In this document: positions 1-43,392 of the stretch, one piece after another
Layout of the letters: each line of letters starts with the position of its first letter
How positions within the stretch are numbered: position 1 is the first letter of the stretch
Source: Geobacteraceae bacterium
Lineage (GTDB): Bacteria > Desulfobacterota > Desulfuromonadia > Geobacterales > Pseudopelobacteraceae
Length of the DNA: 43,392 nt
Direction: 5' to 3'
Assembly: GCA_025355325.1 (NCBI GenBank)
Contig: JANXZX010000185.1
Span: 1 to 43,392, forward strand
Notes under the pieces: model-generated
Told to the model about the DNA's origin: nothing
The model's database searches: none
The model's input: the letters and a program-made list of their open reading frames with translations, nothing else
Made by a program: the position numbers and the translations under genes

Positions 1-78
1 CGAACACGGAAGTTAAGCCCCTCAGGGCCGATGATACTGCACGGGTAGCTGTGTGGGAAAGTAGGTCGCCGCCGGGAA
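1..78 (+). rRNA. rrf: 5S ribosomal RNA, 3' part (5' end outside window)
   Basis: The first 78 bases match the distal two thirds of bacterial 5S rRNA: the CGAACACGGAAGTTAAG block, the GCCGATGATACTGC segment and the GTGGGAAAGTAGGTCGCCGCC 3' arm are all recognisable. The 5' third lies outside the window. The 3' boundary is approximate. It is followed at once by a strong hairpin, so this is the end of an rRNA operon. Confidence 0.93.
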
Positions 79-85
79 TAATAAA

Positions 86-125
86 AAGATGCCCCGCAAC
101 CAGAAATGGATGCGGGGCATCTTGC
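86..125 (+). terminator. Intrinsic terminator after 5S rRNA
   Basis: A GATGCCCCGCA arm pairs with TGCGGGGCATC across a short loop (about 88-121) and is followed by a T-containing stretch. It closes the rRNA operon before prmA. Confidence 0.85.
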
Positions 126-219
126 GTTTATGAAATAAATATGACGTTTTTTATTGTCAGCCGCAGGTGCTTCTGATACTTATTGCGATAGTTATTCCAG
201 TGCAAACACAGGGTTATAT

Positions 220-1149
220 ATGATTGATTCATGGCTTGAAATTGCGTGCGATGTTCCTGAAGAACATTCTGATGTCGTTGCAGAATTTCTGACACAATTG
301 TCGGGTAACGGTGTCTGTGTTGATAACCTCTGCGTTGATGCGTTCTCTCCGAGCGAAATACCGGATTCTGTTCGCGTGGTGATTAAGGCCTACCTGCCAG
401 CCGCAGAAGATCCCGCGCCAAAAATGCTCGAACTCAATACATTTATATCTGAACTTTCCAGTCGCCATCCTGCCTACGATTTTGGCCAACCCGTGCTTAG
501 CGCCGTTAGTGCTGAAGATTGGAGCAGTAGTTGGAAGGTCCATTTCAAGCCGCTTCGGGTTGGAAAGCATCTTCTTATTGTTCCAACGTGGGAAGAAGCG
601 ACACAATTACCAGGAGATCTGGTTATTCGCATTGATCCGGGAATGGCTTTCGGTACCGGTGGGCATGAAACTACACGACTTTGCCTGGAATTGCTGGAGT
701 TGGTCATGGAGGACAGTCCTCTGCTAACGATTCCATCTCTTCTTGATCTGGGAACCGGATCAGGAATACTTGCCATGGCTGCAAACTTGTTAGGTGCAGG
801 ACGGATTCTTGCGCTTGATATCGATCCTGATGCTGTTGAAGTGGCACGTGATAATCTTGCTCTCAATAACATGTCTGATCTCGTAGAATGCGGTACTACT
901 CCTCTTGAAGCGCTTACGGAATGTTTTGATATAATCCTGGCAAATATTCTTGCTGAAGAACTGGTTCGTCTGGCACCCTTTCTGACTGAGCGGCTTCATC
1001 CCGGCGGTGCATTGATTCTCTCCGGTATCCTGGCCGAAAAGGAGGGGCTTGTACGACAGGGATTTAATTCTCAGCCTCTGAAATACTGCCGGACAGTTTG
1101 TGACGGAGAGTGGGTGGCCTTGTTGTACAGGAATGATAGCAAACCATGA
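220..1149 (+). CDS. prmA: Ribosomal protein L11 methyltransferase PrmA
   Basis: This SAM-dependent enzyme methylates ribosomal protein L11 in the cytoplasm. The 309-residue protein has the usual PrmA length. An N-terminal L11-recognition part is followed by a class I methyltransferase fold with the SAM-binding motif DLGTGSGILA, a DIDPDAVEVARDN acidic loop and the NILAEEL segment. The frame is open further upstream to a TTG at 154, but the ATG at 220 is preceded by an AGGG about six bases away and gives the usual N-terminus (MIDSWLEI). The stop overlaps the rsmE start by four bases, so the two rRNA/ribosome modification genes are probably translated together. Confidence 0.93.
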   Translation: MIDSWLEIACDVPEEHSDVVAEFLTQLSGNGVCVDNLCVDAFSPSEIPDSVRVVIKAYLPAAEDPAPKMLELNTFISELSSRHPAYDFGQPVLSAVSAEDWSSSWKVHFKPLRVGKHLLIVPTWEEATQLPGDLVIRIDPGMAFGTGGHETTRLCLELLELVMEDSPLLTIPSLLDLGTGSGILAMAANLLGAGRILALDIDPDAVEVARDNLALNNMSDLVECGTTPLEALTECFDIILANILAEELVRLAPFLTERLHPGGALILSGILAEKEGLVRQGFNSQPLKYCRTVCDGEWVALLYRNDSKP

Positions 1150-1892
1150 GTACCCGCCGATTTATGATAAACTCACGAGCCGTCCGTGATGGCTACGCTT
1201 CATTCGATGGCGATATCTACAACCATATGGTTCGTGTTCTAAGGCTGGGAACGGGAGATGCTGTCCAGTTGGCCGACGAGAAGGGCACAGAATATTCGGG
1301 TGTCATTGATCAGGTGTCAAAGGAGTGGGTTGCAGTAAAAATTGATTCAGCATGCCAAACGTCTGAAGCTGAGTCCGATTCACCACGTATTACCATCTGC
1401 CAGGCGCTACCCAAAGGTGATAAGGTTGATTTTATTTTGCAGAAAGGGACTGAGCTCGGGGCTCACAGTTTCTGTCTTTTTGGCGGTCGTCGTTCGGTTG
1501 CTAAAATTCGTGATGATCAACATACTACCAAACTTGCGCGTTGGAACAAGATCGTTTCAGAGGCTGCTCGTCAATGTGGGCGTGCTGATATTCCCGAGGT
1601 TATCTGGAGAGCGAGTGCCGTTGAAGCGGCAAATGATGCCAGCCAGGAACTCCGTCTGATTCTGTGGGAGGGAGAGCGCGAGCATTCTATTAAAGATGTT
1701 CTTTCTGTCTTGAATAAGCCTCTGTCTGTGGTTGTGGCAATAGGTCCGGAGGGAGGCTTTGATCCTCTGGAGGTACGTCACTTTTCGCAGCAGGGTTTTC
1801 AGCCGGTATCCCTGGGTCCACGGATACTCAGAACAGAAACGGCTAGTGTTGCTATTCTTGCGGTAATACAGTATATGTGGGGAACAATGTGA
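1146..1892 (+). CDS. rsmE: 16S rRNA (uracil-1498-N3)-methyltransferase RsmE
   Basis: RsmE methylates U1498 of 16S rRNA in the 30S subunit. The 248-residue product has the family layout: a PUA-like N-terminal domain (HMVRVLRLGTGDAVQLAD) and a SPOUT methyltransferase domain. The knot motifs IGPEGGFDPLEV and LGPRILRTETAS lie near the C-terminus, where SAM binds. The start codon lies in an ATGA overlap with prmA, a pairing common in bacteria. Nothing is missing relative to the family. Confidence 0.94.
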   Translation: MSTRRFMINSRAVRDGYASFDGDIYNHMVRVLRLGTGDAVQLADEKGTEYSGVIDQVSKEWVAVKIDSACQTSEAESDSPRITICQALPKGDKVDFILQKGTELGAHSFCLFGGRRSVAKIRDDQHTTKLARWNKIVSEAARQCGRADIPEVIWRASAVEAANDASQELRLILWEGEREHSIKDVLSVLNKPLSVVVAIGPEGGFDPLEVRHFSQQGFQPVSLGPRILRTETASVAILAVIQYMWGTM

Positions 1893-1917
1893 TTACATCA
1901 CAGCTAAGGAGTCTTAG

Positions 1918-2496
1918 ATGAAATGTCCTAAGTGCGGATATAATAGTTTTGAATTTTATGATGTCTGTAAAAAGTGTTCTAATGATCTGATGAGTTATAA
2001 ACAGGCCCACTCAATAAGTGGGACAGCTCTACCTTCAGAAGCAAAGCTAAAACTTGCAGCCGCATTTTATCCGCCTGAAAGTGTGGCTGAGCAGACAGTT
2101 CCCAAAAACGAAACAGCGGGAGATATGTTTTCATTTGATCTTCCCGCAGATTCTCCGCCAGTAGTCGCCAAAAAAATTGACGACCCGTTTAATTTTGATG
2201 AACCGGAAGCGAAAGTAGATCAGTCTGCTAATCAACGGTCAGAGGACGTATTTTCCGACCTCCTTGAGTCTACTACGCAAAACGATGAATCGCCCTTTGC
2301 CGGAGGAGAAAAAACTGCGGTTTCTGCTCCTGTAAGTACCCCTGCTTCTTCATCACAAACCGGTGAATTTGATCTTGAGGATTTTTCCTGGGATGACACT
2401 CCTGCTGGATCGACTGCAACATCTCCAACTGCAAAAGACGAAGTTGATGGTTTTGACTCTCTTTTTGGGGATATGAACGAAAACAAGCCTAAATAA
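1918..2496 (+). CDS. Zinc-ribbon protein with acidic low-complexity tail
   Basis: The 192-residue product begins with a CPKCGYNSFEFYDVCKKC zinc ribbon (two CxxC pairs), typical of short zinc-finger domains that bind metal or protein. The rest is rich in Asp, Glu, Ser and Pro and repeats short segments such as DLPAD, NFDEPEA and DLEDFSWDD, so it is probably disordered. No membrane segment is seen. It lies 25 bases after rsmE and ends before a clear terminator, so it closes the prmA operon. I do not know its function; a role as an adaptor is only a guess. Similar zinc-ribbon proteins with acidic tails occur in related deltaproteobacteria. Confidence 0.75.
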   Translation: MKCPKCGYNSFEFYDVCKKCSNDLMSYKQAHSISGTALPSEAKLKLAAAFYPPESVAEQTVPKNETAGDMFSFDLPADSPPVVAKKIDDPFNFDEPEAKVDQSANQRSEDVFSDLLESTTQNDESPFAGGEKTAVSAPVSTPASSSQTGEFDLEDFSWDDTPAGSTATSPTAKDEVDGFDSLFGDMNENKPK

Positions 2497-2523
2497 TATT
2501 CAGTAATAATTTTATTTATTTCC

Positions 2524-2553
2524 TGGAAGAGCGGGTCTGCCCGCTCTTTTTTC
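2524..2553 (+). terminator. Intrinsic terminator after the zinc-ribbon gene
   Basis: An AGAGCGGG arm pairs with CCCGCTCT (about 2528-2546) around a TCTG loop and runs into six Ts. It separates the prmA group from mutL. Confidence 0.9.
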
Positions 2554-2571
2554 GTACATGCAGGAGCCGCC

Positions 2572-4401
2572 ATGTCACAGCGAATTACTATTCTGCCGGA
2601 AACCCTTACCAATAAAATAGCAGCAGGCGAAGTTGTAGAGCGTCCGGCTTCGGTTATTAAGGAGTTAATTGAAAATTCTCTTGATGCCGGGGCTACAGAT
2701 ATCGCTGTAGAAATCACTGTCGGCGGTAGACGACTGATTCGAGTTGCTGATAACGGTCGCGGAATGTCACGTGAAGATGCTCTCCTGTCGCTGGAGAGGC
2801 ATGCAACCAGCAAAATCCGGATCGACAGTGATCTGGATAATATCCTCACCCTCGGTTTCAGAGGTGAAGCGCTTCCTTCGATAGCCTCAGTGTCCCGTTT
2901 TTCGCTGGCGACACGCGAGACCGATGCCTCGGAAGGGACAGAAATCATCGTCGAGGGTGGACGTGTTCGTGAAGTCAGGGCCTGCGGCATGGCGCCGGGG
3001 ACAGTGATCAGTGTGGAGCAAATCTTTTATAACCTTCCTGCCCGCCTCAAGTTTATGAAGAGTGCAGAAACCGAGACGGGACACGTTGCCGATGTCATTG
3101 CCCGAATGGCTGTTTCACGCCCGGAAGTAGCATTCTTGTGCACCAGTGATGAACGTGAAATATTACGACTGCAACGAAGCGACCTGCGTCGCCGTCTTGC
3201 CCAGGTTGTTGGCCGGGAAAGCTCGCAGCATCTGTATTCAGTCACGGGCGAAGACGACTACACATCAATTACCGGATATGTTTCCGGCCCCCAATTGGTT
3301 CGATCCGGGACTCAGACGATATATACCTATATCAATGGCCGTTTCATTCGCGATAAAGTTGTGCAGCATGCCGTAATGCAGGCCTACCGTGGAGTCATAG
3401 ACCGTGGGCGTTACCCGGTAGTAGCATTGTTCATAGAGCTTCCTCCCGGTGAAGTAGATGTAAATGTCCATCCGACTAAACATGAGGTCAGATTCAGGCG
3501 GCAGTCGAGTGTGCATGATGCCATCCAATCGGCGGTGGAGGCCGTTTTGCGCAGCTCGCCATGGCTGTCTGCACCATCACCTCTCGTGTCCAACGCTAAA
3601 AGTGGAACTTCCGGGGCCTATCGTGAGCGGATTGCTGCGGCGGCACAAGCTTCACTCCTGCATCCGTCACCATCACATCACCAGTCGCTGACGAGTGAAC
3701 AGCGGGATTCAACACCGAAGCCACCGGAAGAATACCCGGTATCACCGAAATACAACGGGCAGGTCAACGAGCCCGCACCTTCGTTTCAAACGGGGCTGTC
3801 AACTGCTCTAGCGGCAGGTTACTTTTCATCGCTTTCGATAATCGGACAGTTTCACAGCGAATATATCCTGTGTCAGTCAGATTCAGAACTGGTAGTAATC
3901 GACCAGCACGCAGCCAGTGAAAGGGTTGCGTATCAGCTTCTGAAGCAGCAGTTTTCTTCCGGCGGAATTGAATCTCAGCGCCTGCTGTTTCCGGAAACGG
4001 TTGAACTTACCTTCAGTGAAACCGCAGTTGCGACTTCGTTCAGTCAAGATCTGGCGGGAACCGGTTTTGAATTTGAACCGTTTGGTGGTACGACGATCAT
4101 GGTTTCAGCGGTTCCACGTCTGGTTGTTACCCAAAATCCGATTGCTTTGCTCCGCGATGTGCTGGCAGATCTCGAACGATTCGGCACCAGTGGTGCTTTT
4201 AGTGATGCTCTGGATGGTCTGTTTTCCCGCATCGCGTGCCACTCTGTTATTCGCGGCGTACATCCACTCGAATTCCGGCAAATCAAGGAACTTCTCTATC
4301 AGATGGACCAGACCGACTTCGCAGCCAGTTGTCCTCATGGGCGTCCGGTGTCACATGTAATAACTTTGACTGAGCTACAAAAAATCTTTAAACGAACATG
4401 A
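2572..4401 (+). CDS. mutL: DNA mismatch repair protein MutL
   Basis: MutL couples MutS mismatch recognition to strand incision. The 609-residue protein has the N-terminal GHKL ATPase motifs ELIENSLDAGA, DNGRGM and GFRGEALPSIASVS (roughly residues 35-105), then a poorly conserved proline/serine-rich linker (about 330-410) and a C-terminal dimerisation domain. The C-terminal domain carries DQHAASERVAYQ, ACHSVIRG and CPHGRP, the signature set of latent-endonuclease MutL proteins. The last glutamate of the usual DQHAxxExxxxE motif is Q here. The start has a good CAGGAG site. It overlaps miaA by four bases. Confidence 0.95.
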   Translation: MSQRITILPETLTNKIAAGEVVERPASVIKELIENSLDAGATDIAVEITVGGRRLIRVADNGRGMSREDALLSLERHATSKIRIDSDLDNILTLGFRGEALPSIASVSRFSLATRETDASEGTEIIVEGGRVREVRACGMAPGTVISVEQIFYNLPARLKFMKSAETETGHVADVIARMAVSRPEVAFLCTSDEREILRLQRSDLRRRLAQVVGRESSQHLYSVTGEDDYTSITGYVSGPQLVRSGTQTIYTYINGRFIRDKVVQHAVMQAYRGVIDRGRYPVVALFIELPPGEVDVNVHPTKHEVRFRRQSSVHDAIQSAVEAVLRSSPWLSAPSPLVSNAKSGTSGAYRERIAAAAQASLLHPSPSHHQSLTSEQRDSTPKPPEEYPVSPKYNGQVNEPAPSFQTGLSTALAAGYFSSLSIIGQFHSEYILCQSDSELVVIDQHAASERVAYQLLKQQFSSGGIESQRLLFPETVELTFSETAVATSFSQDLAGTGFEFEPFGGTTIMVSAVPRLVVTQNPIALLRDVLADLERFGTSGAFSDALDGLFSRIACHSVIRGVHPLEFRQIKELLYQMDQTDFAASCPHGRPVSHVITLTELQKIFKRT

Positions 4402-5363
4402 CCACGCATCCGGCAGAAAAAATTCTGGTCGTCTGCGGACCCACCGCATCAGGTAAAAGCGCTCTGGCGTTGCGGCTGGCACATGCCCTGAATGCAGAAA
4501 TAATCAATGCTGATTCGATGCAGATTTATCGTGGCCTGGATATCGGAACTGCAAAACCTTCACCGGATCAACTCGCCGATATTCGACATCATCTGATAGA
4601 TGTGGCCGATCCCGACCAGCTTTTCTCTGCGGCCGATTTTTCCGATGCTGCGGATGCTGCTATCAGGGACATAGTCAGCCGGGGGAAAAGGGTTATCGTC
4701 GCCGGAGGGACAGGGCTTTACATCCGGGCTCTTGTTAAAGGTCTGGCAGACCTGCCCAGCGGTGGCGGCGAACATCGCCAGATCCTGCAGGCCGAGGCGG
4801 AGAGGATAGGGAACGATGCCATGCTGGAGAAGCTGCGAAGTGTTGACCCTCTGATGGCAGCCGATCTGCACCCCAATAATCTGGTGCGCATCATACGCGC
4901 TCTTGAAGTCTATTACATGACCGGAATCCCGCTGTCCCGCTATCAAAAAGAACATGCATTTTCTGCCCGGCGGTATGATACATGTCAGGTCGGCATTACT
5001 GTAGACCGGCAATTGCTGTACAAACGTATTGACGAACGGGTCGAGCAGATGATGAATTCCGGATTGCTTGCTGAAGTGAGCGGTCTGTTGGCAGCCGGAT
5101 ATGGGCGGGATCTCAAGCCGATGCGGTCAATCGGATATAAGGAGGCAGGCGCCTGTCTTTGTGGTGAACTTTCACTTGATGATGCCGTTCGCCTGATAAA
5201 ACGTGACACCCGTCATTATGCAAAACGACAGCTTACCTGGTTTAAAGCGGATCCTGATATAATGTGGTTTGAATATCCTGAAAAGTTTGGTAGTCTATTA
5301 GAGCATACAATTAAATTTTATGAGCAACGGGAGGATAATACCAATGGCAAAGGCACCTTTTAA
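4398..5363 (+). CDS. miaA: tRNA dimethylallyltransferase MiaA
   Basis: MiaA adds the dimethylallyl group to A37 of tRNAs that read UNN codons. The 321-residue protein shows the P-loop GPTASGKS near residue 14, the DSMQIYRGLDIGTAKPS substrate segment, the HHLIDVADP motif and GGTGLYIRALVKGL. The region RPMRSIGYKE-like (here LKPMRSIGYKEA) is in the C-terminal half. Its start overlaps the mutL stop, and its last seven codons overlap the hfq start, forming the classical mutL-miaA-hfq cluster. Confidence 0.95.
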   Translation: MTTHPAEKILVVCGPTASGKSALALRLAHALNAEIINADSMQIYRGLDIGTAKPSPDQLADIRHHLIDVADPDQLFSAADFSDAADAAIRDIVSRGKRVIVAGGTGLYIRALVKGLADLPSGGGEHRQILQAEAERIGNDAMLEKLRSVDPLMAADLHPNNLVRIIRALEVYYMTGIPLSRYQKEHAFSARRYDTCQVGITVDRQLLYKRIDERVEQMMNSGLLAEVSGLLAAGYGRDLKPMRSIGYKEAGACLCGELSLDDAVRLIKRDTRHYAKRQLTWFKADPDIMWFEYPEKFGSLLEHTIKFYEQREDNTNGKGTF

Positions 5364-5568
5364 TATTCAGGACCAGTACCTCAATCAGGCCCGCAAGGAG
5401 CGTGTACGGGTCACAGTTGCCATGATGTCGGGTGATAAGCTGGAAGGATTCATAAAGTCATTCGATAATTTTTCAGTCCTGCTCGATTCCGGCGGCGACA
5501 TGCTGATTTACAAGCATGCAATTGCAACAATCACCTCTACTGACGGAGCTTTCCGTCTCCACCAATAA
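5344..5568 (+). CDS. hfq: RNA chaperone Hfq
   Basis: Hfq forms a hexameric ring that anneals small RNAs to mRNAs. The 74-residue product has the full Sm fold: Sm1 with SGDKLEGFIKSFDNFSVLL and Sm2 with YKHAIATI. The Q8 and the F42-like position used for RNA binding are present. I chose ATG 5344 because a GGGAGGA site lies just upstream and this gives MAKAPFNIQ, the standard N-terminus; an upstream in-frame codon at 5320 would add eight untypical residues. The gene starts inside the end of miaA. Confidence 0.96.
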   Translation: MAKAPFNIQDQYLNQARKERVRVTVAMMSGDKLEGFIKSFDNFSVLLDSGGDMLIYKHAIATITSTDGAFRLHQ

Positions 5569-5578
5569 CTACTCTGCT

Positions 5579-5612
5579 GCCCCTCCCTGACTAAGCCGGT
5601 TCGGGAGGGGCT
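5579..5612 (+). terminator. Hairpin after hfq, possible terminator
   Basis: CCCCTCCC (5580-5587) pairs perfectly with GGGAGGGG (5603-5610). The following stretch is not T-rich, so termination may be inefficient and read-through into the downstream gene is possible. Confidence 0.5.
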
Positions 5613-5627
5613 TCGCGAAAACTACCC

Positions 5628-6701
5628 ATGTCAAAAAATACTAAAATCCTTCTGATATCGGCATTGATGCTGATTGCGGTCATTACGGCGGTCCTTTATT
5701 ATTCGTCGGCCGTATTCCTGCAATTGTTTATAGCTTTTGCACTTGCTTATATTCTGAACCCGGCGGTTGAACTTCTTGAACGCAAGGGGGTCAAACGTCT
5801 GTACGGGATTATGATAGTATTCTGTGTGACGGTTACTGTTTGCAGCGCGTTTGCGGTTTTTCTCGTTATTTCAATAACGAATGAATTTTCAAACATGCAA
5901 CTAAATCTGCCGGCATACGTTCAGCACCTTTACGAAATAACTCCTGTTTCAATTAAAAGTTATCTGGGAGTTGAAACAAGCGACAAGCTTGCGCTACAGC
6001 TGAACGAGCTTCTGCAACAGGCTCGCACTGCCGCCCCGGATCTTCTCAAACCGCTCTTGACCTTTCTGCAGAGGGCACTTACTTCAACGGTGGGAGTGCT
6101 TCTTGCCATATTGGGTTATCTGATCATTCCGGTCTATCTGTTCTATCTGTTGTGTGACCTGCCGCAACTTAAAGCAACCATCGAGTCATATATTCCTGAG
6201 CGTTTTCGCCAAATTTACACTGATAAGCTGGCAGAAATCGATGCAGTACTCTCCGGATTTATTCGGGGACAACTTTCGGTATGTGCGATTCTGGCCATTC
6301 TTTACAGTGCCGGCCTGTTTTTTATCGGCATCGATCTGGCGATTGCAATCGGCGTATTGGCTGGCGTCACCTTCATCATCCCGTATGTCGGTACGATTAT
6401 CGGTATCTGTTTGTCGGTTGTTATGGCGCTCCTTAAATTCAACGATATCCTTCACCCGCTTCTCTGTCTCGGCTGGTTTGGTTTCGTTCAGTTGCTGGAA
6501 GGCACCATCATCACTCCAAAAATAGTTGGCGACACGGTGGGACTGCACCCGCTGGTGGCAATCGTCGCCCTTCTGATCGGCGGTCAACTCTTCGGGATTA
6601 TGGGGATGCTGCTGGCTGTTCCAGTCACCGCCGTACTACAGGTGTTTCTGCGTTCCCTGACGGAATATTACCGTAATTCCGAATTTTACCGGGAGGGGTG
6701 A
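5628..6701 (+). CDS. AI-2E family (PerM-like) membrane transporter
   Basis: The 357-residue protein is very hydrophobic, with about seven or eight membrane segments: two near the N-terminus, a soluble stretch at about residues 95-150, then a C-terminal membrane block. The conserved AI-2E family features are visible: FALAYILNPAVELLERKG near the start, FIIPYVGTIIG in the middle and LEGTIITPKIVGDTVGLHPLV near the end. Members are proposed exporters of small molecules, including autoinducer-2 or sodium; the substrate here cannot be told. Its stop overlaps the start of the next gene by one base. Confidence 0.88.
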   Translation: MSKNTKILLISALMLIAVITAVLYYSSAVFLQLFIAFALAYILNPAVELLERKGVKRLYGIMIVFCVTVTVCSAFAVFLVISITNEFSNMQLNLPAYVQHLYEITPVSIKSYLGVETSDKLALQLNELLQQARTAAPDLLKPLLTFLQRALTSTVGVLLAILGYLIIPVYLFYLLCDLPQLKATIESYIPERFRQIYTDKLAEIDAVLSGFIRGQLSVCAILAILYSAGLFFIGIDLAIAIGVLAGVTFIIPYVGTIIGICLSVVMALLKFNDILHPLLCLGWFGFVQLLEGTIITPKIVGDTVGLHPLVAIVALLIGGQLFGIMGMLLAVPVTAVLQVFLRSLTEYYRNSEFYREG

Positions 6702-8047
6702 TGGCAGGGCTTCGGATTGATTCTGTCGCTGCGGATTCTATTGCCGGGAAGTTCGACGTGACTGCGGGTGATCGCCTGCTGGCTGTCAACGGACATTTAC
6801 TCCGCGACCTGATCGATTACAGCTATTATACCGCATCCGAATATGAATTGTTGCTGGAGATTGAAAAGCCGGACGGGGAACTATGGGAACTGGAAGTAGA
6901 GCGGCAGTCCTCGGAATCTCTTGGTCTGACGTTTGCCGCTCCAGCCCCGGCCCGTTGTGCCAACAACTGCCTTTTCTGTTTTGTGCATCAACTGCCAAAA
7001 GGGCTCCGCAAGCCTCTTTACGTCAAAGACGAAGATTACCGCCTCTCCTTCTTGAACGGCAACTATGTTACGCTTGCCAATCTGAAACCTTCGGCATTGC
7101 ACCGCATCATTGAACAACGCCTCTCCCCCCTCTATATATCGGTCCACGCGACCAATCCGGTCCTGCGGGAACATTTGCTAGGAAAGCCGGGTATTCCTCC
7201 GATTCTGGAGCAGTTACAGAAACTGGCAGCGGTCGGAATAACCATGCACACCCAGATTGTGCTCTGCCCTGGATTAAATGACGGCATTGAGTTGCAGCGT
7301 ACCGTGACAGAACTGGCTGCTTTGTACCCTGCGGTACAGTCTCTGGCGATAGTCCCGCTTGGGCTGACTGCACATCGCAGTAATCTGCCTAAGTTGACGC
7401 CGGTAGATGCCGAATATGCCCGGGAATTTATTTCATGCTGGCAACCGCAGGCAGAACTGCTTCGCCGTACACTGCGCCAACCGTTTCTTTTTCTGGCGGA
7501 TGAATTTTATCTCAAGGCGGATGTTCCGTTTCCCCCGATAAAGGAATATGGCGATTTTCCGCAGATAGAAAACGGCGTCGGCATGGTGCCGCTGTTTATG
7601 AAAGAAGCCGCTAAGGTTTTACGAGGTGTCAGACAGATTGGATCGTTCCGGGCAACGGTGGTCACCGGAGTCTCATCGCTTGGAATTGTAAGCGTTTTTC
7701 TGTCGCAACTGTCTGACAGGAGCGGAGTCGATATTGTGTCTTTGGCGGTTGAAAACAGGCTCTTCGGGCCACGGGTAACGGTCAGCGGACTGATTCCCGG
7801 AAATGACATTATCGCAGCGTTGGCAGGTCATGAAACAGGGGCGTGTTTGTTTGTACCCGATGTGATGCTCAAAGAAGGAGAAGGTGTCTTTCTGGATGAT
7901 GTGTCTCTGGATGAACTGGAGCGCCGGGTCAACTGCCCGGTGATCGTCTTTGATTCAACCCCGGCGGGGTTTCACTCCGCTCTCCGGTTATGCGGAAAGA
8001 AGCTGAAACAGAAGAAGGGGAACCCTGTACGGATCCCCCCTCTGTAA
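6701..8047 (+). CDS. DUF512 protein with PDZ-like and radical-SAM-like domains
   Basis: The 448-residue protein begins with a PDZ-like segment (GLRIDSVAADSIAGKFDVTAGDRLLAVNG), followed at about residue 85 by CANNCLFCFV, a Cys-x3-Cys-x2-Cys cluster expected to bind a [4Fe-4S] cluster as in radical SAM enzymes. The C-terminal half carries the DUF512 features (ENGVGMVPLF, then VTGVSSLGIV and the FGPRVTVSGLIPGNDI stretch). Proteins of this kind are conserved in anaerobes and their reaction is not established. The start is taken as ATG 6701 behind CGGGAGGGG; a GTG three bases earlier is possible. It is coupled to the AI-2E gene. Confidence 0.88.
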   Translation: MAGLRIDSVAADSIAGKFDVTAGDRLLAVNGHLLRDLIDYSYYTASEYELLLEIEKPDGELWELEVERQSSESLGLTFAAPAPARCANNCLFCFVHQLPKGLRKPLYVKDEDYRLSFLNGNYVTLANLKPSALHRIIEQRLSPLYISVHATNPVLREHLLGKPGIPPILEQLQKLAAVGITMHTQIVLCPGLNDGIELQRTVTELAALYPAVQSLAIVPLGLTAHRSNLPKLTPVDAEYAREFISCWQPQAELLRRTLRQPFLFLADEFYLKADVPFPPIKEYGDFPQIENGVGMVPLFMKEAAKVLRGVRQIGSFRATVVTGVSSLGIVSVFLSQLSDRSGVDIVSLAVENRLFGPRVTVSGLIPGNDIIAALAGHETGACLFVPDVMLKEGEGVFLDDVSLDELERRVNCPVIVFDSTPAGFHSALRLCGKKLKQKKGNPVRIPPL

Positions 8048-8071
8048 TAGTGTCAATGTACCCTTAGTGCG

Positions 8072-8575
8072 TTACAGCAGTGCCCCGAAACTTTCCCGCT
8101 CATCTTCAGAGAACATCCGGTCAATATCCATAATAATCAAAAGTCGGTCAGCGTGGTTAAAAACGCCGGTGATGAATTCCTGGCCGACACCACCGGAGGT
8201 GACCATCGAAGGAGGCGGCTGGATTTCACTGCTGTGAATGCGGATGACCTCGGAAACGGCATCGACGATGAATCCGGTCAAGCTGCCTGCAACATCCATG
8301 ATGATAATGCGGGTCTGGCTGCCGTTCTCACTTTCCATAAGGCCGAAGCGCCTCCTCATGGAAATAATGGGTATCACCTTGCCGCGCAGGTTAATGATTC
8401 CCTCGACGTGCTGAGGCACGTTAGGCATCTTGGTAATGGTTGGCATGCGGATAATTTCACGCACCTTGAGCACTTCAACACCATACTCTTCGTCTGCCAG
8501 CATAAAACTGACGAGTTGGATCAGTTCATCTCGCTTAGCTCCGTCTTCAACTTTTACCAGGGCTTGTGTTGACAT
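8072..8575 (-). CDS. cheW: Chemotaxis coupling protein CheW
   Basis: CheW links chemoreceptors to the kinase CheA. The 167-residue product is one CheW domain with the expected motifs QLVSFMLADEEYGV, VREIIRMPTITKMPN, GIINLRGKVIPIISMR and FIVDAVSEVIRI. The start is taken at 8575, because GGAG lies six bases upstream; the ATG at 8587 has no ribosome binding site. It is convergent with the DUF512 gene and stands alone here, without cheA. The chemoreceptor at 40646 could be one partner, but that is inference. Confidence 0.93.
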   Translation of the reverse strand: MSTQALVKVEDGAKRDELIQLVSFMLADEEYGVEVLKVREIIRMPTITKMPNVPQHVEGIINLRGKVIPIISMRRRFGLMESENGSQTRIIIMDVAGSLTGFIVDAVSEVIRIHSSEIQPPPSMVTSGGVGQEFITGVFNHADRLLIIMDIDRMFSEDERESFGALL

Positions 8576-8760
8576 GGGGGTCTCCATTGAAGTGAATAAT
8601 AATTTGCATGTATTGGAAACCGTACCATCGGAGAGTAAATTCTGTCAAGCTTTGGAAAACAATCGGCTCTGCACCATGCATTATTTTGATTTGCGTCAAT
8701 GTTCTCTCTGGGCAATCTGCTATCATTCGAACATCACAACAGTTGTACGGGAGAGTGTGC

Positions 8761-9429
8761 ATGTGTCGTTTGATTTTCTTCAGTCTGAGTGTTTTGCTGC
8801 TTTTACCGGTCCCATCGCCGGCAGCCCCGACAATAACCTGCCACTGTTTTTCTGATCGTGCGTATGACCCTTCCCGGCCTGCCGTTGCGGACCCGTATTT
8901 TCTGGCCACAACTCAAAATTCGTTTTTTTCGGTGGTCTTCAACGTTGATAAAAAAACGGTAGTAATGAAAAAACAGACCGGAAGCTCCGCAGAAGACTTA
9001 TGGGTTGCTTACTGGCTTGCGGCCAGAACAGGGCAAAATGGCGAGGCACTTCTGGCAGAACGGGGAAAAAAGGAGTCATGGAAAGCCGTCATCGCGTCAA
9101 GGAAGCTTTCAGCTAAAATTCTGGGTGACCGTTTTCTTGACGAGGTTAACGCGGGGGCTCCCTCCAGCCGTCTTGCCCAGATGATAATAGATGATGTGCT
9201 TCTTCAGCATCGGTTGATCGGAGTTCAAGATCTGGAAATCTTACGGAAAGAGTGGGCATCTAATCAGGAGGTTATCATCACCGTGCTGATTGCTGTGAAG
9301 ACCAGGCGGGCGCCAATCCAAGTGTACCAAAATGCAAAGAAAGGGTCAAAGAGTTGGGGGGGGCTTCTGACAGAGGCACATATCCAGTCATCGGGGATTC
9401 AGTCAGAATTTACAGCGCTACTCAAATAG
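8761..9429 (+). CDS. Exported protein of unknown function
   Basis: The 222-residue product starts MCRLIFFSLSVLLLLPVPSPAAP, which is a plain signal peptide with a likely cleavage after PAAP/AAP. I do not recognise the mature domain. It has a Cys pair (TCHCFSD) just after the signal and a helical C-terminal half. The start at 8761 follows GGGAGAG; the frame is open further upstream, but those residues lack coding character. It is divergent from cheW and ends before a bidirectional hairpin, so it is a single-gene unit. Confidence 0.75.
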   Translation: MCRLIFFSLSVLLLLPVPSPAAPTITCHCFSDRAYDPSRPAVADPYFLATTQNSFFSVVFNVDKKTVVMKKQTGSSAEDLWVAYWLAARTGQNGEALLAERGKKESWKAVIASRKLSAKILGDRFLDEVNAGAPSSRLAQMIIDDVLLQHRLIGVQDLEILRKEWASNQEVIITVLIAVKTRRAPIQVYQNAKKGSKSWGGLLTEAHIQSSGIQSEFTALLK

Positions 9430-9445
9430 TGTCAGGCAAAATGAG

Positions 9446-9476
9446 AAAAAAGGCCTCCGTTGTGGAGGCCTTTAAT
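9446..9476. terminator. Bidirectional intrinsic terminator between convergent genes
   Basis: GGCCTCC (9452-9458) pairs with GGAGGCC (9464-9470) around GTTGT. A run of As precedes it and Ts follow, so it can serve both the exported protein gene and the minus-strand TPR gene. Confidence 0.88.
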
Positions 9477-10217
9477 TTATCTTTTGGCAGTCATGCGGCG
9501 CTGCATCCGGCCACCCATGGAAGCCATTTGGTGCCGCTGGAGCGCTCCCAGGCTTTCAAGGTGGAACTGAAACCATAAATCACCATATGCCCGCATATTC
9601 ATCTTCTTACCCTTTTCCAAGCATTCCAGGTTGTCCTTCAGTTTCTCGTCACCCGGGAGTTTTTTTAATCCCTTGGCAAGAATTTCCTTGGCTCTTGCCG
9701 ATTCGCCGCTTTCGTTCATGCAGTAGGCGTACAGACTCCAGAGCAGCGACTCTTTGCCGTTCCATTGTACTGCCCGATCAAACGTGCTGATCATTTTATC
9801 CTTTTTCTGGCGTTTCATGTAGGAAACGGCCAGCATGGCGGTGGCCGCCCAGTTTTTGAAGAAGGATTTTTCCAGATGCGGGAAGGCATTCGAGAAGTCA
9901 CGCTTCATGTAGTAAATCATGCCGATTTGGGAATGTAGCTGCCCTTCCACATATAACTGCCACTTGCTGTACTGCAGGGCATCCTTCAGCTCACGGATTG
10001 CTTTTTCGAAGCGGGGTGGCTGAGCCTGCAAGTCTTTGCCGGCGGTTTCTATTGATGCCATTACCTTTTTCATGGTGATGCGTGAAAACAGGACAAAAAT
10101 AAGTGCAAAGACGATTATGCCGACAAGCAGTGATCCCCACCAGGCCAGCTTGAGGACAAAAACAAGTATCAGCAGCACGGCAATCGCGGCGGCTGCGGAA
10201 ATAAGAATGTTATACAT
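9477..10217 (-). CDS. Membrane-anchored TPR-type protein
   Basis: The 246-residue protein has two adjoining N-terminal membrane segments (residues about 4-22 and 27-46) followed by a soluble helical domain. Repeats of the TPR type are visible: FEKAIRELKDALQYSKWQLY, YYMKRDFSNAFPHLEKSF and the ESGESARAKEILAKGLKKLP stretch. TPR domains bind other proteins, so an envelope scaffold role is plausible. The C-terminus is rich in Met, Arg and Gln. It lies 44 bases after the lytic transglycosylase gene on the same strand and may be co-transcribed with it. No specific function is known to me. Confidence 0.78.
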   Translation of the reverse strand: MYNILISAAAAIAVLLILVFVLKLAWWGSLLVGIIVFALIFVLFSRITMKKVMASIETAGKDLQAQPPRFEKAIRELKDALQYSKWQLYVEGQLHSQIGMIYYMKRDFSNAFPHLEKSFFKNWAATAMLAVSYMKRQKKDKMISTFDRAVQWNGKESLLWSLYAYCMNESGESARAKEILAKGLKKLPGDEKLKDNLECLEKGKKMNMRAYGDLWFQFHLESLGALQRHQMASMGGRMQRRMTAKR

Positions 10218-10260
10218 CTGGGATTCCTTTCATACGATGAGACGATGGGATAAGCAGAGT

Positions 10261-11760
10261 TCAGCTTTTGGTTGCAGCCGGAACCATCTCTCCGCTTTTT
10301 TCTGTGAATTTTGCGATGATAATGCGGCGCCCCGGTTTAAGGGCCACGGTTGTTTTTATTTTGTTCCAGGCGGAGAGCATCTTGGTCGATACGTTGAAGC
10401 GTTTGGATATGGAGCTGAGCGTATCGCCGCTTTTCACGGTGTAATATTTTGCAAAACTTCCTTTAGCTGCTGTAGCGGATCCGGACGTCTGTCCTTCGTG
10501 GCCGAAATCCACGGTCTGCTTGACCGGTATGACCAGCGATTTCCCGGCGATGCGGCTTTTCGCATTGATCCCGTTCAACTCTGCCAGTACTGCGGGCGAT
10601 GTGCCAAAGCGCCGGGCAATGCTTTTGAGCGAATCCTTTTTGCGGGCCTGATAACGACTGTACAGAACACGTTCAGTGAAACGTTTATCTTCGGGAACTT
10701 TTGCATACTCCGTCTCAAACTGCTGCTTGCTCCCTTTCGGGATTTTAAGCTGGAATCCGGGATAGTTGGGTGGAGTGCACCAGTGGCGCAGATCAGGATT
10801 CAGCTCCTTGATCGACTCATATGTTGTTCCGCTCAGTTTAGCCGCCAGATCAAGATTAGTGCGGGATGGTATCGTAACGGTATCATACTCGATCGGCGTC
10901 AGGTACGCGATATCGGTGAAGCCGTAGCGTGCCGGATCTTTGGCGATAATTGCTGCCGCCAGAAGCTTGGGGACATATTCCTTGGTTTCACGCTTCAGGT
11001 AAGAACCGCGCGATAGTTCCCAGAAATCACTGGTGTTGTACATGCTGATGGCGCGCAGAATTTTGTTCTCGCCGGCATTGTAACCGGCGGTGGCCAGATA
11101 CCAGTCGCCTTTGAATAAGCCATAGAGTTCTTTCAGATAGAGCGCCGCCGCAGTTGTTGCCTTGACCGGGTCCTTGCGCTCGTCAATCCATTGGTCAATC
11201 CTCAACGAATAGCGGCGTCCGGTATCGGAAATAAACTGCCACGGGCCGACAGCATTGGCCCATGAACGGGCATGCATTTGAAAGCCACTTTCAATCATGG
11301 CTACGTACACCAGATCTTCCGGCATCCCTTCCCGTTTCAGAATTTCCTTCATCATAGGAATATACCGGGCCGAGCGTGAGAGCCACTTTGAAAAGGAAGG
11401 TTTGCCGCTGGTCTGGAAATAGTATAGGAAGTATTCAACCTTGCTGTTCAGGGCCAGCGGGATATCGGAAAGGGGCAACTCGACATCAGGCAATTCGAGA
11501 TCGCTGTCATCGATGTTTGCATCATGTAATTCTTCCAACGAAAAGAGCGGTGCGGATGGCGGTGTTTCATTGGAAGCGACCACTTCCAATGTGTCAGCGG
11601 GAACAAGCGACGGAGGCTCAGTCTTCTCAAGTAGCAGGGCGTTGGGGCGGGTTAACTCGGCCAGAAGAGGCTGGACCGGCTCTGATGCTGAAACCGGTAC
11701 AGCGAAGAGCAAAAAGGCAAGAGCCAAAACAGCATATGTAAAAAGAAAACGTCTTTTCAT
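10261..11760 (-). CDS. mltD: Membrane-bound lytic transglycosylase D (MltD-like) with LysM repeats
   Basis: The enzyme cleaves peptidoglycan glycan strands in the periplasm. The 499-residue protein has a signal peptide (residues 1-25, no lipobox cysteine seen), a variable acidic stretch, then a transglycosylase SLT domain at about 130-300. The catalytic glutamate is expected in AMIESGFQ, and the GPWQFISDTGRRYSL and AGYNAGENKI motifs follow. Two LysM-type repeats lie at the C-terminus: a weaker one ending NAKSRIAGKSLVIPV and a standard one beginning YYTVKSGDTLSSISKRF. These bind peptidoglycan. Confidence 0.92.
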   Translation of the reverse strand: MKRRFLFTYAVLALAFLLFAVPVSASEPVQPLLAELTRPNALLLEKTEPPSLVPADTLEVVASNETPPSAPLFSLEELHDANIDDSDLELPDVELPLSDIPLALNSKVEYFLYYFQTSGKPSFSKWLSRSARYIPMMKEILKREGMPEDLVYVAMIESGFQMHARSWANAVGPWQFISDTGRRYSLRIDQWIDERKDPVKATTAAALYLKELYGLFKGDWYLATAGYNAGENKILRAISMYNTSDFWELSRGSYLKRETKEYVPKLLAAAIIAKDPARYGFTDIAYLTPIEYDTVTIPSRTNLDLAAKLSGTTYESIKELNPDLRHWCTPPNYPGFQLKIPKGSKQQFETEYAKVPEDKRFTERVLYSRYQARKKDSLKSIARRFGTSPAVLAELNGINAKSRIAGKSLVIPVKQTVDFGHEGQTSGSATAAKGSFAKYYTVKSGDTLSSISKRFNVSTKMLSAWNKIKTTVALKPGRRIIIAKFTEKSGEMVPAATKS

Positions 11761-11886
11761 AGACGTTGAAGTATAAAGGAAGCCGACTTGAAAGTCAATG
11801 CCACGAAAAAAACATAATAATTACGATGGCTTGCAGCTGAATTTCATGGGAGAAGGGATGCTTGCAGATGTGTGCCTGTACGTAAT

Positions 11887-11915
11887 AAAAAAACCCGCCG
11901 AAGCGGGCTTTTTTA
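11887..11915. terminator. Bidirectional intrinsic terminator
   Basis: AAAAAACCCGC and GCGGGCTTTTTT arms flank a short CGAA loop. On the minus strand it lies just after the YtxH gene and closes the DUF948/YtxH pair. Apart from this hairpin I see nothing coding between 11761 and 11935. Confidence 0.9.
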
Positions 11916-11935
11916 TCTGTTTTCGTGTCGCCTCT

Positions 11936-12241
11936 TTACGGGGCCTGAGTGCGCTCTTTTTGCATCGCCTCGCGTCCGGCCTCAATGGCAGACGCCAGCA
12001 CGGATTTTTTCTCGACAAAAGTTTCCTTGCCATCTTCAACGGCAGTCTTGATTTTTTCTTGTGCTTCCTTGGCGTATTCTTTGATCTTGTCAACTGCGTC
12101 TTCAGTCAGATCAAGAATGTCTTCACGCATTTCACGACCGCTTTTCGGTGCATACAACAAGGCCAGGCCAGCCCCGATTGCTGCTCCGGCTACAAATGAT
12201 ACCAATACAGTTCCTGCGGATACGTCACATTTGTCAGACAT
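11936..12241 (-). CDS. YtxH domain-containing protein
   Basis: The 101-residue product has one hydrophobic segment (VSFVAGAAIGAGLALLYAP) and the characteristic APKSGREMREDI motif of YtxH proteins. The remaining part is charged and helical, probably coiled coil, with repeated lysine/alanine/glutamate. YtxH proteins are often described as stress-associated envelope proteins with no proven biochemical role. It lies two bases after the DUF948 gene and has a strong GGGGAGG site. Confidence 0.85.
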   Translation of the reverse strand: MSDKCDVSAGTVLVSFVAGAAIGAGLALLYAPKSGREMREDILDLTEDAVDKIKEYAKEAQEKIKTAVEDGKETFVEKKSVLASAIEAGREAMQKERTQAP

Positions 12242-12243
12242 GG

Positions 12244-12639
12244 TTACACACCTCCCCGTTTTTTTAGATAACGTTCAACAATGTATTTCCCTGCTACCCT
12301 GGCTCCGGTCGCCCAGACCGAAGTGGTGTTAAGTACGCCCGTGACCAGACCTACCGAGCGGTTAATAGTGTGAAGGTTGTCACCGGCTTCTCCCAGCTCA
12401 GACATGAAGCGTTTGACGTCTTCAGTGTATTCGGCCACACCGCCGCCAACGGTTTTCATATCGGCCAACACACTTGTTAATTCATGCAGTGCCGGTTTCA
12501 ATTCACTTCTAACCATCTCCGCCAGTTCACCGACCGAGACGGCTGTGCGCTTGATGGTAAGGAGAGTCGGGATAAGAGCAAGTACCAGAACACAGAGCGA
12601 TAAAGCGATAATCATGAGTGCTATTCCGGTTAGTGGCAT
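12244..12639 (-). CDS. DUF948-type membrane protein
   Basis: The 131-residue protein has one N-terminal membrane helix (residues about 5-27) and then a long amphipathic helical stretch (VGELAEMVRSELKPALHEL and the following LADMKTVGGGVAEY). This pattern fits the DUF948 family. It ends in a basic lysine/arginine tail (YLKKRGGV). It sits directly before the YtxH gene in what looks like a two-gene operon, a pairing seen in other bacteria. The function is unknown; an envelope stress role is inference. Confidence 0.75.
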   Translation of the reverse strand: MPLTGIALMIIALSLCVLVLALIPTLLTIKRTAVSVGELAEMVRSELKPALHELTSVLADMKTVGGGVAEYTEDVKRFMSELGEAGDNLHTINRSVGLVTGVLNTTSVWATGARVAGKYIVERYLKKRGGV

Positions 12640-12719
12640 TAGTATTCTCCAGAGTTAAAAAATCGGACGTTCTTTTCGCAAAGTATAGAGCAATTCGGGA
12701 AAAATTCAACGCTTAATCA

Positions 12720-13676
12720 TTAATAATCAGCGGCATCCGGAATCATTCTCGAAAGGATAACTTCCACCGCGGAATACGGGTCAATACGCTGGTCATTCAT
12801 ATCTGTCACCAACGTGTCGAGTGAGTCATTCTTTGCCATGAATGAGAGCGCCCTTTTCAGGAGAGAGTCGCGGAGGATCGCCATAAAGTGGCGTTGGGTG
12901 CGTTCACGCAGAAAGGCATTAATCGTTCCGCTCGACAGAAAATAACTGCGATGGGCCAGAAGTTCATCGGTCAGCTCCGAAATGCCGGTGCCGCGCTGTG
13001 CCTCGGTCTTCATGACCTGCGGGCTCCAGCTCCCCTCTACGGCATGACGCATGTCCAGCATGGTGCTCAGTTCGCGGGCGGTCCGGTCCGCCCCGTCGCG
13101 GTCGGCCTTGTTGACGACAAAAATATCGCCTATTTCAAGAATTCCGGCCTTGATGGCCTGGATGTCATCGCCGAGTCCCGGCACCATAACGACGCAGGTT
13201 GTGTGTGCTTCCTTGACGATATCCACCTCGTCCTGCCCGACTCCAACGGTTTCAATAATAATAATTTCCATTCCGAGGGCATCCATCACCAGGGCAACAT
13301 CCGAAGTCGAACGCGACAATCCACCTAATGCACCGCGCGTGGCCAAACTGCGGATGAACACCCCTTCGTCGCAGGAGTGGCGGTTCATTCTAATGCGATC
13401 ACCCAGGATTGCGCCGCCGGTAAAGGGGCTGGTGGGATCGATTGCCACCACGCCTACTTTTTTGCCCCGCTCTCGGAACGAGGCGGTCAGTTGATCGACC
13501 AGGGTCGATTTTCCGGCGCCCGGAGGGCCGGTAATGCCGATGATAAAGGCGTTGCCGGTGTGGGGATACAGTTGTTTCAATTCTTCAATCGCCTGGGGGC
13601 GACCATCGTCAATATCGCGCATCAGCCGGGCTGCGGCGCGGATGTTGCCTTCTAAAACCTGATCAGCAAGAGTCAT
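12720..13676 (-). CDS. meaB: Methylmalonyl-CoA mutase-associated GTPase MeaB
   Basis: MeaB (ArgK family) protects B12-dependent methylmalonyl-CoA mutase and assists cofactor loading. The 318-residue protein carries the P-loop GITGPPGAGKSTLVDQL near residue 50, the switch segments AIDPTSPFTGGAILGDRIRM and ETVGVGQDEVD, and the NKADRDGA base-specificity motif. Length fits the family. The mutase B12-binding subunit is encoded at the far right end of the window, so both halves of this system are present though not adjacent. It is divergent from the formate dehydrogenase operon. Confidence 0.93.
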   Translation of the reverse strand: MTLADQVLEGNIRAAARLMRDIDDGRPQAIEELKQLYPHTGNAFIIGITGPPGAGKSTLVDQLTASFRERGKKVGVVAIDPTSPFTGGAILGDRIRMNRHSCDEGVFIRSLATRGALGGLSRSTSDVALVMDALGMEIIIIETVGVGQDEVDIVKEAHTTCVVMVPGLGDDIQAIKAGILEIGDIFVVNKADRDGADRTARELSTMLDMRHAVEGSWSPQVMKTEAQRGTGISELTDELLAHRSYFLSSGTINAFLRERTQRHFMAILRDSLLKRALSFMAKNDSLDTLVTDMNDQRIDPYSAVEVILSRMIPDAADY

Positions 13677-13862
13677 GGGATACCTGATGTTGAATGGATT
13701 GGTAGAGTGAGTTTCTATAACATGTTATCGGAGGGAATTCAACGTGTGGTGAGTTGGTGGTGACTCCGGTTCAGGGAGGAATGTTGATTTTTGGTTTGTA
13801 GTGATCCTGGTAAGCGTGCATGCCTATGGCGAACATTATTCTTGGAATTTGTTAGTAATTGC

Positions 13863-13902
13863 TTGACAGTGGATATCGCATGCAGTAAATACAGAAATAT
13901 AG
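13863..13902 (+). promoter_or_regulatory. Candidate promoter of the formate dehydrogenase operon
   Basis: A TTGACA box (13863-13868) lies about 17 bases before an AT-rich TAAATA stretch (13886-13891). The region up to 14040 is AT-rich and is conserved in the second copy at 20991-21180, which includes the TTGACA. Spacing is right for a sigma-70 promoter, but the -10 match is poor. It lies upstream of the riboswitch, leaving a leader of over 150 bases. Confidence 0.35.
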
Positions 13903-14055
13903 TTTTATTTTAGTTGATAATTAAATATTCCAGTTTAAATAACTATTTTTGTGGATCAGTGCCTCTCTTCCGATCATGAGTTTAGCTGTCCTATGAAATA
14001 AGTAGAACATGGTTTATATATTAAATATGTCTGTTTCATGCAGACTGAGCTCAAA

Positions 14056-14165
14056 CGTATCCATCTCCGAGCCGCACACGCCTTAAGAAACGGTTTCCAT
14101 GGTCTGTGGCCTGCGGGTATCGCTGGAAACGGCGCTGCCTTCCTTTTGAAAAGGAGATGGTTGGC
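14056..14165 (+). ncRNA. Molybdenum cofactor (Moco) riboswitch
   Basis: The leader of fdnG folds into a closed structure. CCATCTCC (14061-14068) pairs perfectly with GGAGATGG (14153-14160) as the closing stem. GTTTCCA (14093-14099) pairs with TGGAAAC (14124-14130), and a CCTTT/AAAGG hairpin lies at about 14142-14152. The conserved Moco-motif segments CTCCGAGCC, GGTTTCC, GAAACGG-GCTGCC and GGAGATGG are all present in order. Moco RNAs are known upstream of molybdenum cofactor, molybdate transport and molybdoenzyme genes. The aptamer ends about 30 bases before the ribosome binding site, so control of translation or early termination is likely. A Tuco (tungsten) variant cannot be excluded. Confidence 0.85.
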
Positions 14166-14207
14166 ATCGGCAACGATTACAACCATTAATTGAAGGAGGA
14201 ACAGTAC

Positions 14208-17200
14208 ATGTCGGTATCGCGAAGAGACTTTTTCAAGCTCTCCGGCTCTGGCCTGGCGGCTGCCACTCTCGGTTTAAACCTCGCTCCCGTCGAGGCGAAG
14301 GCCGAGGAACTGGCAATCCGTTACGCCAAGGAGACGACCACCATTTGCCCCTACTGCGCGGTCGGGTGCGGCATTGTTGTACACACCCAGGGTGGCGAGG
14401 TTATCAATTCCGAAGGAGACTCAGATCATCCGATCAATGAGGGTGCCCTCTGTGCAAAGGGGTCTTCGATCTATCAGCTGCGCCATAATCCGGCACGCCT
14501 GACCAAGCCGATGTATCGTGCTGCCGGTGCTTCCGAATGGAAAGAGGTAACCTGGGATTGGACGATACAAGAGATTGCCAAACGGGTAAAACAAACACGT
14601 GACTCAACATATCAGACCACCAGCAAAATAAAAGTCAAGGAAAAGGTCGGCACTGTAGAGGTTGAAAAAGAGATTGAGGCGGTCGTTAATCGCACCATGG
14701 GTATTGCCTCTGTCGGCAGTGCGGCACTTGATAACGAAGAATGTTACCTGTACCAGAAGTTTCTGCGTGGTCTGGGGTTGGTCTATATCGAACATCAGGC
14801 GCGTATTTGCCACAGCTCGACGGTACCAGCCCTGGCCGAGTCGTTCGGACGCGGTGCCATGACCAATCACTGGATTGATATTAAAAATGCCGATGTCATC
14901 CTCATTATGGGGGCCAACCCGGCAGAAAATCACCCAATTTCCTTCCGCTGGGTCACTAAAGCCAAGGAAGCCGGGGCTAAGGTTATTGTCGTTGATCCCC
15001 GTTTTACCCGCAGCGCTTCCAAAGCCGACCTGTACGCGCCACTCCGTTCCGGTACTGATATCGCCTTTCTGGGCGGAATGATTAACTACATCGTCCAGAA
15101 CAAACTCTATTTTGAAGAATACGTTGTTAATTATACCAATGCGACTTACCTGGTAAATGCAGATTTCAAAATGCCGGGTGATCTGAATGGCCTTTTCTCC
15201 GGCTATGACGCCAAAAAACGGGGCTATGACACCGCGTCATGGTCGTTCCAGAAAAATGCCGATGACAGCGTCAAGAAGGATATGACCATTCAGGATCCAA
15301 GCTGCGTATTTCAGCTTTTGAAGAAGCATTATTCCCGCTATACGCCGGAGCTGGTAAGTAAGATTACCGGCACCTCAAAGGAAAAACTGGTCGAGATATA
15401 TCAACTGTATGGTTCTACCGGTAAGCCGGACCGGGCCGGTACGGAAATGTATGCCATGGGGTGGACCCAGCATACCGTTGGTGTACAGAATATCAGGACT
15501 ATGGCTATTATTCAGTTGTTGCTCGGCAATATTGGTGTTGCCGGCGGCGGCATCAACGCCATGCGCGGTGAGGGGAACGTTCAGGGATCGACCGATGCCG
15601 GACTGCTGTTCCACCTTTTACCCGGATATCTCGCCGTCCCTTCTGCTGACTTGACAGATCTGCCGTCATATATCAAAAAACACACCCCCGAGAGCAAGGA
15701 TCCGCAAAGCGCGAACTGGTGGCAGAATCGCGGCAAATACATGACCAGCTATCTGAAGGCGATTTACGGGGACAAGGCGACTAAGGAGAATGATTTCGGC
15801 TATTCATGGCTTCCCAAGCTGGACCCGGGGATGAACGGTTCATGGCTGATGATCTTCGACAACATGATCAAGAACAAATACAAAGGTTTCTTTGCATGGG
15901 GGCAGAACCCCGCTTGTTCCGGATCCAACACCAACAAGGTGCGGCATGCCCTTGCCAAGCTGGAATGGATGGTGGCAGTCAATATTTTTGATAACGAGAC
16001 AGCTTCGTTCTGGAAGGGCCCCGGTCTGGATCCTTCTACGATTAAGACGGAGGTGTTTTTGCTGCCTGCTGCCATTTCATACGAAAAAGAAGGGAGCATC
16101 AGTAACTCCGGTCGCTGGGTGCAATGGCGCAACAAGGCGGTAAATCCGGCCGGTCAAAGCAAGCCTGATGCCGAGATCATCCATGAGTTGTATCAGAAGC
16201 TTAAGCAGATGTACGCTAAAGAGGGAGGGGCGCTTCCGGAACAGTTGCTCAACCTTACCTGGAACTATGGCTTCAAACGTGCCGACGGCACGATAAAGAA
16301 TGTTGATATCCACGCTGTTGCCAAGGAGATCAACGGCTATTACCTCGAAGATGTGGAGGATAAGCCCAAACCTCTCAAACCGGGAGACAAGCCGCTACCC
16401 GCCAAAAATCCGTGGGATCCCAAGAAGCTGCTCGGCAAGAAAGGGGAGTTGATTGCCGGTTTTGCCAATCTCCAGGCTGATGGAACAACATCCTGCGGTA
16501 ACTGGATCTATTGCCAGAGCTACAATGAGAAGGGGAACATGATGGCTCGCCGCGGCAAGAAAGATCCCTCCGGAATAGGTCTGTTCCCGGAATGGTCATG
16601 GGCTTGGCCGGTAAATCGTCGTATCCTCTATAACCGTGCCTCAACCAATCTGGAAGGAAAGCCGTATAACCCGAAAAAGGCGGTTGTTTACTGGAATCCG
16701 AATGCCGTACTGCCGACCGGCGCCGTGGGCGCCTGGGTGGGCGATGTACCTGACGGCCCATGGCCTCCGATGGCAAATGAAAGAGATGGGAAGAAGCCTT
16801 TCATTATGCAGAAGGATGGTGTTGCCTCCATATTTGGTCCCGGTCTGAAGGATGGGCCTTTCCCGGAACATTATGAACCGTTGGAGAGCCCTCTGGCTGA
16901 GAACCTTATGTCCAAGCAGATGACCAATCCTGCTATCAGGCTTTTTGCCGATCCTGCCGTTAAAGAAGATGTTATAGCCAGCAACGACGCCCGCTTTCCT
17001 CTGGTTGCCTCCACCTATCGGGTCACCGAACACTGGCAGACCGGGGTCATGACCCGTAACACTCCATGGCTGCTGGAGCTGCAACCGCAACAGTTCTGCG
17101 AGATCAGTATTGAACTGGGCAAGGAGAAAAATATTAAAAACGGCGACATGGTTGAAATTTCCTCTGCCCGCGGCAAAATCGATGCCGTGGCCATAGTTAC

Positions 17201-17387
17201 CTCGCGTGTGAAGCCTTTCCAGATAGGGGGCAAGACGGTACACCAGATCGGTATGCCATGGTGTTTCGGCTGGCACACCCCCAATGTAGGGGATTCTGCG
17301 AATCTGCTGACCCCGACGATTGGTGACGCAAATACGATGATTCCCGAAACCAAGGCCTTTATGGCCAACGTACAGAGAAAGGGGTGA
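14208..17387 (+). CDS. fdnG: Formate dehydrogenase, molybdopterin catalytic subunit (FdnG type)
   Basis: The catalytic subunit oxidises formate to CO2 in the periplasm and passes electrons to FdnH. The 1059-residue protein begins with a twin-arginine signal (SRRDFFKLSGSGLAAATLGL), then the [4Fe-4S] motif CPYCAVGCGIVVH with a fourth cysteine in GALCAKG. The active-site position is cysteine (ARICHSSTVP), where E. coli FdnG has selenocysteine, so no Sec decoding is needed. GRGAMTNHW and MGANPAENHP follow, and the molybdopterin dinucleotide-binding domain is C-terminal. ATG 14208 is chosen because AAGGAGGA lies just upstream. It is the first gene of fdnGHI-fdhE-mobA and is led by a Moco riboswitch. 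Confidence 0.94.
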   Translation: MSVSRRDFFKLSGSGLAAATLGLNLAPVEAKAEELAIRYAKETTTICPYCAVGCGIVVHTQGGEVINSEGDSDHPINEGALCAKGSSIYQLRHNPARLTKPMYRAAGASEWKEVTWDWTIQEIAKRVKQTRDSTYQTTSKIKVKEKVGTVEVEKEIEAVVNRTMGIASVGSAALDNEECYLYQKFLRGLGLVYIEHQARICHSSTVPALAESFGRGAMTNHWIDIKNADVILIMGANPAENHPISFRWVTKAKEAGAKVIVVDPRFTRSASKADLYAPLRSGTDIAFLGGMINYIVQNKLYFEEYVVNYTNATYLVNADFKMPGDLNGLFSGYDAKKRGYDTASWSFQKNADDSVKKDMTIQDPSCVFQLLKKHYSRYTPELVSKITGTSKEKLVEIYQLYGSTGKPDRAGTEMYAMGWTQHTVGVQNIRTMAIIQLLLGNIGVAGGGINAMRGEGNVQGSTDAGLLFHLLPGYLAVPSADLTDLPSYIKKHTPESKDPQSANWWQNRGKYMTSYLKAIYGDKATKENDFGYSWLPKLDPGMNGSWLMIFDNMIKNKYKGFFAWGQNPACSGSNTNKVRHALAKLEWMVAVNIFDNETASFWKGPGLDPSTIKTEVFLLPAAISYEKEGSISNSGRWVQWRNKAVNPAGQSKPDAEIIHELYQKLKQMYAKEGGALPEQLLNLTWNYGFKRADGTIKNVDIHAVAKEINGYYLEDVEDKPKPLKPGDKPLPAKNPWDPKKLLGKKGELIAGFANLQADGTTSCGNWIYCQSYNEKGNMMARRGKKDPSGIGLFPEWSWAWPVNRRILYNRASTNLEGKPYNPKKAVVYWNPNAVLPTGAVGAWVGDVPDGPWPPMANERDGKKPFIMQKDGVASIFGPGLKDGPFPEHYEPLESPLAENLMSKQMTNPAIRLFADPAVKEDVIASNDARFPLVASTYRVTEHWQTGVMTRNTPWLLELQPQQFCEISIELGKEKNIKNGDMVEISSARGKIDAVAIVTSRVKPFQIGGKTVHQIGMPWCFGWHTPNVGDSANLLTPTIGDANTMIPETKAFMANVQRKG

Positions 17388-17392
17388 GCGCC

Positions 17393-18193
17393 ATGGCCGA
17401 AAGTATCAATCAAGCGACACGTAAGGGCTTTCTGGTGGACACCTCTCGCTGTATCGGCTGCCGTTCGTGCCAGGTAGCCTGCAAGCAGTGGAACAAGCTG
17501 GAAGCAGACAAAACAAATAACCTGGGTACCTATGAAAATCCCCGTGACCTGACCCCGGCCCTGTACAACCGTATCCGCTTTGTGGAGGGTGAGGGAGCGA
17601 ACGGGGATGTCACCTGGCAATTTCTGAACGAGCGCTGCATGCACTGCGGCGACGCCGGCTGTATGAAGGTTTGCCCCTCCCCCGGCGCACTCTACCGTAC
17701 CAAGGACGGTATTGTGACCTACAACAAGGAAAAGTGCATCTCCTGCAAATACTGCGTCTCTGCCTGTCCCTTCAACATTCCCCGTTATGGGATGGATGAC
17801 AAGGTCAGTAAATGTCACCTGTGCCAGAGTCGCATTGAAGGGGGCATGACTCCTGCCTGCGCCAAGGCGTGCCCCACCGGAACCCTGAAGTTCGGTAAGC
17901 GCAGCGATTTGATCGCCACTGCCCAGGCGGCAAAAAAGACTCTCTATGGGGTAGACGTTCTGAACGGCTTGGGGGTGGTGTATGCCCTGGAGGGGCCTCC
18001 GGAAAAATACGGACTGCCGGCCAGTCCCAGCATACCCTTGTCGATCTTCCTCTGGAAGGACGTTATCAAACCGCTCGGCATCCTCGGTTTCTGGGGCAGT
18101 ATCGGAGCCGTACTGTTGCACTATGTGACCATAGGTCCCAAGAAGATCGACGCCGAGAATGGCGAGGAGAAGGAGGAGGCGGGTCATGAGTAA
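17393..18193 (+). CDS. fdnH: Formate dehydrogenase iron-sulfur subunit (FdnH type)
   Basis: This subunit carries electrons from FdnG to the cytochrome b subunit. The 266-residue protein has four cysteine clusters of the [4Fe-4S] ferredoxin type: CIGCRSCQVAC, CMHCGDAGCMKVC, CISCKYCVSAC and CHLCQ followed by CAKACPTG. A single membrane helix near the C-terminus (PLGILGFWGSIGAVLLHYV) anchors it, as in E. coli FdnH. The ATG at 17393 follows an AAAGGGG site; a GTG at 17384 is an alternative. It starts six bases after fdnG ends and overlaps the next start by eight bases. Confidence 0.94.
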   Translation: MAESINQATRKGFLVDTSRCIGCRSCQVACKQWNKLEADKTNNLGTYENPRDLTPALYNRIRFVEGEGANGDVTWQFLNERCMHCGDAGCMKVCPSPGALYRTKDGIVTYNKEKCISCKYCVSACPFNIPRYGMDDKVSKCHLCQSRIEGGMTPACAKACPTGTLKFGKRSDLIATAQAAKKTLYGVDVLNGLGVVYALEGPPEKYGLPASPSIPLSIFLWKDVIKPLGILGFWGSIGAVLLHYVTIGPKKIDAENGEEKEEAGHE

Positions 18194-18803
18194 CTACATT
18201 GAGCGCTTCAGCACAAGCGAACGTGTGCTGCACTGGATCGTCACCTGCAGTTTTTTTACCTTGCTGCTCTCCGGGTTAGGGCTGTTCTCCCGCCTGTTCA
18301 ACGGTTACTTTGCCCTGTTTGGAGATGGTCGCAACGCCATCCTGGTTCACAAGATCGCGGGGATTGTGTTCTTCCTTAGCTCGCTGTACATGTTCCTCAG
18401 TCACAAAAAGGATGTCGCCACCTTTGATGATGACGATAAACTCTGGATTTCATCCAAGGGGGGCTACCTCTCGCGGGACGAGACCCACTTCAACATCGGA
18501 AAATACAACCCCGGACAAAAGCTGTTTGCCATTTTTATAGCCGTCACTACCCTCGTTTTGGGGATTACCGGGCTTTTTATCTGGCTGCCTACCGTCTTTC
18601 CCCGTTGGATCGTACAGCTGTCGCTCATGATTCACGGGCTGATGTTCGTTGGTGCAATTATGTTTGTGGTAGTGCATGTTTATCTGGCCACCATCGGCAA
18701 TCCGGGCACTATTGAGGCGATGCTGTACGGGGATGTCCGCAAGCGGTGGGCCCGGAAGCACCATCCCAAATGGTATAAAGAGGTCACCGGTGAAAATCCC
18801 TAG
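18186..18803 (+). CDS. fdnI: Formate dehydrogenase cytochrome b556 subunit (FdnI type)
   Basis: The 205-residue integral membrane protein passes electrons to the quinone pool. It has four hydrophobic segments and the family histidines: SERVLHWIVTCSFFTLLLSG in helix 1, HKIAGIVFFLSS in helix 2, then later helices with HGLMFVGAIMFVVVHVYLA. The C-terminal EAMLYGDVRKRWARKHHP motif is typical of FdnI. The ATG at 18186 overlaps the end of fdnH and has a strong GGAGGAGG site; upstream in-frame codons would only add a basic artefact. Confidence 0.92.
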   Translation: MSNYIERFSTSERVLHWIVTCSFFTLLLSGLGLFSRLFNGYFALFGDGRNAILVHKIAGIVFFLSSLYMFLSHKKDVATFDDDDKLWISSKGGYLSRDETHFNIGKYNPGQKLFAIFIAVTTLVLGITGLFIWLPTVFPRWIVQLSLMIHGLMFVGAIMFVVVHVYLATIGNPGTIEAMLYGDVRKRWARKHHPKWYKEVTGENP

Positions 18804-18852
18804 ATACCTACTGGGGGCAGCTTAATCAGCTGGTCTCTTCGACAGGAGCATT

Positions 18853-19695
18853 ATGACACCCAATCAGCGTAAAGTGGCGTTACTTGATGACATCTCTGCA
18901 CGTGTCCCGGAATATGGCGAAATCTTCGCCCTGTTTCGGGGCATCTTGTCCTATTTTGACATCCGGCAGGGAGATACCGGAATCTCGTTCGTTCCCGATT
19001 TGACACTTCGTCAAGAGAGGATACAGGGCGGGTTTTCATTAGTGTCCGCAGAGTCGATGGTCGTGGACATACCGCAGGCCGCAGCTTTTCTCATCGGCCT
19101 GCTGTCCGTGACCAGCGAATACAGCCGGGATGGCGACGCTGAGCTGAAACGGATTGTTGACGCTCTGACCGAAGGGAAACTGGATCTGACGACGCTCTTT
19201 GCCGCCTGTCTGCAGCGTGATCGGAGCAAGATCGAAGCCGCTGCGGAAACCTGCACGGTACAGGCCGCTTTACTGGAATTCGCCCTGGAAACCGTTCTCA
19301 AAGCGGCCCTGGAACCATATGCGGTCGCGCTGCCGGAAGGTGAATTCGACGGCTGGCAGGAAGGGTATTGCCCGGTGTGCGGTTCCCGCGCCGGGATGGG
19401 GGAATTCGTCGGTGATGAAGGGCGGCGTTATCTTTCTTGTTGCACCTGTTTCTTCAAATGGCCGTATAAACGGCTACAGTGCCCCTATTGCAGCAACGAC
19501 AATACGGAGACTCTGTCCTATTTCACGGTTGACGAGGGGCCAACCAGGGTGGATGTCTGCCGAAAATGCAGCCGCTACCTCAAAACCAGGGATTCCCGCA
19601 AGGGACATGCGGACGTGCCGTTGGAGATAGAGGATCTGGCAACCATCCATATTGATCTCTTGGCGGGCAGGGAAGGGTTTGAACGGGGAAAGTGA
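18853..19695 (+). CDS. fdhE: Formate dehydrogenase accessory protein FdhE
   Basis: FdhE is needed for maturation of the periplasmic formate dehydrogenase. The 280-residue protein has the family's rubredoxin-like cysteine pairs in the second half: CPVCGSRAG, CCTC in the LSCCTCFFKW stretch, CPYCSND and CRKCSRY. These bind a metal or iron. The N-terminal half is helical. The start follows an AGGAG site, 49 bases after fdnI. It is inside the fdn operon, so it probably serves the enzyme encoded just upstream. Confidence 0.92.
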   Translation: MTPNQRKVALLDDISARVPEYGEIFALFRGILSYFDIRQGDTGISFVPDLTLRQERIQGGFSLVSAESMVVDIPQAAAFLIGLLSVTSEYSRDGDAELKRIVDALTEGKLDLTTLFAACLQRDRSKIEAAAETCTVQAALLEFALETVLKAALEPYAVALPEGEFDGWQEGYCPVCGSRAGMGEFVGDEGRRYLSCCTCFFKWPYKRLQCPYCSNDNTETLSYFTVDEGPTRVDVCRKCSRYLKTRDSRKGHADVPLEIEDLATIHIDLLAGREGFERGK

Positions 19696-19725
19696 ACAAA
19701 GCTGGCAACGGTGTGAGAGAATATC

Positions 19726-20403
19726 ATGCTACTTAACCATATAGTCGATCATATTCCCCCTCTGAATGATGTGACCGGGGTTATCCTGGCCGGGGGGCAA
19801 TCAAACCGCATGGGAAGCAACAAAGCACTCCTTCCCTGCAAGTATGGACTCTTTATCGAGGCGATCCATCGTAAACTGACTGCGCTGTTTGATAACGTCC
19901 TCATCGTCACCAACGCCCCCGAACAGTACGCTTTTCTCTCTTGCCACACGGTAATGGATCTCTATCCCGGTATGGGAACACTGGCCGGACTGCATGCCGG
20001 GCTGTACCACAGCAGAACCTCCCATATCTTTGCAGTTGCCTGCGACATGCCTTACCTGAATAGCGCCCTCATCAGAAAGATTGCTGCCCTGCGCGACGGG
20101 GCGGCTGTCGTCATACCCGAGGGAGATAAGGGTCTTGAACCGCTGCATGCCCTGTATGGCAGTGAATGCCTGCCGCCTATGGAACGGGCGCTGCTGGCCG
20201 GTGAGAGACGAATCGTCTCCTTCTTCTCCGAAGTGGCGGTCCGCTATCTTTTTCGGGACACCGTAGCCGAGCTCGACCCATCCTTTGATTCCTTCCGGAA
20301 CATCAATACGCCATCCGACTACTTTGCGCTGCGAGACCTGGAGCGGAACGCAGATATGCCGGAACCCTCCACCACTGCGCATGAGAACGTGGCTGTTGCC
20401 TGA
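19726..20403 (+). CDS. mobA: Molybdenum cofactor guanylyltransferase MobA
   Basis: MobA attaches GMP to molybdopterin to make the bis-MGD cofactor used by formate dehydrogenase. The 225-residue protein has the nucleotidyltransferase signature GVILAGGQSNRMGSNKALL near residue 17 and the metal-binding VACDMPYLN near residue 100. A further family motif, EPLHALY, lies near residue 140. It is the last gene of the fdn operon, 30 bases after fdhE, which fits a dedicated cofactor supply. A terminator follows. Confidence 0.93.
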   Translation: MLLNHIVDHIPPLNDVTGVILAGGQSNRMGSNKALLPCKYGLFIEAIHRKLTALFDNVLIVTNAPEQYAFLSCHTVMDLYPGMGTLAGLHAGLYHSRTSHIFAVACDMPYLNSALIRKIAALRDGAAVVIPEGDKGLEPLHALYGSECLPPMERALLAGERRIVSFFSEVAVRYLFRDTVAELDPSFDSFRNINTPSDYFALRDLERNADMPEPSTTAHENVAVA

Positions 20404-20456
20404 TCTGTCGTTATTCCGGCACCCCCTGCCCAGGCTGTCGAACAGCCGAAACCGAC

Positions 20457-20503
20457 GTAAAAAGGGAGTCATCACATTTGTAGATGGCTCCCTTTTTTTA
20501 CAG
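20457..20503. terminator. Terminator shared by mobA and the hldD remnant
   Basis: GTAAAAAGGGAG pairs with CTCCCTTTTT across a loop and is followed by a T run. The same hairpin in altered form lies after intact hldD (24633-24679), so it is part of the duplicated block. Confidence 0.8.
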
Positions 20504-20958
20504 CGAATATGCGAGGGCGTTAATCCCCCAAGCGCTTGCCGGGAACCAGATAGTTTCTTATATAATCAGCGACCGCCTCTTCCACGGGCATAACCTGTTA
20601 CGAATACCCGGCTGCGCGGATTTTTGAGGTCTCGGAACAAGTCAGATACTGGTAGGTGTTGCGGATCGATTCCGGCATGTCGATATACTCGATGTCGATC
20701 GGGCGATTCATGGCATTGAAAACAGCGCCGGCCAGCCGGTTCCAGCTTACGGTCGTACCGCCGCCGACGTTGAAGATGCCGTTTGCGTTCTTTTCTGTGA
20801 GGAAGTGGAGCGTCATGGCTGCGGCATCGTTAACGTAGATAAAGTCGCGCAACTGTTCCCCGTCACCATATTCAGGGCGGTGGGACTTGAACAATCGCAG
20901 GCAACCGGTGGCGCCGATCTGCTCATACGCTTTCAGGGTGTGTCCGCCCGGCAGACGT
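20459..20958. repeat. Duplicate of the hldD 3' region (matches 24635-25112 and 25459-25488)
   Basis: Over about 500 bases this stretch follows the hldD terminator and 3' two thirds of intact hldD in the same orientation, with scattered substitutions. One block of 354 bases is missing: CGCTTTCAG (as at 25104-25112) is followed directly by what comes after CGCTTCCAG (25458-25466). The near-identical nine-base flanks mark a microhomology deletion. The block then runs into a copy of the fdnG upstream region. Confidence 0.92.
20520..20958 (-). pseudogene. Truncated ADP-glyceromanno-heptose 6-epimerase (hldD remnant)
   Basis: The translated remnant matches intact HldD (24696-25688) from RLPGGHTL, then jumps to KAYEQIGATGC and continues to the C-terminus. 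It lacks the first 67 or so codons with the NAD-binding motif, has a 118-codon in-frame deletion, and a premature stop where intact HldD has K (AAA to TAA, at 20598-20600). In the 111 residues after the deletion I count five differences from the intact protein. The original start is missing. It is not expected to give a functional enzyme. Confidence 0.92.
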
Positions 20959-21494
20959 ACATGTCTATGGCGAACGTTATTCTTGGAATTTGTTAGTAAT
21001 TGCTTGACAGTGGTTATCGCATGCAGTAAATACATAAATATAGTTTTATTATAGTTTAATTAAATATTCCAGTTTAATAACTATTTATGTGGATCAGTGC
21101 CTCTCGTCCGATCATGCGTTTCGCTGTTTTGTAAAATAAGTAGAACAGAGTTTATATATTAAAAATGTCTGTTTCATGCAGATCGGACATTATTGAAGGA
21201 GGAACAGTACATATCGGTATCGCGAAGAGACTTTTTCAAGCTCTCCGGCTCAGGCCTGGCGGCTGCTACTCTCGGTTTAAACCTCGCTCTCGTCGAGGCA
21301 AAGGCCGAGAAGCTGGCAATCCGCTACGCCAAGGAGACGACCACCATCTGCCCCTACTGCGCGGTCGGGTGCGGCATTGTTGTACACACCCAGGGTGGCG
21401 AGGTTATCAACTCCGAAGGAGACTCAGATCATCCGATCAATGAGGGTGCCCTCTGTGCAAAGGGGTCTTCGATCTATCAGCTGCGCCATAATCA
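20951..21494. repeat. Duplicate of the fdnG promoter and start (matches 13811-14046 and 14184-14493)
   Basis: This copy shares the AT-rich upstream stretch (including TTGTTAGTAATTGCTTGACA) and the first 95 codons of fdnG. It lacks about 135 bases corresponding to 14047-14183, which is the Moco riboswitch. Homology ends abruptly after CTGCGCCATAAT. It abuts the hldD remnant directly. The likely joint is in GGCAGACGTACATG, where intact hldD reads GGCAAGCGT and the fdnG upstream reads GGTAAGCGT. Confidence 0.92.
21211..21493 (+). pseudogene. Truncated duplicate of formate dehydrogenase fdnG 5' end
   Basis: This encodes the Tat signal and [4Fe-4S] domain of FdnG (VSRRDFFKLSGSG to IYQLRHN) and then runs into unrelated sequence, with a stop at 21562-21564. 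The ATG is changed to ATA (21211-21213), although the AAGGAGGA site is kept. Only three residues differ from FdnG over about 95 (start, P to L, E to K). A TTG start at 21193 is formally possible. No catalytic domain remains, so it is most likely dead. Confidence 0.9.
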
Positions 21495-21680
21495 CAGCTA
21501 TTCCTGCCCATTGCTGAAATTTCTTCACATGACGGTCAGTCTGGCATTTTATATTATTAATTAAAAATAATTGTTATATAGGTTCGATAGGATCAAAAAG
21601 CTTTGGAAAAATGGGGATGATTTGCTTTGAAACAAATACGGTAAAATCAAATAAGGAAAAGCGATAAGGAAAGGTCGACT

Positions 21681-22040
21681 ATGAAAATGGCTATGGTTCT
21701 TAATTTAGAAATATCTCACTCTGCAACAAAATCAGTGTCGATTTTATTATTAGCCATATACTTCTGTTTTGCACTGGTTTCGCCGGTAATAGCTGCTGCA
21801 CCATCGGCCCTTTCAGACACCATCCTGAGCGCCACATCAGTAAAACTTGATTGGTCGGACAATACCGCCGACGAGACCGCGTTCGTGGTGGAGCGCAAAC
21901 CCGCAACCGGTGCCTATGCGCAGATCGGCAGCGTGGGTGCGAATATCACTACCTTCAGCGATAGTGGCGTTACCGCTGGCACAAACTACTGCTACCATGT
22001 TTATGCCCAGACTCCGGGGGGCAATTGTTGCTCAAAATAA
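21681..22040 (+). CDS. Short exported fibronectin type III domain protein, probably truncated
   Basis: The 119-residue product has a signal peptide (hydrophobic core SILLLAIYFCFALVSPVIAA) and one fibronectin type III domain, with the typical LSATSVKLDWSDNTADETAF and SDSGVTAGTNYCYHVYA segments. In Geobacter relatives such domains usually sit in long secreted or cytochrome proteins. Here the protein stops right after the domain with an untypical GGNCCSK end. It is probably the surviving 5' end of a larger gene. The start follows an AAGGAAAGG site. It lies in a low-GC stretch between the duplicate block and the octahaem cytochrome. Confidence 0.6.
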   Translation: MKMAMVLNLEISHSATKSVSILLLAIYFCFALVSPVIAAAPSALSDTILSATSVKLDWSDNTADETAFVVERKPATGAYAQIGSVGANITTFSDSGVTAGTNYCYHVYAQTPGGNCCSK

Positions 22041-22391
22041 CATATTCAGGTGAAAAAAATATTCAGCCAATACTGCAAAGTGGCGGGGAACTTTAGGAGC
22101 TGCTTATGTCAAAAAAAATTCGATAACTACATTTGAGACTTTCCTGGCTTTACGACATCCGCTGTGTTGTCTAACCGTGCAATCTGCAACCCATTCCTTT
22201 CTCCGTCATACTTCTAGCCATCCCATGCAGTCTGTCTATTATTCAGTATTCCTTTCCTCCTCTCAAAAGCGTCAAAAATAAGAATTTTATGTTATTAATT
22301 GCTTGATTATAATAAGCTTAAAATATAGAATCCGTCTGCCTTGTAATCGGTAATACTAACATCATTTCCGCAAACAAAAGAGGTCTGCCCT
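22041..22391. other. Low-GC intergenic stretch, no gene seen
   Basis: About 350 bases with no convincing coding frame. It contains TGTTATTAATTGCTTGA (22290-22306), which differs at one of 17 positions from the element upstream of fdnG (13850-13866). A regulatory or promoter role for the downstream cytochrome is possible. Confidence 0.5.
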
Positions 22392-24536
22392 ATGAAGTCC
22401 TGCACCAGTTTCTTAACTGTAGTCGCCATCTTCACCTTAGTTTCTCTTTTAAGCATAGTTCGTGCCGAGTCAGCTTCTCCTTCGGGTTATGCCGGATCAG
22501 CCAGCTGTCAGGAGTGCCACGAAAATTTTTACACCCTTTGGAGCAATTCTCGCCATCGAAATACCATCATCCCCTATAGCGATGACTTTGCCAAAAAGGA
22601 GCTGCTTACCCAGAAAACAGCCATTACAATCGGTAAATATAGCTACCTTGCCGATATCCGCCCTGGAGCCGGCAAGGTACTTGAGGCCGGTCCCGATGGC
22701 GCGAAGGAATATAGAATCGAATATGCTCTGGGAGGCAAGAAACTTTATTCCTTTCTCACCACCCTTGAGAATGGCCGGATTGAATCGCTCCCCTTGGGAT
22801 ACGATCTTACGAAAAAAGAATGGTATGAGGCGGAAAATGCCATCGATGCCCCAGCACCGGATGGAGAAAAAAAGCTGAACGTTTACTGGCAAAACTATCC
22901 CTTCTTCGTTAGCGAGGCTTGCCCGAGCTGTCATGTAAGCCGCTTTGCAATCTCTTACGACCAGAAACAGAAGCGATATTCCGAAACATGGAACGAACCG
23001 GGGATCAACTGCGAAACCTGCCATGGTCCGTCGAAAGAGCATAATGTTGCAATGCGCAATGTTCCTAAGGGAACGCCGGTTGGCAACCCAAAAATAATCA
23101 GTGTTAAGAAGATGGGCGCGGCACGGCGGAGCGACCTCTGTGTCACCTGTCACGCCAAGCAGGTCGCTATTACCGCGACCTATAACCCTGGCGACCGCTA
23201 TTTTGATCACTATGACCTGACTATGCTGGAAAGCAATGAGTTTTATCCTGATGGTCGCGATCAGGGTGAAAATTACACCATGACAGGGTGGATGATGAAT
23301 AAGTGTGTTAAGGATGGCAAGCCGGATTGCATGCACTGCCATACTTCAAGTGGTCGCTACCGTTTCAAAGATACGGCAAAGGCTAATGATGCCTGCCTTC
23401 CGTGTCATGCGGAACGGGTCAAGAATGTTGCCCGGCACAGTCACCACAAGATCGATGGGCCGGGGAGTTACTGTATTTCGTGTCATATGCCAAAAACTAT
23501 TTTTGCCCGAATGCAATGGAGCGACCATTCGCTGAGCCCACCATCTCCGAAAGCTACTCTGGAGTTTGGTTCTCCCAACGCATGTACCCTCTGCCACAAG
23601 GAGAAAGATGCTGCCTGGGCCAATAACGAAGTTCGTGCTTGGTTTCCGGATGATTACCAGGAGGCAATTTTGAAGCCGGCGCGATTGATTAGCGCTGCCC
23701 GGAAACGTGATTGGACAAAACTGCCGGATATGCTCGCCTATCTGAAAAGCAATGAGCGAGGTGAAGTAAATACGGCGTCACTCATAAGGCTGCTGCGGTG
23801 GTGCCGGGACGAGCGGGTTGCCCCGGCATTGCGTTCGGCTTTGCAGGATGAATTGACCCTTGTGAGGGCCGCAGCTGCAGAGTCTCTCGGGGCGTACCCT
23901 TCCGCTGCCAGTGCCGCAGCTCTGCTTGTGGCGGCAACCGATGACTACCGTTTGGTACGAGTGAAGGCTGCCGCAAGCCTGAACACATTTCCCCGCAATC
24001 TGCTGGCAAAAGATGCCGCACAGAAAGTGCAGCGGGCATTTGATGAATACCTAGCCTCTCTGATGCTGGAACCGGACAAAAGCGGTACCTGGCTCACCAT
24101 TGGCAATTATCGCCTGAAACGGGATGAATTTGCCGATGCAGCTACTGCATTTCAGTCCGCTCTGGATCTTGCACCCCGCTCGGTTCAGGCGCTGCTGAAC
24201 CTTGCCTATATACACTACCGCTTAGGTAATGTGGAGAAAGCAACAGGTGTGTTGGCAACCGCCATTGAGATTGAACCGGATAACAAAAGTACATTGACTA
24301 TGGCAAAACGCTTTAGCTTTGGCCCTGCTTCTTTAGATAAAGCGAACACGCATTTTTCCGAATTGCTGAAGTATAACCCGCGTTCCGCTCAGGCAGCATA
24401 TGGCCTCTGTATGGTCAGTCCGGCGAATCGTTTATCTGAAGCGCTAGATTGGTGCCGCAAAGCGGTAGAGCTTGCTCCGGAGGAAAAGAAATATAGCGGT
24501 GCACTTAAACGAAAGATGTCGGAATCTAAAAAGTGA
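22392..24536 (+). CDS. Octahaem c-type cytochrome with HEAT and TPR repeats
   Basis: The 714-residue exported protein has a signal peptide (residues about 1-25) and eight CxxCH haem-binding motifs: CQECH, CPSCH, CETCH, CVTCH, CMHCH, CLPCH, CISCH and CTLCH. The pattern resembles cytochrome c554-like multihaem proteins. Residues about 440-540 form HEAT-type repeats (VAPALRSALQDELTLVRAAA) and about 555-700 form TPR repeats (WLTIGNYRLKRDEFADAATAF). The combination suggests an electron-transfer domain fused to a protein-binding arm. The partner is unknown. It sits between a duplicated fdnG fragment and hldD, outside any clear operon. Confidence 0.9.
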   Translation: MKSCTSFLTVVAIFTLVSLLSIVRAESASPSGYAGSASCQECHENFYTLWSNSRHRNTIIPYSDDFAKKELLTQKTAITIGKYSYLADIRPGAGKVLEAGPDGAKEYRIEYALGGKKLYSFLTTLENGRIESLPLGYDLTKKEWYEAENAIDAPAPDGEKKLNVYWQNYPFFVSEACPSCHVSRFAISYDQKQKRYSETWNEPGINCETCHGPSKEHNVAMRNVPKGTPVGNPKIISVKKMGAARRSDLCVTCHAKQVAITATYNPGDRYFDHYDLTMLESNEFYPDGRDQGENYTMTGWMMNKCVKDGKPDCMHCHTSSGRYRFKDTAKANDACLPCHAERVKNVARHSHHKIDGPGSYCISCHMPKTIFARMQWSDHSLSPPSPKATLEFGSPNACTLCHKEKDAAWANNEVRAWFPDDYQEAILKPARLISAARKRDWTKLPDMLAYLKSNERGEVNTASLIRLLRWCRDERVAPALRSALQDELTLVRAAAAESLGAYPSAASAAALLVAATDDYRLVRVKAAASLNTFPRNLLAKDAAQKVQRAFDEYLASLMLEPDKSGTWLTIGNYRLKRDEFADAATAFQSALDLAPRSVQALLNLAYIHYRLGNVEKATGVLATAIEIEPDNKSTLTMAKRFSFGPASLDKANTHFSELLKYNPRSAQAAYGLCMVSPANRLSEALDWCRKAVELAPEEKKYSGALKRKMSESKK

Positions 24537-24632
24537 TGTGAGTATTGTCGATAAAGATGCAGAGGGGGGATATTCTTTCTTAAACTGAGAAATAATTTTA
24601 TTGTTTATTCAGAAAGTTGCCCAATAAATAGG

Positions 24633-24679
24633 CCATATAAAAGGAGTCACCACGAATGTGGATGGCTCCTTTTATATGG
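24633..24679. terminator. Long perfect-stem terminator after hldD
   Basis: CCATATAAAAGGAG (24633-24646) pairs perfectly with CTCCTTTTATATGG (24666-24679). It closes the minus-strand cobalt operon and can also stop plus-strand transcription from the cytochrome gene. Confidence 0.85.
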
Positions 24680-24695
24680 ATAAGTATAGGGGATG

Positions 24696-25688
24696 TTAGT
24701 CCCCCAGGCGCTTGCCGGGGACCAGATAGTTCCGTATATAATCGGCAACCGCCTCTTCCACGGGCATAACCGGTTTCGAATATCCGGCTGAGCGGATTTT
24801 GGATGTTTCGGCACAAGTCAGATACTGGTAGGTGTTGCGGATTGAATCCGGCATGTCGATATACTCGATGTCGATCATGCGATTCATGGCATTGAAAACA
24901 GCTCCAGCCAGCCGGTTCCAGCTTACGGTCGTACCGCCACCGACGTTGAAGATGCCGTTTGCGTTCTTTTCTGTGAGGAAGTGGAGCGTCATGGCTGCGG
25001 CATCCTTAACGTAGATAAAGTCGCGCAACTGTTCCCCGTCACCGTATTCGGGACGGTGGGACTTGAACAATCGCAGGCAACCGGTGGCGCCGATCTGCTC
25101 ATACGCTTTCAGCACGAGCGAGCGCATTTCCCCCTTGTGCTGCTCATTGGGGCCGTACACGTTGAAATATTTGATGCCGACAATTTTATCGAGCAACCCC
25201 TGGCTCAGTGCCCACACATCGAAGAGCTGCTTGGAGTAGCCATACATGTTCATCGGCCGGAGCTGCGCCAGATTGCTGTCGTCATCTATAAAGCCGTGCT
25301 CGCCGTTTCCGTACGTCGCAGCGCTGGATGCGTAGATAAAGCGGGCATTGGCGGCCAGTGCGGTTATCGCCAGTTTGCGGGAATATTCAAAGTTGTTTTT
25401 GACCAGGTACGTGGCGTCCGGTTCGGTCGTGGCCGAACAGGCCCCCAGATGAACTACCGCTTCCAGGGTGTGTCCGCCCGGCAAGCGTCCGGCCAGTGAA
25501 CCGTCATCCAGCAGACGCTCGAAGACATCCTTTTCCAGATAATCCATAAAGCGGAGTGCCGCCAGGTTGCGCCATTTGTCCGTGAGACCCAAGTGATCCA
25601 CAATCAGGATGTCTTCCCTGCCAAGACTGTTCAGGTGCTGGACCACAGCGCTTCCTATCAGGCCTGCTCCTCCGGTTACGATGATCAT
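24696..25688 (-). CDS. hldD: ADP-L-glycero-D-manno-heptose 6-epimerase
   Basis: HldD (RfaD) converts ADP-D-glycero-manno-heptose to the L-glycero form for lipopolysaccharide core. The 330-residue protein is a short-chain dehydrogenase-type epimerase: VTGGAGLIGSAVVQ binds NAD at the N-terminus, and the YGYSKQLFD stretch holds the catalytic Tyr-x3-Lys. The HRPEYGDGEQLRDFIYV segment is typical of HldD. Its ATG overlaps the cbiO stop by four bases, so it reads as the last gene of the cobalt transport operon. A 5'-truncated copy is at 20520-20958. Confidence 0.93.
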   Translation of the reverse strand: MIIVTGGAGLIGSAVVQHLNSLGREDILIVDHLGLTDKWRNLAALRFMDYLEKDVFERLLDDGSLAGRLPGGHTLEAVVHLGACSATTEPDATYLVKNNFEYSRKLAITALAANARFIYASSAATYGNGEHGFIDDDSNLAQLRPMNMYGYSKQLFDVWALSQGLLDKIVGIKYFNVYGPNEQHKGEMRSLVLKAYEQIGATGCLRLFKSHRPEYGDGEQLRDFIYVKDAAAMTLHFLTEKNANGIFNVGGGTTVSWNRLAGAVFNAMNRMIDIEYIDMPDSIRNTYQYLTCAETSKIRSAGYSKPVMPVEEAVADYIRNYLVPGKRLGD

Positions 25689-26542
25689 GTTTTCTTCTCC
25701 TGTGTACGGTACGCGGTAAGTGCTTCGAGCAGATCTTGTTTTCTCCGCAGCAGATATTCCTTATCACGAAGTTCGATACCAATCAAGGAAAGCCGTCGGG
25801 TGATTTCCGCAACAATCGGCGCTGCGCCCAGTTTGTTCTGTACGTCCTCCCGCAGCAGGATTTCTGTCGGATCACCGTGCGCAATAACCTGTCCCGTCTG
25901 CATTACGATCACTTTGTCAGCCCATCCGTAGGCAAAATCAAGATCATGCGTTGCTATGATGATCGTCATGCCGGAGATGTGCAGCCGTTCAAGTATGATT
26001 GTTAACTCTTCCTGCATGGCGGCATCCAGTCCGGCCATTGGTTCGTCCAGCACGATGATTTCCGGCTGCATGGCGAGCACTCCGGCGATACAGACACGTT
26101 TTTTCTGGCCGTAACTCAGGTTGTGCACCGGCTTGTCAGCGCAATCCACCATTCCCACGGCCAGAAGTGCATCATCAACCCGCTTTCGCACGAGTATTTC
26201 GTCCAGTCCCAGATTCATGGGGCCGAAGGAGATGTCTTCGCGAACGTTGGCCGAAAAAAGCTGGCTGTCCGGATTCTGGAACACCATGCCGACACGTGAG
26301 CGCAACTTCCGCATGCTGCTGCGGCTGTAATCAAGCGGCACCCCGTCACACAATACCTGGCCGGAATTCGGGCGCAGTATGCCGTTCAGGTGTAGAAACA
26401 TGGTGGTTTTACCGGCACCGTTGTCGCCAAGCACGGCGGTGCGGGTGCCCCGACGTATCGTCAGAGAACAGCTTTCCAGCGCACGAGTGCCGTCGGTGTA
26501 GCGATAGCAGACGTCCGTAAGCTTCAAGATGGCATCACTCAT
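25685..26542 (-). CDS. cbiO: Cobalt ECF-type ABC transporter ATPase CbiO
   Basis: CbiO drives cobalt import with the CbiMNQ membrane part. The 285-residue ATPase has the Walker A LGDNGAGKTT, the Q-loop MVFQNPDSQLFS, the signature LSYGQKKRVCIAG and the Walker B IIVLDEPMAGLD, then the H-loop IIATHDLDFAY. It ends with a helical extension typical of longer CbiO proteins. It overlaps cbiQ upstream and hldD downstream by four bases each. Confidence 0.94.
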   Translation of the reverse strand: MSDAILKLTDVCYRYTDGTRALESCSLTIRRGTRTAVLGDNGAGKTTMFLHLNGILRPNSGQVLCDGVPLDYSRSSMRKLRSRVGMVFQNPDSQLFSANVREDISFGPMNLGLDEILVRKRVDDALLAVGMVDCADKPVHNLSYGQKKRVCIAGVLAMQPEIIVLDEPMAGLDAAMQEELTIILERLHISGMTIIIATHDLDFAYGWADKVIVMQTGQVIAHGDPTEILLREDVQNKLGAAPIVAEITRRLSLIGIELRDKEYLLRRKQDLLEALTAYRTQEKKT

Positions 26543-27285
26543 GGCAGCATCACAGCCATTGTTATGGTTAAAACGCCTGCTGTGGCGGCAATCGAGATAC
26601 TCTTTGCGCTGTGCGGGTAACTGTTTTCCAGAAATTTCAGCGCACCATCGCTGTTGCGTGCCATTGCCGCCAGGTGGAGTGCCTGTGAACGCTGCCAGAC
26701 CTGGATGGTCAGGTTGGCAATCAATCCTCCCAGCGAGCGAAGGGAAAGAGTCACCGTTGCATATCCAAGTCGTGACGACTGGGCGATAATCGTTTCATGT
26801 ACCGCTTCCGAGAGCACAAAAAGAGTGCGGTAGCAGAGGAACATCAGGTCGAGAAGGGTGTCAGGAAATTTGCATCGGCGCAGCAGAGAGATGATGTCCG
26901 GAAGCGGAGTGGTTAGCGCCAGAAAGAGCAGAGAAGTGAGGCTGGCAAGTGAGCGGCAACAGACCATGGCAATATGGGGTAATTCTCCCAATGCCGGATG
27001 TATCGATATTCCTCCTGTTGAACTACCGAAATCAAGGGAGATAAATAGTGATACGCCGCTTGCCGCCAGAAATAACAGCGCCGGAGATGCCACCCGCAGG
27101 TAGCGGAGCGGGGGAATGCCGGCGCCGACGGTTGTCGTTGTCGTCATTATCAGCGCAACCAGCAGCGCGGTTCGGGGCGACCCCGCCGCGAAGGATGCGA
27201 TCATGCCGCAGAGGGAGAAGCATCCCTTGGCAAAGGGGGATACCCGCCGCCATCGGTTCGTATAGGCCGACTGTTCGGTCAGCAC
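26539..27285 (-). CDS. cbiQ: Cobalt ECF transporter transmembrane component CbiQ
   Basis: CbiQ is the membrane coupling component that joins CbiO to CbiM. The 248-residue product (from a GTG at 27285) has about five membrane segments and the paired Ala-Arg-Gly-like coupling motifs: QSSRLGYATVTLSLRSLGG and LHLAAMARNSDG. The GTG start lies inside the end of cbiN; an upstream extension to 27438 would overlap cbiN fully and read as an artefact. No strong ribosome binding site is seen, so translation is probably coupled to cbiN. Confidence 0.88.
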   Translation of the reverse strand: MLTEQSAYTNRWRRVSPFAKGCFSLCGMIASFAAGSPRTALLVALIMTTTTTVGAGIPPLRYLRVASPALLFLAASGVSLFISLDFGSSTGGISIHPALGELPHIAMVCCRSLASLTSLLFLALTTPLPDIISLLRRCKFPDTLLDLMFLCYRTLFVLSEAVHETIIAQSSRLGYATVTLSLRSLGGLIANLTIQVWQRSQALHLAAMARNSDGALKFLENSYPHSAKSISIAATAGVLTITMAVMLP

Positions 27286-27614
27286 TGCACTGTCTTGACC
27301 GCTTCGCGGCGCATCTTGGCGCGAGTGGTTGAAACTCCGAGGTAATACCCGATGAATCCGGCCCCGAGTGCGGCTTGCAGGGCAAAAAGCAGCGAGCCGA
27401 TTTCCCCGCTGGGTGGCTCCATTAACGGTTTTGCCCACGGTTTATAACCGGGAGCAATATTTCCTACCAGATCTTTTGCCTTGTCATCGGTTCCGGCAAA
27501 AATCTGTACTTGCTTGCCATCAGCTCCCGGTGCCGGTTTATTAACCATCCGGAGCGGAAGTGCGACCAGCAGGGCAACGGCAATCAGCATCAACAGGTTT
27601 TGATACCGTTTCAT
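27279..27614 (-). CDS. cbiN: Cobalt transport protein CbiN
   Basis: CbiN is the small accessory subunit needed for CbiM-dependent cobalt uptake. The 111-residue product has two membrane helices ([15 protein letters not shown] at the N-terminus and [19 protein letters not shown] near the end) joined by an extracytoplasmic loop with [22 protein letters not shown], the pattern of CbiN. It overlaps the cbiM stop by four bases and the cbiQ start by seven. Confidence 0.9.
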
Positions 27615-28288
27615 GCCTGAACCTCCTGCACCACTGTTACCTTCATTTCCTGTAGTTCACGCGCATTAAAACGCACAAGGGCGTTCATCACTACTACGGT
27701 CAGTAATCCTTCACTGATAGCCAGTGGTATCTGGGTTATGGCAAATACCCCGGCAAACTTGGCAAATGAGACGGCAAAGCCACCGCTGGGATCGGGAAAG
27801 GCAAAGGCAAGTTGTGCAGATGTGGTGACGTAGGTGAGCAAATTCGCCAGAGATGCAGCGAGGAAGATCGCAACTCCAAAAGGGAGCCTTACCGCTTGAG
27901 CCGTCCGGTAAATTGCCGCTGCGGCAAACGGCCCTACAATCGCCATGGAGAATATGTTTGCCCCCAGGGTAGTCAAGCCACCGTGGGCAAGCAAAATTGC
28001 CTGAAACAGTAGTACGACCATGCCTATAGGAGCCATAGCCGCCGGGCCAAACATGATGGCCCCGAGTCCGGTGCCGGTCGGGTGTGAGCAACTGCCCGTG
28101 ACGGATGGCATCTTGAGAGCCGACAGAACAAAAGTGAATGCGGCTGCAACTCCCAACAACATCCGCTGTTCGGGATACTCCTTTACTCTCTTGTTGATGG
28201 TATAGAGCCCGTAAGCTACAAACGGGGCTGATACGGCGCTCCAACCGATTGCGTGCCTGATCGGCAGAAAACCTTCCATAATGTGCAT
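27611..28288 (-). CDS. cbiM: Cobalt ECF transporter substrate-binding membrane protein CbiM
   Basis: CbiM binds Co2+ through its extreme N-terminus. I chose the ATG at 28288, giving [16 protein letters not shown] (225 residues). The conserved Met-His start, with histidine 2 as ligand, requires this start; the open frame continues upstream through the terminator and riboswitch and is not coding. The conserved [17 protein letters not shown] and [19 protein letters not shown] motifs follow. It is the first gene after the cobalamin riboswitch. Confidence 0.94.
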
Positions 28289-28340
28289 ACTGTTTACCCT
28301 TGTGCCTCTGATGGGTTGGAGCCCTTCCGGAAATGACCAT

Positions 28341-28382
28341 AAAAAAAGTCCGCATCTGCCGAAGCAGCATGCGGACTTTTCG
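28341..28382 (-). terminator. Terminator of the cobalamin riboswitch expression platform
   Basis: On the minus strand GTCCGCATGCTGC and GCAGATGCGGAC pair around a TTCG loop and are followed by seven Ts. It sits between the cobalamin aptamer and cbiM, so it is the B12-dependent stop for the cobalt operon. Confidence 0.88.
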
Positions 28383-28445
28383 TATTCAAAGTCACATTTC
28401 GCGTTTTTCACTCTCCCAGTCCCCCGGGAAATGCTGAGTGTAAGA

Positions 28446-28625
28446 ATCAAGGCAGGTCTTCTGGCTCGCGATTCATTCTCCAGGCGCCTTCCCAGTCAGT
28501 CAACCAGTGGCATTGTGCCCTTCGTCATCGCTTACAGCGGCGGGTCCGCGGGGGAATGGCTCCATCGGAGCGTCACCCCTCTTCCCTATCAAGCCCTTGC
28601 GGGCACCACGATTCGTTATTCAATT
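28446..28625 (-). ncRNA. Cobalamin riboswitch
   Basis: Read on the minus strand, the stretch starts with GGTGCCCGCAAGGGCTTGA, passes GCCGCTGTAAGCGATGACGA and ATGCCACTGG, then GGGAAGG, and ends AGCCAGAAGACCTGCC. These are the conserved blocks of the cobalamin (adenosylcobalamin) aptamer in the right order. It lies 160 bases upstream of cbiM with a terminator between, so it should repress cobalt uptake when B12 is plentiful. Ends are approximate. Confidence 0.94.
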
Positions 28626-28736
28626 GTCAATTGCATGCACTGCGTACCGCACTGCTGAGATACCATGCCGCCCGCGTGCTGTCAAGGACGATTGTTGTTG
28701 AGAATCAATGATATATCGCGTTGAATCTCCAACGTT

Positions 28737-29759
28737 TCAGGCGATTCTGTTTCTGCGTTTCAGTAGGAAACCGATCCCTAATGAGAGCCCCAGAGTCAGA
28801 GTTCCGCCAACCAGACCGGCAACACTTGTTCCCAGCCTGGTTGCTTCGCGCATCTTCTGGTCGGATTTCTCTTGTGGTTTCCTGAAAGAATAATCAGGCA
28901 GGAAGGCAACCTTGTCCTGAAATGAAGCCAGAGCTGCATGAACTCTTTGTTCAGAGCCCTTCATCTCACTTTGACCGGTCACCTTGATAATAGCCCATTC
29001 CAAGCCATCGGGGTTTTTCGATGCAAACCATGAAATAATGCCGCCGGTGATTATGGCCGCTGCTAAAAACGCCAGCATGGTGGTGCGAAAGGGACGATGG
29101 CCTGTCGGGCTGGCTGGTATGGCATTCCGCAGGATTTCCGGTTTGGCATTAAACACAAAAGAAATAACCGAAGCGGTCACCAGGCCTTCAACGATTCCAA
29201 TTGCCAGATGGATTGGTTGCATGATGGCGGCAAACGTCAGAAATGGCAGCGAGGAAATTCCGGAAGCAACCGTTTCCACAACAACTGCGAATGATCCAAG
29301 TTGTAAGCCGATGACTGCGGCTAGCACGGATGCTACAGTGATCCTGGTTCGTGAGGGGGTGCCGCCGACAATGGTTTTGTAGATAAGGGGATACGCAACG
29401 AAAGCCGGGAAAAAACCGAGATTGAAGATATTGCAGCCAAGGGCCAGCAGTCCGCCATCGGCAAAAAAGAAAGCCTGAATCACCAGCACTGATGCGATGG
29501 TCAGAAAGGAGGCGTACGGGCCGAGCAGGATGGCAAGAATCAGCCCTCCGCCAAGGTGTCCGCTTGAACCGGTCACCGGAATGGTGAAGTTGATCATCTG
29601 CGCGGCGAAAATAAACGCGCCGAGAACCCCCATTAGCGGAATCTTGCGGCTGTCCATCTCTGCGCTGACTTTTTTTGAACAAAAGGAGATGGCAGCAGCT
29701 GAGGCTGCCAACATCGTTCCGCCGACAGCAGGTGAAAGTAACGCGTCTGCCATGTGCAT
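28737..29759 (-). CDS. NikMN-type nickel/cobalt transport membrane protein with PDGLE domain
   Basis: The 340-residue protein joins a CbiM-type core to a CbiN-like C-terminal part. It begins MHMADALLSPAVGGTM, keeping the metal-ligand histidine 2. The core has VTGSSGHLGGGLILAILLGP and FFADGGLLALGCNIFNLGF. The C-terminal part carries the NPDGLEWA motif and a last membrane helix before a basic tail, the PDGLE domain that replaces NikN. No dedicated ATPase or NikQ gene adjoins it, so it may work with the neighbouring CbiQO or a distant pair. A NikR-like site upstream favours nickel. Confidence 0.88.
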   Translation of the reverse strand: MHMADALLSPAVGGTMLAASAAAISFCSKKVSAEMDSRKIPLMGVLGAFIFAAQMINFTIPVTGSSGHLGGGLILAILLGPYASFLTIASVLVIQAFFFADGGLLALGCNIFNLGFFPAFVAYPLIYKTIVGGTPSRTRITVASVLAAVIGLQLGSFAVVVETVASGISSLPFLTFAAIMQPIHLAIGIVEGLVTASVISFVFNAKPEILRNAIPASPTGHRPFRTTMLAFLAAAIITGGIISWFASKNPDGLEWAIIKVTGQSEMKGSEQRVHAALASFQDKVAFLPDYSFRKPQEKSDQKMREATRLGTSVAGLVGGTLTLGLSLGIGFLLKRRNRIA

Positions 29760-29780
29760 GAGATGTGCTCTCCTTGTTTA

Positions 29781-29808
29781 GTGTATACATAAATAATATT
29801 CGTAACAC
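29781..29808. promoter_or_regulatory. Candidate NikR operator
   Basis: GTGTATAC (29781-29788), 13 bases, then GTAACAC (29802-29808), 22 bases upstream of the NikMN-type start. The right half is an exact match to the NikR half-site known from deltaproteobacteria (GTGTTAC-N13/14-GTAACAC); the left half is imperfect. Confidence 0.45.
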
Positions 29809-29925
29809 CGCAAGGATATAAGAATTAAATTTTGATGTCAAATGCTGATATAAAAATACTTCCGAATAGTGACAGATGAACCTCCTTTTAACGTAATTAT
29901 TATGCACTTGCCACACGTGGGACAC

Positions 29926-29939
29926 GGCGCTATAGTGCC
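29926..29939. promoter_or_regulatory. Short imperfect palindrome upstream of tupB
   Basis: GGCGCTATAGTGCC is a near-perfect palindrome about 85 bases before the tupB start, in the divergent gap between the NikMN-type gene and tupB. It could be a ModE- or other regulator-binding site; no specific family consensus is matched. Confidence 0.25.
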
Positions 29940-30022
29940 CGGCACGGCCAGCACTCAGGATTCAGGGACGCTGGACGTGCAATCACTTGCTGCCGGAAAA
30001 ATCATGCATATATGGGGCTCTG

Positions 30023-30721
30023 ATGGATCTTATACTTGACGGTTTTCTCCAGGCGCTGCGTCTGGTAATCTCGCTTGACGCCGAGGTCATTGCGGTGACG
30101 CTGCTGTCACTGAAGGTCTCCTGTAGCGCAACCGTGATCAGTCTGCTGTTTGGCATGCCCGCCGGGACCCTGCTGGCACTGGCTACCTTTCCCGGTCGCA
30201 GGCTGGTGATCAGTCTGATCAATACCGGCATGGGGTTGCCGCCGGTGGTTGTCGGCCTGTTTGTGACGATTTTTCTGTGGCGCAACGGCCCGCTCGGGTT
30301 CTTCGAAATCCTCTATACACCCGTTGCCATGGTGCTGGCACAAACGGTAATCGCAACTCCGATCGTGGCGGGTATTACCATAGCTTCGATACAGAACCTG
30401 CCCGCCAATCTCAAACTGCAGGTGCTGGCGTTGGGTGCAACCCGTATCCAGATGGTGTGGATCCTGGTCAGGGAGGCTCGTCTGCCGCTGCTGGCTGCGG
30501 TAATGGCCGGTTTTGGCGGTGTCATATCTGAAGTCGGGGCTTCGATAATGGTGGGGGGGAATATTAAGGGGCAAACCAGGGTTCTTACCACCGCCACGGT
30601 GATGGAAACCGGCAAGGGGAATTTTGATGTGGCTATAGCTCTGTCGCTGATTTTGCTGTCGCTCGCCTTTAGCGTCAACTATCTGCTGACGGTGATCCAG
30701 CAGCGGGAGCGGCCTCGATGA
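30023..30721 (+). CDS. tupB: Tungstate-type ABC transporter permease (TupB-like)
   Basis: The 232-residue membrane protein has about five helices and the permease loop FGGVISEVGASIMVGGNIKG, close to the EAA-type loop of tungstate and molybdate permeases. The start region LRLVISLDAEVIAVTLLSLK and NTGMGLPPVVVGLFV matches TupB. Tungstate fits the formate dehydrogenase in this window, but molybdate is possible. ATG 30023 is used; the frame is open to 29987. It overlaps the ATPase gene by four bases. No gene for a periplasmic binding protein is present beside it. Confidence 0.83.
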   Translation: MDLILDGFLQALRLVISLDAEVIAVTLLSLKVSCSATVISLLFGMPAGTLLALATFPGRRLVISLINTGMGLPPVVVGLFVTIFLWRNGPLGFFEILYTPVAMVLAQTVIATPIVAGITIASIQNLPANLKLQVLALGATRIQMVWILVREARLPLLAAVMAGFGGVISEVGASIMVGGNIKGQTRVLTTATVMETGKGNFDVAIALSLILLSLAFSVNYLLTVIQQRERPR

Positions 30722-31446
30722 GCAATCTGCTTTCGGTTGATAATCTGAAAATACACCGTGGTGGGGCTTTGGTTCTTGATGTACCCCGCTTTTTGGTAGC
30801 GCCCGAAGAAAAGGTGGCAGTGGTCGGGCCGAACGGGGCCGGAAAGTCCAGTCTGCTTCTGGGGATAGCCTGTCTGCTTGGCCGGGAGTCCGGCACGATA
30901 ACCTTCAAAGGCGCTCCGGTTGCGAAGCATGGGGAAGTTGCCTATCGTCGCACCATTGCCATGGTCTTTCAGGAACCGTTGCTGTTTGATACCACGGTGC
31001 TCGATAATGTGGCCGAGGGGCTGCGTATCCGGGGCAAGAGTCGCAGTGATGCGCGGGATATTGCCAGAGACAGTCTGGAGCTGTTCAAGGTCGGACATCT
31101 CACCGGACGTTCCGCGCACAAACTCTCGGGGGGGGAAGCCCAACGGGTCAGCCTGGCGCGCGCTTTTGCCGTCCGCCCGGAACTGTTATTGATGGACGAG
31201 CCGTTTTCCAGTCTTGATCTGCCGACCCGAATCGTGTTGGCGGAAGATCTGGGTCGCATCCTGCACGAATCGGGCACAGCGGCGATAATTGCAACTCATG
31301 ATCGCATCGAGGCGTTTCACGTTGTGGATCGTCTGATGGTGATGGATGGCGGGAAAATTATTCAGGAAGGGACGCCGAAAGAGGTTATGGCACAGCCGGC
31401 CAATGCCTTTGTCGCGGCGTTCAGGAGGACAACCGGAGCTTCATGA
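30718..31446 (+). CDS. tupC: Tungstate-type ABC transporter ATPase (TupC-like)
   Basis: The 242-residue ATPase pairs with the upstream permease. It has the Walker A VGPNGAGKSS, the Q-loop MVFQEPLLFD, the signature LSGGEAQRVSLARAF and the Walker B LLLMDEPFSSLD, followed by the H-loop IIATHDRIEAFH. It ends with no regulatory TOBE-type domain, which fits TupC better than ModC. Four-base overlap with tupB supports translational coupling. Confidence 0.85.
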   Translation: MSNLLSVDNLKIHRGGALVLDVPRFLVAPEEKVAVVGPNGAGKSSLLLGIACLLGRESGTITFKGAPVAKHGEVAYRRTIAMVFQEPLLFDTTVLDNVAEGLRIRGKSRSDARDIARDSLELFKVGHLTGRSAHKLSGGEAQRVSLARAFAVRPELLLMDEPFSSLDLPTRIVLAEDLGRILHESGTAAIIATHDRIEAFHVVDRLMVMDGGKIIQEGTPKEVMAQPANAFVAAFRRTTGAS

Positions 31447-31467
31447 TTTTGGGGAGGATGAACAGAT

Positions 31468-32283
31468 ATGCTGCAAGATGCCGCCAGGATAGTCGCTGAA
31501 GCAGAAGTTTTCATCATTACCGCCGGTGCAGGCATGGGCGTCGATTCCGGACTGCCGGACTTTCGGGGCGATCACGGTTTCTGGCAGGCGTATCCAGCCT
31601 ACGCCCGGCTCGGGATCTCTTTTGTCGAATGTGCCAACCCGCAGCATTTTTCCAATGATCCTTCGTTTGGCTGGGGGTTCTACGGCCACCGCACCAATCT
31701 GTATCGTGATACGGTTCCCCATGAAGGGTTTCATATCATCAAAAAATGGCTGGAGCGGAACAGAGCCGATTATTTTGTTGTCACCTCCAACGTAGACGGC
31801 CAGTTCCAGAAAGCGGGCTATGATGACGACCGGATTCTTGAAGTGCACGGCTCAATTCACCGACTGCAATGTCAGACGCCGTGCAGCAGCAGTATCTGGC
31901 TAAATGACGAAGTAATAAGGATTGATGAGGCCACCATGCGGGCTCGCGCACCACTTCCCCGCTGCGGTGAGTGCGGTGAGGTCAGCCGCCCCAATATTCT
32001 GATGTTCGGCGACTGGTCATGGCTGCCGGACCACACTCACACACAGGAGCATGCCTTCGACCGGTTTATGACGAAAAACGGAAACCGCCGAATTGCAGTG
32101 ATCGAAATGGGGGCGGGCAGCGCTATTCCGACGATCCGGGCTACATCGGAGCGGATCGGCTGGAACTGCACACATGCAACGGTCATTCGTATCAACCCCC
32201 GCGAACCGGAAATTAAAGTGCCTCATATTTCGATGGCGTGCGGGGCGCTGGAAGGCCTGCAGAAGATTGATGCGCTATTGTGA
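31468..32283 (+). CDS. Sir2-family NAD-dependent protein deacylase
   Basis: Sirtuins remove acyl groups from lysine using NAD. The 271-residue product has the NAD-binding ITAGAGMGVDSGLPDFRG at the N-terminus, the TSNVDGQF segment with the Asn-x-Asp pair, and the catalytic histidine in LEVHGSIH. A four-cysteine zinc site follows (CQTPC and CGEC). It is longer than compact bacterial CobB proteins. It starts 21 bases after the tupC stop behind GGGGAGG and may be co-transcribed with it; acetyl-CoA metabolism would be a likely target, but that is inference. Confidence 0.9.
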   Translation: MLQDAARIVAEAEVFIITAGAGMGVDSGLPDFRGDHGFWQAYPAYARLGISFVECANPQHFSNDPSFGWGFYGHRTNLYRDTVPHEGFHIIKKWLERNRADYFVVTSNVDGQFQKAGYDDDRILEVHGSIHRLQCQTPCSSSIWLNDEVIRIDEATMRARAPLPRCGECGEVSRPNILMFGDWSWLPDHTHTQEHAFDRFMTKNGNRRIAVIEMGAGSAIPTIRATSERIGWNCTHATVIRINPREPEIKVPHISMACGALEGLQKIDALL

Positions 32284-32375
32284 GCGGGTAGTAGCTCTAC
32301 TTCCGTCCTTGAACAGTGGAGCATGATCCTATATATTTCGTTAAAATTCAAATCAGAGCGGTTGGAGATCTCAGT

Positions 32376-32591
32376 ATGGAAATTAATCTAAGCGAACTGC
32401 GCAAGTTGCTCAGCAAGCGAACCAACGAAATCGAGCGGAGTGTTGAAGGAACAGGTTTTCTGGCCAAAACCGTCATCGGAGTTGGTACCTTTTTACTCGA
32501 TAACGAAGGTGACATGGATCTGCTGTCAGCTAAACAGCTGGTCATCTTTGACAGATTTATCAAGCCGCTGCTGAATGTGCATCATCGGTAA
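32376..32591 (+). CDS. Small conserved protein of unknown function
   Basis: The 71-residue product (MEINLSELRKLLSKRTNE onwards) has no signal or membrane segment except a mildly hydrophobic middle (FLAKTVIGVGTFLLDN). ATG 32376 follows TTGGAG. The frame is open upstream, but this start fits the site and begins cleanly. It lies between the sirtuin and the rubredoxin-like mini protein. I do not recognise a family. Confidence 0.6.
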   Translation: MEINLSELRKLLSKRTNEIERSVEGTGFLAKTVIGVGTFLLDNEGDMDLLSAKQLVIFDRFIKPLLNVHHR

Positions 32592-32649
32592 CATCTGGAA
32601 GTGACTTGAACGATCAAGATGGAATGTAGCAGGAAAAGGGGGTGACATT

Positions 32650-32754
32650 ATGGCAACCTGGAAATGCGAGTGCGGTTTTACCAAAGAAGGACGCTGCAAG
32701 CCGCAGAAATGTGAAAAATGCGGCGAAAAAGGCAAATTCGTTAAGGCGGAATAG
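32650..32754 (+). CDS. 34-residue RCKP-type rubredoxin-like protein
   Basis: The reading frame gives MATWKCECGFTKEGRCKPQK followed by CEKCGEKGKFVKAE. Two Cys pairs (CEC and CEKC) with the RCKP motif match the short rubredoxin-like RCKP family, which presumably binds iron or zinc. AGGAAAAGGGGG lies just upstream of the ATG. At 34 residues it is too short for most gene finders. Other RCKP proteins occur in Geobacter relatives. Confidence 0.78.
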   Translation: MATWKCECGFTKEGRCKPQKCEKCGEKGKFVKAE

Positions 32755-32826
32755 TCCGCAGAGCGTGTCGGCGGTCGCAGTACTGGAAGTTGTCGTTCCT
32801 TGTTCAAATCCTGTACTGTGGCCGTG

Positions 32827-33222
32827 TCAAAAACGACTGGCTTTAAGTAACTGAAATTTGTTGTCAGATTGATGCGGATTATGACACTTGGTGCATCCTG
32901 TTTTGTTGGATGCGTGCGAAGGCGATAATTCACCCCGTGGATGGCAGCCAGAACAGAGCTTTCCAGTATCTTTGATCGGTTGAAAGGGATGTTTGCCCGT
33001 CAGTACATGGCATGCCTTGCAGTCACTGACAGCTACAGGGCCGTGTACGAATTTCGCTTTTCCCATTGTAGAATGGCAGTTGCCGGTAATACATGTCCCT
33101 TCTGTGGCCAATGAGGCCCCATATGCAACCGGGATCATGGTCAAAATGCAGGAACCGCAAAGTATAGATATTAAAAATTGCAGAGTTTTATTTCGCCAAT
33201 TCTCTTTACAAATCAATTGCAA
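32827..33222 (-). CDS. Small tetrahaem c-type cytochrome
   Basis: The product of up to 131 residues has a signal segment (about residues 14-35, ending VAYGAS) and four haem sites: CKACH, CSGCH and CTKCH, plus CITGNCH, an unusual Cys-x4-Cys-His site near the N-terminus. The paired motifs resemble the doubled-CxxCH cytochromes. It begins with a non-ATG codon: TTG at 33222 or, with better spacing to GGGGG, TTG at 33216. It is a monocistronic minus-strand gene. The electron partner is unknown. Confidence 0.85.
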   Translation of the reverse strand: MQLICKENWRNKTLQFLISILCGSCILTMIPVAYGASLATEGTCITGNCHSTMGKAKFVHGPVAVSDCKACHVLTGKHPFQPIKDTGKLCSGCHPRGELSPSHASNKTGCTKCHNPHQSDNKFQLLKASRF

Positions 33223-33358
33223 TCCCCCGAAAGTGCCAGCAACTCTTGTTTATCAAACAACCGATACAACAACTTACTCTAATATTTCTCAACAGTCCAT
33301 ATCGAATTGACGGATTTAGCTGTTTGCTTCTGTTAAATTAGCATGTGATCGCCCAATT

Positions 33359-33664
33359 TTATGCCTCTTCATAATCACAGCTGAAGCGGCGGCATATATC
33401 GGGGCGATGATCATAGATTCCGCAGCGATTCCCCTCCAGAAATTCACATCCGTTCTCTATGAAAAGAAAAAAACTACCGTTAAGGGTGTATTCGAGTCGC
33501 TTTGCGCCAAGACTGCCAAGAAGTTCATATTCCTCCGTGCTCAGTCTGACGGTTGGGAATCCCTTGCAGCAGGAGGCGTCGCAATTGGAGCAGCGACTTC
33601 CGTCTTGAGGTACGTCTGAGAGCTTGCCATGGAGTTTTTTGCGTTTTGGGAAGGGTATCATCAT
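33359..33664 (-). CDS. YkgJ family cysteine-cluster protein
   Basis: The 101-residue product has the YkgJ pattern of conserved cysteines: CSNCDASCCKGFPT, then CEFLEGNRCGIYDHRPDICR, with a further CDYEEA end. This set is thought to bind an iron or zinc centre. GTG/ATG start choice is unclear; 33664 is used behind CAGGGGG. It is monocistronic, and I see no operon context that suggests a partner. Function is unknown. Confidence 0.85.
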   Translation of the reverse strand: MMIPFPKRKKLHGKLSDVPQDGSRCSNCDASCCKGFPTVRLSTEEYELLGSLGAKRLEYTLNGSFFLFIENGCEFLEGNRCGIYDHRPDICRRFSCDYEEA

Positions 33665-33896
33665 CACCCCCTGTTTTTGTTGTTAGGCATATAATAAAAC
33701 GGTGGTATATACTATATCAGTTGTGGTAAATTATTCAAATCAAATATAAGATCAGGCTATTAAATCAATCTTCTATTCTGTTTAGTACCACAGTTACAAC
33801 AAGTTCTGCCTTCAAACAACAGCCTACGGAAACAACGTTTAAACTCTAACCGCTGCTTGCTACACCACATCAACTGTTTCAATCAAGGAGGACAAA

Positions 33897-34709
33897 ATGA
33901 AAACAGCTCATCACCGTTTAGGTACCATCGGCGTCCTGTTTCCGGTATTTCTTATTCTGGCGCTTACCGCTTCGTTGTCCTATGCCATATCAGGGCCTGC
34001 CATTGAAGAGGGTGTAGGTTTGAGCGCCACACTGAACCTTCTTGCTGCTGATGGCAAACTGAACACCAAAAGCCCGGCAGTCATTTCCGGTAAGTGTCCG
34101 CAAAAAATTGATTTCAAAGGGCATATCAATTCACCGGCAGCGGGGGTCGTCAAGTATCGCTTTATCCGCAGTGATGGCGGCAAATCAGGGGTGCAGACAC
34201 TTAAATTTGAAAAAACCGCATCAAAAGAAGTCCTGACATCGTGGAAACTTGGCCAGCAGTATAAAGGATGGATTGCCATCCAGATTGAATCGCCGCAAAA
34301 AACTGAGTCAAACAAGGCGCATTTCGAGTTGGTATGCGGGGAAGAAAAGGCAGCAGAACCTACTGGAATGCCTCCTGCAAAAGCTGCAAATACGGCAAAA
34401 AGTGAGATTCCAAAGAGTAGCCCGATAGACGTTAAGATGGTAGTAACCGCACCCGACGGCACCTCCAGCAGCGACCGGCTGGTCTATAGCGGCGACTGTT
34501 TCGATAAACGTTTTCATGTTGCTACCGTATTTACAGCAAGGCAGGCCGGTACCTACAGTTATGCGGAAATTACCAGAGACGACTCCAAGGGGGCACCAAA
34601 GACAATAACCTTTGATAAGCCGGGCAAAAAGAGTGTTGATATGGGAATCCCTGCTGATGGTACCAAGGATTACTGGATGCAGGTGAATGTTCTGAAACCG
34701 GTACAGTGA
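33897..34709 (+). CDS. Exported repeat protein, N-terminal part (frame broken at its end)
   Basis: The 270-residue product has a signal peptide (hydrophobic stretch VLFPVFLILALTASLSYA) and two related beta-rich domains, each with a cysteine pair: SGKCPQKIDF to FELVC, and SGDCFDKRFH. In domain 1 the end reads SPQKTESNKAHFELVC. In domain 2 the frame stops at KPVQ, and the matching end NSNRIEFSAVC lies in the next frame (see the next entry). So it is very likely one gene with a frameshift. AAGGAGGAC precedes the ATG. The family is not known to me. Confidence 0.8.
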   Translation: MKTAHHRLGTIGVLFPVFLILALTASLSYAISGPAIEEGVGLSATLNLLAADGKLNTKSPAVISGKCPQKIDFKGHINSPAAGVVKYRFIRSDGGKSGVQTLKFEKTASKEVLTSWKLGQQYKGWIAIQIESPQKTESNKAHFELVCGEEKAAEPTGMPPAKAANTAKSEIPKSSPIDVKMVVTAPDGTSSSDRLVYSGDCFDKRFHVATVFTARQAGTYSYAEITRDDSKGAPKTITFDKPGKKSVDMGIPADGTKDYWMQVNVLKPVQ

Positions 34710-35368
34710 ACTCAAACCGGATCGAGTTCTCGGCAGTCTGCACAAACGATTCGCCCAAAGGAGGTGTGCAAGCTCAAAAGACTGCCAGGAAAAGCCCCGT
34801 AAAGGGTGATCCTCCTGCGGCATCCAATAAGGTCGCCCCTTCTTCCGTTACGGCAAAAAAATCCGCACCACCGATTGGTACATGCTATTCATTTCAACCA
34901 GGCAGCATGAAAGTTGCTGACTTCAAAGGCAAGCCTGCGGTAATTGCAGATGTTAATGGCAGTGCTCGCAGTCTTTATACCGCCAAAGACAGCAACGATG
35001 CCGGTCGGGCACTGGCAGCAGCACAGAATTACGCCTTCAGCGAGATCTGTTACGTAGGGAAAACCTCAACATTCACCTATTTCCTCAGCTCCGGCCAGCA
35101 CCCGACCGGAAGTTACGGAGACGAAAAATGCATTTCATTTAATCCTGCCAGCGTGAAGGTAGAGGAACACCAGATGAAAGCCAAGAATGATCCTAACAAG
35201 GTAACCGGCACCTATTGGGCACTTACTGATGGGGAACGGGTTATTCGGGGTTTCGGGAATTCTGTGGATAGTAAGGCTACTGCCGGTGAAGCTTTACAGG
35301 TGATCAAAAAGTACGCTTTTACGGATCTCTGCGGAGTTGGTGGCTTCTACTACTACGTACGCAAGTAA
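34706..35368 (+). CDS. Continuation of the exported repeat protein in a shifted frame
   Basis: This frame, with a GTG overlapping the upstream stop, begins VNSNRIEFSAVC, which completes domain 2 of the upstream reading frame, and goes on through a Lys/Ala/Pro-rich linker to two further related repeats: TCYSFQPGSMKVADF to FSEICYVG, and CISFNPASVKVEEH to FTDLCGVGGF. No signal peptide is present, so alone it would not be exported. It is best read as the C-terminal part of the gene starting at 33897. A coupled second protein starting at GTG is less likely. Confidence 0.7.
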   Translation: MNSNRIEFSAVCTNDSPKGGVQAQKTARKSPVKGDPPAASNKVAPSSVTAKKSAPPIGTCYSFQPGSMKVADFKGKPAVIADVNGSARSLYTAKDSNDAGRALAAAQNYAFSEICYVGKTSTFTYFLSSGQHPTGSYGDEKCISFNPASVKVEEHQMKAKNDPNKVTGTYWALTDGERVIRGFGNSVDSKATAGEALQVIKKYAFTDLCGVGGFYYYVRK

Positions 35369-35394
35369 TGGTCTGCTGCTGATGGCAATGGGTG

Positions 35395-35450
35395 CCGGGG
35401 CATCAGGGAGGGTGAATTCTCCACCTGATGCCCCCGGTAACGTTTTTTTT
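35395..35450 (+). terminator. Intrinsic terminator after the repeat protein
   Basis: CCGGGGCATCAGG pairs with CCTGATGCCCCCGG (35424-35437) and a run of eight Ts follows at 35443-35450. Confidence 0.9.
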
Positions 35451-35487
35451 CAGTGACTTTGCAGGCCGCTTTGCCATGAAACTTTAT

Positions 35488-35715
35488 TTATTTTGTCGAT
35501 TCAATTGGATGTGAAAAGTAGAACGTAGTCCCTTTGTCCTGAGTAGATTCAAAGCGGACTTTTCCGTGAAGATACTTTTCACCGAGCAGTTTAATTGCAA
35601 GAGTTCCAATTCCACTGCCCATACTTGCCTTTGTACGGTTTATTTCCAAGTAATTCCAAAAAAAACATTATTAAATGCTGTATACAAATATTCAGCACTT
35701 ATGTATAAAACATGC
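35488..35715 (-). pseudogene. Decayed C-terminal end of a histidine kinase
   Basis: Read on the minus strand this gives ASMGSGIGTLAIKLLGEKYL and then TTFYFSHPIEST before a stop at 35488-35490. These are the G2 box and last strand of a HATPase domain. Upstream in a different frame comes SAEYLYTAFNNVFF, like an N-box. The two are joined with a frame change and a missing middle, with a stop upstream in frame. No start or full domain remains, so it is a degraded fragment. The rest of the 35451-35778 gap holds the promoter region of the next gene. Confidence 0.65.
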
Positions 35716-35778
35716 AATTAAAGGCGTGATTCGAATAATGTGGTTTAGTAATGACAAAGAGGAACGGTTGGATTTGCG

Positions 35779-36894
35779 ATGGATACTCTAAAAGCTGCGT
35801 TCATACTGGTGCCTTGTCTGCTGCTGGGATTGGCTACCGGATTTGTCATGCACCGCTCGGATTTCTGCATTGCGGGCATGTTTCGTGATCTGTTTCTTTT
35901 TGGCTCTGTTTTCAAGCTGCGCACCCTAATGCTTCTCGTTGCTTGCAGCATGTTGCTGTTCGAGCTGGCCCACATGCTAGGATTTATATCAATCTATCCA
36001 TTTCCGCTATTCGGCTCGCCATCTTTCGCTAATATCATCGGCGGATTTATCTTTGGTGTGGGGATGGTTCTGGCTGGTGGTTGTGTTGTCGGCTCCCTCT
36101 ATAAGATGGGCGCCGGCAGCATCCTGAGTGCCGTTGCCTGTGCCGGACTCATAGCGGGGAGTGCTCTCTACGCCGAGATACACCCGATGTGGGGTGCTCT
36201 GATTACGAAAACCACTTTTTTTAAAGGGAAAATTACCATCCCTCAGATTCTTGGAATGGATCCGCTGCCGCTGATGTTGTTATTCATCTTCGGATCAGCA
36301 CTTTATTTTCAGCGCAGTTTTCGGCACGGTCTTATGACCCGCCCGACTTATGCTGAAGGATCGATACAACCATGGAAAGCTGCGGTGCTTTTATCGTTTA
36401 TAGGTTTGATCTCATGTATTTTAATCGGTATGCCGCTTGGAATAACCACTGCGTACGCCAAGATGGCGGCATATTTTGAATCAATCTTTTCAAGTAAGCA
36501 TGTAAGCGAACTTGCGTTTTTTCAGCTCAACCCCCTTAAGTACCAACAGCCACTGACCGGGATACCATTGATTGGGGGACCTGGCCCACGCCTCGATGCA
36601 GTCGCAATGATCCAATTCCCGTTGATCGCCGGTATTGTTTTTGGCAGTGCTCTTTCTAGTATTCTGCTGAAAGAATTCAGGGTGCATGCAAAAGCGCCGC
36701 TGCGCCAGTATCTTTCAGTGGCCGTCGGAGGAATCATTATGGGCTTGGCGAGTCGTATGACTCCAGCCTGCAATATATGGCATCTTATGGGCGGACTGCC
36801 GATACTGGCTGCACAGAGCGTTCTTTTTCTGGTTGGTTTGCTTCCGGGAGCCTGGTTGGGAAGCGTGCTTCTTTCAAGGATTGTTATCAAGTAA
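35779..36894 (+). CDS. YeeE/YedE family transporter (thiosulfate or sulfur compound)
   Basis: The 371-residue membrane protein has about nine helices and the repeated Cys-containing motifs of this family: HRSDFCIAGMFRD near the N-terminus, GVGMVLAGGCVVGSLYKMGAG in the middle and GLASRMTPACNIWHLMGGLP near the end. In E. coli YeeE (TsuA) such cysteines carry thiosulfate. The downstream TusA-like gene supports a sulfur relay. YedE members have been linked to selenium, so the substrate is not certain. GAGGAACGG precedes the start. Confidence 0.9.
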   Translation: MDTLKAAFILVPCLLLGLATGFVMHRSDFCIAGMFRDLFLFGSVFKLRTLMLLVACSMLLFELAHMLGFISIYPFPLFGSPSFANIIGGFIFGVGMVLAGGCVVGSLYKMGAGSILSAVACAGLIAGSALYAEIHPMWGALITKTTFFKGKITIPQILGMDPLPLMLLFIFGSALYFQRSFRHGLMTRPTYAEGSIQPWKAAVLLSFIGLISCILIGMPLGITTAYAKMAAYFESIFSSKHVSELAFFQLNPLKYQQPLTGIPLIGGPGPRLDAVAMIQFPLIAGIVFGSALSSILLKEFRVHAKAPLRQYLSVAVGGIIMGLASRMTPACNIWHLMGGLPILAAQSVLFLVGLLPGAWLGSVLLSRIVIK

Positions 36895-36945
36895 GAAGGT
36901 GTTTTAATTTATTTAGGATCAATAGTAGAACAGGGAGAATGTCTT

Positions 36946-37197
36946 ATGAGTGGCAATGAAGATAAGATTGTCGAGCACGACCTCTGCGGCCAGATCTGCC
37001 CTTCGACGTTACTTGTTGCTTTGAGGGAGATAAACAGGAATATCTCTCAGCTCACAGGCGGTGAGGTTAAACTGCTTTTCAAAACCGACAATCGAGATTC
37101 AATCAATACCATCCCGGAAGCTGTTGGAAACATGGGGTTGAAGGTGAACGTGCAGAAACAGGAGTCTTACTATGAAATCCTGGTTTTAAAAATATAG
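36946..37197 (+). CDS. TusA/SirA-like sulfurtransferase protein
   Basis: The 83-residue product has the TusA fold, with the active cysteine in DLCGQICPSTLL. The usual CPxP motif is CPST here. The LLFKTDNRDSINTIPEAVG segment and the last strand YYEILVLKI fit the family. It follows the YeeE-type gene with a GGGAG site, as in yeeE-yeeD pairs, where the TusA-like partner hands sulfur from the transporter. Some members act in selenium metabolism. Confidence 0.87.
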   Translation: MSGNEDKIVEHDLCGQICPSTLLVALREINRNISQLTGGEVKLLFKTDNRDSINTIPEAVGNMGLKVNVQKQESYYEILVLKI

Positions 37198-37245
37198 AAT
37201 TATCAGCCATTTTAATTGGCTGAAAATCCTTCATGAAGGGCCACG

Positions 37246-39432
37246 ATGACTAAAAACAATTCAGCCGCACCCAAAAAATGCATTGAAAAATCTCAGGCTG
37301 AGCAAATCGAGCGGTTGCAGAAGGAAAATGAGGAACTGCGCAAGAGGCTGGAGCACAAAAGCAGCTATATTCGTACCAAGGTGAACCAGTTGCTTGACAT
37401 GATGGGCACCGTGCCGCTTCGAACTGAAGAATTAGACGATACTATGCTGGTCGAGTTTGACCCGCTTGGCATTATCTGTGATTCTTTCAGGCATATTTTG
37501 TCCAATCTCCACTCTACAAACAGACAACTGTATATCGCCAATGAAGAAACCAAGGCAATTTTTGCTGCCGCAGAGGTCGGTATTTTACATATCGACAAAA
37601 ATAAGAAAATTCTCTCGCATAATAATAAGTTGAAAGAATTCTTTCTTCCAGGAATGAGTGACAGCGACATTGTCGGTCATACGTGCATCGATCTGATTTG
37701 CGGAGGCGTAATGCCGGAAGAGGGTTGTTCCTTCAGTCAAGTCATTCGAAATGGTGGCAAATCACGTCTCAGGAACTGGACCTTTCAAGGTTTCGTTTTC
37801 GATGTTATTGGTACTCCGATTTTGGATCAGGACGGTGCAGTTGACAGCGTTGTATTGGTTTATCACGATGTTACTGCTCGCAAGCAGGCAGAGGAAGAGC
37901 GTCAGGAGGATCTCCTGTTTATAGAAGAACTGCTTAAGAACGCTCCTGTTGGTATCCGTGTATTTGACGGCACATCCGGTAGATGTCTTCTTATAAATCA
38001 GGTCTCGGCTGAAATTGCCGGCGGAGACATTGAAGTCATGCAACAACAAAACTTCCGCATGCTTGACTCATGGCAAAAAAGCGGGCTTCTGGGTGTTGCC
38101 GAAGCGGTCTTGTCAGATTGTGCTACCCGCATGGTGGAAACCGAAGTGCTGACATCCTTTGGTAAGCAGGTTGCAGTCGAATACATTGTCTCCCGTTTTG
38201 CAGTAAAAGATAAACCACACCTGCTCGTTATAGGGCGAGATATTACCGTTGAAAAGCAGCTTGAAGCCAAAAACAAGAAAATCGAAGCGCAGATGCTGCA
38301 TGTGCAAAAACTGGAAAGTCTTGGTGTGCTCGCAGGAGGCATCGCCCATGATTTCAACAATATCTTGCTGGCAATCCTTGGCAACGCTGAGCTGGCACTA
38401 ATGCGGCTTCTCCCCGAGTCTCCAGCCCGCAACAATCTCCAACAGATTGAAAAGGCCGCACAACGCGCTGCAGACCTTGCCCAACAAATGCTGGCGTATT
38501 CCGGCAAAGGGCAATTTGCGATTGAGCGGCTGGATATCAATTCAATGATTACAGAGATGAGCCAAATTCTGGAAGTATCTGTCTCAAAGAAGGCGGCGAT
38601 GCGTTTAACTCTGGCCGATAAACCTCCTTTATTTGAGGGGGACGCAACACAGATTCGCCAGATCATCATGAATCTGGTCATAAATGCTTCTGATGCGATT
38701 GGTAACGAGAACGGAGTCATAACGATAACGACGGGTTCAATGCATTGTGACCAGGATTATCTGTCGAAGGTGTGGCTCTACGACAAGTTGGAAGAAGGAA
38801 TATACACCTATTTTGAGGTTGCTGACACGGGCTGCGGTATGGACCACGAAACAATGGCCAAAATATTTGATCCTTTCTTTACAACGAAGTTCACCGGTCG
38901 CGGACTTGGGATGGCAGCCGTTCTAGGAATTGTAAGAGGACACCGTGGGGCTATCACAGTGTATAGCGAGCTGGGAAAGGGGTCCAGTTTTAAGGTTTTC
39001 CTCCCTGCTGATCATAATGTTTCTGCTATATCAGTTTGCGAGTCTACCACAGTCAAGTTGCTATCAGGTTCGGGTAATATACTGCTGGTAGATGATGAAG
39101 AAACGATCCTCACTTTGGGCAAGGATATGCTGGAAGAACTGGGATACAATGTCCTTACGGCGCTGGATGGAATTGAAGCGCTGGACATATTCATTAATCG
39201 CAAGGAAGAAATCACATGTGTCCTTCTTGACCTTACCATGCCGCGACTTGACGGAGAGCAGACTTTCCGCGAATTGCTGCGTATTGATCCTAATATTAAG
39301 GTTATAATGTCAAGTGGTTATAACGAGTTAGAGGTTGCCCGGAGGTTTGTAGGCAGAGGACTGGCCGGTTTTATTCAGAAACCTTACAAGCTTGCGGAGC
39401 TGGCCCGGAAACTGGGGGGTATAGTTGTGTAA
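37246..39432 (+). CDS. Hybrid sensor histidine kinase with PAS domains and receiver
   Basis: The 728-residue cytoplasmic kinase has an N-terminal coiled coil (about residues 15-40) and two PAS-type sensor domains (about 95-220 and 225-350). HisKA follows with the phospho-accepting histidine in GGIAHDFNNILLAIL, then HATPase with N-box MNLVINASDAI, DTGCGM and FDPFFTTKFTGRGLGMA. A C-terminal receiver domain has ILLVDDEETI and the phospho-acceptor LLDLTMPRLDG. No membrane segment is seen. It lies 48 bases after the TusA-like gene and may be in the same unit. Confidence 0.92.
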   Translation: MTKNNSAAPKKCIEKSQAEQIERLQKENEELRKRLEHKSSYIRTKVNQLLDMMGTVPLRTEELDDTMLVEFDPLGIICDSFRHILSNLHSTNRQLYIANEETKAIFAAAEVGILHIDKNKKILSHNNKLKEFFLPGMSDSDIVGHTCIDLICGGVMPEEGCSFSQVIRNGGKSRLRNWTFQGFVFDVIGTPILDQDGAVDSVVLVYHDVTARKQAEEERQEDLLFIEELLKNAPVGIRVFDGTSGRCLLINQVSAEIAGGDIEVMQQQNFRMLDSWQKSGLLGVAEAVLSDCATRMVETEVLTSFGKQVAVEYIVSRFAVKDKPHLLVIGRDITVEKQLEAKNKKIEAQMLHVQKLESLGVLAGGIAHDFNNILLAILGNAELALMRLLPESPARNNLQQIEKAAQRAADLAQQMLAYSGKGQFAIERLDINSMITEMSQILEVSVSKKAAMRLTLADKPPLFEGDATQIRQIIMNLVINASDAIGNENGVITITTGSMHCDQDYLSKVWLYDKLEEGIYTYFEVADTGCGMDHETMAKIFDPFFTTKFTGRGLGMAAVLGIVRGHRGAITVYSELGKGSSFKVFLPADHNVSAISVCESTTVKLLSGSGNILLVDDEETILTLGKDMLEELGYNVLTALDGIEALDIFINRKEEITCVLLDLTMPRLDGEQTFRELLRIDPNIKVIMSSGYNELEVARRFVGRGLAGFIQKPYKLAELARKLGGIVV

Positions 39433-39445
39433 TTGTGACGTATTT

Positions 39446-39600
39446 AAGTTCTTCTGATATTGTCGTAAGGGGTAACCGGGAGATTTTGAAAAATTGTTTG
39501 GTCAACTATTGAACAATGCGGTAGAGTGCCTTCATTTAGGCACTAACAGCACTATCGAAGCTACAACGGGGCAGTTCCGGCTGAAACAGTCCGTTTACAC
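39446..39600 (+). pseudogene. Decayed histidine-kinase N-box fragment
   Basis: Read in one frame this gives SSDIVVRGNREI, and one base over it continues EKLFGQLLNNAVECL then TIEATTGQF. Together they resemble the start of a HATPase domain (GNREIxEKLFGQLLNNA), broken by one base in a T run at about 39484. No more of the domain is present. It fills most of the 186-base gap between the hybrid kinase and the receiver gene. Confidence 0.5.
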
Positions 39601-39618
39601 TGCAAACAGGAGAAAGCC

Positions 39619-40047
39619 ATGGATGGTAACGGGGCGGAACAGAGAAACGAGTCTATCAGGCCGCAGGTAATGCTGGTTGATGATGAAGAATGTATCCGTG
39701 AAACCGTTAGAGAGCTTCTTGAATCAGAAGGGATAGGTATTCTTACCGCTAACGGTGCGAATGAATGTCTGTGCTTTCTCAGAAGCGGTTTCAGGGGAGT
39801 GATCCTGATGGACGTCATGATGCCTGAAATGGATGGCTGGGCAACTATACGGGCAATTGAAAAAGAGGGGCTCCTGCAGGGGAACGTCATTTCCATGCTG
39901 ACCGCTCTGGAGGCACCTGATGAGAGAATGGATGGGTTACAGGAGTATGTTGTCGACTACATAACCAAACCATTCAGTCCCGACAGTTTTGTTGCTGCGA
40001 TCAGGAAATATCTGGTTTTCCTGAATCAGCTGCCAAGGGTATGTTAG
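39619..40047 (+). CDS. Single-domain response regulator (receiver)
   Basis: The 142-residue protein is one receiver domain with all active residues: acidic pair in MLVDDEECI, phospho-acceptor aspartate in ILMDVMMPEMDGW, the TAL threonine and the lysine of YITKPFSP. It has no output domain. Its stop overlaps the start of the CheB-type esterase gene by seven bases, so it could regulate that enzyme in trans, replacing the receiver that normally is fused to CheB. The upstream kinase is a candidate phosphodonor. Confidence 0.92.
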   Translation: MDGNGAEQRNESIRPQVMLVDDEECIRETVRELLESEGIGILTANGANECLCFLRSGFRGVILMDVMMPEMDGWATIRAIEKEGLLQGNVISMLTALEAPDERMDGLQEYVVDYITKPFSPDSFVAAIRKYLVFLNQLPRVC

Positions 40048-40613
40048 GTATGCCAGGCTGCAATCTTATAATGATTGGATCATCCACCGGCGGGCTCATG
40101 GTGCTGGAAGACATGTTTCCTCGTCTACCGGTTCTGAATGCGGCGGTTGTCATCGTTCAACATATAACCCCTCTGGTAGATCAGTCGTTTGTTACCTCAC
40201 TTGCCAGGGTGTCCGCAATGCCGGTGTCTCTAGCTCAGGAAAGAACATACCTGCAAGCCGGGAACGTCTATCTGGCACCGGGTGGGGTTCATCTGACCCT
40301 GATGCGTAACAGCGTGGTTCATTTGAATGACGGAGAAAAAGTTAATTCCGTCCGCCCTTCAATTGATGTCGCCATGAAATCATTATCTGTTCCCAGTGAA
40401 ATCAGGATCGCAGGTGTTATATTGACCGGAATGGGAGCCGACGGTGCTGCCGGGATCTCCCATGTCAAAAAAATTGGGGGCATAACTATTGCTCAGGATC
40501 AGAAAACAAGCATTATCTACGGCATGCCAAGAGCGGCCGCGGAAACCGGATGTGTTGACTTTATTCTGTCGACCGAACTAATAGCTGAAAAATTAAAAAT
40601 ACTGTTTCAGTAA
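40041..40613 (+). CDS. cheB: CheB-type protein-glutamate methylesterase without receiver
   Basis: The 190-residue product is only the methylesterase domain of CheB. It has the catalytic serine in IGSSTGG, histidine in VQHITP and aspartate in [11 protein letters not shown]. It removes methyl groups or deamidates receptor glutamines. Standard CheB has an N-terminal receiver; here that domain is the separate upstream gene, which overlaps by seven bases. The chemoreceptor gene directly follows. No CheR is seen beside it. Confidence 0.9.
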
Positions 40614-40645
40614 ATTATCAATATTTATCGGCAAAGGAGTCTGCT

Positions 40646-42289
40646 ATGCGATTCAAGCGATTTAAGGACTGGCGTATTCAATCGAAGATAATGACCATTA
40701 CTATTGTCAGTGTGGTGATTATGTTGGCGGGGCTCTTTATCTTCCTGCTTCCATCGGTCGAAAAAAGTATCATGAAGGAAAAACAAGATGCTACCCGGCA
40801 CATCGTTGAAGCAACAATGGCGATTGTCGAACAGCACGACGCAGATGTGAAAGCGGGCAAGATGACTCTGGAACAGGCCAAGAAGGATACAACCGAGATC
40901 ATCTCCAAGATTCGCTACGAAAAGAAAGAGTACCTCTGGATTAACGACCTTCAGACAGTATGCATCATGCATCCAATCAAGCCTGAGCTGAATGGCAAGA
41001 ATCTATCGGATCTTAAAGACCCGAAAGGGGTCGCCATTTTTGTGGAGTTTGTCAAGGTCTGCAAAACAAGTGGATCCGGTTTTGTAAACTATATGTGGCC
41101 GAAGCCGGGAGAAAAGGATCCAGTACCCAAGACGTCTTTTGTGCAGCTCTACGAACCGTGGGGATGGGTTTTGGGAAGCGGAATCTACGTGGATGACGTG
41201 CAGAGGTCTGTCGGTAAAATCAAGTGGATGTTCCTTGGACTTAATCTCTTTATCGCCATCTTCAGTCTTCTCCTGGCCTATTCTATCAGCAGGGGCATCA
41301 CCAAAACGCTTGGCTATGTGGCTGACAATCTGGAAGACATGTCCAAAGGCGGCGGTGACCTGACACGCCGGCTTAATGTTGAGCAGGAAGACGAAACCGG
41401 TTCGCTTGCCCATTCATTCAACCGTTTTCTTGATAACATGAAAGAGATAGTAGTCCGCATCAGTCAGAGTGCCGTTAATGTTGCCGGCTCGGCTGACAAT
41501 CTCAATAAAACCTCGGCCACTATTGCAGGCGGAACCGAAAGGGCAGCCTCCCAATCTACCTCGGTTGCGATTGCCTGTGAAGAGATGGCTGCAACGTCTG
41601 CCGATATTGCCCATAACTGCATCCGTACGGTTGAAATTTCAAACCGTGCCAGCAAAACTGCGGCGAACGGATCAGACGTCGTCGGACATGCAGTACAAAG
41701 CATTCAGCGCATTGCCGATAAAGTTCAGCAGAGTGCCAAAACGGTGGTATCGCTGGGTGCCCGCTCCGAGCAGATAGGCAATATTGTCGGCACTATTGAA
41801 GATATTGCCGACCAGACCAATCTGCTGGCTCTTAACGCTGCTATCGAAGCTGCCCGGGCCGGTGAGCAGGGGCGTGGTTTTGCGGTTGTCGCAGACGAAG
41901 TGCGGGCTCTTGCCGAACGCACCACTAAGGCGACCCGTGAAATCGGTGAGATGATTAAGGCCATCCAGAAGGAGACGCAATCGGCTGTTGAAGCTATGGA
42001 AGATGGTGTCAAAGAGGTTGAGCGCGGCACTGAGGATGCCTTCCGTTCCGGCCAGGCACTTGAGGAAATTATCAATCAGGTTGGCGATTTAACCAGTCAG
42101 ATCAATCAGATTGCCACAGCAGCTGAACAGCAGACTGCGACCACAAATGAAATAAGCAAGAGTATGCACCAGATTACCGAAGTGGTGAGTGATGCTTCGA
42201 AGAGTTCGCAGGATACCGCAGTATCTGCAAAAGAACTTGCTTCAATGGCTGATGAGCTGAAACAAATTGTCGCTCAGTTTAGAATGTGA
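40646..42289 (+). CDS. Methyl-accepting chemotaxis protein with Cache sensor domain
   Basis: The 547-residue receptor has a first membrane helix (about residues 14-35), a periplasmic single-Cache-type domain ([11 protein letters not shown] and [21 protein letters not shown]), a second helix around 190-212, HAMP, and a long helical signalling domain. The tip has [20 protein letters not shown] and [17 protein letters not shown], the conserved CheA/CheW contact. There is no C-terminal CheR-binding pentapeptide. The ligand is unknown; Cache_2 sensors often bind small carboxylates. It follows cheB by 32 bases. Confidence 0.93.
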
Positions 42290-42299
42290 CCCCTTCCGG

Positions 42300-42336
42300 C
42301 CCTCACATTCCTGGCACATAACGTCAGGGATGTGAG
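42300..42336. terminator. Hairpin between convergent genes
   Basis: CTCACATTCCTG (42302-42313) pairs with CAGGGATGTGAG (42325-42336) with one wobble pair. It lies between the convergent chemoreceptor and crotonase genes. No T run follows on either strand, so its strength as a terminator is doubtful. Confidence 0.4.
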
Positions 42337-42339
42337 AAG

Positions 42340-43074
42340 TCAGGGGGATGGCTGGCATCGGATGTTGATATGGGTGGCCGTTTCCCGCTCCAGCAGGCAG
42401 CCGGTGCGCAGGTCGGTATCTTCGGCGGCGTTGACGAGGCGTTTGGCGGCGGCGACGGCCGCCTGTGGATGGCCAGCTATCCGTTCAGCGTATGCTGATA
42501 CCTGTATCCAGAAATCCTGTTCGGAGTAAACCCTGTCCACCAGTCCCATCCGCAGCGCTTCCGCTGCACTGTATATTTCCGATGTCATGAAAATTTCACG
42601 GGCAAAGTTCTTGCCGACAATGTGAGGTAGTTTGTGGGTACCGCAGAAGCCGGTGATGATGCCGAGCTTTGCCCCGGAATGCCCGATGCGCAGACCTTCC
42701 GTGGCAATGCGGATGTCGCACGACATCGCCAGATCACAGCCTCCTCCCATAGTTATGCCGTTCAGTGCGCCGATGACCGGTTTGGGACAGGACTCGATCT
42801 GGCTGAACAATGATTGTCCGAGTTCGGCAAAGTGGAAGGCGTCAGACGGCGAAAAATGCACCATCTGGCCGATGTCGGCACCGACAGCGAAGGATTCCCC
42901 CGGATAGCCGCTGAGAACGATGACGTGCGCCAGTGCGTCCTCCTCAAGTTGGGCGAAGGCGCGTTTCAGTTCGCGAATCGTGGTGATGGAGAGCTTGTTG
43001 AAACGTGAACCGGCGTCGAGAAAAATATAACCGACCCGGTTCACGACTTCTATGCGGAGCTTTTTGTATGGCAT
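42340..43074 (-). CDS. Enoyl-CoA hydratase/isomerase (crotonase) family protein
   Basis: The 244-residue product has the crotonase fold: VGADIGQMV forms the first oxyanion-hole region and GALNGITMGGGCDLAMSCDI the second. The two catalytic glutamates of true enoyl-CoA hydratases are not seen: the first position is D in GGGCDLAM, and the second is not E in SGAKLGIITGF. The enzyme may therefore catalyse another crotonase-type reaction on an acyl-CoA. It overlaps the methylmalonyl-CoA mutase B12 subunit gene by one base, so the two belong to one operon. Confidence 0.85.
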   Translation of the reverse strand: MPYKKLRIEVVNRVGYIFLDAGSRFNKLSITTIRELKRAFAQLEEDALAHVIVLSGYPGESFAVGADIGQMVHFSPSDAFHFAELGQSLFSQIESCPKPVIGALNGITMGGGCDLAMSCDIRIATEGLRIGHSGAKLGIITGFCGTHKLPHIVGKNFAREIFMTSEIYSAAEALRMGLVDRVYSEQDFWIQVSAYAERIAGHPQAAVAAAKRLVNAAEDTDLRTGCLLERETATHINIRCQPSP

Positions 43075-43392
43075 CAGGCCCGTGGCTGGACGTTGTTTTT
43101 TACCCAGGCGACGATATCTTCAGTTGAAGTACCGGGGGTGAACACTTCACAGATTCCGGCGGCTTTCAGGCCCGGAATGTCGTCTTCGGGAATGACGCCG
43201 CCGCCGAATACCTTGATGTCATCGACCCCTTTTTCCTTGAAGAGTTGTGTGACTTTCGGCAGCAGGGTGTTGTGGGCGCCGGACAAAATTGACAGACCGA
43301 CACAATCCACATCTTCCTGAATGGCGGCTGAGACGATCTGCTCGGGTGTTTGATGCAGGCCGGTGTAGATTACTTCGAAACCGGCGTCGCGG
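43074..43392 (-). CDS. Methylmalonyl-CoA mutase B12-binding subunit/domain (5' end outside window)
   Basis: The frame runs from the window edge to a stop at 43074-43076. The visible protein starts [20 protein letters not shown], then the GLSILSGAH segment and the [11 protein letters not shown] loop, and ends [17 protein letters not shown]. This is the C-terminal B12-binding Rossmann domain of methylmalonyl-CoA mutase; the DxHxxG cobalt ligand motif would lie just outside the window. It may be a small stand-alone subunit or the end of a fused mutase. The mutase converts methylmalonyl-CoA and succinyl-CoA. MeaB is at 12720. Confidence 0.9.

Follow-up and report, generated by a model that had tools for sequence, protein, structure and literature searches.

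The window analysed here, a stretch of 43,392 nucleotides, is one contig of the 4.17-Mb genome of a Geobacter-like bacterium, which is assembled in 241 contigs with an estimated contamination of 3.3%. The genes relevant to this study follow one another in the order meaB, a Moco riboswitch, fdnG-fdnH-fdnI-fdhE-mobA, the block described below, a short fn3-like ORF, a cytochrome/TPR gene, hldD, and a cobalt-type ABC ATPase gene with its neighbours. The block thus lies between the formate-dehydrogenase operon (fdn) and the sugar-epimerase gene hldD. The gene meaB (12720-13676, minus strand; TIGR00750) adjoins hldD in most of the relatives in which both genes were seen. The fdn run (14208-20403, plus strand) starts with fdnG, encoding the catalytic subunit (14208-17387; TIGR01553, 1399.6 bits), and ends with a mobA-like gene (19726-20403, plus strand) matching the NTP_transf_3 and MobA models. 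The intact fdnG leader (13815-14207, plus strand) carries promoter-like hexamers and the Moco riboswitch (RF01055; PMC2408646) at 14053-14172. Downstream of the block, the short ORF (21681-22040, plus strand) shows a weak fibronectin-III match (PF00041, E 9e-4, below the Pfam cut-off) and is possibly a fragment. It is followed by the gene for a multihaem cytochrome/TPR protein (22392-24536, plus strand; Cytochrome_C7 and TPR matches), near full-length relatives of which were detected at 43-47% in three of 38 other genus genomes. The intact hldD (24696-25688, minus strand; TIGR02197, 367 bits) has a predicted hairpin on its 3' side (24633-24679). Elsewhere in the window, a Cobalamin riboswitch was found at 28434-28625, upstream of cobalt-transport-type genes, and positions 1-77 at the contig end correspond to the 3' part of a 5S rRNA gene.

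Self-BLAST of the window revealed that the block (20458-21493) consists of the 3' part of hldD with its downstream hairpin, joined to the fdnG upstream region and the first 94 codons of fdnG. Both pieces are direct-orientation copies of the neighbours that flank the block on either side, which confirms the chimera of an hldD and an fdnG piece reported in the preliminary description. Individual matches, all direct, were obtained for 20458-20936 with 24636-25112 (90.4%, E 0.0), 20928-20953 with 25458-25483 (96%), 20956-21182 with 13815-14044 (91.3%, E 2e-87) and 21188-21493 with 14184-14490 (96.4%, E 3e-142). These four matches are far beyond chance, and the rest of the genome yielded no further copy of the pieces.

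The hldD remnant (hldD'; 20458-20953, minus strand) comprises hldD codons 69-77 and 193-330 together with the 3' flank, including the copied hairpin (20457-20501), and covers 24636-25112 and 25458-25483 of its parent. The first 68 codons are absent, as the 5' truncation noted earlier implied; a second loss, which had been missed, is an internal in-frame deletion of 345 nt (25113-25457, 115 codons) bounded by the near-repeats CGCTTTCAG and CGCTTCCAG. In addition, hldD' carries an in-frame stop at codon 305. The fdnG-derived part covers 13815-14044 and about 14184-14490 of its parent. Its upstream region (20956-21210, plus strand) keeps the promoter-like hexamers and has lost the leader stretch that contains the riboswitch; a search of 20900-21300 against Rfam gave nothing at E up to 1, so the riboswitch is entirely lost and the description of the copy as riboswitch-less is correct. 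The fdnG' remnant (21211-21493, plus strand) retains codons 1-94, its match stopping one base into codon 95 instead of spanning the 95 codons previously counted, and its start codon at 21211 has changed from ATG to ATA. Neither remnant possesses the intact start and reading frame of a functional gene. Judged by their sequences, both look dead: hldD' because it has no 5' end and contains a stop, fdnG' because the start codon, the Moco riboswitch and everything beyond codon 94 are lost. Nothing in our results suggests that the block has a coding function.

The two pieces meet at 20947-20959, where the parents have GG(C/T)AAGCGT in common. In register, the join region reads GGCAAGCGT in hldD, GGTAAGCGT in the fdnG leader and GGCAGACGT in the copy. 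The parents are identical over AAGCGT (25483-25488 and 13812-13817) and at eight of nine bases over the longer motif. The hexamer to which the junction had been assigned is therefore present in both parents, but the copy itself reads AGACGT. An in-register identical run of at least six bases touching a random join of both regions occurred in just 276 of 200000 trials, and the join thus probably used microhomology. Taken together, the block sits between both parents and connects the 3' part of the unit, without inversion, to the 5' part, with short homology at the join. This order and this join agree with the junction of a head-to-tail duplication whose unit, of about 11.7 kb, ran from fdnG to hldD, and the tandem topology deduced in the preliminary description stands.

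The same description had raised two separate gene-fragment insertions, for example by transposition, as an alternative. The meaB-hldD gap does accept DNA, as inserts of 0.7-3.9 kb are found there in four of 38 distinct relatives; the fragments of the block, however, abut within 2 bases in the very order and orientation that a tandem junction predicts, and both source genes flank the site. Inverted-repeat pairs of at least 40 nt are absent from the window, and inspection of the edge sequences revealed no element-like ends at the block edges. As a single abutting junction in direct orientation suffices, separate insertions are unnecessary and appear highly improbable. A metagenome assembly artefact joining two strains might be suspected from the number of contigs and the estimated contamination, but we regard it as very unlikely too: the parents match at just eight of nine bases at the hldD'/fdnG' join, the window contains no N, a second hldD or fdnG allele is present on no other contig, and five separate joins or deletions would all need to be errors.

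Comparison of the locus in 38 distinct relatives, defined as those with hldD at 75% identity or more, revealed a hldD-meaB gap of 25-108 bp in 24 and of 0.7-3.9 kb in four, all four having a hicB-like gene in the locus. For the remaining ten, meaB was not seen near hldD, within an examined flank of about 1.5 kb or less in most cases. Adjacency of hldD and meaB is common rather than universal, since other genes adjoin hldD in the longer stretches of L194, L195, L198 and L199. No fdnG match above 60% identity was detected around hldD in the 38 relatives (flanks of 2 bases to 10 kb). This type of fdnG is present in 13 other genus genomes, each time on a contig other than that of hldD, and 12 of these 13 have a Moco riboswitch directly upstream of fdnG (eight above and four below the Rfam cut-off). 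Because relatives have hldD beside meaB and fdnG on other contigs, the data suggest, most simply, that the whole fdn-to-cytochrome segment (window 13.7-24.6 kb) is derived and was inserted in a former meaB-hldD gap.

A comparison with relatives had been proposed as a means of recognising the ancestral arrangement and the tandem intermediate. It showed that fdnG and hldD are not neighbours in other genomes; none of 38 other genus genomes carried an intact tandem intermediate, which is a weak test as no close relative is among them. The hldD'/fdnG' join was likewise found in none of these 38 genomes, the stretch 20956-21182, copied from upstream of fdnG, had no match in any of them, and hldD' was matched at about 82% identity at best. 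No donor or sister genome for the hldD' and fdnG' alleles was therefore recovered among them, the closest genome examined being that with about 82% at hldD'.

Several observations on the relatives are recorded here in their own right. A hicB-like gene stands beside hldD in L174, L180, L181, L195 and L196, a recurrent insertion, and is accompanied in L174, L180 and L196 by a protein of 720-749 residues of unknown function. Matches to fn3 near hldD in L178 and L200 are merely 39-40% to a common domain, and the fn3-like ORF was not used as a clue. Position 201 of FdnG is a cysteine (TGC) in the window and an in-frame TGA in 10 of 11 relatives, the other cysteine case being L184 (genome G010). Of 39 genus genomes, 30 have a tRNA-Sec above the Rfam cut-off, but the host genome (G000) and G010 have none; G023 (L213), which has TGA and likewise no tRNA-Sec above the cut-off, argues against strict coupling. 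In L183 and L205 the tRNA-Sec is found upstream of fdnG, at a distance of about 340-450 bases.

Alignment of hldD' with hldD showed 17 synonymous and 7 replacement codons (one of them the stop) among 144 aligned codons, a count that replaces the five differences in 111 residues given in the preliminary description; third positions hold 18 of the 26 nucleotide differences. The full listing contains 35 differences, nine of which, at codons 188-192, were left out because the alignment is wrong where it meets the 345-nt deletion; in the pairwise alignment these bases belong with 25458-25483. Polarisation with the 38 relatives placed four of the eight replacement bases on the intact gene (two in codon 271, one each in codons 281 and 300), and at these positions the broken copy retains the commonest state of the genus. 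The other four are on the side of the copy (codons 228, 293 and 306 and the stop at 305), codon 305 being ambiguous by the base-count rule and assigned to the copy because it is a stop.

These numbers bear on the explanation originally offered, in which a tandem duplication of the 11.7-kb fdnG-to-hldD unit in one lineage was followed by loss of the middle of the second copy and by slow decay, so that all divergence arose later. The order, the orientation, the single junction and its microhomology are all accounted for in this way. A copy truncated at birth, however, should accumulate more replacement than synonymous changes, and hldD' displays the opposite. If hldD' had been dead since the duplication, four or fewer copy-side replacements given 18 synonymous bases would have a probability of P 3e-5 with unweighted sites and P 5e-4 with a transition weight of 5, and hldD and fdnG jointly of P 6e-6 to 2e-4. 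Among simulated dead hldD copies with a matched number of differing codons, as few replacements were seen in 0 of 255 (135 + 120, two settings). The fdnG' part, with 3 replacements, all copy-side by base counts, and 7 synonymous bases, gives no clear exclusion (P 0.05-0.12; 15 of 256 matched simulated dead fdnG copies had as few replacements) and, taken alone, points weakly in the same direction as hldD', against neutral decay. Equal rates of replacement and synonymous change on the copy, as expected of decay since the duplication, are thus contradicted strongly by hldD and weakly by fdnG. As two large deletions are also required, we consider duplication and decay within one lineage unlikely, and the claim that the copies diverged by decay was not borne out.

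Branch lengths (tree of 40 rows) led to a similar picture for hldD. For hldD', the branch length is 0.050 at third codon positions and 0.018 at positions 1+2, which indicates that this copy was constrained for most of its branch; the corresponding values for intact hldD are 0.107 and 0.021. As a rough estimate, hldD' would have been dead for about a fifth of its branch if the ratio of the intact gene (0.20) holds for the functional phase. The fdnG tree (17 rows) places nearly all change on the copy; as base counts assign codons 38 and 46 to the parent, this tree conflicts with them and was given no weight. On argument alone, we also set aside gene conversion between the copies, which might account for uneven divergence along their length, but not for the synonymous bias. 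Hence the two hldD alleles diverged largely while functional, since their differences are mainly synonymous, half of the replacement bases fall on the intact gene, and none of the 255 simulations had as few replacements. Divergence as functional genes, the pattern expected of a merodiploid between lineages, is therefore seen in hldD and, weakly when taken alone, in the same direction in fdnG. Accordingly, the divergence of the copies, from which the rearrangement had been called not recent, dates the split of two functional alleles and not the rearrangement.

The reading we favour, on balance a probable one, is that the block is a scar without function, left at the head-to-tail junction of a duplication whose two alleles had diverged, and that it formed by the tandem addition of DNA from a sister lineage. 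Its topology is that of the tandem duplication already proposed; what differs is where one copy came from and when. Sister-lineage DNA, starting at fdnG or farther left and extending into hldD, would have been added beside the resident copy, and its hldD end would have been joined illegitimately to fdnG upstream sequence at the short shared GGxAAGCGT. Circularisation with a single crossing-over, one-sided homologous integration or unequal exchange are possible routes, and the product would be a tandem merodiploid. The redundant parts would then have decayed, in an order we can only infer: most of one fdn copy would have gone and left the fdnG' stub, hldD' would have lost 345 nt and gained its stop, and fdnG' would have lost its start codon and riboswitch. 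Either the donor gave fdnG to mobA, the hairpin and hldD', with the fdnG' stub, the cytochrome gene and hldD being resident, or a circle closed at the join gave both hldD' and fdnG'; the data fit both versions alike.

Comparable rearrangements have been described in other bacteria. Natural transformation of Streptococcus pneumoniae makes merodiploids, i.e. tandem duplications (PMC3784515), and as reported there, uptake of donor DNA leads to a tandem duplication with two alleles, the redundant copy being free to change. The duplications in that account arise by unequal crossing-over at repeats (partial IS861 copies) and span about 100-900 kb, whereas the join studied here has about 8 shared bases and the unit about 11.7 kb. 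Conjugation in E. coli yielded partial duplications and homology-facilitated illegitimate recombination (PMC3240628). A duplication PCR product was reported in 56 of 60 clones; the remaining four were one-sided illegitimate events, three of them without junction homology (PMC3240628). The authors concluded that a partial duplicate results when incoming DNA is shortened at one end, closes into a circle and integrates through a single crossing-over, as could have happened here, although their system consisted of laboratory plasmids with cloned lacZ sequence (PMC3240628).

An equal substitution pattern would be left by long-lived tandem paralogues of a single lineage, in which both hldD and both fdn copies stayed functional for long until later deletions made the join and removed the rest. 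Such a history would explain the synonymous bias without a donor, and it is against the sister-lineage reading that no donor was found, that the fdnG part is weak and that the copy reads AGACGT at the join. On the other hand, an extra deletion would be needed to form the join, a redundant tandem copy would have to persist without homogenisation, and each other genus genome has at most one hldD match, so that we consider long-lived paralogues rather unlikely. We prefer two lineages over two functional copies long kept in one, because incoming DNA was concluded to leave partial duplicates in the laboratory (PMC3240628) and transformation can make tandem merodiploids (PMC3784515).

With regard to possible residual roles, the hairpins at 24633-24679 and 20457-20501 have best 50-nt windows of -32.1 and -23.3 kcal/mol, respectively, and the hldD-meaB gaps of 11 relatives fold more weakly than both (-4.8 to -16.5 kcal/mol). 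The copied hairpin keeps its fold, with one A-T to G-C double change relative to the parent. A terminator scan listed neither hairpin and found 3 sites against 5.2 expected. The hairpin at 20457-20501 may now end the mobA/fdn transcript, a terminator function being predicted from the folds, and the likely residual role of the block is a passive one, as a hairpin downstream of mobA. The promoter-like hexamers of fdnG, TTGACA and TAAATA at a distance of 17 bases, are unchanged in the copy; they were picked by eye and are unlisted by promoter scans, the consensus rule of one of which demands a T at position 6. They may represent a leftover promoter ahead of the fn3-like ORF and the cytochrome gene, and the scan listed no forward terminator-like site between 21494 and 22392. 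Capture of the cytochrome gene by this promoter was set aside, as the gene has a promoter-like site of its own just upstream (22303-22331), though the number of such sites in that stretch is compatible with chance (9 against 6.0 expected).

A more elaborate history, which we regard as quite doubtful, would connect several of these features. The lineage would have lost its own fdn, leaving the fdnG' stub, while losing selenocysteine, and would have regained a cysteine-type operon on transferred DNA ending in hldD from a sister lineage; the fdnG' promoter may then now help to transcribe the cytochrome gene without Moco control.

The block belongs to a familiar class of recombination scars, is decayed and is otherwise ordinary. 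Its divergence carries a warning that the divergence of copies does not date a rearrangement, and it is a small example of how the substitutions in a broken duplicate distinguish a copy that decayed after duplicating from two alleles that came together. For the genus, the locus records an fdn operon at meaB-hldD, a site that is filled with other DNA in some relatives.
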